DNA of 64,000 bases from Methylobacillus sp. (lineage in GTDB: Bacteria > Pseudomonadota > Gammaproteobacteria > Burkholderiales > Burkholderiaceae_C), in contig JABBAS010000031.1 in the NCBI GenBank assembly GCA_018607835.1, positions 11,241 through 75,240 on the forward strand, read 5' to 3'. The notes beneath the pieces are model-generated. The model had not been told where the DNA came from and did not search any database. It saw only the letters and a program-made list of their open reading frames with translations. The translations under genes and the position numbers were made by a program. Shown here piece after piece: positions 1-64,000 of this stretch (positions are counted from its first letter, which is position 1; the number at the start of each line of letters is the position of its first letter).

Positions 1-420
1 GGGTTGCGCGCCCGAATAGAAGCTAGTTTGGCTCGCCAAGGCATGATGCTGCGCCTTGGGGTAGAGCTGGTGCGCGTGGCGCCCGGCGTGTGCGAGTTGA
101 CCCTCCCCTATGCGGATGCAGTAACGCAACAGCAGGGTAGCTTTCATGGTGGTGCCATGGGGGCTTTGGCAGATATTGCTGGCGGCTATGCCGCGCTGAC
201 CGTTGCACCGTTAGAGAGCGAAGTGACGACGGTGGAGTACAAAATTAACTTTTTATCTGCGCGCACGGGTGGTGCTTTGTTTGCGACGGGGCAGGTTGTG
301 AAGGCGGGGCGGCGCTTAATCATCACCACGGCCGAAGTGCACCACGTGGGCGACGACGGTGAGCGCACGCTGTGCGCCCTCATGCAACAGACCATCGCAC
401 CGGTACCTAAGACTTACTGA
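1..420 (+). CDS. PaaI-family hotdog thioesterase (5' end outside window)
   Basis: Small hotdog-fold acyl-CoA thioesterase of the PaaI type. The frame is open from the first base, so the true start is probably upstream; a TTG at 4 is only the first possible start inside the window. The segment around residues 45-63 (QGSFHGGAMGALADIAGGYA) is the family's active-site helix, with the HGG turn and an acidic residue in LAD. It lies 79 bases before ivd on the same strand. Family members hydrolyse acyl-CoA or aromatic acyl-CoA esters; here it could release CoA from stalled branched-chain intermediates, which is inference from position only. Confidence 0.8.
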   Translation, partial: GLRARIEASLARQGMMLRLGVELVRVAPGVCELTLPYADAVTQQQGSFHGGAMGALADIAGGYAALTVAPLESEVTTVEYKINFLSARTGGALFATGQVVKAGRRLIITTAEVHHVGDDGERTLCALMQQTIAPVPKTY

Positions 421-499
421 GTGTTTAACTATTGATCCTTGGCGTGCGCTGCGTCACAACCAGCGACGGCAACCAACCACGTTCTGAAAGCAAAGCTGT

Positions 500-1681
500 A
501 TGACAAATTTACCTGGTTTGAACTTCCAATTGGGCGAGGACATTGACGCATTGCGCGACGCTGTTCGTGATTTCGCTCAGAGCGAAATTGCACCGCGCGC
601 CAGCGACATTGACCGGGATGACCAATTTCCCATGGACACATGGGAGAAGATGGGGGCGATGGGCTTGCTGGGTATCACGGTGCCCGAGTCTTATGGCGGC
701 GCCAATATGGGCTACTTGGCGCACATGATTGCGATGGAGGAAATATCGCGCGCATCCGCCTCAGTAGGCTTGAGTTACGGCGCCCATAGCAATTTGTGTG
801 TGAATCAAATTAACCGCAATGGCACACCAGAGCAAAAACAAAAATACTTGCCCAAGCTCATTTCTGGCGCCCACGTGGGCGCGCTGGCGATGAGCGAGCC
901 CAATGCAGGATCTGACGTCATCAGCATGAAGCTGACAGCGCAGGAGAAAAATGGCTTCTTCCTTTTAAACGGCTCAAAGATGTGGATCACCAATGGTCCC
1001 GACGCCGACACGTTGGTGGTCTACGCCAAGACAGAACCTGAAATGGGCGCCCGAGGCGTGACAGCATTTCTGATTGAGAAGGACATGCCCGGCTTTTCCG
1101 TTGCCCAAAAGCTAGATAAATTAGGCATGCGTGGTAGCCACACCGGTGAGTTGGTGTTCAAGGACGTCGAGGTGCCCGAGTCCCATATCTTGGGCGGCTT
1201 AAACAACGGCACCAAGGTGCTGATGAGTGGTTTGGATTACGAGCGTGCAGTGCTCAGTGGCGGTCCACTGGGCATCATGCAGTCGGTACTGGACAACGTT
1301 ATTCCGTACATCCATGACCGCAAACAATTCGGCCAATCTATTGGTGAGTTCCAATTGATACAAGGCAAGGTTGCCGACATGTATACCGTGATGCAAGCCG
1401 GCCGATCTTTTGCCTACATGGTCGCAAAAAATCTAGATGCGTTGGGTGAGGAGCATGTACGCCAGGTGCGCAAAGACTGCGCGTCGGTTATTTTATGGAC
1501 GGCCGAAAAGGCCACTTGGATGGCCGGTGAAGGCGTACAGATTTTTGGCGGTAATGGCTACATCAATGAGTACCCGTTGGGTCGTCTTTGGCGCGATGCG
1601 AAGTTATACGAGATCGGTGCAGGAACGAGCGAAATTCGCCGTATGCTGATCGGCCGCGAGCTGTTCGCTGAAACCTGCTAG
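500..1681 (+). CDS. ivd: Isovaleryl-CoA dehydrogenase
   Basis: FAD enzyme oxidising isovaleryl-CoA to 3-methylcrotonyl-CoA, the first dedicated step of leucine breakdown, passing electrons to ETF. At 393 residues it has full acyl-CoA dehydrogenase length. The C-terminal helix reads [12 protein letters not shown], so the residue that is the catalytic Glu in most family members is not Glu. Instead Glu248 in [14 protein letters not shown] matches the displaced catalytic Glu known for isovaleryl-CoA dehydrogenases. This makes the substrate call stronger than a generic one. The FAD/substrate motif MSEPNAGSD is at about 131-139. It is followed by the carbonic anhydrase and thiolase in the same direction; the mcc genes lie 8 kb downstream. 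Confidence 0.93.
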
Positions 1682-1733
1682 AACCACTAAGCCGACCGAC
1701 CTAACCCCCTACGCATCCTTTGATGATTGTGCA

Positions 1734-2417
1734 ATGAGCAAACAACTGAACGACCTTTTCGCGCATAACCGGCGCTGGGCTGCAGAGATGCAAACCAACC
1801 AGCCTGGGTTTTTTACCCGGCTGTCCACCCAGCAGACACCCAAGTACATGTGGATAGGCTGCTCCGACAGCCGAGTGCCTGCCAACCAAATTACGGGACT
1901 TGAGCCGGGTGAGGTGTTTGTGCACCGAAACGTGGCCAACGTGGTGGTGCACTCTGACCTCAACGCCCTATCCACCGTGCAGTTTGCGGTCGAGCGCTTA
2001 AAGGTGTCCCACGTCATGGTGGTTGGTCATTACGGTTGCTCAGGTGTACAGGCGGCCTTAGAGGGCGCGCGTATAGGCTTGGCTGACAATTGGCTGCGCC
2101 ACATACAGGATGTGCGCGATCGGCACAGCGGCATTCTGGATGGGCTAGATGCCCAGCAGCGCGCCGATGCGCTGTGCGAACTCAATGTCATCGAGCAGGT
2201 GCTAAATGTGTCGCAGACCACGGTCTTGCAAGACGCCTGGTTGCGCGGCCAAGACGTCACCGTTCACGGCTGGATCTATGGCCTGCATGACGGTTTGTTG
2301 AAGGATCTGAAGGTCACCGTAGAAGGTAATTTGGCGATAGAAGCCAGTTATGCGCGGGCCATCGCGAGCGTATCCAGCAGTCGCACGGGGTCGCCCACCC
2401 CCGACGCTATCAGCTAA
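1734..2417 (+). CDS. can: Beta-class carbonic anhydrase
   Basis: Interconverts CO2 and bicarbonate. The 227-residue protein has the beta-class zinc site: Cys43 and Asp45-Arg47 in GCSDSRVPA, then His99 and Cys102 in GHYGCSG. The HGWIYGLHDG segment near the C-terminus is also typical. It lies 52 bases after ivd and 80 before the thiolase, so it is probably co-transcribed with them. Methylcrotonyl-CoA carboxylase, encoded nearby, consumes bicarbonate, which gives a simple reason for the location. No strong Shine-Dalgarno is visible before the ATG. The symbol is by family; can is used for the E. coli homologue. Confidence 0.93.
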   Translation: MSKQLNDLFAHNRRWAAEMQTNQPGFFTRLSTQQTPKYMWIGCSDSRVPANQITGLEPGEVFVHRNVANVVVHSDLNALSTVQFAVERLKVSHVMVVGHYGCSGVQAALEGARIGLADNWLRHIQDVRDRHSGILDGLDAQQRADALCELNVIEQVLNVSQTTVLQDAWLRGQDVTVHGWIYGLHDGLLKDLKVTVEGNLAIEASYARAIASVSSSRTGSPTPDAIS

Positions 2418-2497
2418 GCGCATCAAGTTAGCGACGCGTCGCGTTGCGCCACCTCGTCGGCCACACCGATTGTTAAGCCACAAACCAAGGAGTCTCC

Positions 2498-3685
2498 ATG
2501 TCCCACGATCCCGTTGTTATTGTCAGCGCCGCGCGCACGCCCATGGGCGCTTTCCAAGGTGATTTCTCATCGTTGGCCGCCCATGACCTTGGCGGGGTCG
2601 CCATTGCATCGGCGGTACAGCGCGCAGGGATTGATCCCGCCGTGGTGAATGAGGTGTTGTTTGGCAACTGCCTGATGGCGGGGCAGGGGCAAGCGCCTGC
2701 GCGCCAGGCCCTGCTCAAAGGCGGCTTGCCACTGTCCACCGGTGCGGTCACCCTATCGAAAATGTGTGGCTCCGGAATGAAGGCCACCATGTTGGCACAT
2801 GACATGCTGATGGCCGGTAGCGCAGATGTTATGTTGGCAGGTGGGATGGAGAGCATGACCAATGCGCCGTACTTGCTTCAGAAGGGGCGTGGCGGTTATC
2901 GCATGGGGCACGACAAAATTTACGATCACATGATGTTGGATGGCCTTGAAGATGCCTACGAGGCAGGCCGATCTATGGGAACATTTGGTGAAGATTGCGC
3001 CGCGAAATACAACTTCACCCGCGAACAGCAAGATGCGTTTGCCATCGCATCGGTTCAACGGGCGCAGACGGCCAGTACCGACGGCTCGTTTGCTGCCGAG
3101 ATCGCTCCCGTCACCATTAAAGACCGTCAGGGCGAGCGCGTGGTGGCCGTGGACGAGGGCCCAGGAAAAATCAATACCGACAAAATACCCGGCCTAAGAA
3201 CCGCGTTTAAAAAAGAGGGTGGCACCATCACAGCGGCCAGTAGCTCCTCTATCAACGACGGTGCAGCCGCCTTGGTGCTGATGCGCGAAAGCCGCGCCGC
3301 GCAGTTGGGATGCCAGCCGTTGGCGCGTATCGTCGCCCATGCCACCCACGCCCAAGCGCCCAACTGGTTTACGACCGCACCGGTATTTGCCATGCAAAAA
3401 CTGTTTGCCTCGGCAGGCTGGACCCCTGAGACCGTTGATCTCTACGAAATCAATGAGGCGTTCGCGGTGGTTCCTATGGCGGCGATGGTGGAGCTTAATT
3501 TGTCGCATGAGCGTGTCAATGTGCTCGGCGGTGCCTGTGCCTTGGGTCATCCTATCGGAGCCAGTGGCGCGCGCATCATCGTGACCTTGCTCAATGCGTT
3601 GCGTTTGCGTGGCGGTAAGCGTGGCGTGGCGTCGTTGTGCATTGGTGGTGGTGAGGCCACTGCGATGGCTCTTGAACTTTTCTAA
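2498..3685 (+). CDS. Acetyl-CoA C-acetyltransferase (thiolase)
   Basis: Thiolase cleaving acetoacetyl-CoA (or a related 3-ketoacyl-CoA) with CoA. It has 395 residues, the usual biosynthetic/degradative thiolase size. The nucleophile is Cys90 in LSKMCGSGMKA; His351 in GGACALGHPIGASGAR and Cys381 in CIGGGEATA complete the active site, and the NEAFA motif is at 319-323. An AAGGAG ribosome site lies 8 bases before the ATG. In leucine degradation HMG-CoA lyase yields acetoacetate and acetyl-CoA; after activation to acetoacetyl-CoA this enzyme could finish the route. No CoA-transferase or acetoacetyl-CoA synthetase is seen in the window. Confidence 0.92.
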   Translation: MSHDPVVIVSAARTPMGAFQGDFSSLAAHDLGGVAIASAVQRAGIDPAVVNEVLFGNCLMAGQGQAPARQALLKGGLPLSTGAVTLSKMCGSGMKATMLAHDMLMAGSADVMLAGGMESMTNAPYLLQKGRGGYRMGHDKIYDHMMLDGLEDAYEAGRSMGTFGEDCAAKYNFTREQQDAFAIASVQRAQTASTDGSFAAEIAPVTIKDRQGERVVAVDEGPGKINTDKIPGLRTAFKKEGGTITAASSSSINDGAAALVLMRESRAAQLGCQPLARIVAHATHAQAPNWFTTAPVFAMQKLFASAGWTPETVDLYEINEAFAVVPMAAMVELNLSHERVNVLGGACALGHPIGASGARIIVTLLNALRLRGGKRGVASLCIGGGEATAMALELF

Positions 3686-3708
3686 CGTCCTCTAAAGAAA
3701 GGCTTGCG

Positions 3709-4842
3709 ATGTTGTTGACCGAAGACCAGCGCCTCATACAAGATGCGGTGCGTACGTTTGCGCAGGAGCAGCTGTGGCCCTTTGCGGGTCAGTGGGATAA
3801 AACGCACCATTTTCCAGTCGATGCCCATAAGGGCCTTGCCGCACTGGGGTGTTACGGCATTTGCGTCCCTGAGGAGATGGGGGGCGCCGGACTTGACTAC
3901 GTGACCTTGGCGGTGGTGCTAGAAGAAATCGCGGCAGGTGATGGTGGAACCAGCACCGTCATTTCCGTTACCAATTGTCCGGTCAATGCCATTTTGTTGC
4001 ACCACGGCAATGCCCAGCAGCAAGCGGATTGGTTACGCCCGTTGGCCCAAGGTGACCTGTTGGGCGCTTTTTGCCTGACCGAGCCGCACGTCGGAAGTGA
4101 TGCCTCCGGCTTGCGCACCACAGCGACGCGCGACGGTGATCACTATGTTTTAAACGGTGTGAAGCAATTCATTACCAGCGGTAAGCACGGTGACGTGGCC
4201 ATTGTGATTGCCGTCACCGATAAGGCGGCAGGTAAAAAGGGCATGAGCGCCTTCCTTGTTCCGACCGATGCACCCGGTTACGTGGTCGCGCGCTTGGAAG
4301 ATAAATTAGGGCAGCACAGCAGCGACACGGCACAAATCTCGTTGGAAAACTGCCGTGTCCCTTTGGATAACCTGATCGGGGAGTTGGGTGATGGGTACCG
4401 CATCGCTCTGGGCGGCTTAGAGGGCGGTCGTATTGGTATCGCGGCGCAAAGTATCGGCATGGCGCGCAGTGCGTTTGAGTGTGCGCTGGCCTATGCCAAG
4501 GACAGGGAGTCGTTTGGACAGCCGATTTTTAACCACCAAGCGGTGGGCTTTAAGCTCGCCGACATGGCCACACAAATCGAGGCGGCGCGTGCGCTCACGC
4601 TACATGCCGCGGCCTTGCGGGATGCGGGCCAGCCCTGCTTGAAGGAGGCCGCGATGGCCAAGCTCTTCGCTAGCGAGATGGCCGAGACGGTGTGCTCTCA
4701 GGCCTTGCAGGTGCACGGTGGCTATGGTTATCTCAGCGATTTCCCCGTCGAGCGCATCTACCGCGACGTGCGGGTATGCCAAATTTACGAGGGGACGTCC
4801 GATGTTCAGAAAATTCTCATACAACGGGCTTTGGCACGCTGA
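3709..4842 (+). CDS. Acyl-CoA dehydrogenase (short/branched-chain type)
   Basis: Second acyl-CoA dehydrogenase of the cluster, 377 residues. It carries the classical catalytic Glu361 in QIYEGTSDVQK, unlike the ivd product with its displaced Glu. FAD/substrate signatures are FCLTEPHVGSDASG (about 121-134) and HGGYGYLSDFPVERIYRD (about 336-353). It follows the thiolase by 23 bases with an AAAGAAAGG ribosome site, so translation in one operon is likely. Substrate cannot be read from sequence; butyryl-, 2-methylbutyryl- or isobutyryl-CoA would all fit the neighbourhood. Confidence 0.9.
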   Translation: MLLTEDQRLIQDAVRTFAQEQLWPFAGQWDKTHHFPVDAHKGLAALGCYGICVPEEMGGAGLDYVTLAVVLEEIAAGDGGTSTVISVTNCPVNAILLHHGNAQQQADWLRPLAQGDLLGAFCLTEPHVGSDASGLRTTATRDGDHYVLNGVKQFITSGKHGDVAIVIAVTDKAAGKKGMSAFLVPTDAPGYVVARLEDKLGQHSSDTAQISLENCRVPLDNLIGELGDGYRIALGGLEGGRIGIAAQSIGMARSAFECALAYAKDRESFGQPIFNHQAVGFKLADMATQIEAARALTLHAAALRDAGQPCLKEAAMAKLFASEMAETVCSQALQVHGGYGYLSDFPVERIYRDVRVCQIYEGTSDVQKILIQRALAR

Positions 4843-4897
4843 AGTCGTGCCGATTCGGCTGTCCATTTAGGCTCTCTAGCGCCTAAAATCTCTCGAT

Positions 4898-6289
4898 ATG
4901 AAAATTATTATCCTTGGGGCGGGCCGAGTCGGCGAGAGTGTTGCGGAGAGTTTGGTTTCTGAGCGCAACGACATCACCATGATCGACCACGACGGCGACC
5001 GCTTACGCGCTTTGGAGGATCGCTTTGACCTTCAGGGCGTGGTGGGGAACGGTGCCCATCCCTCCATGCTGAAGGCGGCGGGCATTGAAGACGCGGACAT
5101 GATGATCGCCTGCTCTGCCAGCGATGAGACCAACTTGGTGGTCTGCAAGGTGGCCCATGACGTCTTCGGTACGCCGACAACCATCGCCCGTTTGCGCTCA
5201 CCTGAGTACCAAGACAGCCCCGAATTACTGTCTCGAACCGGCTTTGCGGTTGATCATGTGATCTGCCCAGAAGAGTCTGTGATGAAGTACATCCATCAGC
5301 TGATTCAGTATCCCGAGGCGTTACAAATCATCCATTTCTCACAGGGCCGAGCCAGCATGGTGGTTGTCCGCGCGGTCGCGGGTAGTGCGCTGGTCGGGAA
5401 GGCCTTGAGCGAGTTCAAAACCTTGTTGCCCTCTGCGGAAATGCGCGTGGTCGCGATTTATCGCAACGGATTTGAGGTCCCGAGTAACTCAGATGCACGG
5501 GTGATGGCCAATGACGAGGTCTTTGTTTTAGCGGAAAAAAACAAAATACGATCGGTACTGTTCGGTCTGCACAAACGGGACCAACCCGTACAGCGCATCA
5601 TGATTGCGGGCGGCGGTCGTGTGGGACTGCGCTTGGCAAGGGGGTTGGTGGGGCATTACCAAGTCAAAATCATTGAGCAAGACAAAGCCCGCTGCGAGTA
5701 TCTCGCCGAGCAGTTGCCCGCTGATACGCTGGTGCTGCGAGGCGACGTGGCGGATGCAGATTTACTGCAAGAAGAAAACGTGGGTGAGATGGACTTGTTT
5801 CTGTCTCTTACCAACGATGACGAGGACAACATTCTCTCAGCCATGTTGGCGAAGCGCATGGGCGCTAAGCGTGTCATGGCGCTGATCAACCGCCGTGCCT
5901 ATGCGGACATGATGGAGGGCAGCACCATTGATATTGCGATATCGCCAGCGCAAACCATTATTGGTGAACTCTTAGCGCACCTGCGCAAGGGCGATGTTGC
6001 CGCGGTGCATAGTTTGCGTCGCGGTGCCGCCGAGGTGCTGGAGGGCGTCGCGCGAGGCGACGCGAAGACCTCTAAGCTGGTGGGCCGTCGCATAGAAGAA
6101 CTCAAGCTACCCCGTGGGGCCTCCATTGGCGCCATTATTCGCGGCGATGGCGACGATACCGCCATGCACATGCCCCACCATGACACCCTGATTGAAACAG
6201 GCGATCATGTGGTGGTCTTTATTCCGAACAAGCGATCGGTCCGTGATGTGGAAAAGCTATTCCAAGTGTCCGCAACCTTTTTCGGTTAG
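4898..6289 (+). CDS. trkA: Trk potassium uptake regulator TrkA
   Basis: Cytoplasmic NAD(H)-binding gating subunit of the Trk K+ channel. The 463 residues contain two TrkA_N-TrkA_C repeats: the first Rossmann motif GAGRVGESVAESL is near residue 7, the second GGGRVGLRLARGL near 237. An acidic residue at the end of each second strand fits NAD binding. The gene is 11 bases upstream of trkH, so the channel subunit and its regulator form one unit. A short inverted repeat (TAGGC/GCCTA, about 4868-4885) lies in the 55-base gap before the start. Length matches the E. coli protein. Confidence 0.95.
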   Translation: MKIIILGAGRVGESVAESLVSERNDITMIDHDGDRLRALEDRFDLQGVVGNGAHPSMLKAAGIEDADMMIACSASDETNLVVCKVAHDVFGTPTTIARLRSPEYQDSPELLSRTGFAVDHVICPEESVMKYIHQLIQYPEALQIIHFSQGRASMVVVRAVAGSALVGKALSEFKTLLPSAEMRVVAIYRNGFEVPSNSDARVMANDEVFVLAEKNKIRSVLFGLHKRDQPVQRIMIAGGGRVGLRLARGLVGHYQVKIIEQDKARCEYLAEQLPADTLVLRGDVADADLLQEENVGEMDLFLSLTNDDEDNILSAMLAKRMGAKRVMALINRRAYADMMEGSTIDIAISPAQTIIGELLAHLRKGDVAAVHSLRRGAAEVLEGVARGDAKTSKLVGRRIEELKLPRGASIGAIIRGDGDDTAMHMPHHDTLIETGDHVVVFIPNKRSVRDVEKLFQVSATFFG

Positions 6290-6300
6290 CCTGCTCCCGT

Positions 6301-7761
6301 ATGTATAACTTTCTGCCAGTATTCGCGGCCTTGTCACGGGTACTCATTGTGTTCTCTGTCATGTTCCTGGTGCCATGGGCCTGGTCGTGGTGGGGCGATG
6401 AGCACCGGTTGCAGGAAGTCTGGTTGGGTTCATTTGGGGTGACCCTTTTGTCTGGCTTGGGGTTGATGTGGTACACCCAGAGCCACCGCAGAGAGCTCAT
6501 GCCCAAAGATGGTTTCATGCTGGTGAATTTAGTCTGGGCGGTCCTGCCCGCCTACGCCGCACTGCCTCTTTGGGTAGGCATACCCGATATGAGTTGGACA
6601 GATGCCTATTTTGAGGCGGTGAGCGGCCTCACCGCAACGGGCGCCACCGTGCTCAGTGGGTTGGACACGTTGCCACTGGCGATCAATGTCTGGCGTTGTT
6701 TCCTCCAATTATTTGGGGGTCTGGGCATCATGCTGTTGGTGGTGGCCATTCTGCCGCTGTTGGGTTTAGGTGGCGTGCAGCTATACAAGGCGGAGACGCC
6801 GGGCCCCATGAAGGATGCCAAGCTGACCCCGCGTATTGCCGAGACGGCACGTGGCTTATGGGGTGTTTATTTCGTGCTGTCGGCCAGTTGCTTCTTGGCC
6901 TACCGGTGGGCGGGTATGTCGTGGTCCGATGCCTTCATGCACATGAGTACGACGGTCAGTTTGGGCGGTTTTTCGTCGCACGACGCCAGTCTAGGCTTTT
7001 GGGATTCAACCCGTATTGAGAGCGTGGCGATGGTCTTTATGCTGCTCGCGGGGGTTAGTTTTGCTCGCTACTTTATTGTTTGGCGCTCGCGCTCACTCAT
7101 GACGTTGGTGCGTGACGTGGAGGTCCGTGCGTACTTTGGCGTCTTGTTGGTCAGCGTGGGATTGGTCAGCGCCCTGTTGGCCGTTAATGCGGTGGTGCCG
7201 ACGTTCTCTGAGGCGCTGCGGGTGTCAGCGTTCCAAATCGTTTCGTTGGCGACCACAACGGGTTACTCGTCCGTGGACTACGCCTTATGGCCGGCATTCG
7301 CGCCGGTTTTGCTGGTCATGTTGGGTTGCTTTGTCTCGTGTGCAGGCTCAACGGGTGGCGGCATCAAAATGGTGCGCATGATCATGCTGGTGAAGCAAGC
7401 ACGGCGCGAGTTGATTCGTGCGATTCACCCGCGAGTCGTGAACCCCGTGCATCTGGGTGGGCAGACCATCGCCAATGGGGTGTTGATGTCGGTCATGGCG
7501 TTCATGCTGATTTATGGCGCAACCATTTTGGTGTTGACCATGCTGATGCTGTACTCGGGGCTGGATATCGTGACCGCGTTCACCGCCGTCGTCGCGTGCG
7601 TGAACAACATTGGCCCGGGACTTGGCGCCGTTGGACCAGCCGGTAATTACGGCGGATTAACGGATTTCCAAACGTGGATTTGTACCTTTGGCATGATGCT
7701 AGGGCGTTTAGAGTTGCTGTCAGTGCTGGTGTTGTTTACAGCGCAGTTCTGGCGCAAGTGA
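6301..7761 (+). CDS. trkH: Trk potassium uptake channel subunit TrkH
   Basis: Inner-membrane K+ translocating subunit, 486 residues with about ten hydrophobic helices plus re-entrant loops. The four pore-loop segments of the family are visible: TATGATVLSG, TVSLGGFSSHD, TTTGYSSVD and NNIGPGLGAVGPAGNYGG, each with the Gly of the selectivity filter. It follows trkA by 11 bases. The loss of a fifth glycine-rich region or any truncation is not seen. Partner: TrkA tetramer on the cytoplasmic face. Confidence 0.95.
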   Translation: MYNFLPVFAALSRVLIVFSVMFLVPWAWSWWGDEHRLQEVWLGSFGVTLLSGLGLMWYTQSHRRELMPKDGFMLVNLVWAVLPAYAALPLWVGIPDMSWTDAYFEAVSGLTATGATVLSGLDTLPLAINVWRCFLQLFGGLGIMLLVVAILPLLGLGGVQLYKAETPGPMKDAKLTPRIAETARGLWGVYFVLSASCFLAYRWAGMSWSDAFMHMSTTVSLGGFSSHDASLGFWDSTRIESVAMVFMLLAGVSFARYFIVWRSRSLMTLVRDVEVRAYFGVLLVSVGLVSALLAVNAVVPTFSEALRVSAFQIVSLATTTGYSSVDYALWPAFAPVLLVMLGCFVSCAGSTGGGIKMVRMIMLVKQARRELIRAIHPRVVNPVHLGGQTIANGVLMSVMAFMLIYGATILVLTMLMLYSGLDIVTAFTAVVACVNNIGPGLGAVGPAGNYGGLTDFQTWICTFGMMLGRLELLSVLVLFTAQFWRK

Positions 7762-7827
7762 GTGACGTGCGTGCGGTATTCTCTTTTGAGTGGCCGCTGT
7801 TTAACCCAATAAAAGAGGAGAGTAGCG

Positions 7828-8265
7828 ATGCCGATTACCACTGGATATAAGGCCTTGGTCGCAAGCGCCATGGCGGAGGTCGTGACCTACACCGTCGCTG
7901 AGGTGCAGGCGAGGCTGGACACGGACGCGCGCTTACAACTGGTTGATATCCGTGACATTCGCGAGCTGGATGCGGGTGGGACAGCCGTGGGCGCGCTGCA
8001 TGCACCGCGTGGCATGTTGGAGTTTTGGGTCGACCCCGAGTCGCCGTACCACAAGCCTGTGTTTGCCGATGAGTCCAAAGAATACGTCCTTTACTGCGGT
8101 GCCGGCTGGCGCAGTGCTTTGGCCGCGAAGGCTTTACAGGACATGGGCATGACCAACGTAGCGCATATCGATGGCGGTTATACAGACTGGGTGAAGGCGG
8201 GCGCACCCGTCATCACGATGGACGCGTTGAAAGCGCAACGAGCGGCAGCCAAAGCCAAGGGCTGA
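7828..8265 (+). CDS. Rhodanese-like sulfurtransferase
   Basis: Single-domain rhodanese of 145 residues. The active-site loop is CGAGWRS with the nucleophilic Cys90, followed by a helix start. The CH2A-like region VDIRDIRELDAGGTAVGALHAPRG is at about 39-62. A GAGGAGA ribosome site lies just before the ATG. Such proteins carry persulfide sulfur; the acceptor cannot be inferred. It is followed after 4 bases by a YchJ-like gene, with which it is probably co-translated. Confidence 0.88.
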   Translation: MPITTGYKALVASAMAEVVTYTVAEVQARLDTDARLQLVDIRDIRELDAGGTAVGALHAPRGMLEFWVDPESPYHKPVFADESKEYVLYCGAGWRSALAAKALQDMGMTNVAHIDGGYTDWVKAGAPVITMDALKAQRAAAKAKG

Positions 8266-8269
8266 TGGC

Positions 8270-8710
8270 ATGGCCCAAGACGCGACAGCGGCATGCCCTT
8301 GTGGTCGGCTGAGCGGCGCTCACTCCGGGCAGCCATCGTCGGGTAAGGTGTCCAAAGCGGTTAAGACGCCGCTGACGTTTGCATCTTGCTGTGGTGCCTA
8401 TCTCGCGGGTACGTCGTTGCCGCCAGACCCCGAAAGCCTCATGCGCTCACGGTATACCGCTTTTGTTCGCGGTGACGAATCGTATTTACGCGCCACGTGG
8501 CTTGCCAAAAATTGTCCGACGGTGATCCACCTGCGCGCAGAGACGCATTGGTTGGGCCTTGAGGTGAAACACGCACCGCCGCCAGCCGCAAACCGAGGTA
8601 CGGTGCACTTTGTCGCCCGCTGTCGCGAGGCGGGAAAAGGTCAACGCATTGAGGAAAATAGCCTGTTCGAGCAGGTCGGTGGTCGTTGGCTTTATGTGGG
8701 TGCCGCCTAA
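8270..8710 (+). CDS. YchJ-like (UPF0225) metal-binding protein
   Basis: Protein of 146 residues resembling the YchJ/UPF0225 family. It has an N-terminal CPCG (Cys9, Cys11), then CCGAYLAG (Cys40, Cys41), then the family signature PESLMRSRYTAFVRGDESYL, and a C-terminal NTF2-like part. Usually the two cysteine pairs are only about ten residues apart; here about 28 residues rich in Ser, Gly and Lys separate them. The Cys arrangement resembles the SEC-C zinc motif. Function is unknown. It lies 4 bases after the rhodanese gene and ends 4 bases before the convergent araC-type gene. Confidence 0.8.
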   Translation: MAQDATAACPCGRLSGAHSGQPSSGKVSKAVKTPLTFASCCGAYLAGTSLPPDPESLMRSRYTAFVRGDESYLRATWLAKNCPTVIHLRAETHWLGLEVKHAPPPAANRGTVHFVARCREAGKGQRIEENSLFEQVGGRWLYVGAA

Positions 8711-8714
8711 TCAT

Positions 8715-9782
8715 TTAGGTGGTGCCCTGTCCAGACCGGTAAGCAGCGGGTGTGACGCCAGCCCACACCTTGAATGCGCGAATGAAGCTTTTCTCATTTT
8801 GAAAGCCGCTGACTTCCGCAACCCGCTTAATGGGTAGGGTCGAGGACATCAGTGCGTGGTGCGCGCGTGCCATGGCGGCGTGGTGCTTCAGGTCTTGCCA
8901 GTTTTCTCCGACTTCGCGCAGCATCCGGAACAGGCTTCTGCTGGATATATTGAGCTGTGCCGCCACTTGCTCGGCGGTCAGCGGTGCCGCGCTCGGCGTG
9001 CGCAGAATTTGTTGCACTTGTTGTACCAAGCGCCGGTCGCGACGATAGTGGCGAATCGTCAATGGCAGGGCGCGTTGAAGCATAGAGCCTAACGCGGACT
9101 CGTCACGGCGAACGGGTAATGACAAGTAACTGGCGTCGAAGCAAAGTCGTGTCGCCGGCGCGTTAAAGCGGACAGGGCAGGGAAACAAAACGGCGTATGC
9201 GCCAACGTGTGCCGGCGCGGGGAAACTGAAGTCGACTTGGTGTAAAGCGATGCGAGAGTCAATGATCCAAGCGGAGAAACCGAGTAAATTCCGGAGCAGT
9301 GTGACCTCACAAAATTCCTTGAGCGCCGGTGCAATAGCCAAGTCTGACAGGATGACCTGAGCCGTATCGGGGCGTCCAGTGGTGGCGTGAGCGGGCTCGA
9401 GCAGGGTCAGGCTGACGGCCGATGTGAGTAAGCCGTGGTGACGACACCAGCGTTTCATGGCAACTGCCAGTGTCGGGGCGCTCAAGGAGGCTCTGGCTAG
9501 CAGACCGTAGCTGCCCCAAGGTAGGCGCCGCTCGAACCAACCCAGTGCTTCGTCATCCAAGGTGCGCATCGCCGCTTCGCTGAGAACCTCAAATTGTGCT
9601 GCGGAGACTGTCGCGTGATCTTGCTGTAAAAAGCGTGGCGGTATTTGTGCCTTTGCCAGCGCCGCATCGGCCGACAGTCCTGCCTGATCATATGCCTGCG
9701 CAATCGCGCGTACAAACGCAATCGGCGTGGCTTTGACGCCGAGGATCTCTGGTTTTTCAGTGGCTGCGGTCTGCGCGTCCAT
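8715..9782 (-). CDS. AraC-family transcriptional regulator
   Basis: Regulator of 355 residues. The C-terminal two-helix-turn-helix AraC domain spans about 260-350 (LTAEQVAAQLNISSRSLFRML for the first helix-turn-helix; PIKRVAEVSGFQNEKSFIRAFK for the second, with the usual GF..ES.F.RAF pattern). The N-terminal half resembles the arabinose-binding-like domain found in OruR/ArgR-type regulators. It is transcribed away from mccB across a 123-base gap containing a tandem operator candidate at 9816-9850, so control of the mcc operon and of itself is likely. The inducer is unknown; an acyl-CoA or leucine metabolite is a guess. Confidence 0.9.
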   Translation of the reverse strand: MDAQTAATEKPEILGVKATPIAFVRAIAQAYDQAGLSADAALAKAQIPPRFLQQDHATVSAAQFEVLSEAAMRTLDDEALGWFERRLPWGSYGLLARASLSAPTLAVAMKRWCRHHGLLTSAVSLTLLEPAHATTGRPDTAQVILSDLAIAPALKEFCEVTLLRNLLGFSAWIIDSRIALHQVDFSFPAPAHVGAYAVLFPCPVRFNAPATRLCFDASYLSLPVRRDESALGSMLQRALPLTIRHYRRDRRLVQQVQQILRTPSAAPLTAEQVAAQLNISSRSLFRMLREVGENWQDLKHHAAMARAHHALMSSTLPIKRVAEVSGFQNEKSFIRAFKVWAGVTPAAYRSGQGTT

Positions 9783-9815
9783 TTTGGGTATCTTTCGCTA
9801 AGGAGAGGTGAAATT

Positions 9816-9850
9816 TTGGCATAAATTGCAACTTACTTGTCAGATATTGC
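9816..9850. promoter_or_regulatory. Tandem 21-bp direct repeat, candidate AraC-type operator
   Basis: Two copies of a 14-base element, TTGGCATAAATTGC (9816-9829) and TTGTCAGATATTGC (9837-9850), agree at 11 of 14 positions and start exactly 21 bases apart, two helical turns. AraC-family dimers usually bind such direct repeats. The pair lies between the divergent araC-type gene and mccB. A short inverted repeat (ATTGC-GCCC-GCAAT, 9846-9859) overlaps its right end. I cannot place a good sigma-70 promoter with certainty. Confidence 0.6.
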
Positions 9851-9905
9851 GCCCGCAATCGTTCTATCCTGCGGGTTGGCCCTGTAGCTTCGAGTGAGAG
9901 ATGTG

Positions 9906-11510
9906 ATGCCCCAACTGATGAGTCAATTGAATAGCCGGTCCGCCGACTTTCAAGCCAATGCCGCCGCGATGCAAGCCACCGTGACTGATTTACGCGACCA
10001 CCTGGCGCGGGTCTGCCTCGGTGGCGGAGAGGCTGCGCGTGCCAAGCACGTGGCACGAGGCAAGCTACTGCCCCGAGAGCGCGTGCGCATGTTGTTGGAT
10101 CCGGGGTCACCCTTTCTTGAGCTATCACCCATGGCCGCCCATGCCATGTACGGTGATGTGGCGCCCAGTGCAGGGCTGATTGCGGGTATTGGCCGCGTCA
10201 ACGGTGTGATGTGCGTGGTGGTTTGCAACGACGCTACCGTGAAGGGCGGCACTTACTTTCCCATGACGGTGAAAAAACATTTGCGTGCGCAAGAGGTCGC
10301 CCAGCAAAACCACTTGCCATGCGTGTATTTGGTCGACTCCGGCGGTGCGAACCTACCCCAGCAAGACGAGGTGTTTCCTGACCGAGATCATTTTGGCCGC
10401 ATCTTCTACAACCAGGCCAATATGAGCGCCATGGGCTTGGGCCAAGTCGCCGTGGTTATGGGCAGCTGTACAGCCGGTGGCGCCTATGTGCCTGCCATGA
10501 GCGATGAGACCATCATCGTCAAAAACCAAGGCACTATTTTCTTAGGTGGCCCGCCCTTAGTGAAGGCGGCGACCGGCGAGGTTGTGAGCAGTGAAGACCT
10601 CGGTGGTGGCGATGTGCATACCCGCTTGTCCGGTGTGGCAGATCACTTGGCGCAAGACGACGCGCATGCCCTGGCCTTGGCGCGGCAGGCCGTTGCCAAC
10701 CTTAACGCGTCACCGATGTCGCCCCCTACCCAAACGCCGGTGCCCCCCAAGTACGATGCCATGGAGTTATACGGGGTCATACCCACCGACACACGCAAGC
10801 CATTTGATGTTCGGGAGATCATTGCGCGGGTGGTCGATGACAGCGCTTTCGATGAGTTTAAGGCGCGGTTTGGTAGCACCTTGGTGTGCGGATTTGCGCA
10901 CATTGAAGGCATGCCTGTCGGCATTATTGCCAACAACGGCATCTTGTTTTCAGAGTCGGCACAAAAGGGCGCGCACTTCATCGAGCTCTGTTGCCAGCGC
11001 AAAATCCCACTGGTATTTTTGCAAAACATCACGGGGTTTATGGTCGGTCGGAAAGTGGAGAACGAAGGGATCGCTCGTCACGGCGCCAAGATGGTGACGG
11101 CGGTCGCCTGTGCGCAGGTGCCCAAACTGACGGTGATCATTGGCGGAAGTTTTGGTGCCGGTAATTACGGTATGTGTGGCCGCGCGTTCAGTCCCCGGTT
11201 TTTGTGGATGTGGCCGAATGCGCGGATTAGCGTGATGGGCGGCGAGCAAGCCGCTAGCGTATTGGCAACCGTGAAGCGGGATGGCCTGACCCAGAAGGGC
11301 AACACATGGTCGGCAGAAGAAGAGGATGCTTTCAAGGCGCCGATTCGCGCGCAGTATGAAACCCAAGGCCATCCCTACTACGCCACAGCGCGCTTGTGGG
11401 ACGACGGCATCATTGATCCGGTTGATACCCGTCGGGTACTGGCTCTGGGCTTAGCCGCCGCGCTGCGGGCACCGATTCCCGAGACGCGCTTCGGCGTCTT
11501 TCGCATGTAA
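9906..11510 (+). CDS. mccB: 3-Methylcrotonyl-CoA carboxylase, carboxyltransferase (beta) subunit
   Basis: Carboxyltransferase subunit moving the carboxyl group from carboxybiotin to 3-methylcrotonyl-CoA in leucine degradation. I chose the ATG at 9906 ([15 protein letters not shown]), which matches the usual start of the family and has a GAGAG ribosome site; a GTG at 9894 would add four residues. Length is then 534 residues. Acyl-CoA carboxylase signatures include [30 protein letters not shown], and the C-terminal oxyanion-hole segment [16 protein letters not shown] followed by [17 protein letters not shown]. It heads the operon mccB / hydratase / mccA. Confidence 0.95.
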
Positions 11511-11521
11511 CAGGAGGATCT

Positions 11522-12340
11522 ATGTCCCAAACAATCCAACCCACACTCGACACGTGGCGACGCGCCGGCGTAGCCTATGTGTACCTCAATCGCCCCGATG
11601 TACGCAACGCGTTTAATGACGAGATGATCGCCCAGCTGCGCGATCAATTCCAACAGTTCGCCCAAGATGATGACCTGCGTGCAGTGGTGCTCGGCGGACA
11701 TGGAAAGGCCTTTTGCGCGGGCGCTGACTTGAGCTGGATGCGCGCTATGGCAGATTACAGCTGGGAGGAAAATCGGGCCGATGCGCAGGCGCTCGCAGAC
11801 ATGCTGTGGACCATTAGCCGCTGCCCTGTGCCCGTCATTGCGCGTTTGCATGGCGATTGTTATGCCGGCGGCGTGGGGCTGGCCAGTGTGTGCGACATCC
11901 GAGTGGCGGCACATGGGGTGCAGATTTGTTTGAGTGAAGCGAAGTTGGGCTTGTTGCCTGCCACCATCGCGCCCTACGTCGTGCGTGCCATGGGCGAGTC
12001 GGCGGCGCGACGTTATTTTGTAACGGCCGAGCGGTTTGACGCCGCCAAGGCACAGAGCTTTGGCATGCTCCATGCGGTCGTCGAGCCCGATCAACTCGAT
12101 ACAACCATAGACGGCCTACTCGACGCCATCGTCGCCAACGGCCCCCAAGCAACCCGAGCCTGTAAGGCGCTGGTCGCTGACGTGGCGGGCACGCCCAACA
12201 CGGCGGAGCTGCGGGCACATACCGTCAATTTGATCGCGGATATTCGTGCCAGCGATGAAGGCCGTGAAGGTGTGCAGGCGTTCTTAAACAAGCGCAAGCC
12301 TGATTGGTTGGGCGCACCCCATGGCAGTGAGGCGGTCTGA
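11522..12340 (+). CDS. Methylglutaconyl-CoA hydratase (enoyl-CoA hydratase family)
   Basis: Crotonase-fold protein of 272 residues, probably hydrating 3-methylglutaconyl-CoA to HMG-CoA. Oxyanion-hole motifs are GGHGKAFCAGADLSWM (about 58-75) and DCYAGGVGLASVCDI (about 117-131), followed by the SEAKLGLLPATIAPY segment, whose Glu is the expected catalytic acid/base. It lies 11 bases after mccB with an AGGAGG ribosome site. Its TGA overlaps the ATG of mccA by one base, a coupled arrangement. Position between the two carboxylase subunits gives the substrate call; the generic alternative is a simple enoyl-CoA hydratase. Confidence 0.9.
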   Translation: MSQTIQPTLDTWRRAGVAYVYLNRPDVRNAFNDEMIAQLRDQFQQFAQDDDLRAVVLGGHGKAFCAGADLSWMRAMADYSWEENRADAQALADMLWTISRCPVPVIARLHGDCYAGGVGLASVCDIRVAAHGVQICLSEAKLGLLPATIAPYVVRAMGESAARRYFVTAERFDAAKAQSFGMLHAVVEPDQLDTTIDGLLDAIVANGPQATRACKALVADVAGTPNTAELRAHTVNLIADIRASDEGREGVQAFLNKRKPDWLGAPHGSEAV

Positions 12341-14352
12341 TGGCTATGTTTACAAAAATACTGATTGCGAACCGCGGAGAAATTGCCTGCCGAGTTGCCG
12401 CAACAGCCAAGCGCTTGGGTATTCAAACGGTGGCTGTTTACGCCGACGCCGACGCCGAGGCGATGCATGTCAAGGCCTGCGACGAGGCCGTGCACATCGG
12501 CGGCAGCGCACCGGCGCAGAGCTACTTGCAGTGGCAGCGCATTCTGGATGCGGCACGCGCAACCGGTGCGCAAGCGGTACACCCAGGTTACGGCTTTCTG
12601 AGTGAAAACGATGCATTTGCCACCGCCTGTGCAGAAGCTGGTTTGGTCTTTATCGGACCAAAACCCGCGTCCATACGCGCGATGGGACTAAAGGCAGAGA
12701 GCAAACGCCTCATGGCCAATGCGGGTGTGCCGTTGGTGCCCGGCTACCACGGTGAAAACCAAGACAGCGCATTCTTGCAGGAACAAGCGGATGTGATTGG
12801 CTACCCGGTGCTGATTAAAGCCAGTGCGGGTGGCGGCGGTAAGGGCATGCGCGTGGTTTCACAGGCAGGCGATTTTGCGGCTGCATTAAGTAGTTGCCAA
12901 CGGGAGGCGATCAATAGCTTTGCCAACGACGCCGTACTGATTGAAAAATATGTGCAGCGTCCTCGACACATCGAGATACAGATTTTTGGGGACAACCACG
13001 GCAACTGCGTCTCTTTGTTTGAACGGGACTGCTCGGTGCAGCGCCGTCATCAAAAAGTGCTGGAAGAAGCGCCGGCGCCGGGGATGACCGCTGCGATGCG
13101 TCTCGCCATGGGTGAGGCAGCAGTGGCCGCCGCCAAGGCCGTGCAATACGTTGGCGCGGGCACCGTGGAGTTTATTGTTGAGCAAGCAGACGATGGGGCG
13201 ATGTCGTTTTACTTCATGGAGATGAACACGCGCTTGCAAGTGGAGCATCCCGTTACTGAGGCCGTCACCGGTTTGGATTTGGTGGCGTGGCAGTTGCGCG
13301 TCGCCGCTGGGGAACCCTTGCCGAAGTCGCAAGACCAGTTGCAATTGAATGGGCACGCCATTGAGGCACGTATCTGTGCAGAAAATCCCAACCAAGACTT
13401 CCTGCCTGCGACAGGGCCGTTGTGGCATTTCAGTGGGCCGGAGGCATCGCACTTTTGTTTTACGGCGGGTGGCGTCCGCTTGGACACGGGGGTGACTCAA
13501 GGCGACGTGGTCTCGCCGTTTTACGACTCCATGTTGGCCAAGCTCATTGTGTGGGGCGCTGATCGCGACGAGGCCTTAGCAAAGCTAGACAAGGCCTTAA
13601 GCGAGATGCAAGTCGTTGGCGTGGCCAACAACGTGGCGTTTTTGCGCGACGTGGTGCAAAGCGCCTCGTTTAGCCAAGGCGATTTAGACACGGATCTCAT
13701 TGCCCGTGAGCGTGACAATTTATTTAAAACCCAAACCTTGTCTGAGGACCTTGCCGTTGCAGGTGTCATGGGTATGGTCTTGCGCCAAGAGGTTGACGCG
13801 ATGGGCAGCAACCCCTGGCAAGCGGTTGATGGGTGGCAAGTCGTCGGCGCTCCGCCGCGACCGTTTCAGCTACAAGGCGCGTGGGGCGATGAGGTGCGTG
13901 CGCTGGACGTTGTCCTGTATTCGACTCCCCAACGTGTACGTATCGCGGATACGGACCACGCCTTTGAGTGGCGCGCGCACCCGCGAGGTGTTTCGGTGTG
14001 TCTCAATGGGGTGTGGACAGATCTGTCTGTGGTGGCAAGCGCGGGACAATACCATGTGTTTTCAAGGGCAGGGCACGCGGTGCTGCAATGGGTTGACCCG
14101 CTGGCTGGCAGCGCGCAGGCCGCGGATGCATTGGGTGGTCTGAACACACCCATGCCCGGCAAGCTGATCCGCATGGATGTGGCGGTTGGAGACACGGTGG
14201 CCAAGGGTCAAGTACTGGCGGTGATGGAAGCCATGAAGATGGAGCACAGTATTGCCAGTCCCCGTGATGGGGTGGTGTCCGAGGTGTTTTACGCGGTGGG
14301 AGACCAAGTCGCGGAAGGCCAAGCCCTGCTCACACTACAGGATGTGACCTAG
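12340..14352 (+). CDS. mccA: 3-Methylcrotonyl-CoA carboxylase, biotin-containing (alpha) subunit
   Basis: Biotin carboxylase plus biotin carrier, 670 residues. The N-terminal two thirds is an ATP-grasp biotin carboxylase (MFTKILIANRGEIACRV at the start; KASAGGGGKGMRVV glycine loop; EMNTRLQVEHPVTE). The C-terminal biotinyl domain (about 595-670) has AVMEAMKMEHSI, with biotinylated Lys633. The start overlaps the hydratase stop (TGATG); an ATG two codons on (12346) gives the more usual MFTKIL beginning and could be the real start. The carrier needs a biotin-protein ligase encoded elsewhere. Confidence 0.95.
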   Translation: MAMFTKILIANRGEIACRVAATAKRLGIQTVAVYADADAEAMHVKACDEAVHIGGSAPAQSYLQWQRILDAARATGAQAVHPGYGFLSENDAFATACAEAGLVFIGPKPASIRAMGLKAESKRLMANAGVPLVPGYHGENQDSAFLQEQADVIGYPVLIKASAGGGGKGMRVVSQAGDFAAALSSCQREAINSFANDAVLIEKYVQRPRHIEIQIFGDNHGNCVSLFERDCSVQRRHQKVLEEAPAPGMTAAMRLAMGEAAVAAAKAVQYVGAGTVEFIVEQADDGAMSFYFMEMNTRLQVEHPVTEAVTGLDLVAWQLRVAAGEPLPKSQDQLQLNGHAIEARICAENPNQDFLPATGPLWHFSGPEASHFCFTAGGVRLDTGVTQGDVVSPFYDSMLAKLIVWGADRDEALAKLDKALSEMQVVGVANNVAFLRDVVQSASFSQGDLDTDLIARERDNLFKTQTLSEDLAVAGVMGMVLRQEVDAMGSNPWQAVDGWQVVGAPPRPFQLQGAWGDEVRALDVVLYSTPQRVRIADTDHAFEWRAHPRGVSVCLNGVWTDLSVVASAGQYHVFSRAGHAVLQWVDPLAGSAQAADALGGLNTPMPGKLIRMDVAVGDTVAKGQVLAVMEAMKMEHSIASPRDGVVSEVFYAVGDQVAEGQALLTLQDVT

Positions 14353-14358
14353 CCCCGG

Positions 14359-14379
14359 TTCTCGGTCTTCGGTCTTCGG
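14359..14379. repeat. Short 7-base tandem repeat
   Basis: Three copies of a 7-base unit in the 51-base gap between mccA and the hydroxyacid dehydrogenase: a first imperfect TTCTCGG, then TCTTCGG twice. It is too short to assign a role and may simply be replication slippage. Confidence 0.5.
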
Positions 14380-14403
14380 TCCAAGTAGGGATAAGCTCGC
14401 ACG

Positions 14404-15345
14404 ATGAACATCACCTTTTGCTGCACACACACCAACCCCAAGGCCTGGTTGCAAGCGCTGGGCGCTGCATTGCCTGAGCACGACATCACGTTATGGGACG
14501 CCGAAGCGCCGCACCGCAACGCCGCAGCCGATGCCGCGATCGTTTGGGCGCCGCCGCAGGCTTTCTTTGACCAACAACCGACGTTGAAGGTCGCGTTCAA
14601 CTTGGGCGCCGGCGTCGATGCGCTGCTGGAAAAGCGACTGCCGCCTGACTTAGCAGTGATCCGTCTCGACGATGCGGGGATGTCTGTGCAAATGGCTGAG
14701 TATGTCTTGCAGGCCGTCGTGCGTTACTTCCGCGAGTTTGCCGCTTACGAACAAGATATGCGGGCTGGTGAGTGGTCGTTTCGACGCCCTCGCCAGCGAC
14801 AAGATTTCACGGTGGGCATCATGGGCTGCGGCGTACTCGGACAGCGTGTCGCCATGGCGTTGCAGCATTTTGAGTATCCCGTGGCCGGTTGGAGTCGGCG
14901 CCCCAAGGTGCTCAGCGGTGTGCAGATGTATGCGGGGGACGCGGCGCTGCCCGACTTCTTTGCCGCCTGTGCAGTCGTGGTTTGCTTGTTGCCACTGACG
15001 CCGGAGACCCAGCACATCTTGTGCGCGCGCAACCTAAAGCACTTGCCGGTAGGCAGCTATGTGGTGAACGCCGCCAGGGGGGCCCACTTGGTGGAGTCCG
15101 ACCTACTCGCGTTGCTCGATGGCGGGCATTTGGCTGGGGCGACCTTGGACGTGTACACCACCGAGCCGCTGCCCGAAGACCACGCGTTTCGGCGTCATGA
15201 AAAAATAACGTGCACGCCCCATGCCGCCGCGAGGACCTTGCGCGACGCGTCGGTGGTACAAATTGTGGGTAAATTGAAGCAATGGGCCAGTGGCACACCC
15301 GCGCACCAACTGCCTGGCTACGTCGATCTTGCGCGTGGTTATTAG
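14404..15345 (+). CDS. ghrA: Glyoxylate/hydroxypyruvate reductase A-like D-2-hydroxyacid dehydrogenase
   Basis: NAD(P)H-dependent 2-hydroxyacid dehydrogenase of 313 residues, closest in appearance to GhrA. The Rossmann motif GIMGCGVLGQRVAMALQ is at about 138-154. The catalytic triad is readable: Arg in NAARGAHLVE, Glu in YTTEPLPEDH, and His in TPHAAART. The coenzyme strand is followed by WSRRPK, whose basic residues favour NADPH. It sits in the leucine cluster between mccA and HMG-CoA lyase without an obvious step in that route, so its role there is unclear; it may act on glyoxylate. Confidence 0.85.
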   Translation: MNITFCCTHTNPKAWLQALGAALPEHDITLWDAEAPHRNAAADAAIVWAPPQAFFDQQPTLKVAFNLGAGVDALLEKRLPPDLAVIRLDDAGMSVQMAEYVLQAVVRYFREFAAYEQDMRAGEWSFRRPRQRQDFTVGIMGCGVLGQRVAMALQHFEYPVAGWSRRPKVLSGVQMYAGDAALPDFFAACAVVVCLLPLTPETQHILCARNLKHLPVGSYVVNAARGAHLVESDLLALLDGGHLAGATLDVYTTEPLPEDHAFRRHEKITCTPHAAARTLRDASVVQIVGKLKQWASGTPAHQLPGYVDLARGY

Positions 15346-15409
15346 TTGTTTTTGGCAGGCATCAAGCGTATAGGCCCCTAGACCCATCACATCCATTACT
15401 TAAAACACC

Positions 15410-16339
15410 ATGAACTACCCTAGCCGTGTACACATCACCGAAGTCGGTCCGCGAGATGGTTTGCAAAATGAAAAAACCCACGTGGGCGTTGCAGATAAGC
15501 TGGGTTTGATCGAGCGCCTGTTGCAAGCGGGCGTCCGCCATTTCGAGGCAACCAGTTTCGTTAGCCCTAAGTGGGTGCCGCAAATGGCCGATGCCGCAGA
15601 GGTGATGGCGGGACTGGGCGGGCCTAATTTTGCACCCTTGCTGGATGGGGCCACCGTTAGCGTGCTGACGCCGAATATGCGGGGCTTAGAAGCCGCGCTC
15701 GCGGCTGGTGCGCAAGAGGTGGTGGTTTTCGGTGCGGCCAGTGAGGCCTTTAGTCAAAAAAACATCAACTGTTCGATCGCTGAATCGATGGCGATGTTCG
15801 CGCCAGTGGTCGCCGCGGCGCACGCCGCCGGTGTCGCAACGCGTGGCGCCATCTCTTGTAGCGTGGGCTGCCCTTATGAGGGTGACGTGGCACCCCAAAA
15901 AGTGGGGGAGGTTGCGCGCATGATGCAGGCCATGGGCGTACAACGCATTGCCGTTGCAGACACCATCGGTGTGGGAACGCCGCGCAAAGTACAGGCCGCG
16001 ATGGCGGCGGCACTCGCGCACTACGACGTGGCGCACGTCGCGGGACACTTCCACGACACCTACGGCCAAGCGTTGGCCAATACGCTCGCCGCCTTGCAAA
16101 TGGGTGTGAGTCACTTTGAATCGTCTATCGCCGGTTTGGGAGGCTGTCCCTATGCCAAAGGCGCGACCGGCAACGTGGCCACAGAAGACGTGGTCTATCT
16201 CCTGCACGGCATGGGCATTGATACGGGCTTGGCGCTAGATGGATTGGTGGATGCGGCCGCCTTCATTGGCAAGGTGCTGGGGCGTCCACCGAATAGCCGT
16301 GTGACTGTCGCGATGCTAAACCAGCGCGATAAGCCGTGA
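15410..16339 (+). CDS. mvaB: Hydroxymethylglutaryl-CoA lyase
   Basis: Cleaves HMG-CoA to acetoacetate and acetyl-CoA, the last specific step of leucine catabolism. It is a TIM-barrel HMGL-like protein of 309 residues. The start of the barrel is EVGPRDGLQNEK (about 11-22), and the HMGL signature GLGGCPYAKGATGNVATED carries catalytic Cys246. Metal ligands are expected in HFHDTYGQALAN. It closes the cluster on the plus strand. The symbol follows Pseudomonas usage; liuE and hmgL are used for the same function. Confidence 0.94.
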   Translation: MNYPSRVHITEVGPRDGLQNEKTHVGVADKLGLIERLLQAGVRHFEATSFVSPKWVPQMADAAEVMAGLGGPNFAPLLDGATVSVLTPNMRGLEAALAAGAQEVVVFGAASEAFSQKNINCSIAESMAMFAPVVAAAHAAGVATRGAISCSVGCPYEGDVAPQKVGEVARMMQAMGVQRIAVADTIGVGTPRKVQAAMAAALAHYDVAHVAGHFHDTYGQALANTLAALQMGVSHFESSIAGLGGCPYAKGATGNVATEDVVYLLHGMGIDTGLALDGLVDAAAFIGKVLGRPPNSRVTVAMLNQRDKP

Positions 16340-16393
16340 GGTTGTTCTGCTGGTCAGGGCTGAGCGCGCATCGCTTGGGGTAAAGTCCCTGCC

Positions 16394-16633
16394 ATGCATA
16401 CTGACCACAGCGAACATGATGACGAACACGCCAAGCGCCTTGAGAACGTCGAGGTGAAGTTGGCCTATGCCGAGCAGGCACTTGACACCTTGGACGCCGT
16501 CGTGGCCCGCCAACAGCGTCAAATTGACGCCCTGATTGCGCAGGTGGTCACCCTCAAAAACCGCGTGCCAGAAGGTGGCGACGCGGAGGGTGCGTTCAGA
16601 AGCTTGCGCGACGATTTACCGCCGCATTACTGA
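16394..16633 (+). CDS. slyX: SlyX family protein
   Basis: Small coiled-coil protein of 79 residues: charged N-terminus, a heptad-rich helix (about 14-57, with [22 protein letters not shown]), and the characteristic C-terminal DLPPHY. SlyX proteins are short coiled coils of unknown molecular function. The last seven bases overlap the 3' end of the convergent luciferase-like gene. Confidence 0.88.
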
Positions 16634-17661
16634 GCAGACACCTCATTCAGCTCCCGCGCTGCAAGGGCGGCGATGTCGAGACTGCGCAATCGTAAATCGG
16701 CGTCGTACACATCATTAACCAGCAAAAACTCGTCGGCTTGCGTGACGGTGGCGAGTTGCTTGAGGCCAGCGCGCACCGTGTCCGGACTGCCGATGACGGC
16801 CGCCGCCAAAAAGTCGGCAATACCCGCTTGTGCCGAGGGGTCTAAACTGGCTAAGAAATCTGGTTTCGGTGGCGGCAATTGGCCACGCTTACCCGTCAAA
16901 ATGCCGAGCACCCGCTGGTAAGTGCTACTGGCTAGGTAGTCGGCTTCTTCGTCGGTTGGCGCCGCGACCAACGGTACGCCAATGGCCACATAGGGCGCCG
17001 CCAGTTGCGCGCTGGGCTGGAAGGTGCGACGGTAGATGTCAATGGCTTGTAAAACCATGCGTGGTGCGAAGTGCGACGCAAACGCAAACGGCAGTCCTCT
17101 TTGCGCAGCCAGTTGTGCTGAAAATAAGCTGGATCCCAGCAACCACATGGGGACCTCGGTACCCGCGCCAGGCATCGCCACAATGGCCTGATTCGGTTGC
17201 GCTGGCGCCAGCAGATGCTGCAGCTCCGCGACATCGTTGGGAAAGTCGTCCTCTGACTCGGTTCGGTCACGGCGCAGTGCACGCATGGTGAGGCGGTCGG
17301 TGCCGGGTGCACGTCCCAGACCCAGATCAATGCGATTGGGGTGCAACTCTGCCAAGGTGCCAAACGCCTCTGCAACCACCAAAGGGGCATGGTTGGGCAG
17401 CATTACGCCACCAGAGCCCACGCGTATACGCTGCGTACCGCCCGCGATATAACCGACCAATACGGCCGTTGCTGAGCAGGCGATGCCCGTCATGTTGTGG
17501 TGTTCGGCCAGCCAATACCGCGTAAAGCCCAGGGTCTCCGCGTGTTGGGCGGTGCGCAGGGCCGTCTCCAATGCGTGACGCACGGGATGGCCCTCGCGCA
17601 CGGCCACCAAGTCAAGCATGGATAGTTTGATCGGTGGGTGCTTTTTATCGTTGGTTTGCAT
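16627..17661 (-). CDS. LLM-class flavin-dependent oxidoreductase
   Basis: Luciferase-like TIM-barrel monooxygenase of 344 residues, of the single-component YhbW-like type. Typical segments are [43 protein letters not shown] (about 45-58), [18 protein letters not shown], and [13 protein letters not shown]. It uses reduced FMN; the substrate is unknown. It overlaps the slyX end and starts 138 bases from the divergent YbaK-DUF1289 gene, so the two may share a promoter region. Confidence 0.88.
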
Positions 17662-17799
17662 GGAGTTTGTCCGCTATTTTCTCGCCAAGGATGTACAGGG
17701 CTTGTTGCCGTATTTTGTCGCAGCTTGGGTGATCGTGTTGTCGCCTGCAGATAATTTTGTTGGGCGTTAGCATAGGGGTTGTCCCAAAGTCCACGCCTT

Positions 17800-18585
17800 A
17801 TGTCTGAACTGACCCCCACTTCTGAATCAATTGACCGCGTTGCTGCCGCGTTGCTAGCGGCGCGGCACCCGCATAGCCCGGTCATGCTCAACGAGGCGGC
17901 CCGTACGGCGCAGCAAGCTGCCGACGCCTTAGGGGTGCAGTTGGGTCAAATTGCCAAAAGTATCGTGTTCAAACGCAAGCCGGACGGGGTGGCTGTTTTG
18001 GTGATTGCCGCCGGCGACCGACGCGTAGACGAGGTCAAGGTGATGCGGTACGTGTGTGCAGATGGACAGAAGCTGGGCCGTGCCGACGCCGCATTCGTGC
18101 GTGAAAGCACGGGCTTCGCCATTGGTGGGGTGTCGCCTATCGGGCACATCACACCACCTGTGTTGTTGCTTGATGACTCGCTGTTCCGTTTCGAACGGGT
18201 GTGGGCTGCAGCGGGCCACCCCCATGCGGTTTTCCAGTCGGCGGTGCCAGATTTGGTGCGCCTATCGGGTGCCCGTGTGGTCGATGTAGCCGAAGAGGTG
18301 GCCGGCGAGCCAGCGGCGGTGGTCCCTGCGCGCGTGCTAAATGATGGTTTGGCGGCGCGGTGGGATCTTGCCCGCCGCCTTCAACCCCAGGGCGTACCGT
18401 CGCCTTGCGTGGGGGTGTGCACGATGCAGATACAAGGCACCGCGGCTACAGGCGATGCCCAGTGCGCAGGCTGCTGGCGAACCCTGGACGAAATTGCGAC
18501 TTGGGGGCGGATGTCTGATAATGAAAAATCAACACTCTGGAACGTCTTATTTGCGCGCGAGGACGCGCAGTTTGGACCCGCCTAG
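17800..18585 (+). CDS. YbaK-like tRNA deacylase domain fused to DUF1289
   Basis: Protein of 261 residues from the ATG at 17800 (a TTG at 17779 would add seven). Residues about 10-165 form a YbaK/ProX-like aminoacyl-tRNA editing domain, with the conserved Lys53 in QIAKSIVFK and the GGVSPIGH loop (109-116). Residues about 200-255 are a DUF1289 domain: SPCVGVCTMQ then CAGCWRTLDEIATWGRMSDNEK, with Cys203, 207, 222 and 225 as a likely metal site. YbaK proteins hydrolyse mischarged Cys-tRNA(Pro) or similar; DUF1289 has no known function. The fusion suggests a nucleic-acid-linked role for DUF1289, which is inference. Confidence 0.88.
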   Translation: MSELTPTSESIDRVAAALLAARHPHSPVMLNEAARTAQQAADALGVQLGQIAKSIVFKRKPDGVAVLVIAAGDRRVDEVKVMRYVCADGQKLGRADAAFVRESTGFAIGGVSPIGHITPPVLLLDDSLFRFERVWAAAGHPHAVFQSAVPDLVRLSGARVVDVAEEVAGEPAAVVPARVLNDGLAARWDLARRLQPQGVPSPCVGVCTMQIQGTAATGDAQCAGCWRTLDEIATWGRMSDNEKSTLWNVLFAREDAQFGPA

Positions 18586-18629
18586 TTAGCCACAGTCGCC
18601 ACAGACTGCGGAAAAAAGGAGACGACTTC

Positions 18630-19295
18630 ATGCACGCCATCGATTTTTACTTCGACCCGATCTCACCCTTCGCCTACCTTGCGTTTCACCAACTCCCAAA
18701 GACGTTGGAGGGCCAGTCGGTCGTGGTGCGTTACAAACCCGTTTTATTCGGTGCGATCTTGCAAGCCAATGGGCAAAAGGGGCCTGCAGAAATAGCCGGT
18801 AAGCGCGAGTGGACTTACCGTCAGGTGCTCTGGCTGGCTAAACAAATGGGCTTGCCCATGACCATGCCCGCGGCCCACCCCTTTAACCCGTTGGGGATTC
18901 TGCGTGCACTGATGGGGGCAGTCGAAGAGGATGGCGCGGTGAACCGCTACCTCGCGGGCGAAGCCCTCGACCATGTGTGGACGACCGGCGAAGACCCCGC
19001 GGAGGCATCGGTCGTTTCTGCCTTCAGCGAACACGTCATGACGCATATCAGCCAGCGTGGTGGCACCCCGTTAACCCCTGACGCCGTGAAGTTGCGTTTG
19101 CGGCAAAACACCGAGGCGGCCTTAGCGGCTGGCGTGTTTGGTGTGCCGACCGCCGTGGTGAATGGACACGCGTTCTGGGGGTTGGACGGCCTGCCTTTGT
19201 TGGCCGACTACTTGACCGACCCCACGCCTTTCGATGACCCACAAGGCACGTGGCAAAGGATGGTGGATCTACCAATAGGCATCAAACGGCAATAG
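18630..19295 (+). CDS. 2-Hydroxychromene-2-carboxylate isomerase-like (DsbA fold)
   Basis: Protein of 221 residues with a kappa-class GST/DsbA-like thioredoxin fold. It starts HAIDFYFDPISPFAYLAF, where Ser takes the place of the DsbA active-site cysteines, and has the GVFGVPTAVVNGHAFWGLDGLPLLADYL segment at about 175-205 that ends such domains. Family members isomerise 2-hydroxychromene-2-carboxylate in naphthalene breakdown, but many homologues have no aromatic pathway nearby, as here. An AAGGAG ribosome site precedes the ATG. Confidence 0.85.
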   Translation: MHAIDFYFDPISPFAYLAFHQLPKTLEGQSVVVRYKPVLFGAILQANGQKGPAEIAGKREWTYRQVLWLAKQMGLPMTMPAAHPFNPLGILRALMGAVEEDGAVNRYLAGEALDHVWTTGEDPAEASVVSAFSEHVMTHISQRGGTPLTPDAVKLRLRQNTEAALAAGVFGVPTAVVNGHAFWGLDGLPLLADYLTDPTPFDDPQGTWQRMVDLPIGIKRQ

Positions 19296-19331
19296 AGGTA
19301 GTGTTGACACACCGATAGCAAGGAGGTTGTC

Positions 19332-19769
19332 ATGTTCACAAGCATATTGATTCCAACCGACGGATCTGAGAAAGCCGTCATTGCCGCAAGCAAAGCCGTG
19401 GAGCTTGCCAAAGAGCAGGGCGCCAAACTAACGGCAGTGGTCGTCATCGACCCATTTCCCTACATTGGCTTGGGGGAGGCGTCTGCGTTTGGTTTGCAAG
19501 CCTACCTGTCCGAGGCGCAGGCCATGGCCACACAGTCTTTGGATGGCGTGCGCGCCATGGCGGAAGCGGCTGGCGTTCCGTTTATGGCCGAAACCATAGA
19601 GCGTAGTGCGGTTTTTGAGGGCATTTTGGATGCCGCTACCGAGCAGGGTTGCGATCTCATCGTCATGGGCTCCCATGGCCGAAGCGGCGTCAAGGCACTT
19701 ATTCTGGGCAGCGAGACCCAGAAGGTACTCACTCACAGCCGCATCCCGGTGTTGGTGATTAAGTCCTGA
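19332..19769 (+). CDS. Universal stress protein (UspA family)
   Basis: Single Usp domain of 145 residues. It begins MFTSILIPTDGSEKA and ends with the nucleotide-binding motif GSHGRSGVKALILGSETQKVLTHSRIPVLVI, matching the ATP-binding G-2X-G-9X-G(S/T) pattern. A strong AAGGAGG lies 8 bases before the ATG. Function beyond stress-related ATP binding is unknown. Confidence 0.9.
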   Translation: MFTSILIPTDGSEKAVIAASKAVELAKEQGAKLTAVVVIDPFPYIGLGEASAFGLQAYLSEAQAMATQSLDGVRAMAEAAGVPFMAETIERSAVFEGILDAATEQGCDLIVMGSHGRSGVKALILGSETQKVLTHSRIPVLVIKS

Positions 19770-19835
19770 GCCTGTCGATCTTCACCCCTTAGCCCCTCAG
19801 TCTCTTTAGTCTTTAGCCCTTTGGGGCGGCTTTGT

Positions 19836-19859
19836 TTTACGGCGGGTCATCGCCGTAAA
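19836..19859. other. Perfect hairpin in the usp-uvrA gap
   Basis: TTTACGGCG / CGCCGTAAA forms a perfect 9-bp stem with a 6-base loop (19836-19844, 19851-19859) in the 139-base gap. It lacks a following T-run on the plus strand. A weaker hairpin with T-rich tail just upstream (about 19814-19838, AGCC/GGCT then TTGTTTT) may be the usp terminator. Confidence 0.5.
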
Positions 19860-19872
19860 GCGCTGACTTGCC

Positions 19873-19904
19873 TAGAATGTTTGACTTCTGTCTAAAAGAG
19901 TCAA
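19873..19904 (+). promoter_or_regulatory. uvrA -10 element and inverted repeat
   Basis: TAGAAT at 19873-19878 is a plausible -10 box without a convincing -35. It is followed by an inverted repeat TTGACT (19881-19886) / AGTCAA (19899-19904), ending four bases before the ATG, where it could act in the mRNA or as an operator. No LexA box of the CTGT-N8-ACAG form is present here. Confidence 0.35.
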
Positions 19905-19908
19905 GCTT

Positions 19909-22900
19909 ATGGGCCAGCCCGCCAAACCGTCTGCCGTACAAGAGCCTTCAGGTGAGGGACTGATCCGTATTCGTGGTGCGCGTCAACACACCCTGAAGAA
20001 CATTGACCTGGATATACGGACCAACGAACTCACCGTGGTCACGGGGCCCAGCGGTTCGGGTAAGTCCAGTCTGGTTTTTGACACCTTGTTTGCTGAGGGT
20101 CAACGCCGCTATGTTGAGACCTTCTCGGCCTATGCCCGCCAGTTTTTGGATCGGATGGATAAGCCTGCCGTCGACCGTGTAGACGGTGTACCGCCCGCGA
20201 TTGCCATCGACCAGACCAACCCCGTGCGGAGTTCGCGCTCTACGGTCGGGACGATGACGGAATTGAACGACCACCTGAAGTTGCTCTTCGCGCGGAGTGC
20301 GAAGCTGTTCGACAAGCAAACCGCGCAGTCGGTTCAACACGATAACGCCGATACCATTTACGCCGCAATCCAAGCGCGCGCCCTGTCGAACGACGCGATA
20401 GCGGATTGGCGTCTTGTGATTACCTTTCCCGTGGAGTTGCCTGCCAACACCACACCAGACGAGGTTAGCCAGTGGTTATCCGCCAGCGGTTTTACCCGCA
20501 TTCACCAACAGCGCAGTATGCGCGTGGCCGACCTAGCGAGTACCCACGCCGCGGCAACGGAGAAGGCAGCTAAAAAGGTCGCAAAGAAACGGGTTAAAAA
20601 ACCAGTCGCAGCAGCGGGAGACGATGTTCGGCAGGTGCTGGATGTCGTTGCCGACCGATTCAAGGCCAGTCGCCTGGATCGTGCGCGCGCCGTGGAAGCC
20701 ATCGAGGTTGCGCTCAAGCGGGGCTCAGGCCATCTGGCGGTGTATGCCACCCCCATCACAACGGAGGGGGTTGAATCAACAGAGCAGACCTGGGCTTTTT
20801 CGAGTGGCCTGCACTGCCCAGACAGCCATATTCGGTACGCGAAGCCAACGCCCAGTTTGTTTTCATTTAACTCTCCAGTGGGGGCCTGTGAAACCTGTCG
20901 TGGTTTTGGTCGGGTCATCGGCGTGGACTATGGGTTGGTCATCCCCAATGAGAAGTTAAGTCTGCGTGCGGGGGCCATCAAGCCCATGCAGACCCCTGCG
21001 TGGCAAGAGGCGCAGGACGACTTGATGCGACACGCCGAGGTGGCGGGTATTCCACGCGATACACCGTGGTCCAAGTTAAGCCCCGCGCACAAGGAGTGGG
21101 TGATTAATGGCTCGCCCAATTGGACGGGCGTCTGGAACAAGCAGTGGTTTGGTGTGAAGCGTTTCTTTGAGTACTTGGAAAGCAAGTCATACAAGATGCA
21201 TATTCGTGTCTTGCTATCCAAGTACCGTAGTTACACCCCATGCGAAAGTTGCGGCAGTGCGCGTCTTAAGACGGAGAGCCTGCTGTGGCGGCTGGGTGGT
21301 CACGCTGAGGCGCAAGCGGCCTTGCCCGCAAATAAGCGCCACATGCCTGTGGGTACGACGTGGGACGCTGCCCAGCTTGCGGCGCTGCCCGGCTTGAACC
21401 TATTTGATCTGATGTGCCTGCCCATTGACCAGATGTTGCAGTTTTTCGAGTCGATTGAATCCAGTTTGGTTGACCGTTCAGACGCGGATGCGCGTGCCCA
21501 GGCGTTGCTGTTCGAGGAAATCACCACGCGCTTGCGCTACCTGTGCCGTGTGGGCTTGGGGTACCTGACCCTAGACCGACAGAGCCGGACCTTGTCGGGC
21601 GGCGAGGTGCAGCGCATCAACTTGACAACCGCTTTAGGGACGTCGTTGGTGAACACCTTGTTTGTGTTGGATGAACCCAGCATCGGCTTACACCCACGAG
21701 ACATGGACCGCATCACAGAGGCCATGATGCGTTTGCGTGATGCGGGCAACACCTTGGTGGTGGTGGAGCACGACCCCGCTGTGATGCTGGCGGCTGACCG
21801 TGTTATCGACATGGGGCCTGGGCCGGGAGAGCGTGGCGGACAGATTGTTTTTGACGGTACCCCTGAAGCGTTGCGCGATGCCGATACGCTGACCGGTGCC
21901 TATCTGGGCAACCGCAAGCAAGTGGGCATGGGCTTTAAGCGCATGGTCAGCGCCAACACACCCCGGCTGGTCTTAGAAGGTGTTAGCGAGCACAACTTGC
22001 AAAACGTCGATATCGAGATTCCTTTGCAGCGCTTGGTGTGCGTGACGGGCGTGAGTGGTTCGGGCAAGTCGACGTTGGTGCAAGACGTGTTGGCCCCCGC
22101 ATTGATGCGCCACTTTGGTAAGCCGACCGACACGCCGGGTGCGCACCGCCGTTTGCTTGGGGCAGAGTTACTGAGTGATGTGGTGTTTGTCGACCAGTCA
22201 CCCATTGGTAAAACCGCACGCTCCAATCCCGTGAGTTACGTGGGTGCGTGGGATGCTTTGCGCAGCTTGTTGGCCACAGCGCCCTTGGCGCGTGAGCGTG
22301 GATACACCGCATCGAAGTTTAGTTTTAACGGCAGTGACGGACGGTGCCCACTGTGTGGTGGCTCGGGCTTTGAGCACGTCGAGATGCAGTTTTTGAGTGA
22401 CGTTTATTTACGTTGCCCCGACTGTGATGGCCAGCGTTACCGACCAGAAATATTAGAGGTGCGTTTAACGCATCGCCATCCCGATGCGGCGCCCGGTGCG
22501 CCGGGCCTGAACGTCGCTGATATTTTGAACCTCACCGTCGCGCAAGCTGCCGAGGTGTTTGCGCAGGAGCGCGATGTCTTGCGCGCTTTGCAGCCCATTG
22601 CCGATGTGGGGCTGGATTACGTTAAGTTGGGACAGCCCGTGCCGACCTTGTCTGGGGGCGAGGCGCAACGCCTGAAACTGGCTGGGTTTTTGGCTAGCGC
22701 CGCGAAAGGCGGCGCCAGTAGCCGCCAAGCGGTGGCCAAAAAAGGCGCTTTGTTTATGTTTGACGAGCCCACCACGGGCTTGCATTTTGAAGACATCTCC
22801 AAGCTGATGCGCGCCTTGCGCCGTCTCATGGAAGTGGGCCATTCGGTATTGGTGATCGAACACAACTTGGATGTGATTCGTGCCAGCGATTGGTTGATTG

Positions 22901-25782
22901 ACCTGGGGCCCGAGGGCGGTATTGGCGGCGGCTTGGTCGTGGCGCAAGGGACGCCTGAAGCCCTGCGCGAACACCCCAGCTCGCACACGGCAAAGGCCCT
23001 GCGCGACTACGATGTTGCCATGGGCATTGGTGGACAGGTGGTGGGCGAGCGCAAGCCGCTAAGAGCGCCAGCCAAGCGACCGCCCGTGAATCCCAGCATT
23101 CAAATTGTGAACGCACGAGAGCACAACCTCAAAGGGGTGAGTGTGGACATCCCGCGCGGCAAGTTCAACGTGATCTCGGGCGTGTCGGGGTCGGGCAAGT
23201 CCACCTTGGCGTTTGATATTTTGTTCAATGAGGGACAGCGCCGCTATTTGGAGTCATTGAACGCCTATGCGCGCGCAATTGTGCAACCAGCGGGTCGCCC
23301 GGAGGTGGACGCGGTGTACGGCATTCCGCCAACCGTGGCCATTGAACAGCGGTTGAGCCGTGGCGGGCGTAAAAGTACGGTGGGGACGACCACCGAGGTC
23401 TGGCATTACCTGCGCTTACTGTACGTAAAGCTTGGCACCCAGCATTGTGTGCACGACGATGCCGCCGTATTACCGCAAACACCAGACACGATGGTGGCCA
23501 ACCTCATGCGCACGCACGCTGGCGAGCGCATTGGCCTGATGGCACCGTTGGTGATTGGGAGAAAAGGCGTTTATACCGAGTTGGCTGACTGGGCCAAACC
23601 GCGTGGCTATGCCTTCTTGCGCGTCGATGGCGAGTTCTTGCCTACCGATGGTTTTCCACGCTTGGACCGCTTTAAGGAGCACACCATTGAGTTGCCGGTT
23701 GGTGACATCATCGTAGAGCCGAAAAACGAGTCTGAGTTGCGCCGTTTGCTGTCGGTGGCACTGAACCACGGCAAGGGTGTCGTGCATATTTTGAGTGCGC
23801 TAGGTGGTTTGCAGGAGGCGATGGAAAGTGGCGAGTCAACGGTGGCCATTGGGCGCGTTGGCGTCGCCTCGAGTTTGCGTGCCTGCCCAGTGTGCGCAAC
23901 CAGTTACCCGGAGTTGGACCCGCGTTTGTTCTCCTACAACAGCAAGCACGGCTGGTGTCCCGACTGCGTCGGGACGGGACTGCACCTGAATAAAGACCAG
24001 CGAAAGACGCTGGATGACTCGATTCGCGACGACAAAGAAAAAGGGCGAGAACAAAGCTTTGCGGAGGTCGAGGTCGACGACTTGTCGGATGTGCACTGCA
24101 AGGGGTGTCGGGGTACACGACTGAACGCGCAGGCGCGTGCCGTGCGCTTCGCAGGTGTCGGCATAGCCGAGGTAGCGCGCTTGTCCGTGCGTGACCTGCA
24201 AGCGTGGGTGCGCGACTTGCAGATGGATACGCGTGAGTCGGACATTGCACGCGACCTGGTGCCAGAGATCGCGTCACGCTTGCAGTTTCTGCATGACGTG
24301 GGCTTGGGTTATCTGACCCTTGACCGGGGGGCACCCACGCTGAGTGGCGGCGAGGCGCAGCGTATTCGGTTGGCTGCTCAGTTGGGAAGCAACTTGCAAG
24401 GTGTTTGCTACGTATTGGATGAGCCGACCATTGGTCTGCACGCCCGGGACAACCATATTTTGTTGAATGCATTGCAGGCGCTAGGCACCAAAGGCAATAC
24501 GCTGGTGGTGGTGGAGCACGATGAGGACACCATTCGCCGGGCAGATCACTTGATTGACGTTGGCCCCAGTGCGGGAAAGTTGGGTGGCAGCATTGTTGCC
24601 CAAGGCTCGGTCGCAGATGTGCAGGCGTGTGAGGCGTCTGTGACGGGGCGCTACCTGTTACATGCCATGCGTCACCCCATGCAAACGCGTCGTGCGGTGA
24701 ACAAAGCCCAAGCAAAACAAGATGGGGCACTGCGCTTGGTTGGCGCCTCGCTGCACAACTTGCAAAACGTGTCGGTTGATGTGCCGTTGAAGCGCTTGGT
24801 CGCGATCACGGGCGTTTCGGGGTCTGGCAAGTCGACCTTGGCGCGCGATGTGTTGCTGCGCAACGTGGCCGCGGTCGTCACGCCCGCGATCAAGCGTGCA
24901 CAGTCCAAAGGCGAGTCGGTGGACATGCCTGCTTGGGAGGGCTGCGCTGGCTTGACGGGTTACGAATCGGTTGATCGTGTGTTGGAGGTGGACCAGACAC
25001 CGATTGGAAAAACACCGCGCTCTTGCCCGGCGACGTACATCGGGTTCTGGGACATCGTGCGCAAGTTGTTTGCGGAAACATTGGAGGCCAAAGCCAGAGG
25101 CTATGCGCCGGGCCGCTTCTCATTCAATACCGGCGATGGTCGTTGCCCAGGTTGTGAGGGGCAAGGGATGCGCACCGTGGAGATGAGTTTCTTGCCTGAT
25201 GTGAAGGTGTTGTGCGAAACCTGTCACGGCGCCCGATTTAACCCAGAAACGCTTGCGGTCACTTGGCGAGGCAAGAGTGTGGGGGATGTGTTGACCCTGT
25301 CGGTCGATGAGGCGGTGGCGTTTTTTGCGACGATGCCGGCGATTGCGCATCCGTTGCAATTACTGAAAGATGTCGGCCTCGGTTACTTGACCTTGGGCCA
25401 ACCATCGCCCACCTTGAGCGGTGGCGAAGCGCAGCGTATCAAACTGGTAACCGAGCTCAGTAAAGTGCGTGACGAGATCGGGCGGCGCGGACAGAAGGCG
25501 CCGCACACGCTATATGTACTGGATGAGCCGACCGTTGGCTTGCACATGGCCGATGTCGAGAAGCTGATCCGCGTCCTGCATCGCTTGGTTGACGCGGGGC
25601 ACAGTGTGGTGGTCATCGAACACGACTTGGATGTGATCGCCGAGGCGGACTGGGTGATTGACATGGGGCCAGACGGCGGCGACGCGGGCGGCGAGGTGGT
25701 GGCTGCCGCGCCGCCAGAGGCCCTCGTGGCAATGCAAACGGCCACGGGCACCGCGTTGGGCCCCGTGCTGTCGCGGACTTAA
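19909..25782 (+). CDS. uvrA: Tandem-duplicated UvrA, excinuclease ABC subunit A (1957 residues)
   Basis: Two UvrA-like halves in one chain, about twice the usual 940 residues. Four ABC ATPase modules are readable. Walker A motifs: GPSGSGKSS (about 46-54), GVSGSGKST near 715, 1090 and 1633. LSGGE signatures: near 563, 914, 1476 and 1834. Walker B DEP: near 588, 950, 1502 and 1869. Each half keeps the DNA-binding CxxC zinc module ([14 protein letters not shown] near 812 and [14 protein letters not shown] near 1745, each with a later CxxC). The first half has a UvrB-binding-like insert with an unusual Lys/Ala-rich stretch (about 219-237). All eight nucleotide sites look intact. UvrA normally dimerises and loads UvrB at lesions; this chain could act as a built-in dimer. 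Whether an ordinary uvrA exists elsewhere cannot be seen. Confidence 0.93.
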
Positions 25783-26999
25783 AGTGCGTCGGCTTGCACG
25801 CTGGCGCGTGTGAGCAAGCCCACGCCCAGCGCGGCCACGACACTTAGCAGCAACGGGAAGCCGATATGGGCCGATGCCTGCAGCGCCGCGGCGCCCGCTG
25901 CGGGGGCAATCATGCCGCCTAAGGTGTAGGCCATGACCAAAACGGCGGTGCCGCTGACCAAGCGAATACCTTGCTCGCGGGTACCAATGTCTATCATGGC
26001 CAGGGTGTACAGCACACCGCCTGCACCGCCCCAAATGACAGCGATGCCCCAAGCGACACTGGGGGTAAATGCGGTGAAGGGTAGGGCCAGGGTGCCCAAT
26101 AAGGTGAGCCAAGCCGCCATGCGAATGAGCTGTAAGCGGGTGTGCGCGGCGTTACCCCAAAAACGGCGGAGTCCACCTGATGGAAGCGGGCGCGACAGGC
26201 TGTCAGCAAGCATGCCGGCAGGGAGCATCAAAAAGGCGCTACCAAAGCCACTGGCGGCGACCAAGAGCGTTGATAGGCTGGGCGACCACTGCATACTGAG
26301 GCCGACCAGCGGGAGTATGGCGGTGATGCCGGCCTCGAAGAAGCCGCCTAAAAAACCGGCGAGCATGATCATCGGGTGAGCCGTCACCGACTTCCAAACG
26401 CCGGACAGGCCCATAGGGGCGTTGTCCTGATCGTTGGCAGCGGGTAGTTGGGGGATGGCCGCTGTCCATAAGGCCCCTGCTGCAATGCACAACAACGCCA
26501 CCCAAATAGCGGTGTCGGATTGTGGCCCGACCCAAGCCAGGAGGACGGGCCCTATGATGAAGGTGGCACCGACCAAGGTCTCGAACAAACCGACGTAGCG
26601 GCCGCGTTGGCCGGGCGGCGAAAACTCAGCAACCAGTGCCTCGGCGAGTACCCACCTCAGACCACCTGTCATACCCGCAATGAGTTGGGCGATGTACCAC
26701 GTGGCGACCCACGGCGACAGGGCAAACACCAATCCGGTGCCGAGTGGCACCACGGCCGTGAGCCACAGCGTGTTGCGCCGCCCTAATTTAGCCGTGATGG
26801 AGGAGGCAAATGGGGTGAGCAGAAAAATGCCGATATACGAGGCAGAGGCGAAGAGTCCCGTGGTTGCCGTATCTAGGCCCGAGTCCTTGAGACGCAGGAG
26901 GTTTAAGGGGAGGAGCATGAAAATCCCCACTAATTCACAAAAGGTGGAGGCAAACAGCGCAAAAAGGCCAACGCGCGGCGGGGGGCGGAGATCAGACAT
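25779..26999 (-). CDS. MFS transporter
   Basis: Major facilitator permease. I start it at the ATG complementary to 26997-26999 ([25 protein letters not shown]), 406 residues; the longer open frame would run into the ahcY promoter and riboswitch. About twelve hydrophobic helices are visible, with a typical inter-helix loop [15 protein letters not shown] after helix 2. The substrate is unknown. It overlaps the 3' end of uvrA by four bases, convergently. Confidence 0.87.
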
Positions 27000-27031
27000 G
27001 GGCCTAAGTGTAGGTGCAGAGCCTGACCTCG

Positions 27032-27058
27032 ACGCGGGGTATTCCTCCGCGTTACAAT
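27032..27058 (+). promoter_or_regulatory. ahcY promoter region with inverted repeat
   Basis: TACAAT at 27053-27058 is a good -10 box about ten bases before the aptamer. Immediately upstream lies a perfect inverted repeat ACGCGG (27032-27037) / CCGCGT (27047-27052), in the spacer between -35 and -10 positions. No clear -35 is seen. The repeat could be an operator for a second, transcriptional control. Confidence 0.5.
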
Positions 27059-27067
27059 AGCGGCAAT

Positions 27068-27136
27068 CCGAGGAGCGCTGCAGCTCGTGTTTGCAATGAA
27101 CACAGAGTGAGGCTCGGACTTTAACGGCGCTCACCC
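27068..27136 (+). promoter_or_regulatory. SAH riboswitch aptamer upstream of ahcY
   Basis: Strong match to the S-adenosylhomocysteine riboswitch consensus: CCGAGGAGCGCTGC at 27068-27081, then a variable hairpin (CTCGTGTT / AACACAGAG), GGCTCGG at 27111-27117, and AACGGCGCTCACC at 27123-27135. CCGAG pairs with CTCGG as P1, and GAGCGC with GCGCTC forms the pseudoknot. SAH, the substrate of AhcY, stabilises it and turns expression on in known examples. It lies 75 bases before the chosen ahcY start. Confidence 0.93.
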
Positions 27137-27205
27137 ATGTTGACCTCGGGTGAGCCTCTCTCCATAGGTCGCGTGGTTCGTCCGTCCGAAACCTATCCTC
27201 TGGAG
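27130..27205 (+). promoter_or_regulatory. Proposed expression platform of the SAH riboswitch
   Basis: CTCACCC (27130-27136), part of the aptamer pseudoknot, can instead pair with GGGTGAG (27148-27154). Further on, CTCCATAGGT (27160-27169) can pair with ACCTAT (27191-27196) and, across a five-base bulge, with the ribosome site GGAG (27202-27205). This gives a translational off-state that ligand binding could undo. It is a pairing proposal only. Confidence 0.5.
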
Positions 27206-27211
27206 TATGAA

Positions 27212-28648
27212 ATGAACGCCGTTCTAAAACCCCAAACTGCCCCCAACCACGTGATCGCTGACATCACATTGGCTGCATGGGGACGCAAAGAAATCAATAT
27301 TGCTGAAACCGAAATGCCTGGCTTGATGGCGATTCGGTCCGAGTTTGCCGCTAAGCAACCCCTTAAGGGCGCGCGCATTACGGGCAGCTTGCACATGACC
27401 ATACAAACCGCTGTTTTGGTAGAAACCTTGCAAGCCCTGGGCGCTGACGTGCGCTGGGCCTCATGCAATATCTACTCAACGCAAGACCAAGCCGCTGCGG
27501 CATTGGTCGAGCGTGGCACGCCCGTGTTCGCCTTTAAGGGCGAGACCTTGGCCGATTACTGGGACTTTACCCACCGCATCTTCGAGTTCGACGGTGCCAA
27601 AGGTACGCCAGAAGAAGGCCCCAACATGATTTTGGACGACGGTGGTGATGCCACTGGTTTGATGCATTTGGGTGTGCGCGCAGAAAAAGACATCAGCGTT
27701 CTAGACAAGCCAAGCAGCGAAGAGGAGACATTTTTGTTCGCCTCTATCAAGGCCAAGCTGGCCGTGGACCCCACGTTTTACAGCCGCCGCTTACCCAACA
27801 TCATGGGCGTGACGGAAGAGACCACCACCGGGGTCTTGCGTCTGAATGAGATGAGCGAAGCGGGTACCTTGATGCTGCGCGCGATCAACGTCAACGACTC
27901 AGTGACCAAGAGTAAATTTGACAACTTGTACGGTTGCCGTGAGTCCTTGGTCGACGGCATCAAGCGTGCAACCGATGTCATGATCGCCGGTAAGGTTGCG
28001 GTCGTTGCCGGCTACGGCGACGTCGGCAAGGGCAGCGCCCAAGCCTTGCGTGCCTTGTCTGCGCAGGTGTGGGTAACTGAGGTGGATCCGATCTGCGCCT
28101 TGCAGGCTGCGATGGAAGGCTACCGTGTCGTAACCATGGACTATGCTGTGGATAAGGCAGACATTTTTGTGACGGCAACAGGTAACAAAGACATCATCAC
28201 CCGTGCCCACATGGACAAGATGAAGGATCAAGCCATTGTTTGCAACATCGGACACTTTGACAACGAGATCGATGTTGCCGGTTTAGAGAGTTGCACTTGG
28301 GAAGAAATCAAGCCACAAGTCGACCATGTGGTGTTCCCCGATGGCAAGCGCATCATTCTGTTGGCAAAAGGCCGTTTGGTGAACTTGGGCTGTGGAACGG
28401 GTCACCCCAGCTTTGTCATGAGTAGCTCCTTTGCTAACCAAGTCATTGCGCAAGTAGAGTTGTTCACGCGTCCCGATTTCTACGAAGTGGGTAAGGTCTA
28501 CGTGTTGCCCAAGCACTTGGACGAGAAAGTGGCGCGTCTGCACCTGATGAAGGTGGGCGCACAGCTTACCGAGTTGACAGCAGACCAGGCACAGTACATC
28601 GGTGTCAGCCAAGCGGGTCCGTACAAAGCGGACGCCTACCGCTACTAA
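27212..28648 (+). CDS. ahcY: Adenosylhomocysteinase
   Basis: Hydrolyses S-adenosylhomocysteine to homocysteine and adenosine, removing the inhibitor of SAM-dependent methylases. I start at the ATG 27212 ([24 protein letters not shown]), 478 residues, with GGAG 7 bases upstream; the open frame begins 75 bases earlier, inside the riboswitch expression region. Key features: substrate region [26 protein letters not shown]-binding [21 protein letters not shown]-terminal KADAYRY, whose Lys-Tyr reach into the NAD site of the partner subunit. tlyA-like and metF genes follow in the same direction. Confidence 0.96.
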
Positions 28649-28699
28649 GCCTAAGCCAACCTGTGCACGCGTTGCCCTTGACGAATCAAGTCACACACC

Positions 28700-29533
28700 A
28701 TGCGAATTGATTTGCTCTTGGTGCAGCGCAGCCTGGCGCCGACACGTTCGGCCGCACAGCGCCTGCTGGAGGCGCAGGGCGCGCAGTGGCGTGCACATGC
28801 CGGAGACGATTGGATCACTCCTAGAAAAGCAGGCGATCAGGTGCCTGACGGTTGTGAGATCCGTGTGGTGGATGAAGCGCAAACGCGCTACGTTTCCCGC
28901 GGTGGTCTGAAATTAGCAGGTGCGATTGCGCATACAGGCTGGAACCCGGGTGGTTTGTGTTGTCTTGATGTTGGGCAAAGCACGGGTGGCTTTACCGACT
29001 GCTTGTTGCAGCACGGCGCCGCGGGTATTGTTGGCTTGGATGTGGGGCAAGGACAGGTGCACCCGCGTGTGCGAGCCGATGATGCCGTGGTGGTGATGGA
29101 GCACTGCAATGCACGTGATGTGGTGGCTGATCAGGTCACGGCTGCAATGCGTGAGAAGGCTGCGCAATCGGGGCAAGCGTTTTGGTCCCAGCGTGCGGAC
29201 AGCCTGTTCTCGGATGGCATCGGGTTCGACGCGATGGTGGGGGACTTGTCCTTTATCTCGCAGGTAAAGGTGTGGCCCAGTGTCTTGCCGCTACTCAAAC
29301 CCCATGCGGATGTGCTGATGCTGGTGAAGCCGCAGTTTGAGCTGCAACCCGAAGATATTGGCAAAGGGGGGCTGGTGAAAGACCCCAATGCCTTTGAGCG
29401 CGTGCGTGAACAACTCAAGGTGGCGGCGTCTGCCAACGGCTTGCAATGGCGTGACTTTTTTGAAAGTCCCATCAAAGGGGGCGACGGTAATCGTGAATTC
29501 TTTTTATGGGCGACGCGACTGGCCACGGTTTAA
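28700..29533 (+). CDS. tlyA: TlyA-family rRNA 2'-O-methyltransferase / hemolysin-like
   Basis: Protein of 277 residues. The N-terminal S4 RNA-binding domain (MRIDLLLVQRSLAPTRSAAQRLLEAQ, about 1-60) is followed by an FtsJ-like SAM methyltransferase (LDVGQSTGGFTDCLLQHGA about 92-110; MVGDLSFISQVKVWP about 180-194; VKPQFELQPEDIGKGG). TlyA of actinobacteria methylates 16S and 23S rRNA; other members are annotated as hemolysins, but an enzymatic rRNA role fits better. It lies between ahcY and metF, so a SAM-using enzyme shares the operon with SAM-cycle genes. Confidence 0.88.
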   Translation: MRIDLLLVQRSLAPTRSAAQRLLEAQGAQWRAHAGDDWITPRKAGDQVPDGCEIRVVDEAQTRYVSRGGLKLAGAIAHTGWNPGGLCCLDVGQSTGGFTDCLLQHGAAGIVGLDVGQGQVHPRVRADDAVVVMEHCNARDVVADQVTAAMREKAAQSGQAFWSQRADSLFSDGIGFDAMVGDLSFISQVKVWPSVLPLLKPHADVLMLVKPQFELQPEDIGKGGLVKDPNAFERVREQLKVAASANGLQWRDFFESPIKGGDGNREFFLWATRLATV

Positions 29534-29548
29534 TGAAGGAGTATGGCG

Positions 29549-30376
29549 ATGAGCCTACCCATTAGTTTCGAGTTTTTTCCGACAAAAACACCTGAGGGTG
29601 CCGCCAAGCAAGAAGGGGTTCGCCAGGCGCTTTACGCTAAAAAGCCTGAGTTTTGCTCAGTTACGTTTGGTGCTGGCGGGTCGACTCAGACGGGCACCTT
29701 CAATATGGTGGCTGAGATCTTGAAAGAGGGTGTGCCAGCGGCATCGCACTTTTCTTGCGTGGGTGCCAGCAAGGCATCGGCGCGTGAGCAACTCACCACC
29801 TTGAAAGCAATGGGCGTTAAGCGCTTGGTTGCACTGAGGGGCGATTTGCCCAGTGGCTATGGCGTTGGCGGCGAGTTTCAGTATGCCTCTGACTTGGTTG
29901 CGTTCATCCGGTTGGAGTTTGGTGATGCGTTCCATATTGAGGTTGCTGCGTATCCTGAGGTTCACCCTCAGGCGCGGAATGTGACGGCAGATTTGAAGGC
30001 CTTTGCGACCAAGGTGCAGGCGGGGGCAGATTCTGCAATTACCCAATACTTCTTTAACTCAGACGCTTACTTTCAATTTGTTGAAGACGCAGAAAAACTG
30101 GGCGTCACCGTGCCGATTACACCCGGCATCATGCCGATCACAAACAGTAGCCAGTTGATGCGTTTTTCCGATATGTGCGGCGCAGAAATTCCGCGCTGGA
30201 TCCGCCTACGCCTTCAGGGATTTGGTGATGACACCGCATCCATCAAGGCGTTTGGACACGACGTCATCACTGATTTGTGTGAGGTCTTGCGTGCCGGCGG
30301 CGCACCGGGCTTGCACTTTTACACCATGAATCAAAGTGCGCCTGTATTGGCGATTTGTGACGAGTTGGGTGTGTAA
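29549..30376 (+). CDS. metF: Methylenetetrahydrofolate reductase
   Basis: FAD enzyme reducing 5,10-methylene-THF to 5-methyl-THF, methyl donor for methionine synthesis. TIM barrel of 275 residues starting SLPISFEFFPTKTPEG, with VTFGAGGSTQTGT (about 38-50) and GDLPSGYGVGGEFQYASDLV for folate/FAD binding. I prefer the ATG at 29549: AAGGAG ends 7 bases before it, while the first ATG (29543) is only one base from that ribosome site. With ahcY upstream this forms a methyl-cycle group, likely under the SAH riboswitch at least in part. Confidence 0.94.
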   Translation: MSLPISFEFFPTKTPEGAAKQEGVRQALYAKKPEFCSVTFGAGGSTQTGTFNMVAEILKEGVPAASHFSCVGASKASAREQLTTLKAMGVKRLVALRGDLPSGYGVGGEFQYASDLVAFIRLEFGDAFHIEVAAYPEVHPQARNVTADLKAFATKVQAGADSAITQYFFNSDAYFQFVEDAEKLGVTVPITPGIMPITNSSQLMRFSDMCGAEIPRWIRLRLQGFGDDTASIKAFGHDVITDLCEVLRAGGAPGLHFYTMNQSAPVLAICDELGV

Positions 30377-30503
30377 ACACCGTTCGCTCATTCAGTTTTC
30401 TTTTTTACGTTGTTTCTAAAAATCGCTATCAATACCGCATGGATCAGTGAGTGCTGCTTGAGCCAAACTAGGATCGCTAGATCAAAACTTTTTGGAGAGC
30501 GAA

Positions 30504-30734
30504 ATGGCAGATCAGTGGTTAGGCAGTTTGGTAACCGATAACGCCCAAGCGGGATTCGATTTGGCGATCATGATGGCTCGCATGGGTGTGAAATACACCC
30601 AACCATCCGATGAGGTTCGCGGAAAGCTTCGCCCTGTTTACGCATCGGATGCCAATGCGCTGATTGCCTCATCGCACGTGATTGCGGTTAACTTCCAAAC
30701 CGTTGCGGCCGCCAACAATTACTGGCGCGCTTAA
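30504..30734 (+). CDS. Small conserved-looking protein of unknown function
   Basis: Encodes 76 residues from the ATG at 30504, with GGAGAG as ribosome site. The protein is soluble, with no signal peptide, membrane segment or cysteine; it starts MADQWLGSLVTDNAQAGF and ends in an Ala-rich helix with NNYWRA. I do not recognise the family. The 127-base gap before it has a T-rich run (about 30396-30408) but no clear stem, so read-through from metF is possible. It ends one base before the convergent rlmJ. The good ribosome site and normal codon use favour a real gene. Confidence 0.6.
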   Translation: MADQWLGSLVTDNAQAGFDLAIMMARMGVKYTQPSDEVRGKLRPVYASDANALIASSHVIAVNFQTVAAANNYWRA

Positions 30735-30735
30735 T

Positions 30736-31641
30736 CTACCGGATCTTTGCCTCAAGCTTCTGTGCGGCGTATTTATCTTGCCCTAGCATTTTTACCAGAA
30801 CGGGTAAGGCCTCCTCAAGCTGGGGCTTGAGTGTGTAGGGTGGGTTCAAGACGAAGACGCCGCTGGCGCCTAAGCCGCCCCCCGGCCCTTGGCCAGAACT
30901 GCCGGCGCGAACCTGCAAGGTGGCGTGTATCCAATCTTTACCTGCCTTGTCCGCCGCATTTTTCAGCTTGCGAGGTAGGTCATGCGCCTCCGAACGCCCC
31001 ACGATGGGGTACCAAATGAGCACAGAGCCTGTGGCGAAGCGTTTGAGAGACTCGTTGAGCATCACGACGACATCGGCGTAGTCTGTTTTGAGCTCATAGC
31101 TGGGGTCGCAAATAACGAGGCCCCGACGCGACACAGGCGGCAACAGCGGGGTTACGCCCTCAAAGCCATTGCGGCGGTCCATTTGCAAATTGGCATCGCT
31201 TTGCGCTTGTTCTAGCGTGCCGCGAAGGACCCGATGGTCTGTGGGGTGCACCTCGAACGCCATCACGCGGTCTTTTTTGCGCAATAGGTGCGCGGCAATC
31301 ATGGGTGAACCGGGGTACAGCTTGATGGTTTTTCCGCCGCCGTTGCGCGTGTTGAAGGCGGCTAACATCTGGAGGTAGTTTTGCAGCAGGGGCGGCATGG
31401 ATGCGTTGACCGTACCGTTGCTGTTGACCTGGTCGAGCAGCTTGTGTATGCCTTCCAGAGCTTCTCCACTCGTCGACGCTTCGGAGGTATCCAGGCGGTA
31501 CATGCCCGCGCCAGCGTGGGTGTCCACGACCGACAACGCCCCCTCCTTTTGAGTCAAGTGTTGCAGAACTGCGACGAGGGTCGCGTGTTTGAGCACGTCG
31601 GCATGATTTCCGGCGTGAAAAGCGTGGCGGTAACTGAACAT
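30736..31641 (-). CDS. rlmJ: 23S rRNA (adenine-2030-N6)-methyltransferase RlmJ
   Basis: SAM-dependent rRNA methylase of 301 residues. The start MFSYRHAFHAGNHADVLKH is highly typical of RlmJ. The SAM site is VVDTHAGAGMYRLD (about 38-51) and the N6-adenine catalytic motif is CDPSYELKTDY, the DPPY-type tetrad in the variant form usual here. It is convergent with the small unknown gene and divergent from rplM. Confidence 0.93.
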   Translation of the reverse strand: MFSYRHAFHAGNHADVLKHATLVAVLQHLTQKEGALSVVDTHAGAGMYRLDTSEASTSGEALEGIHKLLDQVNSNGTVNASMPPLLQNYLQMLAAFNTRNGGGKTIKLYPGSPMIAAHLLRKKDRVMAFEVHPTDHRVLRGTLEQAQSDANLQMDRRNGFEGVTPLLPPVSRRGLVICDPSYELKTDYADVVVMLNESLKRFATGSVLIWYPIVGRSEAHDLPRKLKNAADKAGKDWIHATLQVRAGSSGQGPGGGLGASGVFVLNPPYTLKPQLEEALPVLVKMLGQDKYAAQKLEAKIR

Positions 31642-31697
31642 AGGTGGCTATCCTAACCGCGCGAACCCGAAATCCCCAACCTTGGGTAGAAAATTCG

Positions 31698-31877
31698 TAT
31701 AATGGAGGGCTTCGCAGCGATTTAGTGACCCCGCGGCGAGGCGCTGCTGTTGGTTGGGGCTTCATGTCTCAATCAATGGTAACCACCCACCTAAGAGGTT
31801 TCCATTAGAGAAACGCCGACCGTGGAAAAGGGTTCTCCAAACCATGTTCCGTGTTTGGCTTACGCACTTCGTGTAAG
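31698..31877 (+). promoter_or_regulatory. rplM-rpsI promoter and structured leader
   Basis: The 266-base gap between rlmJ and rplM holds a perfect -10 TATAAT (31698-31703; no good -35) and a leader of about 200 bases. Hairpins seen: AATGGTAACC (31775-31784) / GGTTTCCATT (31797-31806), 9 of 10 paired; GAGAA (31808-31812) / TTCTC (31833-31837); and CTTACGC / GTGTAAG (31859-31877). TTTCCA (31799-31804) can instead pair with TGGAAA (31823-31828), so two exclusive folds exist. This could serve autoregulation by a ribosomal protein. Confidence 0.45.
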
Positions 31878-31907
31878 TTAACTGGGACGCTCATTGAGAT
31901 ATTGCAT

Positions 31908-32336
31908 ATGAAAACATTCAGCGCCAAACCCGCTGAGGTGCAACATGAGTGGTTTGTGGTTGACGCCACCGATAAGGTGCTCGGACGAGTAGCCAGCGAA
32001 GTTGCTCTCCGTCTACGCGGCAAACACAAGGCCATTTATACGCCTCACGTTGACACCGGTGATTACATCGTTGTTATAAACGCATCCAAAATCAGAGTCA
32101 CAGGCAACAAAGCCTTGGATAAGGTTTACTACCGTCACTCCGGTTTTCCGGGTGGTATTTACGGTACGAACTTCCGTGACATGCAAGCCAAGCATCCCGG
32201 CCGTGCGCTGGAAAAAGCGGTTAAGGGCATGCTGCCCAAAGGCCCACTTGGTTACGCAATGATCAAGAAGCTCAAGGTGTACGGGAGTGCTGAGCACCCA
32301 CACACCGCCCAGCAACCCAAAGTGTTGGAAATCTAA
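31908..32336 (+). CDS. rplM: 50S ribosomal protein L13
   Basis: Large-subunit protein, 142 residues from the ATG at 31908 ([15 protein letters not shown]), the standard start; the open frame extends upstream into the leader. Typical segments: [42 protein letters not shown] and [19 protein letters not shown]. Only a weak GAGA serves as ribosome site. It is followed after 9 bases by rpsI, the universal pairing. Confidence 0.98.
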
Positions 32337-32345
32337 GGAGCCGAA

Positions 32346-32738
32346 ATGATTGGAGATTGGAACAATGGCACAGGCCGTCGCAAATCAAGCGTCGCGCGTG
32401 TGTTTATGAAAAAAGGTTCAGGCAAGATCATGGTGAACGGTAAAGACATCGAAGCATACTTCGGTCGTCAAACCTCCATCATGATTGCCAAGCAACCATT
32501 GGTTTTGACCGATAACGTCACGTCTTTTGACGTGCAAGTTAACGTTCATGGCGGTGGCGAGTCTGGACAAGCTGGTGCGGTTCGTCACGGCATTACCCGT
32601 GCGCTGATGGACTACAACGCAGACTTGAAGCCCGTGCTGTCTGCTGCCGGTTACGTCACGCGTGATGCACGCGAAGTGGAACGTAAAAAAGTTGGTTTGC
32701 GTTCGGCGCGCCGCCGCAAGCAGTTCAGCAAGCGTTAA
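32346..32738 (+). CDS. rpsI: 30S ribosomal protein S9
   Basis: Small-subunit protein, 130 residues. Starts [22 protein letters not shown] and ends [14 protein letters not shown], the conserved tail whose last Arg contacts P-site tRNA. AAGGAG lies before the start. A terminator follows. Confidence 0.98.
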
Positions 32739-32760
32739 TTCGCTGTGTTGGCAGGAGAAA

Positions 32761-32796
32761 GCCGCCCACGGGACTTGTCTTGGGGCGGTTTTTTTA
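32761..32796 (+). terminator. Rho-independent terminator after rpsI
   Basis: CCGCCC (32762-32767) pairs with GGGCGG (32783-32788) around a 15-base loop and is followed by seven T (32789-32795). Confidence 0.85.
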
Positions 32797-32847
32797 TTTC
32801 TCCCTTTTGGGTACGCTTTGCTTTTGATTGATGGGAAATAGGCCGTA

Positions 32848-33558
32848 ATGAGATTTCGCCTATGGAGACGACGACTCACGGTAAGTGCACCACGGATGTC
32901 CGTGCGCAGTGCGTTGCCATGGCCTATTCGGTCGTTGGTCGTGGCCTTGGTGCTAGGATTTTCTGCCGCCGTGGGTTTGTGGGCGTTCGAGCAAGGTAAG
33001 CAGTTGGCCGGTTTTGACGACGAGGCCAAAGAAGAGCTGATTGCGTTGCGTCAGGAGGCCATCAAGCTGCGTGCGAACCTCGAGTCGTCGCAGTCAGTCA
33101 TCAACACCTCGCAGAGCCAAATTATTGCCGAGCAGACCTCGCAGCGCGAGCTGGCGTTGCAGCTGAAGCGTTTAGAGCTTGAAAATCAAAGCCTGCGCAG
33201 CGACTTAAACTTTTTTGAACAGCTGATACCGACGACCGGGGGCACCTCGGCGGCGCGTATCCGCTCTTTGCAGGCGGAAATGGTCAGTCTGACCCAAGTC
33301 AGCTGGCAACTTTTGATCATTCAAGCGGCGAAGAACCCCAAGGCCTTTGAGGGCAGCATCGAGCTGGTTTTTACCGGCAGCTTGGACGGACGTCCCCTGA
33401 GTATCAAGCCCGTGGGTAGCCCGCGTGAGGTTAACTTGGTACAGTATCTCCGGGTGGGTGGACTGTTTGACATCCCGGCTGATGTGAAGCCCAAGACATT
33501 AACGGTTAAATTGAGTCAAAATGGGGCGGTGAAGTCGGTACAGACCTTTAATTTTTAA
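32848..33558 (+). CDS. Membrane-anchored coiled-coil protein, DUF6776-like
   Basis: Protein of 236 residues: basic N-terminus, one membrane helix (about 30-50, VVALVLGFSAAVGLWAFEQG), a long coiled coil (about 58-125, many Gln/Glu/Leu), and a C-terminal beta-rich domain (about 140-236, ending VKLSQNGAVKSVQTFNF). This build fits the DUF6776 family of betaproteobacteria, whose function is unknown. Likely bitopic with the bulk in the periplasm. The next gene, 55 bases on, is a bactofilin, hinting at a role in envelope organisation. Confidence 0.8.
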   Translation: MRFRLWRRRLTVSAPRMSVRSALPWPIRSLVVALVLGFSAAVGLWAFEQGKQLAGFDDEAKEELIALRQEAIKLRANLESSQSVINTSQSQIIAEQTSQRELALQLKRLELENQSLRSDLNFFEQLIPTTGGTSAARIRSLQAEMVSLTQVSWQLLIIQAAKNPKAFEGSIELVFTGSLDGRPLSIKPVGSPREVNLVQYLRVGGLFDIPADVKPKTLTVKLSQNGAVKSVQTFNF

Positions 33559-33613
33559 GGATGTTGTCACGGGCGAGCACGCAGCTTTGAGAGCTGAATA
33601 ATAAGGAAATGCC

Positions 33614-34012
33614 ATGCTTGGTAAGAAAAAAATGCCTCTGATTAAAAGCCTGATCGCCGTGGGTACGACCATCGGCGGCGGCATTACGTTTGAGGACGGT
33701 TTACGTGTCGATGGCCAAGTCATTGGCGACGTCATTGGGCGTGACGGCAAACCCAGTGTGCTCGTTGTGAGTGAGAACGCATCTATCGATGGGGCGGTGG
33801 TTGCTGACCACGTCATCATCAACGGGGTCGTGAATGGTCCGGTTTTGGCTAAGCATGTCATCGAACTGCAGCCCAAGGCTCGGGTAGAGGGTAATGTGAC
33901 CTATAAGTCCATCGAGTTGCACTTGGGTGCGCTGGTGAATGGTCAACTGAGCCCGCTGTCTGCTTTGCAAGAAGACAAGCCCGCGCTCAAGCTCGCATCA
34001 AAAGCCTCTTGA
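33614..34012 (+). CDS. Bactofilin (polymer-forming cytoskeletal protein)
   Basis: Bactofilin-domain protein of 132 residues forming a right-handed beta-helix that polymerises into filaments. After a Lys-rich start come repeated beta-helix rungs such as GGGITFEDGLRVDGQVIGDVIG, VVSENASIDGAVVADHVIINGVVNGPV and KHVIELQPKARVEGNVTYKSIELHLGALVNGQL. Known bactofilins organise peptidoglycan enzymes, and an M23 peptidase is encoded close by on the other strand. AAGGA precedes the ATG. Confidence 0.92.
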   Translation: MLGKKKMPLIKSLIAVGTTIGGGITFEDGLRVDGQVIGDVIGRDGKPSVLVVSENASIDGAVVADHVIINGVVNGPVLAKHVIELQPKARVEGNVTYKSIELHLGALVNGQLSPLSALQEDKPALKLASKAS

Positions 34013-34105
34013 AGGCAGGGTCTTTTCTAGTAGCGTAGTATTTAAGTCAAGTTTATAAAGAAGCAGTGAGCCGTTTGCCCACTGTCTCCATTCCGAAAGA
34101 ACACC

Positions 34106-34474
34106 ATGAGCGAAATCGTAGAAACAGCCCCCGAAATGGAAATGCCTGTTGCGCTAATCTTTACGGACAGTGCGGCAGCAAAGGTCGCGGATTTGATCGC
34201 GGAAGAGGGCAACCCTGACTTGAAATTGCGTGTGTTTGTGCAGGGCGGTGGGTGCTCTGGCTTCCAATACGGCTTTACCTTTGACGAGGTGACCAACGAA
34301 GATGACACCACCATGACCAAGAACGGTGTGTCCTTACTGATCGATGCAATGAGCTATCAGTACCTGACCGGTGCTGAGATTGACTACAAGGAAGACTTGC
34401 AGGGTGCGCAGTTTGTGATTAAGAACCCCAATGCAACGACCACTTGTGGATGTGGTTCGAGCTTTGGCGTGTAA
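34106..34474 (+). CDS. erpA: Iron-sulfur cluster insertion protein ErpA
   Basis: A-type Fe-S carrier of 122 residues. The three cluster ligands are Cys50 ([11 protein letters not shown]), Cys114 and Cys116 ([11 protein letters not shown]). Delivers clusters to apoproteins. The 93-base gap before it contains CAGTG/CACTG and a TATAAA-like box, so it may have its own promoter. A bidirectional terminator follows. Confidence 0.95.
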
Positions 34475-34486
34475 GCCGCTTTAGAC

Positions 34487-34518
34487 CCAAAAAAAGCCCG
34501 GCGTTGTCGGGCTTTTTT
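34487..34518. terminator. Bidirectional terminator between erpA and anmK
   Basis: AGCCCG (34495-34500) and CGGGCT (34508-34513) form the stem around a 7-base loop. It is flanked by A-rich sequence on the left and six T on the right, so it can serve both convergent genes. Confidence 0.88.
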
Positions 34519-34536
34519 GTGGGCAGTCGCCATCGG

Positions 34537-35721
34537 TTATTTTGGGTAAAGGGCGCCCAAGATTCGCGGGCCTTTGGCACCCGTGGCTTGAATCGCGTTA
34601 CCGGACCGATGTGTCACAAAGCACCAAGCCAACCACGCGAATGCGGCGGCCTCCACTTGCAGTACCGGCAGTCCCACGGTATCTGTGGTGGTGACGTGGG
34701 TTTGCGGCAGTGCCTGCTGGAGCAACTGCATCAGTTGCTGGTTGTAGGCACCGCCGCCGCAAACCAACAATTGAGCGGGCTCCGTTGATATCGTGTGGAG
34801 ATGCTGTAACAGGTGACGCACCTGGGTAGCCGCCGATTGTGCCGTTAGCGCCCCCAATGTGGCCTGTACATCCACCGCTTCCAACGCTTCTACTGCGGGG
34901 AAGGCCGTCAAGGTCTTGTGCAACCACGTGGCATTGAAATCGTCGCGACCTGTGCTGCTTGGCTGGCGTGCTTGGTTATGCTGAAAGAATGGATCGCTAA
35001 GAAAATGCGCTAAAAGCGCGGGTGCCACGCGACCGCTACCGCCCCATGCGCCATCGGTATCAAATGGGGTGCCAAGGTGTTGTTGCGCCCACAGGTCTAA
35101 TAAGACGTTACCGGGGCCTGTGTCGCAGCCCGCTAAGCCGCCATTGCCGGCGAGTACGCTCGCGTTTGCAATCCCGCCGATATTCAAAACGGCGACGTCT
35201 ACGCCCGCTCGACCAAACACCCCACGATGAAAAGCGGGGACCAGCGGCGCACCTTGCCCGCCGGCGGCGAGGTCCCGGGCCCGAAAGTCCGCGATAACGT
35301 CAATGCCAGTGTGCTCGGCGAGGAGCGCGGGGTGATTGACTTGTACGCTGTAGCCCACGCTGGCGTCACCAGCGAGGGTGCTTGCGGCCTCGGGTTGGTG
35401 CCTAACGGTTTGCCCGTGCGCGCCGATGGCACAGACCGCGGACGCGCTCAGGTCATGGGCTTGGAGTAGTTGCCTGCACACGGCGCTGTAGTCGTGGGCC
35501 AGCTGCGTCCCGAGCTGTGCGGCGAGGTGCAGCTCGTTATGGCCCGCTTGGTTGAGGGTGTAAGCGACTTCTCGGGTTCGCGGGTGAAATGCCTCGTGCA
35601 CGTGTTGCACGACCTGCACGTCGCCGTGGTCATTGATCTGGCAGAGCACCCCATCAACGCCGTCTAAGGAGGTGCCGGACATCAGCCCAATGAAGTAACG
35701 GGTCGGGGCCGGTGTGGTCAT
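34537..35721 (-). CDS. anmK: Anhydro-N-acetylmuramic acid kinase
   Basis: Recycles peptidoglycan-derived anhydro-MurNAc to MurNAc-6-phosphate, using ATP. I start at MTTPAPTRYFIGLMSGTSLDGVDGV (394 residues), which places the ATP-binding GLMSGTSLDG motif at the usual distance; the frame could begin 9 to 12 codons earlier. Other motifs: AIGAHGQTVRHQPEA, VLNIGGIANASVL, and CDTGPGNVLLDLW. It follows the M23 peptidase gene in the same direction, linking wall cleavage and recycling. Confidence 0.93.
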   Translation of the reverse strand: MTTPAPTRYFIGLMSGTSLDGVDGVLCQINDHGDVQVVQHVHEAFHPRTREVAYTLNQAGHNELHLAAQLGTQLAHDYSAVCRQLLQAHDLSASAVCAIGAHGQTVRHQPEAASTLAGDASVGYSVQVNHPALLAEHTGIDVIADFRARDLAAGGQGAPLVPAFHRGVFGRAGVDVAVLNIGGIANASVLAGNGGLAGCDTGPGNVLLDLWAQQHLGTPFDTDGAWGGSGRVAPALLAHFLSDPFFQHNQARQPSSTGRDDFNATWLHKTLTAFPAVEALEAVDVQATLGALTAQSAATQVRHLLQHLHTISTEPAQLLVCGGGAYNQQLMQLLQQALPQTHVTTTDTVGLPVLQVEAAAFAWLAWCFVTHRSGNAIQATGAKGPRILGALYPK

Positions 35722-35777
35722 GTCAGCATTATCACGGATTGGATGCATGCTCGGCACGCTTGGCCCAAGGCGTTACG

Positions 35778-37283
35778 TCACTCGGCGCTAGCGGTGCGAA
35801 TTTCTCGGGCAGCTGCCAGCTGTGTTTGTGCCATTTTCAGTTGACTCTCAAAGGCCGGCATATCCTTGCTGGGGATGGTTCTGGCGCGGCTGTTTTTAGC
35901 GAGTAACGCGGGGTTTTTGTGCACGCCATTCACGCGGTGCTCAAAGTGTAGGTGGGGACCGGTTGATAGCCCGGTGGTGCCCACTGCGCCGATGTTGTCG
36001 CCACGCTCAACGCGTTGACCACGCTTAACAAAAATACGGCTCAGGTGCGCATAAAGGGTGCGGTTGCGGCTGTCGTGTTGCACCTCAATGACGTTGCCGT
36101 AGCCCCCCTTGCGTCCCGCAAAGACCACTTTCCCGTCACCCACGGTACGCACAGGGGTGCCGGTGGGTGCGCCGAAGTCGACACCGAGATGACGCCGCTT
36201 GGTTTTGAGTACCGGATGGTAGCGCATGGCGAAGCCGCTGGTCACGCGAGAAAAAGCCATTGGGGAGCCCAAATAAAACCGTCTGGTGCTCTCGCCTTTG
36301 GGTGTGAAGTAGTCCTTGGTTTTGCCGTTTTGATACCAAATTGCCTGATGCTCTTGTCCCTTATTGATGAAGCTTGCCGCGACAACACGACCCGTTTCTA
36401 GGGGCTCATGGTCAGCTTCCAGCACTTCGTAGGCGATCGCAAATGAGTCGCCTTTTCGTAGGTCACGGTTGAAGTCAATATCGTTGGAGAAGATCTCAGC
36501 CAAGTTCATCGCCACAGCGTCGGGAATGTCCTGCGCATCGGTAGTGGCAAACAAGGACGAGGTGATGACTCCGCTGGCAAGACGCAGGACGCGTGTGAGT
36601 GGCACGGACTCTAGGGTAGCGGTGAAGGTCGCTTGGCTATCTGTAGCGGTCGCACGCTCATCTTGGTTGGCGTCTGTCGGCTCGGATGGCGACGTGGTCC
36701 GGCGTGTGACGGTGAGCCGGGAAAAGTGGTCGGGAGCGGCGCTGTCAGGCCAACGCACAATGAATTGCCGAACACCAACATCGGGCAAATAGCCGACAGT
36801 TGCTCGGGTGTTCCGAGTGGATGCGAAGGCCGCGCGCATCTCAGGCGATTGGCGCGCCCACGCATCAAAGCTGTCATCCGTCACGCCCAAGCGGTTTAAC
36901 ACGCTACTGGGCGTATCGCCCCGGCGCAACCAGTCGTCGGCGAACAGCAATATGTCGCGCGAGCGTTCGGTTGCCGTGAGCGAGGCGATGGGTATGGGTA
37001 GCTTTAGCAGTGATCGAAAAAGTTGAGAGCTTGTTGTGTCCTTGTTCGCGATATCGGCCACCGGCTCGCCAGCCGCATTGATTGACGCCCGTGAGGAGGC
37101 CGCGTTGACATTGCGTGCGGGGTCTGATGAGCTAAAGGCGGCCCACACCAAACCGATGACAACGAGGCCAAACCCGCTGATAAAAAGCCGCGATGCCCAA
37201 CTCGACTGCTGAGTAACCGCTGAGGCGGCATCGTCAGGCGAGCGAGCTGCATGAGTACGTTGACGTTGATAGTCGGTAAGCAA
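35778..37283 (-). CDS. M23-family murein endopeptidase
   Basis: Membrane-anchored peptidoglycan hydrolase of 501 residues. One membrane helix at about 31-50 (LFISGFGLVVIGLVWAAF). A LysM/OapA-like region follows (DDWLRRGDTPSSVLNRLGV, about 112-135), then the M23 zinc domain at about 360-460: HLGVDFGAPTGTPVRTVGDG (HxxxD), LYAHLS, and GPHLHFEHRVNG (HxH). All zinc ligands are present, so it should be active, unlike EnvC/NlpD types. It opens the anmK operon and is divergent from tyrS. Confidence 0.93.
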   Translation of the reverse strand: MLTDYQRQRTHAARSPDDAASAVTQQSSWASRLFISGFGLVVIGLVWAAFSSSDPARNVNAASSRASINAAGEPVADIANKDTTSSQLFRSLLKLPIPIASLTATERSRDILLFADDWLRRGDTPSSVLNRLGVTDDSFDAWARQSPEMRAAFASTRNTRATVGYLPDVGVRQFIVRWPDSAAPDHFSRLTVTRRTTSPSEPTDANQDERATATDSQATFTATLESVPLTRVLRLASGVITSSLFATTDAQDIPDAVAMNLAEIFSNDIDFNRDLRKGDSFAIAYEVLEADHEPLETGRVVAASFINKGQEHQAIWYQNGKTKDYFTPKGESTRRFYLGSPMAFSRVTSGFAMRYHPVLKTKRRHLGVDFGAPTGTPVRTVGDGKVVFAGRKGGYGNVIEVQHDSRNRTLYAHLSRIFVKRGQRVERGDNIGAVGTTGLSTGPHLHFEHRVNGVHKNPALLAKNSRARTIPSKDMPAFESQLKMAQTQLAAAREIRTASAE

Positions 37284-37301
37284 GAGAATGTCCGGTGATT
37301 C

Positions 37302-37325
37302 AGGGTCGTGTGACCCTACTACAAT
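37302..37325 (+). promoter_or_regulatory. tyrS promoter with inverted repeat
   Basis: TACAAT (37320-37325) is a likely -10 box for tyrS. It is immediately preceded by a perfect inverted repeat AGGGTC-GTGT-GACCCT (37302-37317) that could bind a repressor. Downstream, GGGCGAT / ATCG..CGCCC (about 37327-37352) folds as a leader hairpin. Confidence 0.45.
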
Positions 37326-37400
37326 GGGCGATCCAAATATCGAGTGCGCCCGTTAAAGCCTTCATTATATGCAACCTTTGGTTTGCAAAATCGAGATGAT

Positions 37401-38645
37401 ATGAGTTCGAATGAATCACAAGCGGCCAAGTTGCCTCAACCCCTGAATGACACGGTCGCCGAGGCCTTGGCCGTGAGTCTGCGCGGCTGTGAAGAGTTAC
37501 TGCCTCAGGGCGAATGGGTGGCGAAGCTGAACCAGTCTTTCAAGACGGGCAAGCCATTGCGCATTAAGCTGGGCTTAGACCCCACCGCGCCCGATATTCA
37601 CATCGGCCATACGGTGGTTCTAAATAAGATGCGCCAGTTGCAAAACCTTGGGCATCAAGTCATCTTTTTAATTGGTGACTTCACCAGCCTGATTGGTGAC
37701 CCATCTGGCCGTAACAGTACCCGACCGCCGTTGACCAAAGAGCAAATCCAAGTGAACGCGCAGACCTATTACCAACAAGCCGCCATGGTGTTGGATCCGG
37801 AGAAAACCGAAATTCGTTACAACAGCGAGTGGAGCGAGCCCCTTGGGGCCCGCGGCATGATTGAGTTATCGGCCAAATACACCGTTGCACGCATGATGGA
37901 GCGGGATGATTTCCACAAGCGGTTCCACGGGGGTGAAAGTATCAGCGTGCATGAGTTTTTGTATCCCCTCATGCAGGGCTATGACAGCGTCGCGCTGCAT
38001 GCGGACCTTGAGTTGGGCGGCACCGATCAGAAGTTCAATTTACTCATGGGGCGCCACCTGCAGCAGGAATATGGTCAAGAGCCACAGTGTATTTTGACCA
38101 TGCCCTTGTTGGAGGGCTTAGACGGCGTGGACAAAATGTCCAAGAGCAAAAACAACTACATCGGCATTTCTGAAGACGCCAACACGATGTTTGCCAAGGT
38201 CTTGTCCATCAGCGATGTTTTGATGTGGCGCTGGTTCACGTTATTGAGTTTTCGCTCTGAGGCGGAGATTGCTGGCATACAAGCCCAGGTCGCCAACGGG
38301 ATGAACCCCCGGGATGCCAAGGTCATGCTGGCAAAAGAAATCACGGCACGTTTCCACAACGCCGCTGCGGCAGATGCCGCCGAGCAAGACTTCGTTAATC
38401 GGAGCAAGGGGGGTATCCCCGACGACATTCCAGCGTGCATGCTACAAGGTGCGCCCATGGGCATTGGCGCCTTGTTGAAAGCCAGTAACTTGGCACCCAG
38501 TTCCTCCGAGGCAGGCCGTTTGATCGAGGGCGGCGGAGTTCGCATTGACTCGGTGGTGGTGAGCGACAAGGCGCTGAAGTTGGCAGCAGGCACCTACGTA
38601 TTGCAAGTGGGTAAGCGCAAATTTTCGCGTGTCACCTTGACATGA
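37401..38645 (+). CDS. tyrS: Tyrosyl-tRNA synthetase
   Basis: Class Ic synthetase charging tRNA(Tyr), 414 residues from the ATG at 37401 (MSSNESQAAKLPQP); the open frame begins 57 bases earlier but without ATG. HIGH at 67-70 (DIHIGHTVVLNKM), KMSKS at about 245-249, and a C-terminal S4 domain (LIEGGGVRIDSVVVSDKALKLAAGTYVLQVGKRKF). The length and motif spelling fit the TyrZ-like subgroup. A cation efflux gene follows 16 bases on. Confidence 0.95.
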   Translation: MSSNESQAAKLPQPLNDTVAEALAVSLRGCEELLPQGEWVAKLNQSFKTGKPLRIKLGLDPTAPDIHIGHTVVLNKMRQLQNLGHQVIFLIGDFTSLIGDPSGRNSTRPPLTKEQIQVNAQTYYQQAAMVLDPEKTEIRYNSEWSEPLGARGMIELSAKYTVARMMERDDFHKRFHGGESISVHEFLYPLMQGYDSVALHADLELGGTDQKFNLLMGRHLQQEYGQEPQCILTMPLLEGLDGVDKMSKSKNNYIGISEDANTMFAKVLSISDVLMWRWFTLLSFRSEAEIAGIQAQVANGMNPRDAKVMLAKEITARFHNAAAADAAEQDFVNRSKGGIPDDIPACMLQGAPMGIGALLKASNLAPSSSEAGRLIEGGGVRIDSVVVSDKALKLAAGTYVLQVGKRKFSRVTLT

Positions 38646-38661
38646 AAGTGGGGCCGTGCGG

Positions 38662-39588
38662 ATGACAAAAAATGATTGGCGAGCACCTCGCAATTTGTTG
38701 AAGGTGTCAGTGGTGGTGGCGATTGTCACCATCGTGCTGAAAACGCTGGCTTGGTGGTTAACCGACTCCGTTGCCCTTTTGTCTGATGCGATGGAGTCCT
38801 TCGTGAACTTGGCGAGCGCCTTGTTCGCGCTGCACATGGTGACGGTGGCTGCGCGCCCCGCCGATGACGGCCACCCTTACGGCCACCACAAAGCCGAGTA
38901 CTTTTCGGCTGGCTTTGAGGGCATTCTTATCGTCGGCGCGGCACTGGGCATCATCGTGTCGGCGATTAATCGCTTGCTGCACCCGCAAGCCTTGGGCCAA
39001 CTTGATGTGGGTTTGACGCTGTCCGTAGTGAGCGCCATTTTGAACGGCGCGTTGGCCATGGTGATGTTGCGTTCTGCGCGGCAGTACCGTTCTGCGGCCT
39101 TAGAGGGTGACGCGCGCCACCTCATGACCGATGTGTGGACGTCTGGCGGCGTGGTGGTTGGACTGGTGGCGGCGACGCTCACCGGATGGCTGTGGCTAGA
39201 TGCCGTTGTCGCTATTGCGGTGGCGATAAACATTCTGCGTGAAGGTTGGCACCTCATATGGAGCTCCTCGCAGTCCTTGATGGATGAGGCGGTTGAGCCC
39301 GAGGTGAAAGCCAGTATTCAAAAGGTCTTGACCCTGTTCTCGCATAGTCGAGAGGGCTCAGAGATCATTCGTTTTGACCATGTGACATCGCGCCGCGCGG
39401 GTCCCCGATGTTTCGTCGACATGCATATGCACATGCCAGCGCACTGGACGTTGGGGCGGGCCGCCGCCTTGCGAGGCGATGTGGAGCTTGCACTGGTTGA
39501 TGCGGTTCCGGGTCTGATTGCAACCATTCAGTTGTTGCCCAATGACGTGGAGACGCACGTGCATGTGAGTGAGGTAGATAGCGCCTAA
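38662..39588 (+). CDS. Cation diffusion facilitator family transporter
   Basis: CDF/ZnT-type metal-proton antiporter of 308 residues from the ATG at 38662, with AGTGGGG upstream; a GTG at 38656 would add two. Six membrane helices are expected; metal-site motifs are SVALLSDAMESFVNL (helix 2) and GHHKAEYFSAGFEG after helix 2, with ALEGDARHLMTDVWTS (HxxxD) in helix 5. The cytoplasmic C-terminal ferredoxin-like domain is rich in His (HMHMPAHWTLG). Zn, Fe or Mn are possible substrates. The tight spacing suggests co-transcription with tyrS. Confidence 0.9.
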   Translation: MTKNDWRAPRNLLKVSVVVAIVTIVLKTLAWWLTDSVALLSDAMESFVNLASALFALHMVTVAARPADDGHPYGHHKAEYFSAGFEGILIVGAALGIIVSAINRLLHPQALGQLDVGLTLSVVSAILNGALAMVMLRSARQYRSAALEGDARHLMTDVWTSGGVVVGLVAATLTGWLWLDAVVAIAVAINILREGWHLIWSSSQSLMDEAVEPEVKASIQKVLTLFSHSREGSEIIRFDHVTSRRAGPRCFVDMHMHMPAHWTLGRAAALRGDVELALVDAVPGLIATIQLLPNDVETHVHVSEVDSA

Positions 39589-39616
39589 GCCGGCGCTATC
39601 GGCCATACCCTATCTT

Positions 39617-40072
39617 ATGCGAGGCGTCGTACAACGGGTGTTATCCGCGAAAGCGGTAATTGACGGCGAAACGGTCGGCGAAATCGGCCAAGGCTTATTG
39701 GTGTTGGTGTGCGCCATGCCCACCGATACCGAGGCGGCTGCTGGTCGCTTCTTGGATAAGCTATTAAAGCTACGTATTTTTGAGAATGACGCGGGCAAGC
39801 TACACCACGCGGTGACGGATATCGATGGCACGGGCACCGTTGGCGGTCTCTTGCTGGTTAGCCAGTTCACCTTGGCCGCAGACGTTACGGGTGGGAACCG
39901 GCCGAGTTTTACAGCGGCGGCACCGCCCGATCTGGCGCGCCACTTGTTTGACTATGTGGTCATGCAAGCCCAACAACGGCACGCGGTGGTGGCTACCGGG
40001 CGCTTTGCGGCAGACACGCAGGTTCATCTGGTGAATAACGGACCGATTACGATTCCCTTGGACATCGCCTGA
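39617..40072 (+). CDS. dtd: D-aminoacyl-tRNA deacylase
   Basis: Removes D-amino acids (and Gly) mischarged onto tRNA, 151 residues. Signatures: MRGVVQRVLSAKAVIDGE at the start, LLLVSQFTLAAD (the SQFTL motif, about 77-88), and NNGPITIPLD near the end, carrying the cross-subunit Gly-Pro motif as NGPIT. It is convergent with ybeY. Confidence 0.95.
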   Translation: MRGVVQRVLSAKAVIDGETVGEIGQGLLVLVCAMPTDTEAAAGRFLDKLLKLRIFENDAGKLHHAVTDIDGTGTVGGLLLVSQFTLAADVTGGNRPSFTAAAPPDLARHLFDYVVMQAQQRHAVVATGRFAADTQVHLVNNGPITIPLDIA

Positions 40073-40092
40073 GCAACGCCCTGCGCTCGCAA

Positions 40093-40572
40093 TTAATAGG
40101 GATTCGGATAGCCCATACCGGCCAAAATCTGTACCTCTAAGGCCTCCATCGCTTCGGCATCCGCTTCGTTGGTTTCGTGGTCCATACCTTGTGCATGCAA
40201 ACAACCATGCACCAAGAGGTGGGCGTAGTGCGTCGCCAACGGCTTGCGCTGTTCGTGCGCTTCTTGCGCGACCACGGGGGCACACAAAACCAGGTCAGCG
40301 GCGACGATAGGGTGCGCCGTGTAGTCAAAGGTCAGCACATTGGTGGCGTAATCCTTTTGACGATACGCTTGGTTCAAGGCCCGCCCCTCCTCGGTGTCGA
40401 CAATACGCACGGTTATTTCACCGGCCTGCGCATCTAACGGGGCCAAGGCGTGGCGCAGACATTTGATGACCAGGTGTCGGGGTAGCGCGGCGCGGTGTTG
40501 CGTCAAAACGCCACGGTCTTCAAAGTGGGCGAATTGAAGTGACAGCGATAAGGCAGGGCGTGGCCGCGTCAT
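40093..40572 (-). CDS. ybeY: Endoribonuclease YbeY
   Basis: Zinc-dependent endoribonuclease for rRNA maturation and ribosome quality control, 159 residues. The metal-binding motif is HGCLHAQGMDH with His122, His126 and His132. RQKDYATNVLTFDY is the other conserved segment. Its start overlaps the phoH stop by four bases (ATGA), the usual phoH-ybeY coupling. Confidence 0.95.
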   Translation of the reverse strand: MTRPRPALSLSLQFAHFEDRGVLTQHRAALPRHLVIKCLRHALAPLDAQAGEITVRIVDTEEGRALNQAYRQKDYATNVLTFDYTAHPIVAADLVLCAPVVAQEAHEQRKPLATHYAHLLVHGCLHAQGMDHETNEADAEAMEALEVQILAGMGYPNPY

Positions 40573-41552
40573 GCACGTCCCTTCGGTGTGCTGGCTCGCT
40601 TGGGTGCAGGTACGGAGTCACCCCGGTCAAACTTAGCGTCATAGGCATCGATAATCCGTGCGACCAATGGGTGACGCACCACATCGGCGCTGGTCAGGTG
40701 GGTCATGGCAATGCCCGTCACGCGCCGCAAAATACGTTCTGCATCCACAAGTCCACTGGTTTGCGTTTTGGGCAAGTCAATTTGACTGACATCCCCCGTA
40801 ATCACGGCTTTGGATCCAAAGCCGATACGGGTTAAGAACATTTTCATTTGTTCGGGGGTGGTGTTTTGCCCTTCATCCAAAATAACAAAGGCGTGGTTTA
40901 ACGTCCGCCCACGCATAAACGCCAGTGGCGCGATTTCGATTTGCTGACGCTCGAATGCTTTTTGAACCTTCTCAGCGCCCATGAGGTCGTAGAGTGCGTC
41001 GTATAAAGGGCGCAGGTACGGGTCTACTTTTTGCCCTAAATCACCCGGTAAAAAGCCCAATTTTTCACCGGCCTCGACGGCGGGGCGGGTTAGGACGATG
41101 CGTTGCACCGCCGAACGCTCCAAGGCATCAACCGCGCAGGCAACGGCAAGATACGTCTTCCCTGTTCCTGCGGGACCAATGCCCAGCGTGATGTCGTAGG
41201 TCAAAATTTGTTTCAGGTACAGGGCTTGATTGGCTGTTCTCGCCTTGAGTTCGCCACGGCGGGTGTGCACACTGGGGGCATGGCTGTCGTCGGCCATGTT
41301 CATGTCACCGCTTAACATCAGCTGTACGGTTTCAGGTGGGATACTGCGCTGCGCGATTTCGTAAAGCGCCTGGACCAGTGTCATGGCTTGCTCTGCACGG
41401 GCTTTGGGCCCTTCGATCCGAAATTGTTCGAATCGGTGCGCGACCTTCACCTGCAGTGCCGCCTCTATGGTGCGTAGATGGGTGTCCATCGGACCGCACA
41501 GGTTGGCCATGCGGTCGTTATCGGGCGGCGAAAAGGTGTGTTTAAGAATCAA
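40569..41552 (-). CDS. phoH: PhoH-like ATPase
   Basis: Phosphate-starvation-type RecA-like ATPase of 327 residues. Walker A GPAGTGKT at 126-133; Walker [21 protein letters not shown]; then GDVSQIDLP. The N-terminal part (about 20-85) resembles the RNA-binding region of the YbeZ/PhoH subgroup, which partners YbeY. It heads the pair phoH-ybeY and is divergent from ruvA across 39 bases. Confidence 0.93.
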
Positions 41553-41591
41553 ACGGATAATCCGGTAATTAGGTCAAAAAGAGGAACCCCA

Positions 41592-42164
41592 ATGATAGGC
41601 AAGTTAACGGGCGTCTTGTTAGAGAAAAATCCCCCACAGGTGTTGGTGGACTGCAACGGCGTAGGCTATGAAGTCGATGTGCCCATGAGCACGTTCTACA
41701 ACCTTGGGGAGCTGGGGCAGGGCGTGAGTTTGCTCACCCATTTCGTCGTTCGCGAGGACGCGCAGTTGCTCTATGGCTTCGCAACGGCGGAAGAGCGCTA
41801 TGCCTTTCGTCAGTTGATCAAGATTTCTGGCGTGGGGCCGCGTATGGCGCTGGCCGTTTTGAGTGGTATCGGCGTCACTGATTTGGTGGCGGCGATTGCG
41901 AGTCAAGACACCGCGCGGGTGGTCAAAGTCCCAGGCATAGGCAAAAAGACTGCCGAGCGCCTGCTATTGGAGTTACGGGGCAAGCTCGGCGACAGCATGG
42001 TCGCAGGCAGTGTGGTGCGCACAGATCACCAAGGCGATATTCTGCAGGCGTTGGTCGCTCTTGGGTACAGTGAGAAGGACGCTGGCGCGGCCTTGAAAAA
42101 TATGCCGGTTGATATTGGTGTGAGCGAGGGCATTAAATTGGCGTTACGCGCATTGGCTAACTGA
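41592..42164 (+). CDS. ruvA: Holliday junction DNA helicase subunit RuvA
   Basis: Junction-recognising subunit of RuvAB, 190 residues from the ATG at 41592 ([16 protein letters not shown]) with GAGG 7 bases upstream. It has an OB fold, then two helix-hairpin-helix motifs ([18 protein letters not shown] and [17 protein letters not shown]), then the C-terminal RuvB-binding domain ([21 protein letters not shown]). It is followed by ruvB after 26 bases. No LexA box was noticed in the short upstream gap. Confidence 0.97.
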
Positions 42165-42190
42165 GCCGGGTTGTCGGAGACAATGGGGTT

Positions 42191-43249
42191 ATGAGCATTC
42201 AAACAGACGACTTTGGCGCACTACCCGAACGGGTGGTGTCCGCCGCGCCGGTCTCTCGAACCGAGGAGGCCATGGAGCGGGCGCTGCGACCCAAGGCCTT
42301 GACCGAGTATGTTGGGCAGGCCAAGGCGCGCGAGCAGTTGGAGATTTTCATTGGTGCGGCGAAACAGCGTGGGGAAGCCTTGGACCACGTCTTGTTGTTT
42401 GGCCCGCCGGGGCTGGGCAAGACCACGCTCTCGCACATCATTGCCAACGAGTTGGGCGTGAATATGCGACAGACCAGCGGCCCCGTTCTTGAGAAGCCAA
42501 AGGATTTAGCGGCCTTGCTGACCAACTTGGAACCAAACGATGTGTTGTTCATTGATGAGATACACCGCTTATCGCCCGTGGTTGAGGAGATTTTGTATCC
42601 CGCGCTAGAGGACTATCAAATCGACATCATGATTGGCGAAGGCCCTGCCGCACGGTCGATTAAGTTGGACTTGCAGCCGTTTACCTTGGTCGGTGCGACC
42701 ACGCGCGCCGGTATGCTGACCAACCCCTTGCGTGACCGCTTCGGTATTGTTGCGCGACTGGAGTTTTACACGCCCGATGAGTTGGTAAAAATTGTCACAC
42801 GCAGCGCCGGATTGCTCAAGGTGCCCATCGATGTAGAAGGTGCAACGCAGTTGGCGCGCCGCTCACGCGGTACCCCGCGCATTGCCAATCGCTTGTTGCG
42901 CCGCGTGCGTGACTACGCGCAGGTGAAGGGGCAAGGTCTGATCACAGAGGACATTGCCAACCAGGCCTTGAAAATGCTTGACGTTGATCCGCAGGGCTTT
43001 GATGTCATGGACCGCAAGTTACTGGAGGCCGTGGTGCACCGCTTCGATGGTGGGCCCGTGGGTTTGGACAACATCGCGGCCAGTATTGGCGAGGAGCGTG
43101 ACACCATTGAGGATGTCATCGAGCCGTATCTGATTCAGCAAGGGTTTTTACAACGCACGCCTAGAGGGCGGGTTGCCACCTTGGCCGCCTACCGCCACCT
43201 TGGCGTGACCGCCCCCGCCGATCGTGGTGGTGATTTGCTGGGTGGCTAA
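42191..43249 (+). CDS. ruvB: Holliday junction DNA helicase subunit RuvB
   Basis: AAA+ motor driving branch migration, 352 residues. Walker A GPPGLGKT at 71-78; Walker [10 protein letters not shown]; sensor [18 protein letters not shown] with the arginine finger; winged helix at the C-terminus ([24 protein letters not shown]). It overlaps the convergent phosphatase gene by four bases. Confidence 0.98.
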
Positions 43250-43881
43250 GCCGGCCTAGGCAGCGCGGCGCTGTTCAGGTGCCCTTGCTCACCCCAAGTC
43301 ACCATGGTGAGTGCGTCGGGGGTCCAGATCAGCCGGTTAATCGCCGCGTTACCCAGGTGCCAGGTTCTGGGCGCCTCAATGGTCTGTCCGGTCGCCAAGC
43401 GATACAGCACGTCGAGCACGCCGCCATGGGTGGCGATGACTATTTGTTGGCCTATGTGCTGGGCCGCGATCACGTTAACCACGCCCATGATGCGGTGGCG
43501 CAGCGTCAGTAAACTTTCGCCGCCAGTCGGTGTGAAGTGGGGGTCTCTGCTACGCCACGCTCGCGCGTCGTTGGCGTGCTGCTGTTCTATTTCCTGCCAA
43601 GACAAGCCCTCGAAGTGGCCAAACTGACGCTCTTGTAAGTCGGGCTCAGTGTGCACAATCAGCCCGTGGTGAGCGGCAATGGCCTTGGCGGTGTCATGGG
43701 CGCGTGATAAGTGGCTGCTGTAAATCGCATCGATGGCTTCATCCTTCAAGCCCAAGGCCGCCTGTGTGGCTTGCTGTCGCCCGGTCTCGTTCAGGGGTAT
43801 GTCGGTGCTGCCTTGTATGCGTGTTGCCACGTTCCAGTCGGTTTCGCCGTGTCGGATGGCAATGATGCGGGTGACGTCCAT
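43246..43881 (-). CDS. Histidine phosphatase family protein
   Basis: Phosphoglycerate-mutase-like phosphatase of 211 residues from the ATG at 43881 ([17 protein letters not shown]), giving the standard N-terminal RHGET motif with the catalytic His; the longer frame upstream runs over the ttcA end. Other features: [17 protein letters not shown] and the second His in [12 protein letters not shown]. Possible activities include GpmB/CobC-like phosphatases; the substrate is unknown. Confidence 0.9.
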
Positions 43882-43912
43882 AGTTATGAGCCTCTTTGAG
43901 CGGTCGCGGGTG

Positions 43913-44854
43913 TCACAGCTCGGATGCTTGGACGGCGATGGCTCCCAGACCCGGCCACTTGATGGCTTCGGGGCTGGGCAATGGGTCTGCATCAAAGGCC
44001 TTGTCCCCCTCTTCGTCCGCAATCCCTGTGGTCTGCAGTGTGGTGAAAGGGTAGAGCTTGGTGTCCATGAGGTGGCTTGGCACCACGTTTTGTAGCGAGG
44101 TGAACATGTTTTCAACCCGCCCCGGAAAACGGGTCTCCCAGTCCTTCAGCATTTTTCCGACCTGTACGCGCTGTAGATTTTCTTGGCTGCCACACAAGGT
44201 ACACGGGATGATGGGAAATTGCTGAATCTCAGACCAGCGCGCGGCATCAGATTCGGGCACATACGCCATCGGACGAATCACGATGTTGTTGCCGTTGTCG
44301 CTCACCAGCTTAGCGGGCATTCCTTTTAAGCGCGAACCAAAGAACATGTTGAGCAGCAGCGTTTGCAGGATGTCATCACGGTGGTGGCCAAGTGCAATTT
44401 TGGTGCACTTCAAGTCCTCTGCGACGCGATACAAAATACCCCGGCGCAGTCGGCTGCACAGGCTACACATGGTCTTGCCTTCTGGGATCTTGTCTTTGAC
44501 GATGCTGTAGGTGTCTTGGTTTTCAATGTGGTATTCCACCCCTAAAGCCGCCAAGTAGTTGGGGAGTACATCGGCTGGGAAACCAGGTTGCTTTTGATCG
44601 AGGTTGACCGCCACCAAGGTGAAATTGATCGGCGCTCGGCGCTGCAGCTTCAGCAAAATATCTAGCATGGTGTAGCTGTCTTTGCCGCCGGACATACAGA
44701 CCATTACACGGTCGCCCTCTTCGATCATGTTGTAGTCAACGATGGCCTTGCCAACGAGTCGGCAGAGTCGCTTTTCCAACTTGTGGTCTTCGCGTTGTTG
44801 TTTGGCCTCAGCGGTTTGCTGGGTTGTGGGTTCTTCTACGATAGCGTTCACCAT
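43913..44854 (-). CDS. ttcA: tRNA 2-thiocytidine biosynthesis protein TtcA
   Basis: Thiolates C32 of tRNA in an ATP- and Fe-S-dependent reaction, 313 residues. The PP-loop SGGKDS is at 55-60; the CxxC pairs are Cys130/Cys133 ([10 protein letters not shown]) and Cys218/Cys221 ([12 protein letters not shown]), which hold the 4Fe-4S cluster. Its start overlaps the folB end by seven bases, so the two are translationally close. Confidence 0.95.
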
Positions 44855-45228
44855 TCACCTCCTTGCATGCGAATAGAGACTTCGCAATCGTCAAATATTT
44901 CGAGTTTTGCTATTTTGACGCGCGCACCAATCACGCCGGGCAGTTGCATGAGTCGCGTCGTGACTTTCCCAATCAGGGTCTCAAGCAAGTTGATGTGCGT
45001 CGCAGTGCACTCGTCAATGATGATTTGACGCACCTTGCGGTAGTCCAGCACGTGACCAATGTCGTCGTCGTGCGGCAGCAACGGCTGTCGGCCTTGGTTC
45101 AATTCGGCGTCAACTTGTATGGGCTGTGGTTGGGTGCGCTCATGCGCGAGAATGCCGAGGCTGGCAGAAAAGCGCAGACCCGACAGCGTCAGTATTTGAT
45201 TGCCCGTGGCTAGGTTGTTCGTCGTCAT
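44848..45228 (-). CDS. folB: Dihydroneopterin aldolase
   Basis: Folate pathway aldolase, 126 residues, with a FolB-type fold: [29 protein letters not shown] (start of the first strand and the conserved Glu region), [29 protein letters not shown] in the middle and a C-terminal Lys-containing strand. Some homologues are dihydroneopterin triphosphate epimerases; these cannot be separated by eye. It follows the SDR gene by 15 bases. Confidence 0.9.
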
Positions 45229-45243
45229 GGTTGTGTTGTCCGG

Positions 45244-46050
45244 CTACATGAGCGAAAAATCGCGGTCAAATTTAGTGAGGTGCTGGCCGCCATCAACCAG
45301 CAAGGTGGTGCCTGTTAGCGAGTGGTTCTCTAGCGCAAAGGCCACCGTTGCCACGACATCTTCAGGGGTGCTTGATTTGCCGAGTGGCGATAGGCGGTGG
45401 CGTTCTTGAAACGTGTCATCGTTTAGAAGGTGGCTGGTGAGGGTCAGGCCAGGTGCCACGCCAACGACGCGAACGCGTGGCGCGAAGGCTTGCGCGAGCA
45501 TGGTGTTCGCGGTTTCAAGTGCAGCTTTCGAGAGCGTGTAGCTGAAAAAATCGGGATTCATATTCCACAATTTTTGATCTAATAAATTTACGACCACGCC
45601 GCAGCCTTGTGCCGCCTCGAGGTGCTTGAACAACTGCTGTGCCAAACGGACAGGCGCAAGGGTGTTGGTTTGCCAATGCGCGGCGAACAGAGGGCTATCG
45701 ACGGTGTGGGCATCGTCTTGCTCAAACAGTGCCGCACTATTGATGACCGCGCCTAAGCCCCCGAAGGTCTGGATCACCTCGGCGATGATGGCGTCGCACG
45801 CATTGGTATGGGCCAAATCGCCGCCGACCATCATGTGTGCCACTTGGGGCCCCGCTTGTTGGCAGGCTGCAAGGGTTTCTGCGGCGGCCTGTTCAGAGTG
45901 TCGGTAATGCACAGCGACCTGCCAACCGTTCTTGGCAAGATGCAGCGCAATGTGCCGACCTAGCCGCGTCCCAGCGCCCGTCACAAGTACGGATCGCGGC
46001 ATGCGCGTGCCGTCGAATGCCCCTAGCGGTGGGTGGGTGTCGGTGGTCAT
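45244..46050 (-). CDS. SDR oxidoreductase resembling pteridine reductase / FolM
   Basis: Short-chain dehydrogenase of 268 residues (a start at Met17 is also possible). The nucleotide motif is TGAGTRLGRHIAL: the Arg before Leu-Gly, instead of the usual Gly-x-Gly spacing, is the TGxxxR(L/I)G signature of PTR1/FolM pteridine reductases and favours NADPH. The catalytic pair is in YTLSK. It lies 15 bases before folB in the same direction, so a dihydromonapterin/dihydrofolate reductase role is a reasonable inference. Confidence 0.82.
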   Translation of the reverse strand: MTTDTHPPLGAFDGTRMPRSVLVTGAGTRLGRHIALHLAKNGWQVAVHYRHSEQAAAETLAACQQAGPQVAHMMVGGDLAHTNACDAIIAEVIQTFGGLGAVINSAALFEQDDAHTVDSPLFAAHWQTNTLAPVRLAQQLFKHLEAAQGCGVVVNLLDQKLWNMNPDFFSYTLSKAALETANTMLAQAFAPRVRVVGVAPGLTLTSHLLNDDTFQERHRLSPLGKSSTPEDVVATVAFALENHSLTGTTLLVDGGQHLTKFDRDFSLM

Positions 46051-46142
46051 GGGCTTTTAGCGTCAATCAATAGGAAGGGGGTTGGCAGATCAGCGACAAT
46101 GGCGTTTTGACTGTCTTTGTAGCGCCCGCAAACACCTTGGAT

Positions 46143-47342
46143 ATGAAACCCTCAAGTGTACCGACTCCTGCTGACGCGGCGGCGATACCACCCGAAATGC
46201 GGGCCCACTTGGCACGGGTGTTTGCCAAATCCGACGCTTGGCTGCCTTTTGATCAATTTATGGCCGAGGCCCTTTACGCGCCAGGCTTGGGCTATTACGC
46301 CAACGCGTTGCCCAAACTGGGTCGTATGCCCAGCGATGGCAGTGACTTTGTGACAGCCCCCGAGTTGAGCACTGTGTTTGGGCGCACGCTTGCTAAGCAG
46401 GTAGACCAAGCCTTGCGCCTCTGTGAAGTGGACACCGTGTGGGAGTTTGGCGGCGGAACGGGTGCCTTGGCTGAGACGCTGATCACCACGTTGCTGGCCA
46501 CACCAGACGCGCGACTGAAGCGTTACGTCATTGTGGAGCTCTCCAGCGAACTGCGCGCCAGACAGCAAGACCGCTTAGCACCGTTGATGACGCAGTTGGA
46601 TATCCAGTGGGCGACGGCGTGGCCAGAGACATTGGACGCGGTGGTTGTGGGCAACGAGGTGCTAGATGCCATGCCCGTGCGCTTGCTTGCAAGAACCGAT
46701 GGGCAGTGGGCGGAGCGTGGGGTCGCCATGGTGCCGCCTGATGACGCCCTTGCCGAAGGCCAGGCTCTAGATCATCAGGCTTGGCAATTAGCGTGGTCTG
46801 ACCGTCCCAGCGACCTGCAGCCGCCCATCGCCGTTGCAGGGACACACGACTATATTTTCGAGTGGCATCAGCAAGCGCAGGCTTGGGTGGGGCAGTTGGC
46901 GCAACGGCTGACAACAGGGTGTGTCTTGCTAATTGATTATGGTTTTAGCGAGGCGGAGTACTACCACCCACAGCGCCATATGGGCACATTGATGTGTCAT
47001 CAGGGCCACCGATCCGATACCGACCCGTTGTCAGCGGTGGGACTCAAAGACCTCACGGTTCACGTCGACTTCACCGCGGTTGCCCTGGCGGCGCAGGCGC
47101 ATGGTCTGGACTTGTTGGGTTACACCAGCCAAGGCCGATTTTTAATTAACTGCGGCTTTGTAGAGGTGTTGCCAACGGTGACAGACGCAGAGCAGGTCCA
47201 AGCGCTCAAGCTCATCCACGAACACGAAATGGGTGAGTTGTTCAAGGTCATGGTGCTCTGCGCACAAACGCATACGGCGGCGGTCAACAATGCAGGTGGT
47301 TTTATCGGCTTCACCGCTTTTGACCGTTGTCACAGTTTATGA
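46143..47342 (+). CDS. SAM-dependent methyltransferase, NDUFAF7/MidA-like
   Basis: Class I methyltransferase of the COG1565 type, 399 residues from the ATG at 46143 (MKPSSVPTPADAAA); an upstream TTG frame adds 12. Typical segments: MAEALYAPGLGYYAN, GSDFVTAPELSTVFGRTLAKQ, VWEFGGGTGALAETL (SAM loop), VVGNEVLDAMPVRL and VLLIDYGFSEAEYYHPQRHMGTLMCH. The mitochondrial relative dimethylates an Arg of complex I subunit NDUFS2; the bacterial substrate is not established. Confidence 0.88.
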   Translation: MKPSSVPTPADAAAIPPEMRAHLARVFAKSDAWLPFDQFMAEALYAPGLGYYANALPKLGRMPSDGSDFVTAPELSTVFGRTLAKQVDQALRLCEVDTVWEFGGGTGALAETLITTLLATPDARLKRYVIVELSSELRARQQDRLAPLMTQLDIQWATAWPETLDAVVVGNEVLDAMPVRLLARTDGQWAERGVAMVPPDDALAEGQALDHQAWQLAWSDRPSDLQPPIAVAGTHDYIFEWHQQAQAWVGQLAQRLTTGCVLLIDYGFSEAEYYHPQRHMGTLMCHQGHRSDTDPLSAVGLKDLTVHVDFTAVALAAQAHGLDLLGYTSQGRFLINCGFVEVLPTVTDAEQVQALKLIHEHEMGELFKVMVLCAQTHTAAVNNAGGFIGFTAFDRCHSL

Positions 47343-47352
47343 GGGCGTCACG

Positions 47353-47547
47353 GTGATCCGTTGGGTGGTGGTTGTTTTCTTAGCCTTGATTCTTATCAAT
47401 GGCTTGCTGCCCCTGCTCAAGCGGTTTGGGGTGGGGCGCATACCCGGTGACTTCGAACTCAAGGCCTTCGGGCGGGTGTGGCCGATTCCGCTGGGGTCGA
47501 CGTTGGTGCTCAGCGGTCTGTTGAGCTTGCTGACTCGCTGGTTTTAG
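47353..47547 (+). CDS. DUF2905 small membrane protein
   Basis: Protein of 64 residues from a GTG at 47353, with GAGGG 7 bases upstream just after the preceding stop. Two membrane helices (IRWVVVVFLALILINGLLPLL and STLVLSGLLSLLTRWF) flank GVGRIPGDFELKAFGRVWPIPLG, the DUF2905 core. Function is unknown. It is probably co-translated with the methyltransferase. Confidence 0.85.
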   Translation: MIRWVVVVFLALILINGLLPLLKRFGVGRIPGDFELKAFGRVWPIPLGSTLVLSGLLSLLTRWF

Positions 47548-47586
47548 TTGCTCACGACGGTCGCCCGTAGTGCAACCTAGCGCGGG

Positions 47587-48939
47587 CTAGGCGTTAAACA
47601 GTGGCGCCAACGCACTGAGGCGTGCCGCATGTATTTGCGCGGCAATCCAATCGCCTTTGCCTTCTGCGTAAGCGGGGTCTTGCATGGCGCGTTTCGCTAC
47701 GGCCTGCGTGTCTACTTGCTGCGCCTGGTTGAGGGCCGTATTGAGCCAATCCGCTTGGTAGTAGGGGACCTCGGTTAAGCCCAGACGCCCCCGTGCATCG
47801 CATTCGCAGGCGCGTAGCACCTGCTGAAAACGCGCGGGTCGGCGCAGGGCGTCACAGCGCTCTAACAGCTTCAGCGTGGCGGATGCGCTCAGGTCTTTGC
47901 ATCGGTGAACGTGACCGTGCTCTTTCGCCACGACCTCCGCTAATTCGCGACAGTGCTTGGGGACACGCCAGCGCACACAAACATCGCGTAGCAAGGCCAG
48001 GCTGCGTTCCTCATGCCCGGTGTGTCGCGGTAAGACGTCGGCAGGGGTGGTGCCTTTCCCAAAGTCATGGCAAAGCGCTGCGAACCGCGTAGTGAGGTCG
48101 CAATCAAGTTGCGCGCACATGTCCAAGACCATCATGGCGTGTATGCCGGTATCGACCTCGGGGTGATAGTCTGCACGTTGTGGGACGCCCCACAGGGCAT
48201 CGAGCTCGGGCAACAGCACGCGTAGGGCACCGCAGGCGCGCAGGGTTTCAAACAGGCGCGATGGCTGCGTCGCCATGAGCCCTTTGGCTAGTTCTTGCCA
48301 TACGCGCTCCGCAACCAAGGCACCTACTTCGCCGTTGTCGACCATGCGGTGCATCAGGGTGTGGGTAGTCGGATCCACTGAAAAGTCAGGCCAACGGGCA
48401 TGAAACCGCGCGAGCCGCAGGATACGCACAGGGTCCTCTGAAAACGCTGCGCTGATATGCCGTAAGCGCTTGGCTTGTAGGTCAGCAACACCGTCGAAGA
48501 GGTCAATGACCGCTGTTAAGTCCGGTTGCCATCGGTCGCTGCGGGAGGTTGCCACCTGCGCCAGTGTCTCTGGATAGGCAATGGCCAAGGCGTTGATGCT
48601 CAAATCTCTGCGCGCCAAATCCTGTGCCAACGTGACGTCAGGCGCGGCGTAAAAGCTAAAGCCGTGATAGCCACTGGCTGTCTTTCGCTCGGTGCGTGCC
48701 AACGCGTATTCTTCTTGCGTGAGGGGGTGTAGAAACACAGGGAAGTCTGCGCCCACTGGGTGGAAGCCTAGGCTGGCCATGTGCTCAGGTGTGGCACCGA
48801 CTACTACCCAGTCGCGGTCACTGGTGGTCTGTCCCATCAGTGCGTCGCGCACCGCACCCCCGACCAAAAACACACGCGGCTCTGCGAGGGGAGCGGTGTC
48901 GGTCGTCGTGGTGTGGGGTGACGGTTTAGCAGGGGTCAT
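47587..48939 (-). CDS. cca: Multifunctional CCA tRNA nucleotidyltransferase
   Basis: Adds or repairs the 3' CCA of tRNAs, 450 residues. Nucleotidyltransferase motifs: VFLVGGAVRDALMG and SDRDWVVVG (catalytic DxD), then ARRDLSINALAI. Base-recognition region EDPVRILRLARFHARW. The C-terminal half has the HD phosphohydrolase domain (FAALCHDFGKGTTP) of multifunctional gammaproteobacterial/betaproteobacterial enzymes, which also have phosphatase and phosphodiesterase activity. A GST gene lies upstream on the same strand. Confidence 0.94.
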   Translation of the reverse strand: MTPAKPSPHTTTTDTAPLAEPRVFLVGGAVRDALMGQTTSDRDWVVVGATPEHMASLGFHPVGADFPVFLHPLTQEEYALARTERKTASGYHGFSFYAAPDVTLAQDLARRDLSINALAIAYPETLAQVATSRSDRWQPDLTAVIDLFDGVADLQAKRLRHISAAFSEDPVRILRLARFHARWPDFSVDPTTHTLMHRMVDNGEVGALVAERVWQELAKGLMATQPSRLFETLRACGALRVLLPELDALWGVPQRADYHPEVDTGIHAMMVLDMCAQLDCDLTTRFAALCHDFGKGTTPADVLPRHTGHEERSLALLRDVCVRWRVPKHCRELAEVVAKEHGHVHRCKDLSASATLKLLERCDALRRPARFQQVLRACECDARGRLGLTEVPYYQADWLNTALNQAQQVDTQAVAKRAMQDPAYAEGKGDWIAAQIHAARLSALAPLFNA

Positions 48940-48968
48940 GGTGAAAATGGGACGTTAACCGCCACAGT

Positions 48969-49673
48969 CTATCCTTTGCCAGATCGGTAGAGCTCTTGAA
49001 AATCCAAGAAGTCGTTTTCGGCCAGTGCCTCGTTGCACCACGCTTGAACGCTGGGCAACGCCAATACCCGTTTGACGTAGTCTTGGCTGACCGGTGAGAC
49101 GGGTAGCCCGTAGGTTTTGATACGCAAAACAACCGGTGCGAAAAAGGCGTCAACCGCGCTGAACGGACCGAACATCATGGGCCCGCCGCTGTGGTTTAGC
49201 CACTCGGACCAGAGCGTATCCAGTCGTGTGAGTTCGTCTTGCAGGCCGCTGTTCTTTTTGTACAAGTCCTGTCCAATACCCACCAGGTCTGCTTCTATAT
49301 TCATAGGGCATAGGCGCCGTAAATGGCCAAAGCCACTGTGCATCTCCGCCACCATACTTCTGGCAACGGCCCGTTCCGCTGAGTCGGCTGGCCAGATGGC
49401 ATGCTTGGGAAAGCACTCCGCGATGCGCTCCACAATCGCAACCGAGTCCCAAATGGTTAGGGGCTTACCCCCCAAAGTGACGGCGTTGTCTATGAGAACG
49501 GGAACCTTAGCTATCACTCCCAATCGTTGGAGGCTTTGTTTGAACTGTGAACCGGGGTCAAAGCTGTCAAAGCGCAACGACACCTCTTCAAATGGAATGT
49601 CGAATGCGCGTAACAAGACCCATGGGCGCATAGACCAGGAAGAGTAGTTCTTGTTGCCAATGATTAGTTTCAT
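48969..49673 (-). CDS. Glutathione S-transferase family protein
   Basis: Two-domain GST of 234 residues: thioredoxin-like N-terminal domain starting KLIIGNKNYSSWSMRPWVLLRAF, where NKNYSSWS is typical of a betaproteobacterial GST subgroup and Ser is the probable glutathione-activating residue, then KVPVLIDNAVTLGGKPLTIWDSVAI for glutathione contacts, and a helical C-terminal domain. The substrate is unknown. Confidence 0.9.
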   Translation of the reverse strand: MKLIIGNKNYSSWSMRPWVLLRAFDIPFEEVSLRFDSFDPGSQFKQSLQRLGVIAKVPVLIDNAVTLGGKPLTIWDSVAIVERIAECFPKHAIWPADSAERAVARSMVAEMHSGFGHLRRLCPMNIEADLVGIGQDLYKKNSGLQDELTRLDTLWSEWLNHSGGPMMFGPFSAVDAFFAPVVLRIKTYGLPVSPVSQDYVKRVLALPSVQAWCNEALAENDFLDFQELYRSGKG

Positions 49674-49681
49674 GTTGCCTT

Positions 49682-50620
49682 TTAGGCTCTATACAGGTGC
49701 GCGGCAGCGTGCAAGCTGGTTGGGGAGAGCCCCCAGGTGCGGGTCATCATGTTGAGCGCATCGTCTTTGAGGCTACTCGCTTGTGCTACGTTGTCAACCT
49801 GCAGGGAGCGCACGTTGTCACGACTCATCAATGTGGGTCCCGGTAGCTGCTCCATGACCCACGCCTGCATCATGGCCACGGCATAGGGGACGTTGATGAC
49901 CCACACGCGCGTGTGTTTCCAACGGGCAGTTAGTTGCACCAGTTCGCGTAGGGTGAAGACGTCGGGGCCGGTGCAGTCAATGACGCGTGTCTCGTCAGTT
50001 CCGCGAGGTGCGCGCAGACTATGGGTGATGGCGCTGGCGACATCGTTGACCCAAACGGGCTGGAAACGCGTGTTTGCACCCGCCAACGGCAGTATGGGGG
50101 TGAGTGCCACCAGCTTTGAAAACAGGTTCAAAAACTGGTCGCGTGCGCCAAAGATAACGCTAGGGCGCAACACCGTGGTGGGACAGGCAGTGAATGCTTG
50201 CCATACGGCTTCGCCAGCCGCTTTACTACGTTGGTAATCTGAGGGGGCGTCTGGCGATGCCCCGAGCGCACTCACGTGCACCACATGTTGCAAGGGGTGC
50301 GTGGCGTGTGCGGCGGTGCACGCGTCCGCGAGCTGGGTGGGCCAGGTGACGTGTGCTTGCTTAAAAGCGGCGGGCGTTCCGTGCAAGATAGCGATCAGGT
50401 TAATGACCGCGTCATGACCTGCAATGAGCGTCTGCAGTGCCGCTGGGTCATCGGCCGGGCTAGGCACCACGGTGACGTTGGGTAAATGCGCCAAGCGCGT
50501 GCCTTTGCTGGGGTGACGCGTTGGCACGGTCGCCTGTATGCCGAGGCGTTGTAGCTGCTCACACAGGCTTTGCCCGACAAATCCGGTGCCGCCAAAAATA
50601 ACGACTTTCGATATACGCAT
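49682..50620 (-). CDS. Complex I NDUFA9-like NAD(P)-binding protein (atypical SDR)
   Basis: Extended/atypical SDR of 312 residues. Rossmann motif FGGTGFVGQSLCEQLQ at about 9-24; HVSALGASPDAPSDYQRSKAAGE lacks a clear Tyr-x3-Lys arrangement except YQRSK; VLRPSVIFGARDQFLNLFSKLV is typical of the NDUFA9 group. These are thought to be structural or sugar/ubiquinone-linked; function is uncertain in bacteria. It is followed by the GST gene after 8 bases and preceded by the lytic transglycosylase gene. Confidence 0.85.
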   Translation of the reverse strand: MRISKVVIFGGTGFVGQSLCEQLQRLGIQATVPTRHPSKGTRLAHLPNVTVVPSPADDPAALQTLIAGHDAVINLIAILHGTPAAFKQAHVTWPTQLADACTAAHATHPLQHVVHVSALGASPDAPSDYQRSKAAGEAVWQAFTACPTTVLRPSVIFGARDQFLNLFSKLVALTPILPLAGANTRFQPVWVNDVASAITHSLRAPRGTDETRVIDCTGPDVFTLRELVQLTARWKHTRVWVINVPYAVAMMQAWVMEQLPGPTLMSRDNVRSLQVDNVAQASSLKDDALNMMTRTWGLSPTSLHAAAHLYRA

Positions 50621-50631
50621 GGGTTCTCCTG

Positions 50632-52698
50632 TTATGGGACGTCATCCTCGCCGACTTTATCGCCGGCAGGCGCCACGGGACGCAGTAAAGCACCTAGGTC
50701 GTAGGGGCTTTGCGCTTGCATTGTTCGATAGATGGCCTGGTTGGCGATTACTTTTTGTACGTAATTCCGTGTCTCTGAAAAGGGGATGAGCTCCATCCAA
50801 ATAGCGGCCTCCATAGCGGGTTCGTTGGCCTTTGGTCGCCACTGTGCTACTCGGCTTGGGCCTGCGTTGTAGGCCGCTGTGGCCATGGGAACAGATGCTG
50901 AGTACTTGGTTAACAGGGTGTGCAAGTAGTTAGATCCCAGTTGCAGGTTGACGTCAGGGGTCGCCAGTTGTCGGGTTTTAAACCGTTTGATGTTCATCCG
51001 TTTTGCCACCCATCGTCCGGTCTTGGGCATCACCTGCATGAGGCCGATTGCCCCTGCGCTTGATTTTATTTGGGCATCAAAGCGACTTTCTTGACGAATC
51101 ACACCGTAGATCAAGGCGGGGTCTAAGTCCAATGATTGCGCCTGTTGAGAAATATTGCGTGCATAGGGCGTTGGGTGGGTATAGGCCAATGGCGCGCCGG
51201 TAGGCATGCGCTCACCCGCCTGTATGCAGCGACTCCACCACTGCATACCGCAGGCGATCGCCCCTGCCGCCGCCAGATCGGCCTGAGCCATACCGCCAGG
51301 TTGATGGAGTGCCACTGCGTACGTCCACTGGCGCGCCGCTTCTTTGGTGAGGCCCAACGCATAGGCGCTGCGTGCCGCTTTGATATTGGGGTCAGCCGCA
51401 ACGCGCTTGACCGCGGCAGCCGTCGGTCGCGGTCCGTCGACGGGTCTGCGTATAGCTTGCCCCAATGTTTGTTTGGCCAATAAGCCGTAAAAATCATCGG
51501 ACGTAGCGAGTTGCGTGAGAACCGCAGTGGCGCGTGCACGCTGGCCTTGTTTAGTAGACGCTTGCATCGCGCGCGCGCGCCAAAACTGCCAACGACTGTC
51601 GCTCTTTTGTGTGGAGGGCATCGCGTCAATAGACGCCAATACGGCTGACCAGTCGCCTGCCCGCAAGGCCGCACGAACCTGCCATTCGCGCTGTCTGTCA
51701 CTGAGGTGGGCAGGCGCTATGTTTAAAAATAAGTCGTGCGCGGCGGCATTGCCTCTTAATGCCATTCGTGTCGCCACGACAGCTTGCACCGCCTGCTGCT
51801 GTTCGGGACGCAGGTGTTTCTTCCAGCGTTTAAATGCTTTGTCAAAGGCCTTGTTGTTATGTGCGGCCATGCGTATCAGGCCCAAGCTTAGCCACTCTGA
51901 CGTCTTGTTTTTGCCGGCCTGTGTGCGGTTGCGCGCTAAGGAGGGCATGTTTTTAAGCAACCATGTATAGGGCTGCTTATAAAGGGTTTTCCCGTTCGCA
52001 CCTGAGCGCTTATCAATCAATGCCAAGGCGCCCAACATGGTTGAGCGACTGCCCCACTCTGCGCCTTGTCGGGCACGCATCCACAAGGTGTCGTTGCTCA
52101 CCTTTTTATCGGCCACCAAGTCGCTCACGGCGCCTAAGCAGGCGGTATGCCCCGAGCTTTCTTGAAACCAAAGGTCGACCATGCGTTTGTCTGATACGCC
52201 TTGTGCGGCACGACCGCTTGCCCGCTGTGCACGCCACACACCGCATTCGACCTGCGGGTCATCTTGCATGCGGAAGCGGGGGTGTACACGCAACAAGGTC
52301 TCCCAATCTTGTCGTTTAATGAGTAACAGCATCCAGTCGTTGCGCAGCCGATCTTCCCAATAAGTGCCTTGCCAGCGCGCAAAGAAAGTCGCCATGTCTT
52401 GAGGCGTCGCATTCGCGAGGTTGGACTTGCGTGTCCAATAAGCGGCCAAGCTCTCGAGTGGGTGCCCCTTGACTCTGGGTAGCAATGCATTTAATTGCTT
52501 GGTGTTGTTTCGTGCGTAGGCCTTTTGCATGGACAGCAGTGCTTTGTCTGCTCGGGTGGTACCGGCGATGGCGTCTGAACCCGTTGGCAGGTAGAGGCTG
52601 GTCAGGATGAGGACGATGCAGACGGCGCGGCCAAGCCAGTGCAAAATGCGCTTGTACAGACGTGTATCGGATATGAATGTAATAGCCAGAAGAGACAT
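50632..52698 (-). CDS. Soluble lytic murein transglycosylase (Slt70-like)
   Basis: Peptidoglycan lyase of 688 residues. A hydrophobic N-terminus (about 24-45) looks like a signal sequence, though the exact start is uncertain because only nine bases separate it from the divergent cyclo-ligase gene. A long superhelical alpha domain (about 60-500) precedes the SLT domain: YGVIRQESRFDAQIKSSAGAIG with catalytic Glu537, LMQVMPKTGRWVAK, and YNAGPSRVAQWRP. It generates anhydro-MurNAc products, which the AnmK encoded 15 kb away can recycle. Confidence 0.92.
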   Translation of the reverse strand: MSLLAITFISDTRLYKRILHWLGRAVCIVLILTSLYLPTGSDAIAGTTRADKALLSMQKAYARNNTKQLNALLPRVKGHPLESLAAYWTRKSNLANATPQDMATFFARWQGTYWEDRLRNDWMLLLIKRQDWETLLRVHPRFRMQDDPQVECGVWRAQRASGRAAQGVSDKRMVDLWFQESSGHTACLGAVSDLVADKKVSNDTLWMRARQGAEWGSRSTMLGALALIDKRSGANGKTLYKQPYTWLLKNMPSLARNRTQAGKNKTSEWLSLGLIRMAAHNNKAFDKAFKRWKKHLRPEQQQAVQAVVATRMALRGNAAAHDLFLNIAPAHLSDRQREWQVRAALRAGDWSAVLASIDAMPSTQKSDSRWQFWRARAMQASTKQGQRARATAVLTQLATSDDFYGLLAKQTLGQAIRRPVDGPRPTAAAVKRVAADPNIKAARSAYALGLTKEAARQWTYAVALHQPGGMAQADLAAAGAIACGMQWWSRCIQAGERMPTGAPLAYTHPTPYARNISQQAQSLDLDPALIYGVIRQESRFDAQIKSSAGAIGLMQVMPKTGRWVAKRMNIKRFKTRQLATPDVNLQLGSNYLHTLLTKYSASVPMATAAYNAGPSRVAQWRPKANEPAMEAAIWMELIPFSETRNYVQKVIANQAIYRTMQAQSPYDLGALLRPVAPAGDKVGEDDVP

Positions 52699-52707
52699 GG
52701 ATCAATT

Positions 52708-53367
52708 ATGGATACAAGTAGCGGCGACTCCCCAAGAAAATCAGGTTTAATCCCTCAAGCGGATAAGTCGAGTTGGCGGCGACATTTGGTGGATCAGCGC
52801 CTGCGCATGGGTGACCACGAGGATCGATCGGATTGGCTACAGCGTGTTTTGCGTGTGTGGTTGGTTGAGCGTAGCGATACCGTGATTGGTGCTTACTGGC
52901 CAATTAAGGGCGAGTTTGATGTGTTGCCTGCCCTCTTTCGGTGGCAGGAGGCTGGGCGAGAAGGCGATGCCTTGGAGGCACCGATTCAGCGTGGCATTGG
53001 GCTGCCTGTGATGAATCCAGAGGATAAAACCCTGAAATTTCACGCTTGGTATCCCGGGTGTCCCATGGAGCCAGACGCCTACAGTATCCCCAAGCCGAAA
53101 GGGACTGAAATTTTGGTCCCCACCTTGTTGTTTGTCCCCTGTGTTGGCTACGGCCCCGGCGGCTACCGCTTGGGCTATGGCGGGGGGTTTTACGACAGAA
53201 CCTTGGCGCAACTCACGCCAAGGCCATTTACCGTGGGGTTGGGCTTTGCGAATGCATTTTTACCTGATCTAGAGCCGGAGCCACACGATATCCCTTTAGA
53301 TGCCATCTTGAACGAGAACGGCGTTGTCTGGCCGTTGGTGATGCCCAGCTTGGGAGAGCGCGACTGA
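52708..53367 (+). CDS. 5-Formyltetrahydrofolate cyclo-ligase
   Basis: Converts 5-formyl-THF to 5,10-methenyl-THF with ATP, 219 residues from the ATG at 52708 (MDTSSGDSPRKSG). The signature GPGGYRLGYGGGFYDRTLA holds the nucleotide and Mg sites, and FVPCVGYG precedes it. The name ygfA/fau is used in E. coli. The divergent lytic transglycosylase starts only nine bases away, so their promoters must overlap coding sequence. Confidence 0.93.
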   Translation: MDTSSGDSPRKSGLIPQADKSSWRRHLVDQRLRMGDHEDRSDWLQRVLRVWLVERSDTVIGAYWPIKGEFDVLPALFRWQEAGREGDALEAPIQRGIGLPVMNPEDKTLKFHAWYPGCPMEPDAYSIPKPKGTEILVPTLLFVPCVGYGPGGYRLGYGGGFYDRTLAQLTPRPFTVGLGFANAFLPDLEPEPHDIPLDAILNENGVVWPLVMPSLGERD

Positions 53368-53463
53368 GGTGTGTGTCGGCCTGTTGTAAGCTGTTTACGG
53401 TTTGCGGACTTGTTTAATTAGCACGTCCGTTGTGTTTTATAAGTTGTCTCTTTGGAGTTGTCT

Positions 53464-54453
53464 ATGAGCAAGGCGTTTGCAAGTCAGGCTGACTTATCAG
53501 CCAAAAACATCACGTTTGAGCAGCTATCTGCGCATTGTTGGGCTTATACCGCTGAGGGTGACCCCAATAGCGGGGTGATCATTGGTGATGAGGCCATCAT
53601 GGTGTGCGACACCACGGCGACGCCGCTGATGGCGAAAGACTTGATTGCGAAAATTCGCACCGTGAGCGATAAGCCCATCAAGTACGTCCTGCTGACCCAT
53701 TACCATGCGGTGCGCGTGCTGGGTGCGAGTGCGTATAAGGCAGAAGGTGCGACCGAGATCATCGCCAGTCAAGGCACGTTGGAGCTGATTCGCGAGCGTG
53801 GCGCGCAAGACATGCAAAGCGAGATGGAGCGTTTTCCACGTTTGTTTGAAGGGGCTGATTCTGTGCCAGGCCTGACATGGCCTACCTTGGTTGTCGGTGG
53901 TGGCAATCCGGTGGCTGGCGAGGTGCCGGGAAAAGTGACCTTGGATTTGGGTGGCGTTCGTGTTGCCGTGTGGCATCCCGGGCCGGGTCATACCAAAGGG
54001 GACACGATTGCATGGGTAGAGGAAGAGGGCGTGTTGTATAGCGGCGATTTGGTCGAGTACGAGGCCGGTGTGTACACCGGTGATGCGCAATTGGCCGAAT
54101 GGCCTGCGACCTTGGAGGTTTTGCGTGCCTTGAATGCCACCGCCTTGGTTCCAGGACGGGGCGAGGCGATGCAGGGGGTCGCGGGGGTGAATAAGGCGCT
54201 GGATTACACCAAGCGTTGGGTGGAGACGCTTTACCGCTGTGGGCAAGAGGCTGCCGCTCAGAACTTGGACTTGAAGGCCGCGATGGCGCATACCCGCCAA
54301 GCCATGGACCCCATCTTTGGCCATGTCTTTATTTATGAGCATTGCTTGCCCTTTGATGTTTCGCGTGCCTTTGACGAGGCGCAAGGGATTAAGCACCCCC
54401 GCATTTGGACCGCGGCGCGTGACCAAGAAATGTGGGCGGCATTGCAGGCCTAA
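53464..54453 (+). CDS. MBL-fold hydrolase with degenerate metal motif
   Basis: Metallo-beta-lactamase-fold protein of 329 residues from the ATG at 53464 (GGAG six bases upstream). The central motif, normally HxHxDH, reads HYHAVR at 79-84: the two His of site 1 are kept, the Asp and His of site 2 are missing. Later ligands remain (HPGPGHTKGD with the next His; LYSGDLVEYE with the bridging Asp). The C-terminal part (about 245-329) is helical. It may be mononuclear or use another metal. The substrate is unknown. Confidence 0.85.
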   Translation: MSKAFASQADLSAKNITFEQLSAHCWAYTAEGDPNSGVIIGDEAIMVCDTTATPLMAKDLIAKIRTVSDKPIKYVLLTHYHAVRVLGASAYKAEGATEIIASQGTLELIRERGAQDMQSEMERFPRLFEGADSVPGLTWPTLVVGGGNPVAGEVPGKVTLDLGGVRVAVWHPGPGHTKGDTIAWVEEEGVLYSGDLVEYEAGVYTGDAQLAEWPATLEVLRALNATALVPGRGEAMQGVAGVNKALDYTKRWVETLYRCGQEAAAQNLDLKAAMAHTRQAMDPIFGHVFIYEHCLPFDVSRAFDEAQGIKHPRIWTAARDQEMWAALQA

Positions 54454-54530
54454 ACGCGCGGTGCGGGATACCGTGACATCCTTTTAAAAGTAAGTACACA
54501 CTATCGTTTAATTCTTTTACCAAAAACATA

Positions 54531-54568
54531 AAAGCCCTGATTCCAGTAGATGGCTTCAGGGCTTTTTT
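54531..54568 (+). terminator. Rho-independent terminator after the MBL gene
   Basis: AAGCCCTGA (54532-54540) pairs with TCAGGGCTT (54556-54564), 9 bp, and is followed by T. It isolates the SOS cassette downstream. The rest of the 231-base gap holds the LexA box. Confidence 0.88.
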
Positions 54569-54623
54569 ACGTTTGAACGACGGCTAGGGGTGTGGTGTCG
54601 CGGTATTAAATGCCTCAAAAGTA

Positions 54624-54639
54624 CTGTACATAAACACAG
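54624..54639. promoter_or_regulatory. LexA box upstream of imuA
   Basis: CTGTACATAAACACAG fits the proteobacterial LexA operator CTGT-N8-ACAG exactly, 46 bases before the chosen imuA start. This supports DNA-damage induction of imuA-imuB-dnaE2. Confidence 0.85.
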
Positions 54640-54684
54640 TATTTGGGGCATACTGCTTTCCCCTTTTGCTTCTTTAGGTTGTGT

Positions 54685-55569
54685 ATGTTGCCCCCTGCTA
54701 GTACGGCTGTTAGACGGTCTGTGGTTTGCTCCTCTGGCTTACCGTCTTTGGACGCTTGCCTCCCTGATGGGGGCTGGCCATGCGGTGGCGTGATTGAGCT
54801 GATTCACGCCCAACGCTCCAAGCAGACCACCGGGGTGCGTGCATGGCAAGCCAATACGGCGTTGCTATTGCCGGCGTTAAAAAGCATTCAAATGCAACCT
54901 GATGCGGCATCGGGTGCCGTGCGTCCGTGGGTGGCGTGGGTGGGTCCAGGGTTGGCACCCCCCGGGCACGACGGGGTGCGTACCCAGCCTTTCACGCCGA
55001 CTTGGGCCGCACAGGGGGTTGATATCAGACGCTTTGTATGGGTAAGTGCTCCGGAGCAAGCTCGCGGCGCTATGGACAACGCTTGGGCGGCAGAGCAGTT
55101 GTTGCGCTGTCAGGACGTTGGGGCTGTGGTGGTATACGGCTTGCCTGAAAGCACACAGACGAGCCAGGTATTACGCCGTCTCCAGTACACCGCGTCCCGT
55201 CATCACAAATATGTGTGGGTTATTCGTCCTGCCGAAGCGGCTGCGCACGCATCTCCTGCTGTCCTGCGCTTGCAGTGGTGCGCACACGAGGCATCGGGCG
55301 TAGACACGTGGTTGCGCATGTTGAAATGCAGCGGTGCGATGAGTCACCAGTTGATTGCGGTCTCCCACGCGAATATAGCGGTACAGCAGGCAGTACATGC
55401 CGCTAAAACAGTGAGGCGGTGGCGGCGTGAGCAAGACGCGCTACAGCCCCTGCACACCGCGCACACCCCGCACACCCCGCACGCTGCGCATCCTTCGCAC
55501 CCTTCGCTCCCACTACCCAAATCTGTCCATGCTCTGGCTAGCAACGAACCCGCTGCACTGGCTACGTGA
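54685..55569 (+). CDS. imuA: SOS mutagenesis protein ImuA
   Basis: RecA/SulA-like accessory protein of translesion synthesis, 294 residues from the ATG at 54685 (a TTG at 54643 is the alternative). The opening LDACLPDGGWPCGGVIELI matches the ImuA core near the RecA-like nucleotide region, though a canonical Walker A is absent. Middle segments include FVWVSAPEQARGAMDNAWAAEQLLRC. The C-terminal tail (about 257-275) is low-complexity, reading HTA-HTP-HTP-HAA-HPS-HPS, encoded by a 9-bp repeat that lies just before imuB. ImuA works with ImuB and DnaE2 and is probably LexA-controlled. Confidence 0.88.
   Translation: MLPPASTAVRRSVVCSSGLPSLDACLPDGGWPCGGVIELIHAQRSKQTTGVRAWQANTALLLPALKSIQMQPDAASGAVRPWVAWVGPGLAPPGHDGVRTQPFTPTWAAQGVDIRRFVWVSAPEQARGAMDNAWAAEQLLRCQDVGAVVVYGLPESTQTSQVLRRLQYTASRHHKYVWVIRPAEAAAHASPAVLRLQWCAHEASGVDTWLRMLKCSGAMSHQLIAVSHANIAVQQAVHAAKTVRRWRREQDALQPLHTAHTPHTPHAAHPSHPSLPLPKSVHALASNEPAALAT
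55452..55514. repeat. 9-bp minisatellite at the imuA-imuB junction
   Basis: Seven consecutive 9-base units, the best preserved being GCACACCCC (55461-55469 and 55470-55478); later units diverge (GCACGCTGC, GCATCCTTC, GCACCCTTC). As the unit is a multiple of three, copy-number change keeps both frames. It encodes His/Thr/Pro tripeptides in imuA and, in the frame leading into imuB, Thr-Pro-Arg / Thr-Leu-Arg tripeptides. Confidence 0.8.
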
Positions 55570-57016
55570 TGACCTGCAAGGGCTAGCCTGGCAAGCAACA
55601 CACCCTTATTGGGCGCCGTTGCTGGCTTGTTGTGCGCGCTATACGCCGCATCTCTACACCCTTACCCAAGCGCCTGCGTACTGGTTGCTGGATCTGCGCA
55701 GTGTGCAGCGGTTGTGGCGCGGGCATACCGATACGCTGGCTGCCCAGTTGCTGGGGGATTGCATGGCATGGGCGGCGACACACGACGTGCAGAACGCCTT
55801 ACATATTGGTTTGGGGAGTAGCCCGTGGCAGGCGGCAGCCCGTGTCCAGTGTGTGCTGCATCAGACGCCTAGCGCCCCCTCGGGGGTCTATCAAACGCCC
55901 GCTGTCGACACGTTGCCACTGTGGACCCTACCCGCAGTACGCCCCGGTTTGAAAGCACTGGATGCGATGGGCGTCAGGACATGGGGGGCCTTGGCATCCA
56001 TTCCTCGTGCAGGGGTGATGCGGCGTTGGGGGCGGGGGGTGATCGCGCAGCTGGATCAAGCGTATGCCTTGGCGGAAACACCCTGCATCGCCATACCGTT
56101 ATCAGAGACCTTTGATGCCCGCCACGATTTGCCGACGGAGGTGATGCAGGTGAGCGAGTTGGCGGGGTGTGCAGAGGCCTTGGTTCAGGGTATGGCGGCA
56201 TGGCTGCGTGTGCGTCACTTGGAAGCAGAGGCCATTGAGTGGACGTGGTACAGCGTGCGCCGACAGCATGCAGAACACCCTGCATCTGCCGCGACGGTGG
56301 TGCAGGTGCTGCGGGCCAGTGAGGCGCATGCAGATGCGCGCACGTGGTGGCGTTTAAGTGCAACACATTGGGATAAGCAACGCTTGCGTCAGCCGGTGGT
56401 CGCTTTGCGCTTGCGTGTGGTGTCTGCGCAGGCCCAGCGTTTGCAAACGCCCAGCCTGTTTCAAGCGCTATCCACAACAGGAGAGGCTACGCAGGAACGA
56501 CTCGGCGCGTGCCTCGATCGTTTACAGGCGCGTTTGGGTGCACAGGCGGTACGTCAACCCGCCGAGGTAGATGCGATTGCGCCTGAGCATCAACAGTGTT
56601 GGTTGCCCCATACACATCAGGCATTGCCCATTGCGGCGTGTGCAGAGCCGGTCAAGGCGAGCCATTCCACCGACGTCTGCGAAGCGGCGTTTAGCGCCGC
56701 AGTAGACCCCCGCCAAGCGGTGTATGTGCATCACATACAGCGCGTGGAGGCGATGCATCGTTTGCGCCCACCTTGGTTGTTGGAGTCACCGCAACGCTTG
56801 GCAACCAAAAGTGAACGGCCCGTTTACGGTGGCGATTTAAGTCTGTTACTGGGGCCTGAGCGTCTCGAGGTGCTGGACTGGTCCAAGCCCACCAATGCGC
56901 AATCGATGGCGTTGATGCGGGACTACTACGTGGCGCGGAGTCCGAAGTGGGGCTTTGTCTGGATTTATAAAGTGCCACAAACTGCCCATTGGTATTTGCA
57001 CGGGCTGTATGAGTAA
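55529..57016 (+). CDS. imuB: Y-family-polymerase-like protein ImuB
   Basis: Catalytically inactive Y-family relative that bridges the beta clamp, ImuA and DnaE2. From the ATG at 55529 (MLWLATNPLHWLRDD) it has 495 residues and overlaps imuA by 41 bases. A GTG at 55427 with GAGG upstream would add 34 Arg/Pro-rich residues coded by the minisatellite. I favour 55529 because ImuB proteins usually start at MLW. The acidic residues of active Y-family polymerases are absent: the N-terminus has no DxD and the later motif reads LLDLRSVQRLW. The C-terminal signature RDYYVARSPKWGFVWIYKVPQTAHWYLHGLYE is diagnostic. It overlaps dnaE2 by eight bases. Confidence 0.9.
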   Translation: MLWLATNPLHWLRDDLQGLAWQATHPYWAPLLACCARYTPHLYTLTQAPAYWLLDLRSVQRLWRGHTDTLAAQLLGDCMAWAATHDVQNALHIGLGSSPWQAAARVQCVLHQTPSAPSGVYQTPAVDTLPLWTLPAVRPGLKALDAMGVRTWGALASIPRAGVMRRWGRGVIAQLDQAYALAETPCIAIPLSETFDARHDLPTEVMQVSELAGCAEALVQGMAAWLRVRHLEAEAIEWTWYSVRRQHAEHPASAATVVQVLRASEAHADARTWWRLSATHWDKQRLRQPVVALRLRVVSAQAQRLQTPSLFQALSTTGEATQERLGACLDRLQARLGAQAVRQPAEVDAIAPEHQQCWLPHTHQALPIAACAEPVKASHSTDVCEAAFSAAVDPRQAVYVHHIQRVEAMHRLRPPWLLESPQRLATKSERPVYGGDLSLLLGPERLEVLDWSKPTNAQSMALMRDYYVARSPKWGFVWIYKVPQTAHWYLHGLYE

Positions 57017-60000
57017 TTCACGCAACATCAACCCAACCCAGCCGATGGCGTATGCCGAGTTGATGGCGGTGAGTCACTTCAGCTTTCAAATGGGTGCGTC
57101 ATCACCCGAGGAGTTGGTGCAACGTGCACACGCGTTGGGTTATCAAGCGCTCGCACTAACCGACCACTGCTCGGTGGCAGGCGTCGTCCGTGCACACATT
57201 AAAGCCAAGGAATTGGGCTTGGCGTTTATTCCCGGATCGACGCTCACTTGGCCGGATGCGTGGCGGCTGGTGGTGTTGCCGCAGACGCTCAGCGGCTGGT
57301 CTGCCCTGTGTCGGTTGATTACACACGCGCGCACCGGGATGGCGTCCGACGCGCACAGCGGTGCGGCGCAGCGGGTTGAGAAGGCACATGTTCACCTACC
57401 CATTTGGTCAGCGGTTGCGCCGCAGTTGGATGACTGCGTGTTGATACTCGTTCCGCCACGCTTGCCCTTGGATGATGGCGATGCCGCGATGCATGCGGTG
57501 CTCGCGCGGTTGTTAGATTGGAAAAAGGTGTTGCCTGACACCCAACGCCTCTGGCTAGGTGCGGCCCTACACCAAGCGGCGGATGACGACTGGTGGCAAC
57601 AACAACTGCGCTGGCTAGAGGTACAAAGCGGCGTGCCTGTGGTGTGTGTGGGCGACGTGCGTATGCATGCGCGCTCTCGTAAGCCCTTGCTCGATGTGGT
57701 CACAGCGATTGGTTTGGGGCGAACCTTGTCGCAGTCCGGCGCCGCGCTGACGGCCAACGCGCAAATGCACTTGCGTCGCCGCTTGCAGTTGGCGCGCATC
57801 ATGCCGCCCTTGTGGTTGCAACGCAGTGTGCAGATTATGCAGACGTGCGTGTTTTCACTGGATGACATCAAGTACCGCTACCCGACTGAGTCTGTCTCGC
57901 CAGGCGAGACGCCAACACAAACCTTGCGCCGATTGACCGGCGCAGGCCTGTTACAGCGTTACCCCAACGGCGTAGCGCCTGAGATACAGCAACAGATCGA
58001 GCACGAGTTGGTACTGATTGCTGAGTTGACGTATGAAATGTATTTTTTGACCGTTCACGATCTGGTCCGATTTGCCCGAGAGCGCGGTATTTTGTGCCAA
58101 GGTCGGGGCTCTGCAGCCAACTCTGCGGTTTGCTATGCACTGGGGATCACCGAGGTCGATCCCGCGAAAAGTACCTTGTTGTTTGAGCGATTTATAAGCC
58201 GTGCGCGCAAAGAGCCTCCTGACATTGACGTTGACTTTGAGCACCAACGGCGCGAAGAGGTGATTCAATATATTTACCAAAAATATGGTCGTGACCGTGC
58301 AGCGATTACAGCCACGGTGATGACCTACCGACCACGCAGTGCATTGCGTGATGTGGGTAAGGTGTTGTGTGTGGATGCGCGCTTGGTTGATGCAATTAGC
58401 AAGGCACACCCTGGGCTGTATACGCGAGAGATACAAGCCGATTTACTCAATGAGGGTCTGCGCCGAGCCGGCATAACAGCGGCCAGCGTGGCGCAATATG
58501 CGCAGTGGCATCAGTGGCTGGCGCTATCGGCGCAGCTGATGGGCGCGCCGCGGCAGCTAGGGCAACACTCGGGCGGCTTTGTCTTAACACAAGGTCGGTT
58601 GAGCGATTTGGTACCCATTGAGAACGCGCGTATGCCTGAGCGCAGCTTGATTCAATGGGACAAAGATGACTTGGATGCGGTGGGCCTGCTGAAGGTAGAC
58701 GTGTTGGCGCTGGGCATGTTGAGCGCTATTCGGCGTTGCTTGGCTTTGGTGGGACAGCGCCGTGGGTTAACCGCGCCCTTGCGCATGCAAGATATTCCCT
58801 CAGAGGATGCGGCGACTTACGAGATGCTTTGCCGCGCCGATAGCGTGGGGGTGTTTCAGGTGGAAAGTCGAGCGCAAATGAGCATGCTGCCGCGACTTAA
58901 GCCACGCTGCTTTTATGACTTGGTGGTGCAGGTGGCGATTGTGCGGCCCGGCCCCATACAAGGGGGCATGGTTCACCCATATTTGCGTCGTCGTCAGGGC
59001 ATGGAGTCGGTGACGTATCCTGGTCTGGCGCTAAAAAAAGCCTTGGGGCGTACCTTGGGCGTACCCATTTTTCAAGAGCAAGTCATGCAAATTGCGATGC
59101 TGGCGGCAGGCTTTTCTGCGGAAGAAGCCGACCAGTTGCGTCGCTCTATGGCCGCTTGGAAGCGCAAAGGCGGTGTCCATCATTTTTATGAACGCATCGT
59201 CTCAGGCATGTTGGCGCACGGTTATACCCCGGCGTTTGCAGATCAAATATTTAAACAAATAGAGGGCTTTGGTGAGTACGGTTTCCCAGAGAGTCATGCG
59301 GCGAGTTTTGCCCTCTTGGTGTACGTCAGTGCGTGGTTGAAGCGACATGAACCGGCTTGCTTCTTAGCGGCCATGTTGAATAGTTTGCCTATGGGGTTTT
59401 ATGGCCCATCTCAATTGGTTCAAGATGCGCAACGCCATGGCGTAGAGGTCTTACCCGTTGACGTAGCCCACAGTGAGTGGCTGTGCACAGTGATAGGCAG
59501 TACGGCGCCGCGCGTGCGTTTGGGGCTGTGTTTAATTTCGGGTTTGTCGCAGGCGGCCGTGCAGCGTCTGCTGTCTGCGCGGGCGTCTGCGGCGTTTGCT
59601 GATATCGCTGATTTGGCGCAGCGATCAGGTCTGGCTCAGCATGAACTGGCTTGCTTGGCGAAGGCGGATGCCATGCGTCATTTGGCAGGACACCGTCGCT
59701 TGCAGTGGTGGGCGGCGAGTGCGGCACACGATGGCGTGCCTTTGCTCGATAGTGATGTTGGTGTTGGTGTTGGTGTTGGTGTCGGTGCAGATGTCGATGT
59801 AGAGAGTGATACAGCCAACACCGATTGGTTGCCTGCCGCCTCTTTGGGGGAGGAGGTCATACAAGACTATGCCAGTACACAACTGAGCTTGCGTGCGCAC
59901 CCGGTCGCCTTGTTGCGCGTACGGCTTACGCAGAAGCGTTTGATGACGGCTAGCGTTTTAAATACCTACCCAGATCGGCGTTTGGCCAGAGCGTGTGGGT

Positions 60001-60305
60001 TGGTAACGGTGCGTCAGCGACCCAGTACGGCTAAGGGGGTGTTGTTCTTGACCTTAGAAGACGAGACTGGGCAAGTGAATGTAGTGATCTGGAAAGATTT
60101 ACAGCAACAAGCTGAGCAACGGCGGGCCATGATGGGGGCTCAGTTGCTAGCGGTTTATGGGGTTTGGCAGCGTGATACAGACACCCAAACGGGTCTACCC
60201 GGGCAGGTAACCCACTTGATTGCCAAGCGGGTAGAGGATGTGAGCCATTGGCTGGTCGACTTAAATGCGTCGCCGCTGATTTACCCCAAGCACGAGTTCC
60301 ACTAA
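57009..60305 (+). CDS. dnaE2: Error-prone DNA polymerase DnaE2 (ImuC)
   Basis: C-family polymerase for translesion synthesis, 1098 residues from the ATG at 57009, whose codon overlaps the imuB stop (ATGAGTAA). PHP domain at the N-terminus (VSHFSFQMGASSPEELVQRAHALGYQALALTDH). Palm motifs: GRGSAANSAVCYALGITEVDP, and PPDIDVDFEHQRREEV with the catalytic Asp residues. The helix-hairpin-helix and OB-fold regions follow (LTLEDETGQVNVVIWKDL). A Val/Gly repeat insertion (about 914-930) is encoded by a hexanucleotide repeat between the helical and OB regions. It is convergent with metK. Confidence 0.95.
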   Translation: MSNSRNINPTQPMAYAELMAVSHFSFQMGASSPEELVQRAHALGYQALALTDHCSVAGVVRAHIKAKELGLAFIPGSTLTWPDAWRLVVLPQTLSGWSALCRLITHARTGMASDAHSGAAQRVEKAHVHLPIWSAVAPQLDDCVLILVPPRLPLDDGDAAMHAVLARLLDWKKVLPDTQRLWLGAALHQAADDDWWQQQLRWLEVQSGVPVVCVGDVRMHARSRKPLLDVVTAIGLGRTLSQSGAALTANAQMHLRRRLQLARIMPPLWLQRSVQIMQTCVFSLDDIKYRYPTESVSPGETPTQTLRRLTGAGLLQRYPNGVAPEIQQQIEHELVLIAELTYEMYFLTVHDLVRFARERGILCQGRGSAANSAVCYALGITEVDPAKSTLLFERFISRARKEPPDIDVDFEHQRREEVIQYIYQKYGRDRAAITATVMTYRPRSALRDVGKVLCVDARLVDAISKAHPGLYTREIQADLLNEGLRRAGITAASVAQYAQWHQWLALSAQLMGAPRQLGQHSGGFVLTQGRLSDLVPIENARMPERSLIQWDKDDLDAVGLLKVDVLALGMLSAIRRCLALVGQRRGLTAPLRMQDIPSEDAATYEMLCRADSVGVFQVESRAQMSMLPRLKPRCFYDLVVQVAIVRPGPIQGGMVHPYLRRRQGMESVTYPGLALKKALGRTLGVPIFQEQVMQIAMLAAGFSAEEADQLRRSMAAWKRKGGVHHFYERIVSGMLAHGYTPAFADQIFKQIEGFGEYGFPESHAASFALLVYVSAWLKRHEPACFLAAMLNSLPMGFYGPSQLVQDAQRHGVEVLPVDVAHSEWLCTVIGSTAPRVRLGLCLISGLSQAAVQRLLSARASAAFADIADLAQRSGLAQHELACLAKADAMRHLAGHRRLQWWAASAAHDGVPLLDSDVGVGVGVGVGADVDVESDTANTDWLPAASLGEEVIQDYASTQLSLRAHPVALLRVRLTQKRLMTASVLNTYPDRRLARACGLVTVRQRPSTAKGVLFLTLEDETGQVNVVIWKDLQQQAEQRRAMMGAQLLAVYGVWQRDTDTQTGLPGQVTHLIAKRVEDVSHWLVDLNASPLIYPKHEFH
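59754..59788 (+). repeat. Hexanucleotide repeat inside dnaE2
   Basis: About five units of GTGTTG-type hexamer (ending GTGTCG, GTGCAG) in frame, coding alternating Val and Gly followed by Asp-Val. It adds a flexible acidic/Gly-Val linker and could vary in copy number without frameshift. Confidence 0.75.
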
Positions 60306-60318
60306 TGGCGGATGAGCT

Positions 60319-60355
60319 CACCGGCGTACACAGCGACAGGCTGTGTACGCCGGTG
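60319..60355. terminator. 15-bp perfect hairpin between dnaE2 and metK
   Basis: CACCGGCGTACACAG (60319-60333) and CTGTGTACGCCGGTG (60341-60355) are perfectly complementary around a 7-base loop. It lies 13 bases after the dnaE2 stop and 7 bases beyond the convergent metK stop. No T-run follows on either strand, so it may end transcription inefficiently, or protect mRNA 3' ends. Confidence 0.65.
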
Positions 60356-60362
60356 CTTAAGC

Positions 60363-61547
60363 TTACATGCCGGCAGCGGCCTTCAGGATGGCAGCCTTAT
60401 CGGTGCGCTCCCATGTGAAGTCGGGCTCATCACGACCGAAGTGGCCATAGGCGGCCGTACGTTCGTAGATGGGGCGCAGCAAATCAAGCATCTGAATAAT
60501 GCCTTTAGGACGCAAGTCAAAGTGTTCACGCACCAGCAACGCCAATTGGTCATCGGAAACGACGCCTGTGCCCTCTGTATATACCGTGATGTTCATTGGT
60601 TCTGCCACGCCAATGGCGTAAGCAACTTGAATTTGGCACTGTCGAGCCAGACCGGCGGCGACGATGTTTTTTGCGACATAACGTGCGGCATAAGCGGCAG
60701 AGCGGTCCACCTTGGTTGGATCTTTGCCGCTGAAAGCGCCACCGCCGTGTGGGCAAGCGCCGCCGTAGGTGTCCACAATGATCTTGCGACCAGTTAAACC
60801 GCAGTCGCCTTGTGGGCCACCGACAACGAAACGGCCGGTTGGGTTGATCAGGTACTTGGTGTCTGCTGTGATCCACTCGGAGGGTAGGACAGGCTTGATC
60901 AGCTCTTCAATAATGGCTTCGTTAAACGAGGCCTTCATTTTGGTCGGTGACTCGCTTTGATCAGGGCTGTGCTGGGTTGACAGCACCACGGTGTCAATGC
61001 TGTGTGGCTTGCCGTCCACATAGCGCATGGTGACTTGACTCTTAGCGTCTGGGCGCAAGAAAGGCATGCGGCCGTCTTTACGTAATTGCGCTTGGCGCTC
61101 GACGAGACGGTGCGCGTAGTAGATGGGCGCAGGCATCAGGTCGGGGGTTTCGTCACAGGCGTAGCCAAACATCAGGCCTTGGTCGCCAGCGCCAATGTTT
61201 AAGTAGTCGTCACTGGCGCGGTCAACGCCTTGGGCAATGTCATTGCTCTGTTTGTCATAACAGACCATCACAGCACAGCCTTTGTAGTCGATGCCGTAGT
61301 CCGTGTTGTCGTAGCCAATGCGTTGAAGGGTGTCACGCGCCACTTGGATGTAGTCAACGTGTGCGTTGGCGGAAATTTCGCCTGCCAGAACGACCAAGCC
61401 GGTGTTGGTCAGAGTTTCAGCAGCGACACGTGCAACGGGGTCCTGCGCCAAGATGGCGTCGAGGATGGCATCGGAAATCTGGTCTGCTACTTTGTCGGGA
61501 TGACCTTCCGAAACAGATTCGGAAGTAAATAGAAAGTCATTGGCCAT
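60363..61547 (-). CDS. metK: S-adenosylmethionine synthetase
   Basis: Makes SAM from methionine and ATP, 394 residues. Signatures: [21 protein letters not shown] (catalytic His and Mg-binding region), [15 protein letters not shown] (methionine/ATP loop, about 116-130), and [22 protein letters not shown] (P-loop-like). AGGAG lies 7 bases before the ATG and can be masked by an upstream GCTCC. It is preceded by a leader carrying a SAM-II-like aptamer and its own sigma-70 promoter. Confidence 0.97.
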
Positions 61548-61604
61548 GAAAAGCTCCTAGGTAAGGTTGGTTAATCAGGCGTTGCCTGAGCCTCGGGAGC
61601 ACAT

Positions 61605-61664
61605 GGCGAACGCTTTAGCAACATTTATAAATCGCCTTGCAAGTTGTTCAGTAACTCGGCGAGC
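61605..61664 (-). promoter_or_regulatory. Candidate SAM-II-type riboswitch upstream of metK
   Basis: Read on the minus strand, the leader contains TTGCAAGGCG (61643-61634) and ATAAATGTTGCTAAA (61628-61614), nearly identical to the conserved core of SAM-II aptamers. P1 is TCGCC (61662-61658) with GGCGA (61636-61632). The loop of P1 offers GAAC (61649-61646) to GTTC (61611-61608) and CAAC (61646-61643) to GTTG (61622-61619), the expected H-type pseudoknot. Downstream GCTCC (61600-61596) can pair with the metK ribosome site GGAGC (61557-61553), over a small TCAGGC/GCCTGA hairpin (61575-61589), as a translational switch. A SAM-V-like assignment is an alternative. Confidence 0.72.
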
Positions 61665-61673
61665 CCCTATTAT
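61644..61673 (+). promoter_or_regulatory. Possible divergent promoter for the acyltransferase gene
   Basis: TTGTTC (61644-61649) and TATTAT (61668-61673), 18 bases apart, read on the plus strand across the metK promoter. If real, the two promoters overlap. Confidence 0.35.
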
Positions 61674-61698
61674 AGATAGGAGTGGGCGCTATGATCAA
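61669..61698 (-). promoter_or_regulatory. metK promoter
   Basis: On the minus strand TTGATC (61698-61693) and TATAAT (61674-61669) are spaced by 18 bases. Transcription would start near 61662-61664, right at the 5' side of the aptamer stem. Confidence 0.7.
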
Positions 61699-61749
61699 GG
61701 TCGCCGTCCTTACACTTTGCAACCTGTCCTTTTGTCCCGCGTGGCTGTT

Positions 61750-62592
61750 ATGTTGATACGCTTTTTTAACCTGTTGTCGCGCTGCCCTCTGTGGCTGTTG
61801 CAGTTGGGCGGCAGTGCGTTGGGTGTGGGGATCTGGTTGGGTTCTCCACGCCATCGGCGGCAGCTACGAGAAAACGCAGGGCGCGTGGGCCTGAGTCGTT
61901 ATCAGCGGTGGTTAGCCATCTTACATACCGGACGCATGGTGGCCGAGTTGCCGCGTTTGTGGCTGGGTGAACCCATGCCTTTTGAGTGGTCTGGTGTGGA
62001 CTTGCTGCATGCCGCTGTGCAGCGGCAAGACCGGATTTGTTTGTTGACGCCTCATATGGGGTGCTTTGAGATGTGCGCGCAAGGCTATGCGCAGACCTTC
62101 GCTCATCCTGCGCTGGGCGATGCAGCCAAGCCCATTACCGTTTTATACCGGCCCTCGCGCCAGGCGACGCTGCAACAACTCGTACATCGTGGCCGTGAGC
62201 GCAGCGGCATGTTTGCGGCGCCGGCGACACTCAGCGGTGTGAAGCAGCTCATCAAGGCCCTAAAGGGTGCGCAGACCGTGGGCCTGTTACCCGACCAAGT
62301 GCCCCCGGATGGCATGGGTGTGTGGGCCCCATTTCTTGGCCAGCCCGCTTACACAATGACCTTGGCAGGTCGCTTGGCGAGAGAGGCCGATACGGTGTTA
62401 ATGATGTGGGGAGAGCGCCTGCCTTGGGGGCGTGGCTTTCGCTTGCACGTGGCCAAGCCCGTGGGTGTGTTACCAGCGGACCCAGAGGGTGCTGCCGCCA
62501 TGGTGAATGCCTGGGTCGAGCAGACTATCCAAGCCTGCCCCGAGCAATATCTGTGGGGTTATGACCGCTTTAAAGGGCCACGCCGCCCTTAG
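61750..62592 (+). CDS. Lauroyl/myristoyl (LpxL-type) lipid A acyltransferase
   Basis: Inner-membrane acyltransferase of 280 residues from the ATG at 61750 (MLIRFFNLLSRCPLWLLQLGG). The longer frame back to 61567 would cross the metK promoter and aptamer and has no supporting motif. A hydrophobic N-terminal helix anchors it. The catalytic HX4E box is His102/Glu107 in TPHMGCFE; later YRPSRQ and LLPDQVPPDGMGVWAPFLG are typical of the LpxL/LpxM/HtrB group. Whether it adds lauroyl or myristoyl, or acts on ornithine lipids, cannot be told. Confidence 0.87.
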   Translation: MLIRFFNLLSRCPLWLLQLGGSALGVGIWLGSPRHRRQLRENAGRVGLSRYQRWLAILHTGRMVAELPRLWLGEPMPFEWSGVDLLHAAVQRQDRICLLTPHMGCFEMCAQGYAQTFAHPALGDAAKPITVLYRPSRQATLQQLVHRGRERSGMFAAPATLSGVKQLIKALKGAQTVGLLPDQVPPDGMGVWAPFLGQPAYTMTLAGRLAREADTVLMMWGERLPWGRGFRLHVAKPVGVLPADPEGAAAMVNAWVEQTIQACPEQYLWGYDRFKGPRRP

Positions 62593-63395
62593 GCTGCTGG
62601 ATCAGCATCGCCCAGACGCTGGTCGCCAAAGTCGGCGTTCTTATCGTCGCCACCGCCTGCTTGCGCTTCCGGCTGCTGGCCATTCCCTTGCCATGTGGGG
62701 TCGTGCGCCCACTGATGCAGCAGCTGTGCCACCTCGTCCACGCCTTGCCGTTTGAGCGCTGAGAACAACTTTAGAGAGCCACCTGCGGTTTGCAGTTTTG
62801 CGATGGACATGGCCTTGTTGGCCTCGACGCGTGTGAGTTTGTCGGCTTTTGTGAGCAGGACCAAAAAGTCCAAGCCGTCCATCACGCGCGGTCGAATAAC
62901 GTCTAACAAAATTTCGTCTAGTTCCGTGAGGCCGCGCCGTGGATCACACAACATGACAACGGCACGCAAGTTAGGTCGCGTCATGAGGTAATTGGCCATC
63001 ACACGTTGCCAACGAAGTTTGGCTTCCTTGGGGACGGCCGCATAGCCGTAGCCAGGGAGGTCTGCCAAGACGGCATCCGTCACCCCATGTCGACCCAGTG
63101 AGAATAAATTGATACTTTGGGTGCGCCCAGGCGTTTTGGATGCAAACGCCATACGCCTCGTTTGTGTCAGGGTATTGATGCTGGTCGATTTCCCCGCATT
63201 GGACCGCCCGACAAACGCTATTTCGGGCACGTCCAAATCGGGCAAATGGGTTAGCTGAGGGGCAGTGGTCAGAAATTTGGCGGTGTGTAGCCACCCGAGT
63301 GCCGCTTCTGGGGTCACCTCTGCGCTTGGATCATCCGGACTGACAAGGTGGTCTTTATTGCCCGATGTGGCGTTTGTAGGTGCGGGATAGTTCAA
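62589..63395 (-). CDS. engB: Ribosome biogenesis GTP-binding protein EngB/YihA
   Basis: TRAFAC GTPase needed for 50S assembly, 268 residues. G1 GRSNAGKS at 63-70; G2/switch region KTPGRTQSINLF; G3 DLPGYGYA; G4 TKADKL. Both ends are extended: about 20 residues at the N-terminus and an acidic, Gly/Asp-rich tail of about 35 (QQPEAQAGGGDDKNADFGD). It overlaps the acyltransferase 3' end by four bases and is divergent from the cytochrome gene. The 145-base gap between holds a TAAAAT-like -10 (63457-63461 region) but nothing certain. Confidence 0.93.
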   Translation of the reverse strand: MNYPAPTNATSGNKDHLVSPDDPSAEVTPEAALGWLHTAKFLTTAPQLTHLPDLDVPEIAFVGRSNAGKSTSINTLTQTRRMAFASKTPGRTQSINLFSLGRHGVTDAVLADLPGYGYAAVPKEAKLRWQRVMANYLMTRPNLRAVVMLCDPRRGLTELDEILLDVIRPRVMDGLDFLVLLTKADKLTRVEANKAMSIAKLQTAGGSLKLFSALKRQGVDEVAQLLHQWAHDPTWQGNGQQPEAQAGGGDDKNADFGDQRLGDADPAA

Positions 63396-63540
63396 AATTA
63401 GGCCTAAATTAAAACCCCTTGGGGTGGGCGTCCTGGTTTGGGCGCTCGCTCATTGTAAAATCAGAGGTTAAGCCGGTTGCAGGAATGTCTTGCAGCCCGT
63501 CTCTTTTGTACATCAACTTGTCGCCGTGGGCCCAATCGCC

Positions 63541-64000
63541 ATGAAATTGTTTGTCTCTATTGTCTCCGTAATTAGCGCCTTTGCGCTGCAGTCCGCTCAC
63601 GCTGAAACGGGAAAGCCAGATTTGGCCGCCGGCGCAGCGAAGTATGGTCAAGTCTGTGTGGCCTGCCACGCTGCTGACGGCAACTCTATGGTGCCAGCCA
63701 ACCCCAAGTTGGCACAGCAACACCCCGAGTACCTCATAAAGCAGTTGCAAGAATTTAAGTCCGGCAAGCGCGCCAACGCGGTGATGGCTGGTTTTGCGGG
63801 CATTTTGTCCGACGCGGATATGCGTGATGTTTCCTACTGGCTGGCCAAACAACAGGGCAAGCCCGGTGCAGCGACAGATAAAGACTTGGTTGCTATGGGC
63901 GAGCGTATTTATCGCGGTGGCATTGCGGAGCGCAACATCCCCGCTTGTGCCGGTTGCCACAGTCCCAATGGCGCGGGCATGCCCTCGCAGTTCCCGCGTT
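63541..64000 (+). CDS. Cytochrome c4-type dihaem protein (3' end outside window)
   Basis: Starts at the ATG 63541 and runs open to the window end, 153 codons. Signal peptide MKLFVSIVSVISAFALQSAHA, probably cut after residue 21. First haem site CVACH at 39-43, with distal Met expected later in the domain (AVMAGFAGILSD); second haem site CAGCH at 136-140, followed by PNGAGMPSQFP. The spacing and the repeated c-type domain fit cytochrome c4, a periplasmic electron carrier to oxidases. In related genomes ResB/CcsA cytochrome maturation genes often follow. Confidence 0.9.
   Translation, partial: MKLFVSIVSVISAFALQSAHAETGKPDLAAGAAKYGQVCVACHAADGNSMVPANPKLAQQHPEYLIKQLQEFKSGKRANAVMAGFAGILSDADMRDVSYWLAKQQGKPGAATDKDLVAMGERIYRGGIAERNIPACAGCHSPNGAGMPSQFPR

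Follow-up and report, generated by a model that had tools for sequence, protein, structure and literature searches.

A SAM-II-like pseudoknot before metK in Methylobacillus and related betaproteobacteria, predicted to act as a translational riboswitch

The SAM-II riboswitch (RF00521) is common in the Alpha-, Beta- and Gammaproteobacteria (PMC2704228), and SAM-II terminators are described for both the alpha and the beta lineages, together with a predicted R-Y pair and a homopurine G-G/A-A pair (PMC2258182). An element from Bordetella bronchiseptica appears in a figure legend of PMC1273637, the main text of which does not mention metK, and 44 examples of tandem SAM-II elements have been counted (PMC9481103). 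Another study (Leyn 2014, PMC4239095) places SAM_alpha only in Rhizobiales and Rhodobacterales, describes a pseudoknot before the beta-proteobacterial metXZ genes, and leaves beta-proteobacterial metY, metK and metNIQ without a known regulator, attempts to find one having failed. In a search of paper listings and of passages from mainly open papers, we found no report of SAM-II before metK in betaproteobacteria. SAM-V has a core that superimposes on that of SAM-II; in SAM-V, U47 pairs with the adenine of SAM and bonds in turn with U8, the sulfonium lies opposite the triple U20:A48.U9, and A50 holds the amino-acid end of the ligand (PMC6061858).

Here we analyse the leader of metK within a window of 64,000 nucleotides (the whole stretch of Methylobacillus DNA under study). 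The original prediction had put a SAM-II-like pseudoknot there, and every sequence that it named, for the promoter, P1, the pseudoknot, the anti-Shine–Dalgarno (anti-SD) and the Shine–Dalgarno (SD), is present on the minus strand where it said. The promoter, to which function is assigned by consensus only, consists of a -35 box TTGATC (61698-61693, minus strand, as are all features of the leader) and, after an 18-nt spacer, a -10 box TATAAT (61674-61669) that ends 6 nt before P1; of the 62 leader clusters, 41 have the motif TANAAT no more than 26 nt ahead of P1, where shuffled sequences give 2.7 on average. The aptamer spans 61662-61605. It is made up of the P1 5' strand TCGCC (61662-61658), a third strand GAGTTA (61657-61652) with G at position 10 (the equivalent of U10 in SAM-II) and A at position 13, the P2a 5' strand GAAC (61649-61646), the P2b 5' strand CTTGC (61643-61639), the P1 3' strand GGCGA (61636-61632), an L3 loop of 12 nt (61631-61620; up to 76 nt in relatives), the core and P2b 3' strand GCTAAAG (61619-61613) and the P2a 3' strand GTTC (61611-61608). 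P1 and P2a are supported by covariation, and both P2b strands, with the core, are invariant in the alignment described below. Further on lie the anti-SD GCTCC (61600-61596), the SD GGAGC (61557-61553) and metK itself (60363-61547, ATG at 61547), which codes for an S-adenosylmethionine synthetase of 394 aa with the three S-AdoMet synthetase domains, N, M and C, in Pfam. Divergent from metK is an ORF (61567-62592, plus strand) for a lipid A acyltransferase-like protein (Pfam PF03279), the listed start of which overlaps the metK leader on the opposite strand; its real start is probably further in.

Compensatory changes in the metK leaders of relatives had been proposed as a check of the fold, and they are seen both in P1 and in the pseudoknot helix P2a. 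The alignment that carries them, A2, holds 31 of the 62 leader clusters, those with an L3 of more than 20 nt or a spacer of more than 4 nt being left out. Standard pairs fill 94.8% of its cells (n=31), and sliding the partners by 1-3 columns lowers pairing to 34-45%. Both partners have changed in 38 cells (12.8 on average after shuffling), and the covariation score is 0.252, against 0.124 for shuffled alignments, neither value being reached in 500 shuffles. Two measures of the count type are weaker: 6 pairs show two-sided change (4.6 shuffled; 26/500 as high) and 16 further pair types are found (13.1 shuffled; 5/500). The outer pair of P1 is UA in 19 rows, CG in 9, AU in 2 and GC in 1 (n=31), and the third pair of P2a is GC in 18, AU in 9, GU in 2, UG in 1 and other in 1 (n=31); the fourth pair of P2a is unpaired in 14 of 31, so that P2a is 3-4 bp long. 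Six P2 pairs are uninformative because they never vary. The extra pairs predicted in PMC2258182 can be placed as well, by our own mapping onto these positions: the R-Y pair beside the core is GC in 17 rows, AU in 6, GU in 5 and other in 3 (n=31), and the homopurine pair is A-A in 167, G-G in 21 and other in 8 of 196 elements, or A-A in 73, G-G in 16 and other in 4 of the 93 loci not selected by pattern. Since leader clusters were selected for at least 4/5 pairs in P1 and the 196 elements for 5/5, the unselected test of P1 is a scan of public genomes with a DNA pattern free of any P1 constraint; it returned at least 120 stretches, and among the 120 listed P1 has 5/5 pairs in 107 and 4/5 in 13. 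As judged from these alignments, the P1 stem and an H-type pseudoknot of P2a and P2b are present, P1 and P2a with the support of covariation, and a SAM-II-like pseudoknot before metK, with pairings and core that covary or persist in relatives, is upheld.

Standard models hardly register this element. At gathering scores Rfam finds nothing at metK in the window, where its sole match is an SAH riboswitch elsewhere, and nothing at metK at E<=10 in the 701 nt around the leader. When a region of 146 nt is searched, SAM_alpha (RF00521) aligns over model positions 1-79 of 79 with 9.5 bits (E 6.6), far from its gathering cut-off of 36 bits, in line with the divergence from catalogued SAM-II that had been suggested. 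Neither SAM-V (RF01826) nor SAM/SAH (RF01727) is listed up to E 10 in the same region, and neither identity is supported. Only one of 15 metK loci scanned at Rfam gathering passes, L151, with 41.7 bits; on the strand opposite its SAM_alpha element (L151:316-434, minus) the Burkholderia sRNA family Bp2_287 scores 37.1 bits (cut-off 70). Across 60 genomes of the order, SAM_alpha has 33 matches at E<=0.001, spread over 26 genomes, and scores above its cut-off in 8 of the 60 under strict filters; by eye, none of the 33 matches lies at a metK place. Our model R2, described below, finds the metK element in 18 of these same 60 genomes (the G041 leader not included). Two low-scoring matches in the window's own genome (C18:111316-111367 and C50:13980-14050) have no methionine gene that we recognised nearby. 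Thus, of the two supports that the original prediction looked to, a significant covariance-model score is absent, and conservation and covariation in relatives are strong. The metK element would act like SAM-II and very probably shares its origin; because it scores below the Rfam threshold and lacks U10, we class it as a SAM-II variant rather than as a member of RF00521.

The residues expected to touch the ligand are kept, with one exception. The SAM-II equivalents of the SAM-V contacts, which we take to be U44/U10, U21:A45.U11 and A47 in the numbering of 2QWY, can be followed through the alignment: the counterparts of U11, U12, U20, U21, U44, A45, A46 and A47 are present in the window and unchanged throughout the 31 rows of A2, and position 10, the partner of the adenine-binding U, is G in the window, the U10 of SAM-II being absent. 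The roles of the third-strand residues are mapped from PMC6061858 and from the 2QWY numbering. Among the 44 metK leaders found by model R1 the third strand is GAGTTA in 35, GTGTTA in 2, GATTTA in 5, GATTTG in 1 and GGTTTA in 1; with such mixed strands, the GAGTTA and GATTTG types grade into each other. The aptamer is predicted to bind SAM. That the change from U10 to G shifts the ligand, so that mainly another adenosyl compound is sensed, is improbable: G10 is found in 37 of the 44 R1-found leaders (R1 itself being built from GAGTTA leaders) and the SAM-V equivalent of U10 does bond to the adenine-binding U (PMC6061858), but the remaining SAM-contact residues are kept, among them both U that read the charge of the sulfonium, U10 is retained in 7 of the 44, and metK is a natural target for SAM. 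By our inference G10 could still donate a hydrogen bond to U44. A more far-reaching reading, which we hold tentatively and at less than even odds, is that GAGUUA elements make up a separate branch of the SAM-II superfamily, absent from the catalogues, with a pocket retuned by the near-fixed U-to-G change next to the adenine-binding U and with a specialisation for translational control of metK. A retuned pocket, if true, would mean a different affinity, different kinetics or even a different choice of ligand.

The element is widespread in relatives. As DNA, the 163-nt leader has matches at E<=0.1 in 34 genomes out of 60, the own genome among them; a few of the weaker matches lie elsewhere or cover other parts of the query. 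Model R1 was built from 18 GAGTTA leaders belonging to the same family as the window; L023, which has a long L3, was excluded from it and from alignment A1. At E<=0.01 R1 matches 193 of the 300 genomes searched in the order, at metK and elsewhere, and at E<=0.001 it matches 21 of 299 drawn from the whole phylum, of which 18 belong to the order; the own genome is counted in both figures. To set these against a denominator, metK was located in 148 of 150 genomes and the leaders of 147 metK loci in 146 genomes were read, those left out being G041 (contig start), the second copies in G141 and G157, and G127. R1 recognises 44 of the 147 leaders at E<=1; the broader R2, built partly from these same 147 loci, recognises 46 at E<0.001, spanning 14 of 50 family labels, and has no match at that threshold in the other 101. 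In the public-genome scan, metK lies within 540 nt in 108 of the 120 pattern matches listed. The 12 others among those listed comprise three of Pelagibacter type (two Pelagibacteraceae, and L317 by sequence), six of Neisseriales type before a small ORF (L313 among these), two before other genes in Rhodocyclales-type genomes and one at a contig end. By name, the 80 titled matches among those listed include 2 Pelagibacteraceae and 2 without a class, the rest being betaproteobacterial. Going by these searches, the element is kept before metK in many betaproteobacteria and missed by the standard Rfam model. Chance resemblance to SAM-II, for which the sub-threshold Rfam score might speak, is already refuted: the element is conserved and covaries across 14 family labels, and 108 of the 120 listed pattern matches stand before metK. 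L3 is often replaced by insertions of 26-76 nt (L023, L062, L064, L071, L079 and others), some of which likely form a hairpin reminiscent of the long loops of SAM-II and of P3 in SAM-V.

How would such an aptamer act on metK? The translational arrangement put forward originally, with the anti-SD GCTCC opposite the SD GGAGC, gains weight from the finding that the anti-SD tracks its own SD across lineages. The anti-SD region and its own 11-nt SD window pair at -8.2 kcal/mol on average; permuting the partners gives -6.4 (0/5000 as good), and 49 of the 62 clusters do better in cis than their trans mean. The P2a 3' strand likewise pairs better with the middle of its own leader (-10.6 in cis against -9.5 permuted; 0/5000; 44 of 62 clusters). 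Wider regions give -14.4 against -11.1 (0/2000); the regions overlap in 9 of 62 clusters, and the cis advantage held when the test was repeated without region overlap. (One of 148 leaders was left out, by length, from the wide-region pairing and the cluster structure counts.) Of the 62 clusters, 10 have an uninterrupted helix of at least 8 bp to the SD, a length reached by 3.5% of trans pairs; the longest are of 11 bp in L090 and of 9 bp in L294, L297, L087 and L244. GCCATG (61602-61607) is complementary to CATGGC at the start of metK (61543-61548), and the predicted OFF helix would thus also cover the start codon. Pairing of the P2a strand with the region around the start codon is likewise stronger in cis than under permutation (2/2000 as good); we rejected pairing of this strand with the metK codons as the main switch, since the own-family signal may follow the conserved MANDF codons, and list it as a competing interaction.

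Folding calculations bring in a second structure. In transcripts that end at 61579-61560, and so stop before the SD exists, a predicted antiaptamer hairpin GCGUUcGCC...GGCAACGC, with its 5' arm GCGTTcGCC at 61613-61605 and its 3' arm at 61586-61579, forms with a probability of 0.85-0.95 when the pseudoknot is absent; the cis/trans pairing comparison points to the same two arms. Its 5' arm overlaps P2a, and hairpin and P2a are therefore mutually exclusive; holding the pseudoknot strands prevents, by construction, the outer part of the hairpin. In transcripts long enough to include the SD, the anti-SD:SD helix dominates with or without the pseudoknot held, and in the full leader at equilibrium the pairing of the SD is ~1.0 in either case. 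When the 62 leader clusters are folded and their P2 strand is left free, the SD is paired (>0.5) in 60. A simple thermodynamic ON/OFF switch is therefore not supported by folding, the SD being covered in either state, and the switch would have to be kinetic. The same equilibrium closure, reached without any ligand, speaks for a structured leader that has no ligand and is bound by a protein or an sRNA or acts autonomously, for example as a temperature sensor; we consider this very improbable, because the SAM-II core, the architecture and the reported covariations are hard to explain otherwise.

The switch that we favour, a SAM-II-type pseudoknot in which binding of SAM frees the anti-SD to cover the ribosome-binding site of metK and so lowers SAM synthase, is in our judgement probable. 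As long as SAM is absent and the SD still untranscribed, the predicted hairpin would trap the 3' strand of P2a together with part of the anti-SD and so leave the ribosome time to bind; with SAM bound, the P2a strand would be held in the pseudoknot, the hairpin would be absent, and the anti-SD would capture the SD once it is made. The choice between ON and OFF would thus be made during transcription, in a predicted co-transcriptional step. Comparison of the leaders establishes that P1 and P2a covary, that the SAM-contacting core is kept and that the anti-SD region matches its own SD better than those of other leaders; the modelling adds that the metK leader is likely a translational OFF switch. 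Counted against are the 9.5 bits in Rfam, G10, the closure of the SD in both equilibrium states, a P1 pairing probability of 0.27 when folded without the pseudoknot, the competing start-codon pairing and the 101 of 147 leaders without an R2 match. A SAM-II aptamer with a mainly transcriptional output, by intrinsic or Rho termination, in which the anti-SD is secondary, would fit the alpha- and beta-Proteobacterial SAM-II elements, mostly tied to terminators (PMC2258182), as well as the canonical GATTTG elements, 19 of 21 of which have a terminator-like site within 110 nt (a raw count, with no shuffled comparison). It would also fit the 16 of 62 leader clusters with a terminator-like hairpin and T run (shuffled mean 3.1); L065, L151 and L161 have clear terminators by eye. 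In the metK leader of the window, however, the scan detects no terminator-like hairpin with a T run, 115 of 157 GAGTTA-type elements have no terminator-like site, and the anti-SD tracks the SD across lineages; we regard a mainly transcriptional output as unlikely here. In some relatives an intrinsic terminator likely replaces or supplements the anti-SD output.

The metK element does not stand alone in this genome. A canonical-looking GATTTG SAM-II lies before metX (G000:C47:26496-26573, minus strand; loci L001/L337); with 26.5 bits it is the genome's best SAM_alpha match, below the cut-off of 36, and a terminator follows it (metX and terminator recognised by eye). With this second element, and with SAM-II already published for beta-proteobacteria, the claim of a less expected lineage proves overstated. 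The SAH riboswitch of the window (RF01057; 27064-27139, plus strand; 49.6 bits) directly precedes ahcY (27137-28648), downstream of which are a TlyA-like methyltransferase gene and then metF, all three genes being named by eye. The methionine cycle here would carry three riboswitches, of SAM-II type at metX and metK and for SAH at ahcY-metF. Tandem loci are seen in relatives (L038, L045, L046, L047, L048, L051, L236, L264, L276, L284 and L313), where a canonical GATTTG SAM-II is followed by a T-rich terminator-like hairpin and, ~100-200 nt on, by a second element, mostly GAGTTA. In Neisseriales-type loci (L236, L276, L313, L047 and L051, also L257, L261 and L284) a GAGTTA element stands before a short ORF (about 95-104 aa, beginning MYDC) that has no Pfam match in the 3 tested; the MYDC protein is likely under SAM control. 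In the reading of a distinct branch, GAGUUA elements share genomes with the canonical, terminator-type SAM-II of metX and in some relatives stand in tandem behind it. Canonical and G10 aptamers in one genome make natural pairs for testing the effect of a second-shell pocket residue on affinity or specificity. A SAM-II-type switch at metK would also fill the published gap of a metK regulator in beta-proteobacteria (Leyn 2014, PMC4239095), and it suggests that SAM riboswitches commonly exert feedback on SAM synthase in the group and that the Rfam model largely misses them.

Several described systems resemble the metK element in part. Like SAM-V (RF01826), which has the pseudoknot fold of SAM-II and touches SAM in the same way, it would be translational, but in SAM-V the SD lies mostly inside its own P2a (PMC6061858), whereas the SD of metK is ~50 nt further on. 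The metXZ element (Leyn 2014, PMC4239095) shares the pseudoknot and the alternative structure; it differs in being terminator-based and in standing before metX/metZ rather than metK, and its probable counterparts here are L337, a canonical-type SAM-II ahead of metX, and L025, a SAM-II-like element ahead of metZ. The tandem SAM-II/SAM-V arrangement of Pelagibacter comes close in sequence: L208, L271 and L317 share the core GAGTTA...AACTTGC...GCTAAAGCGT, and an Rfam SAM_V match follows the GAGTTA element in L208 and L271, the two that were scanned. PMC11508383 tested a Pelagibacter RNA, and the GAGUUA likeness drawn here is that of L208, L271 and L317 alone. These Pelagibacter-type loci, a GAGTTA element with a terminator, differ from metK both in that terminator and in their targets, which by eye are metY-like (L208, L317) and bhmT-like (L271). 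With SAM-II itself (RF00521; the metA motif) the metK element has in common a single P1 hairpin, an H-type P2, the UUGC x GCUAAA core, a third strand, the additional R-Y and homopurine pairs, a promoter directly upstream and, downstream, a gene of methionine/SAM metabolism; it departs from SAM-II in having GAGUUA in place of GAUUUG, a P2a of only 3-4 bp, an Rfam score below the cut-off, metK as its target and an SD that lies outside the aptamer, where it would be reached by a separate anti-SD.
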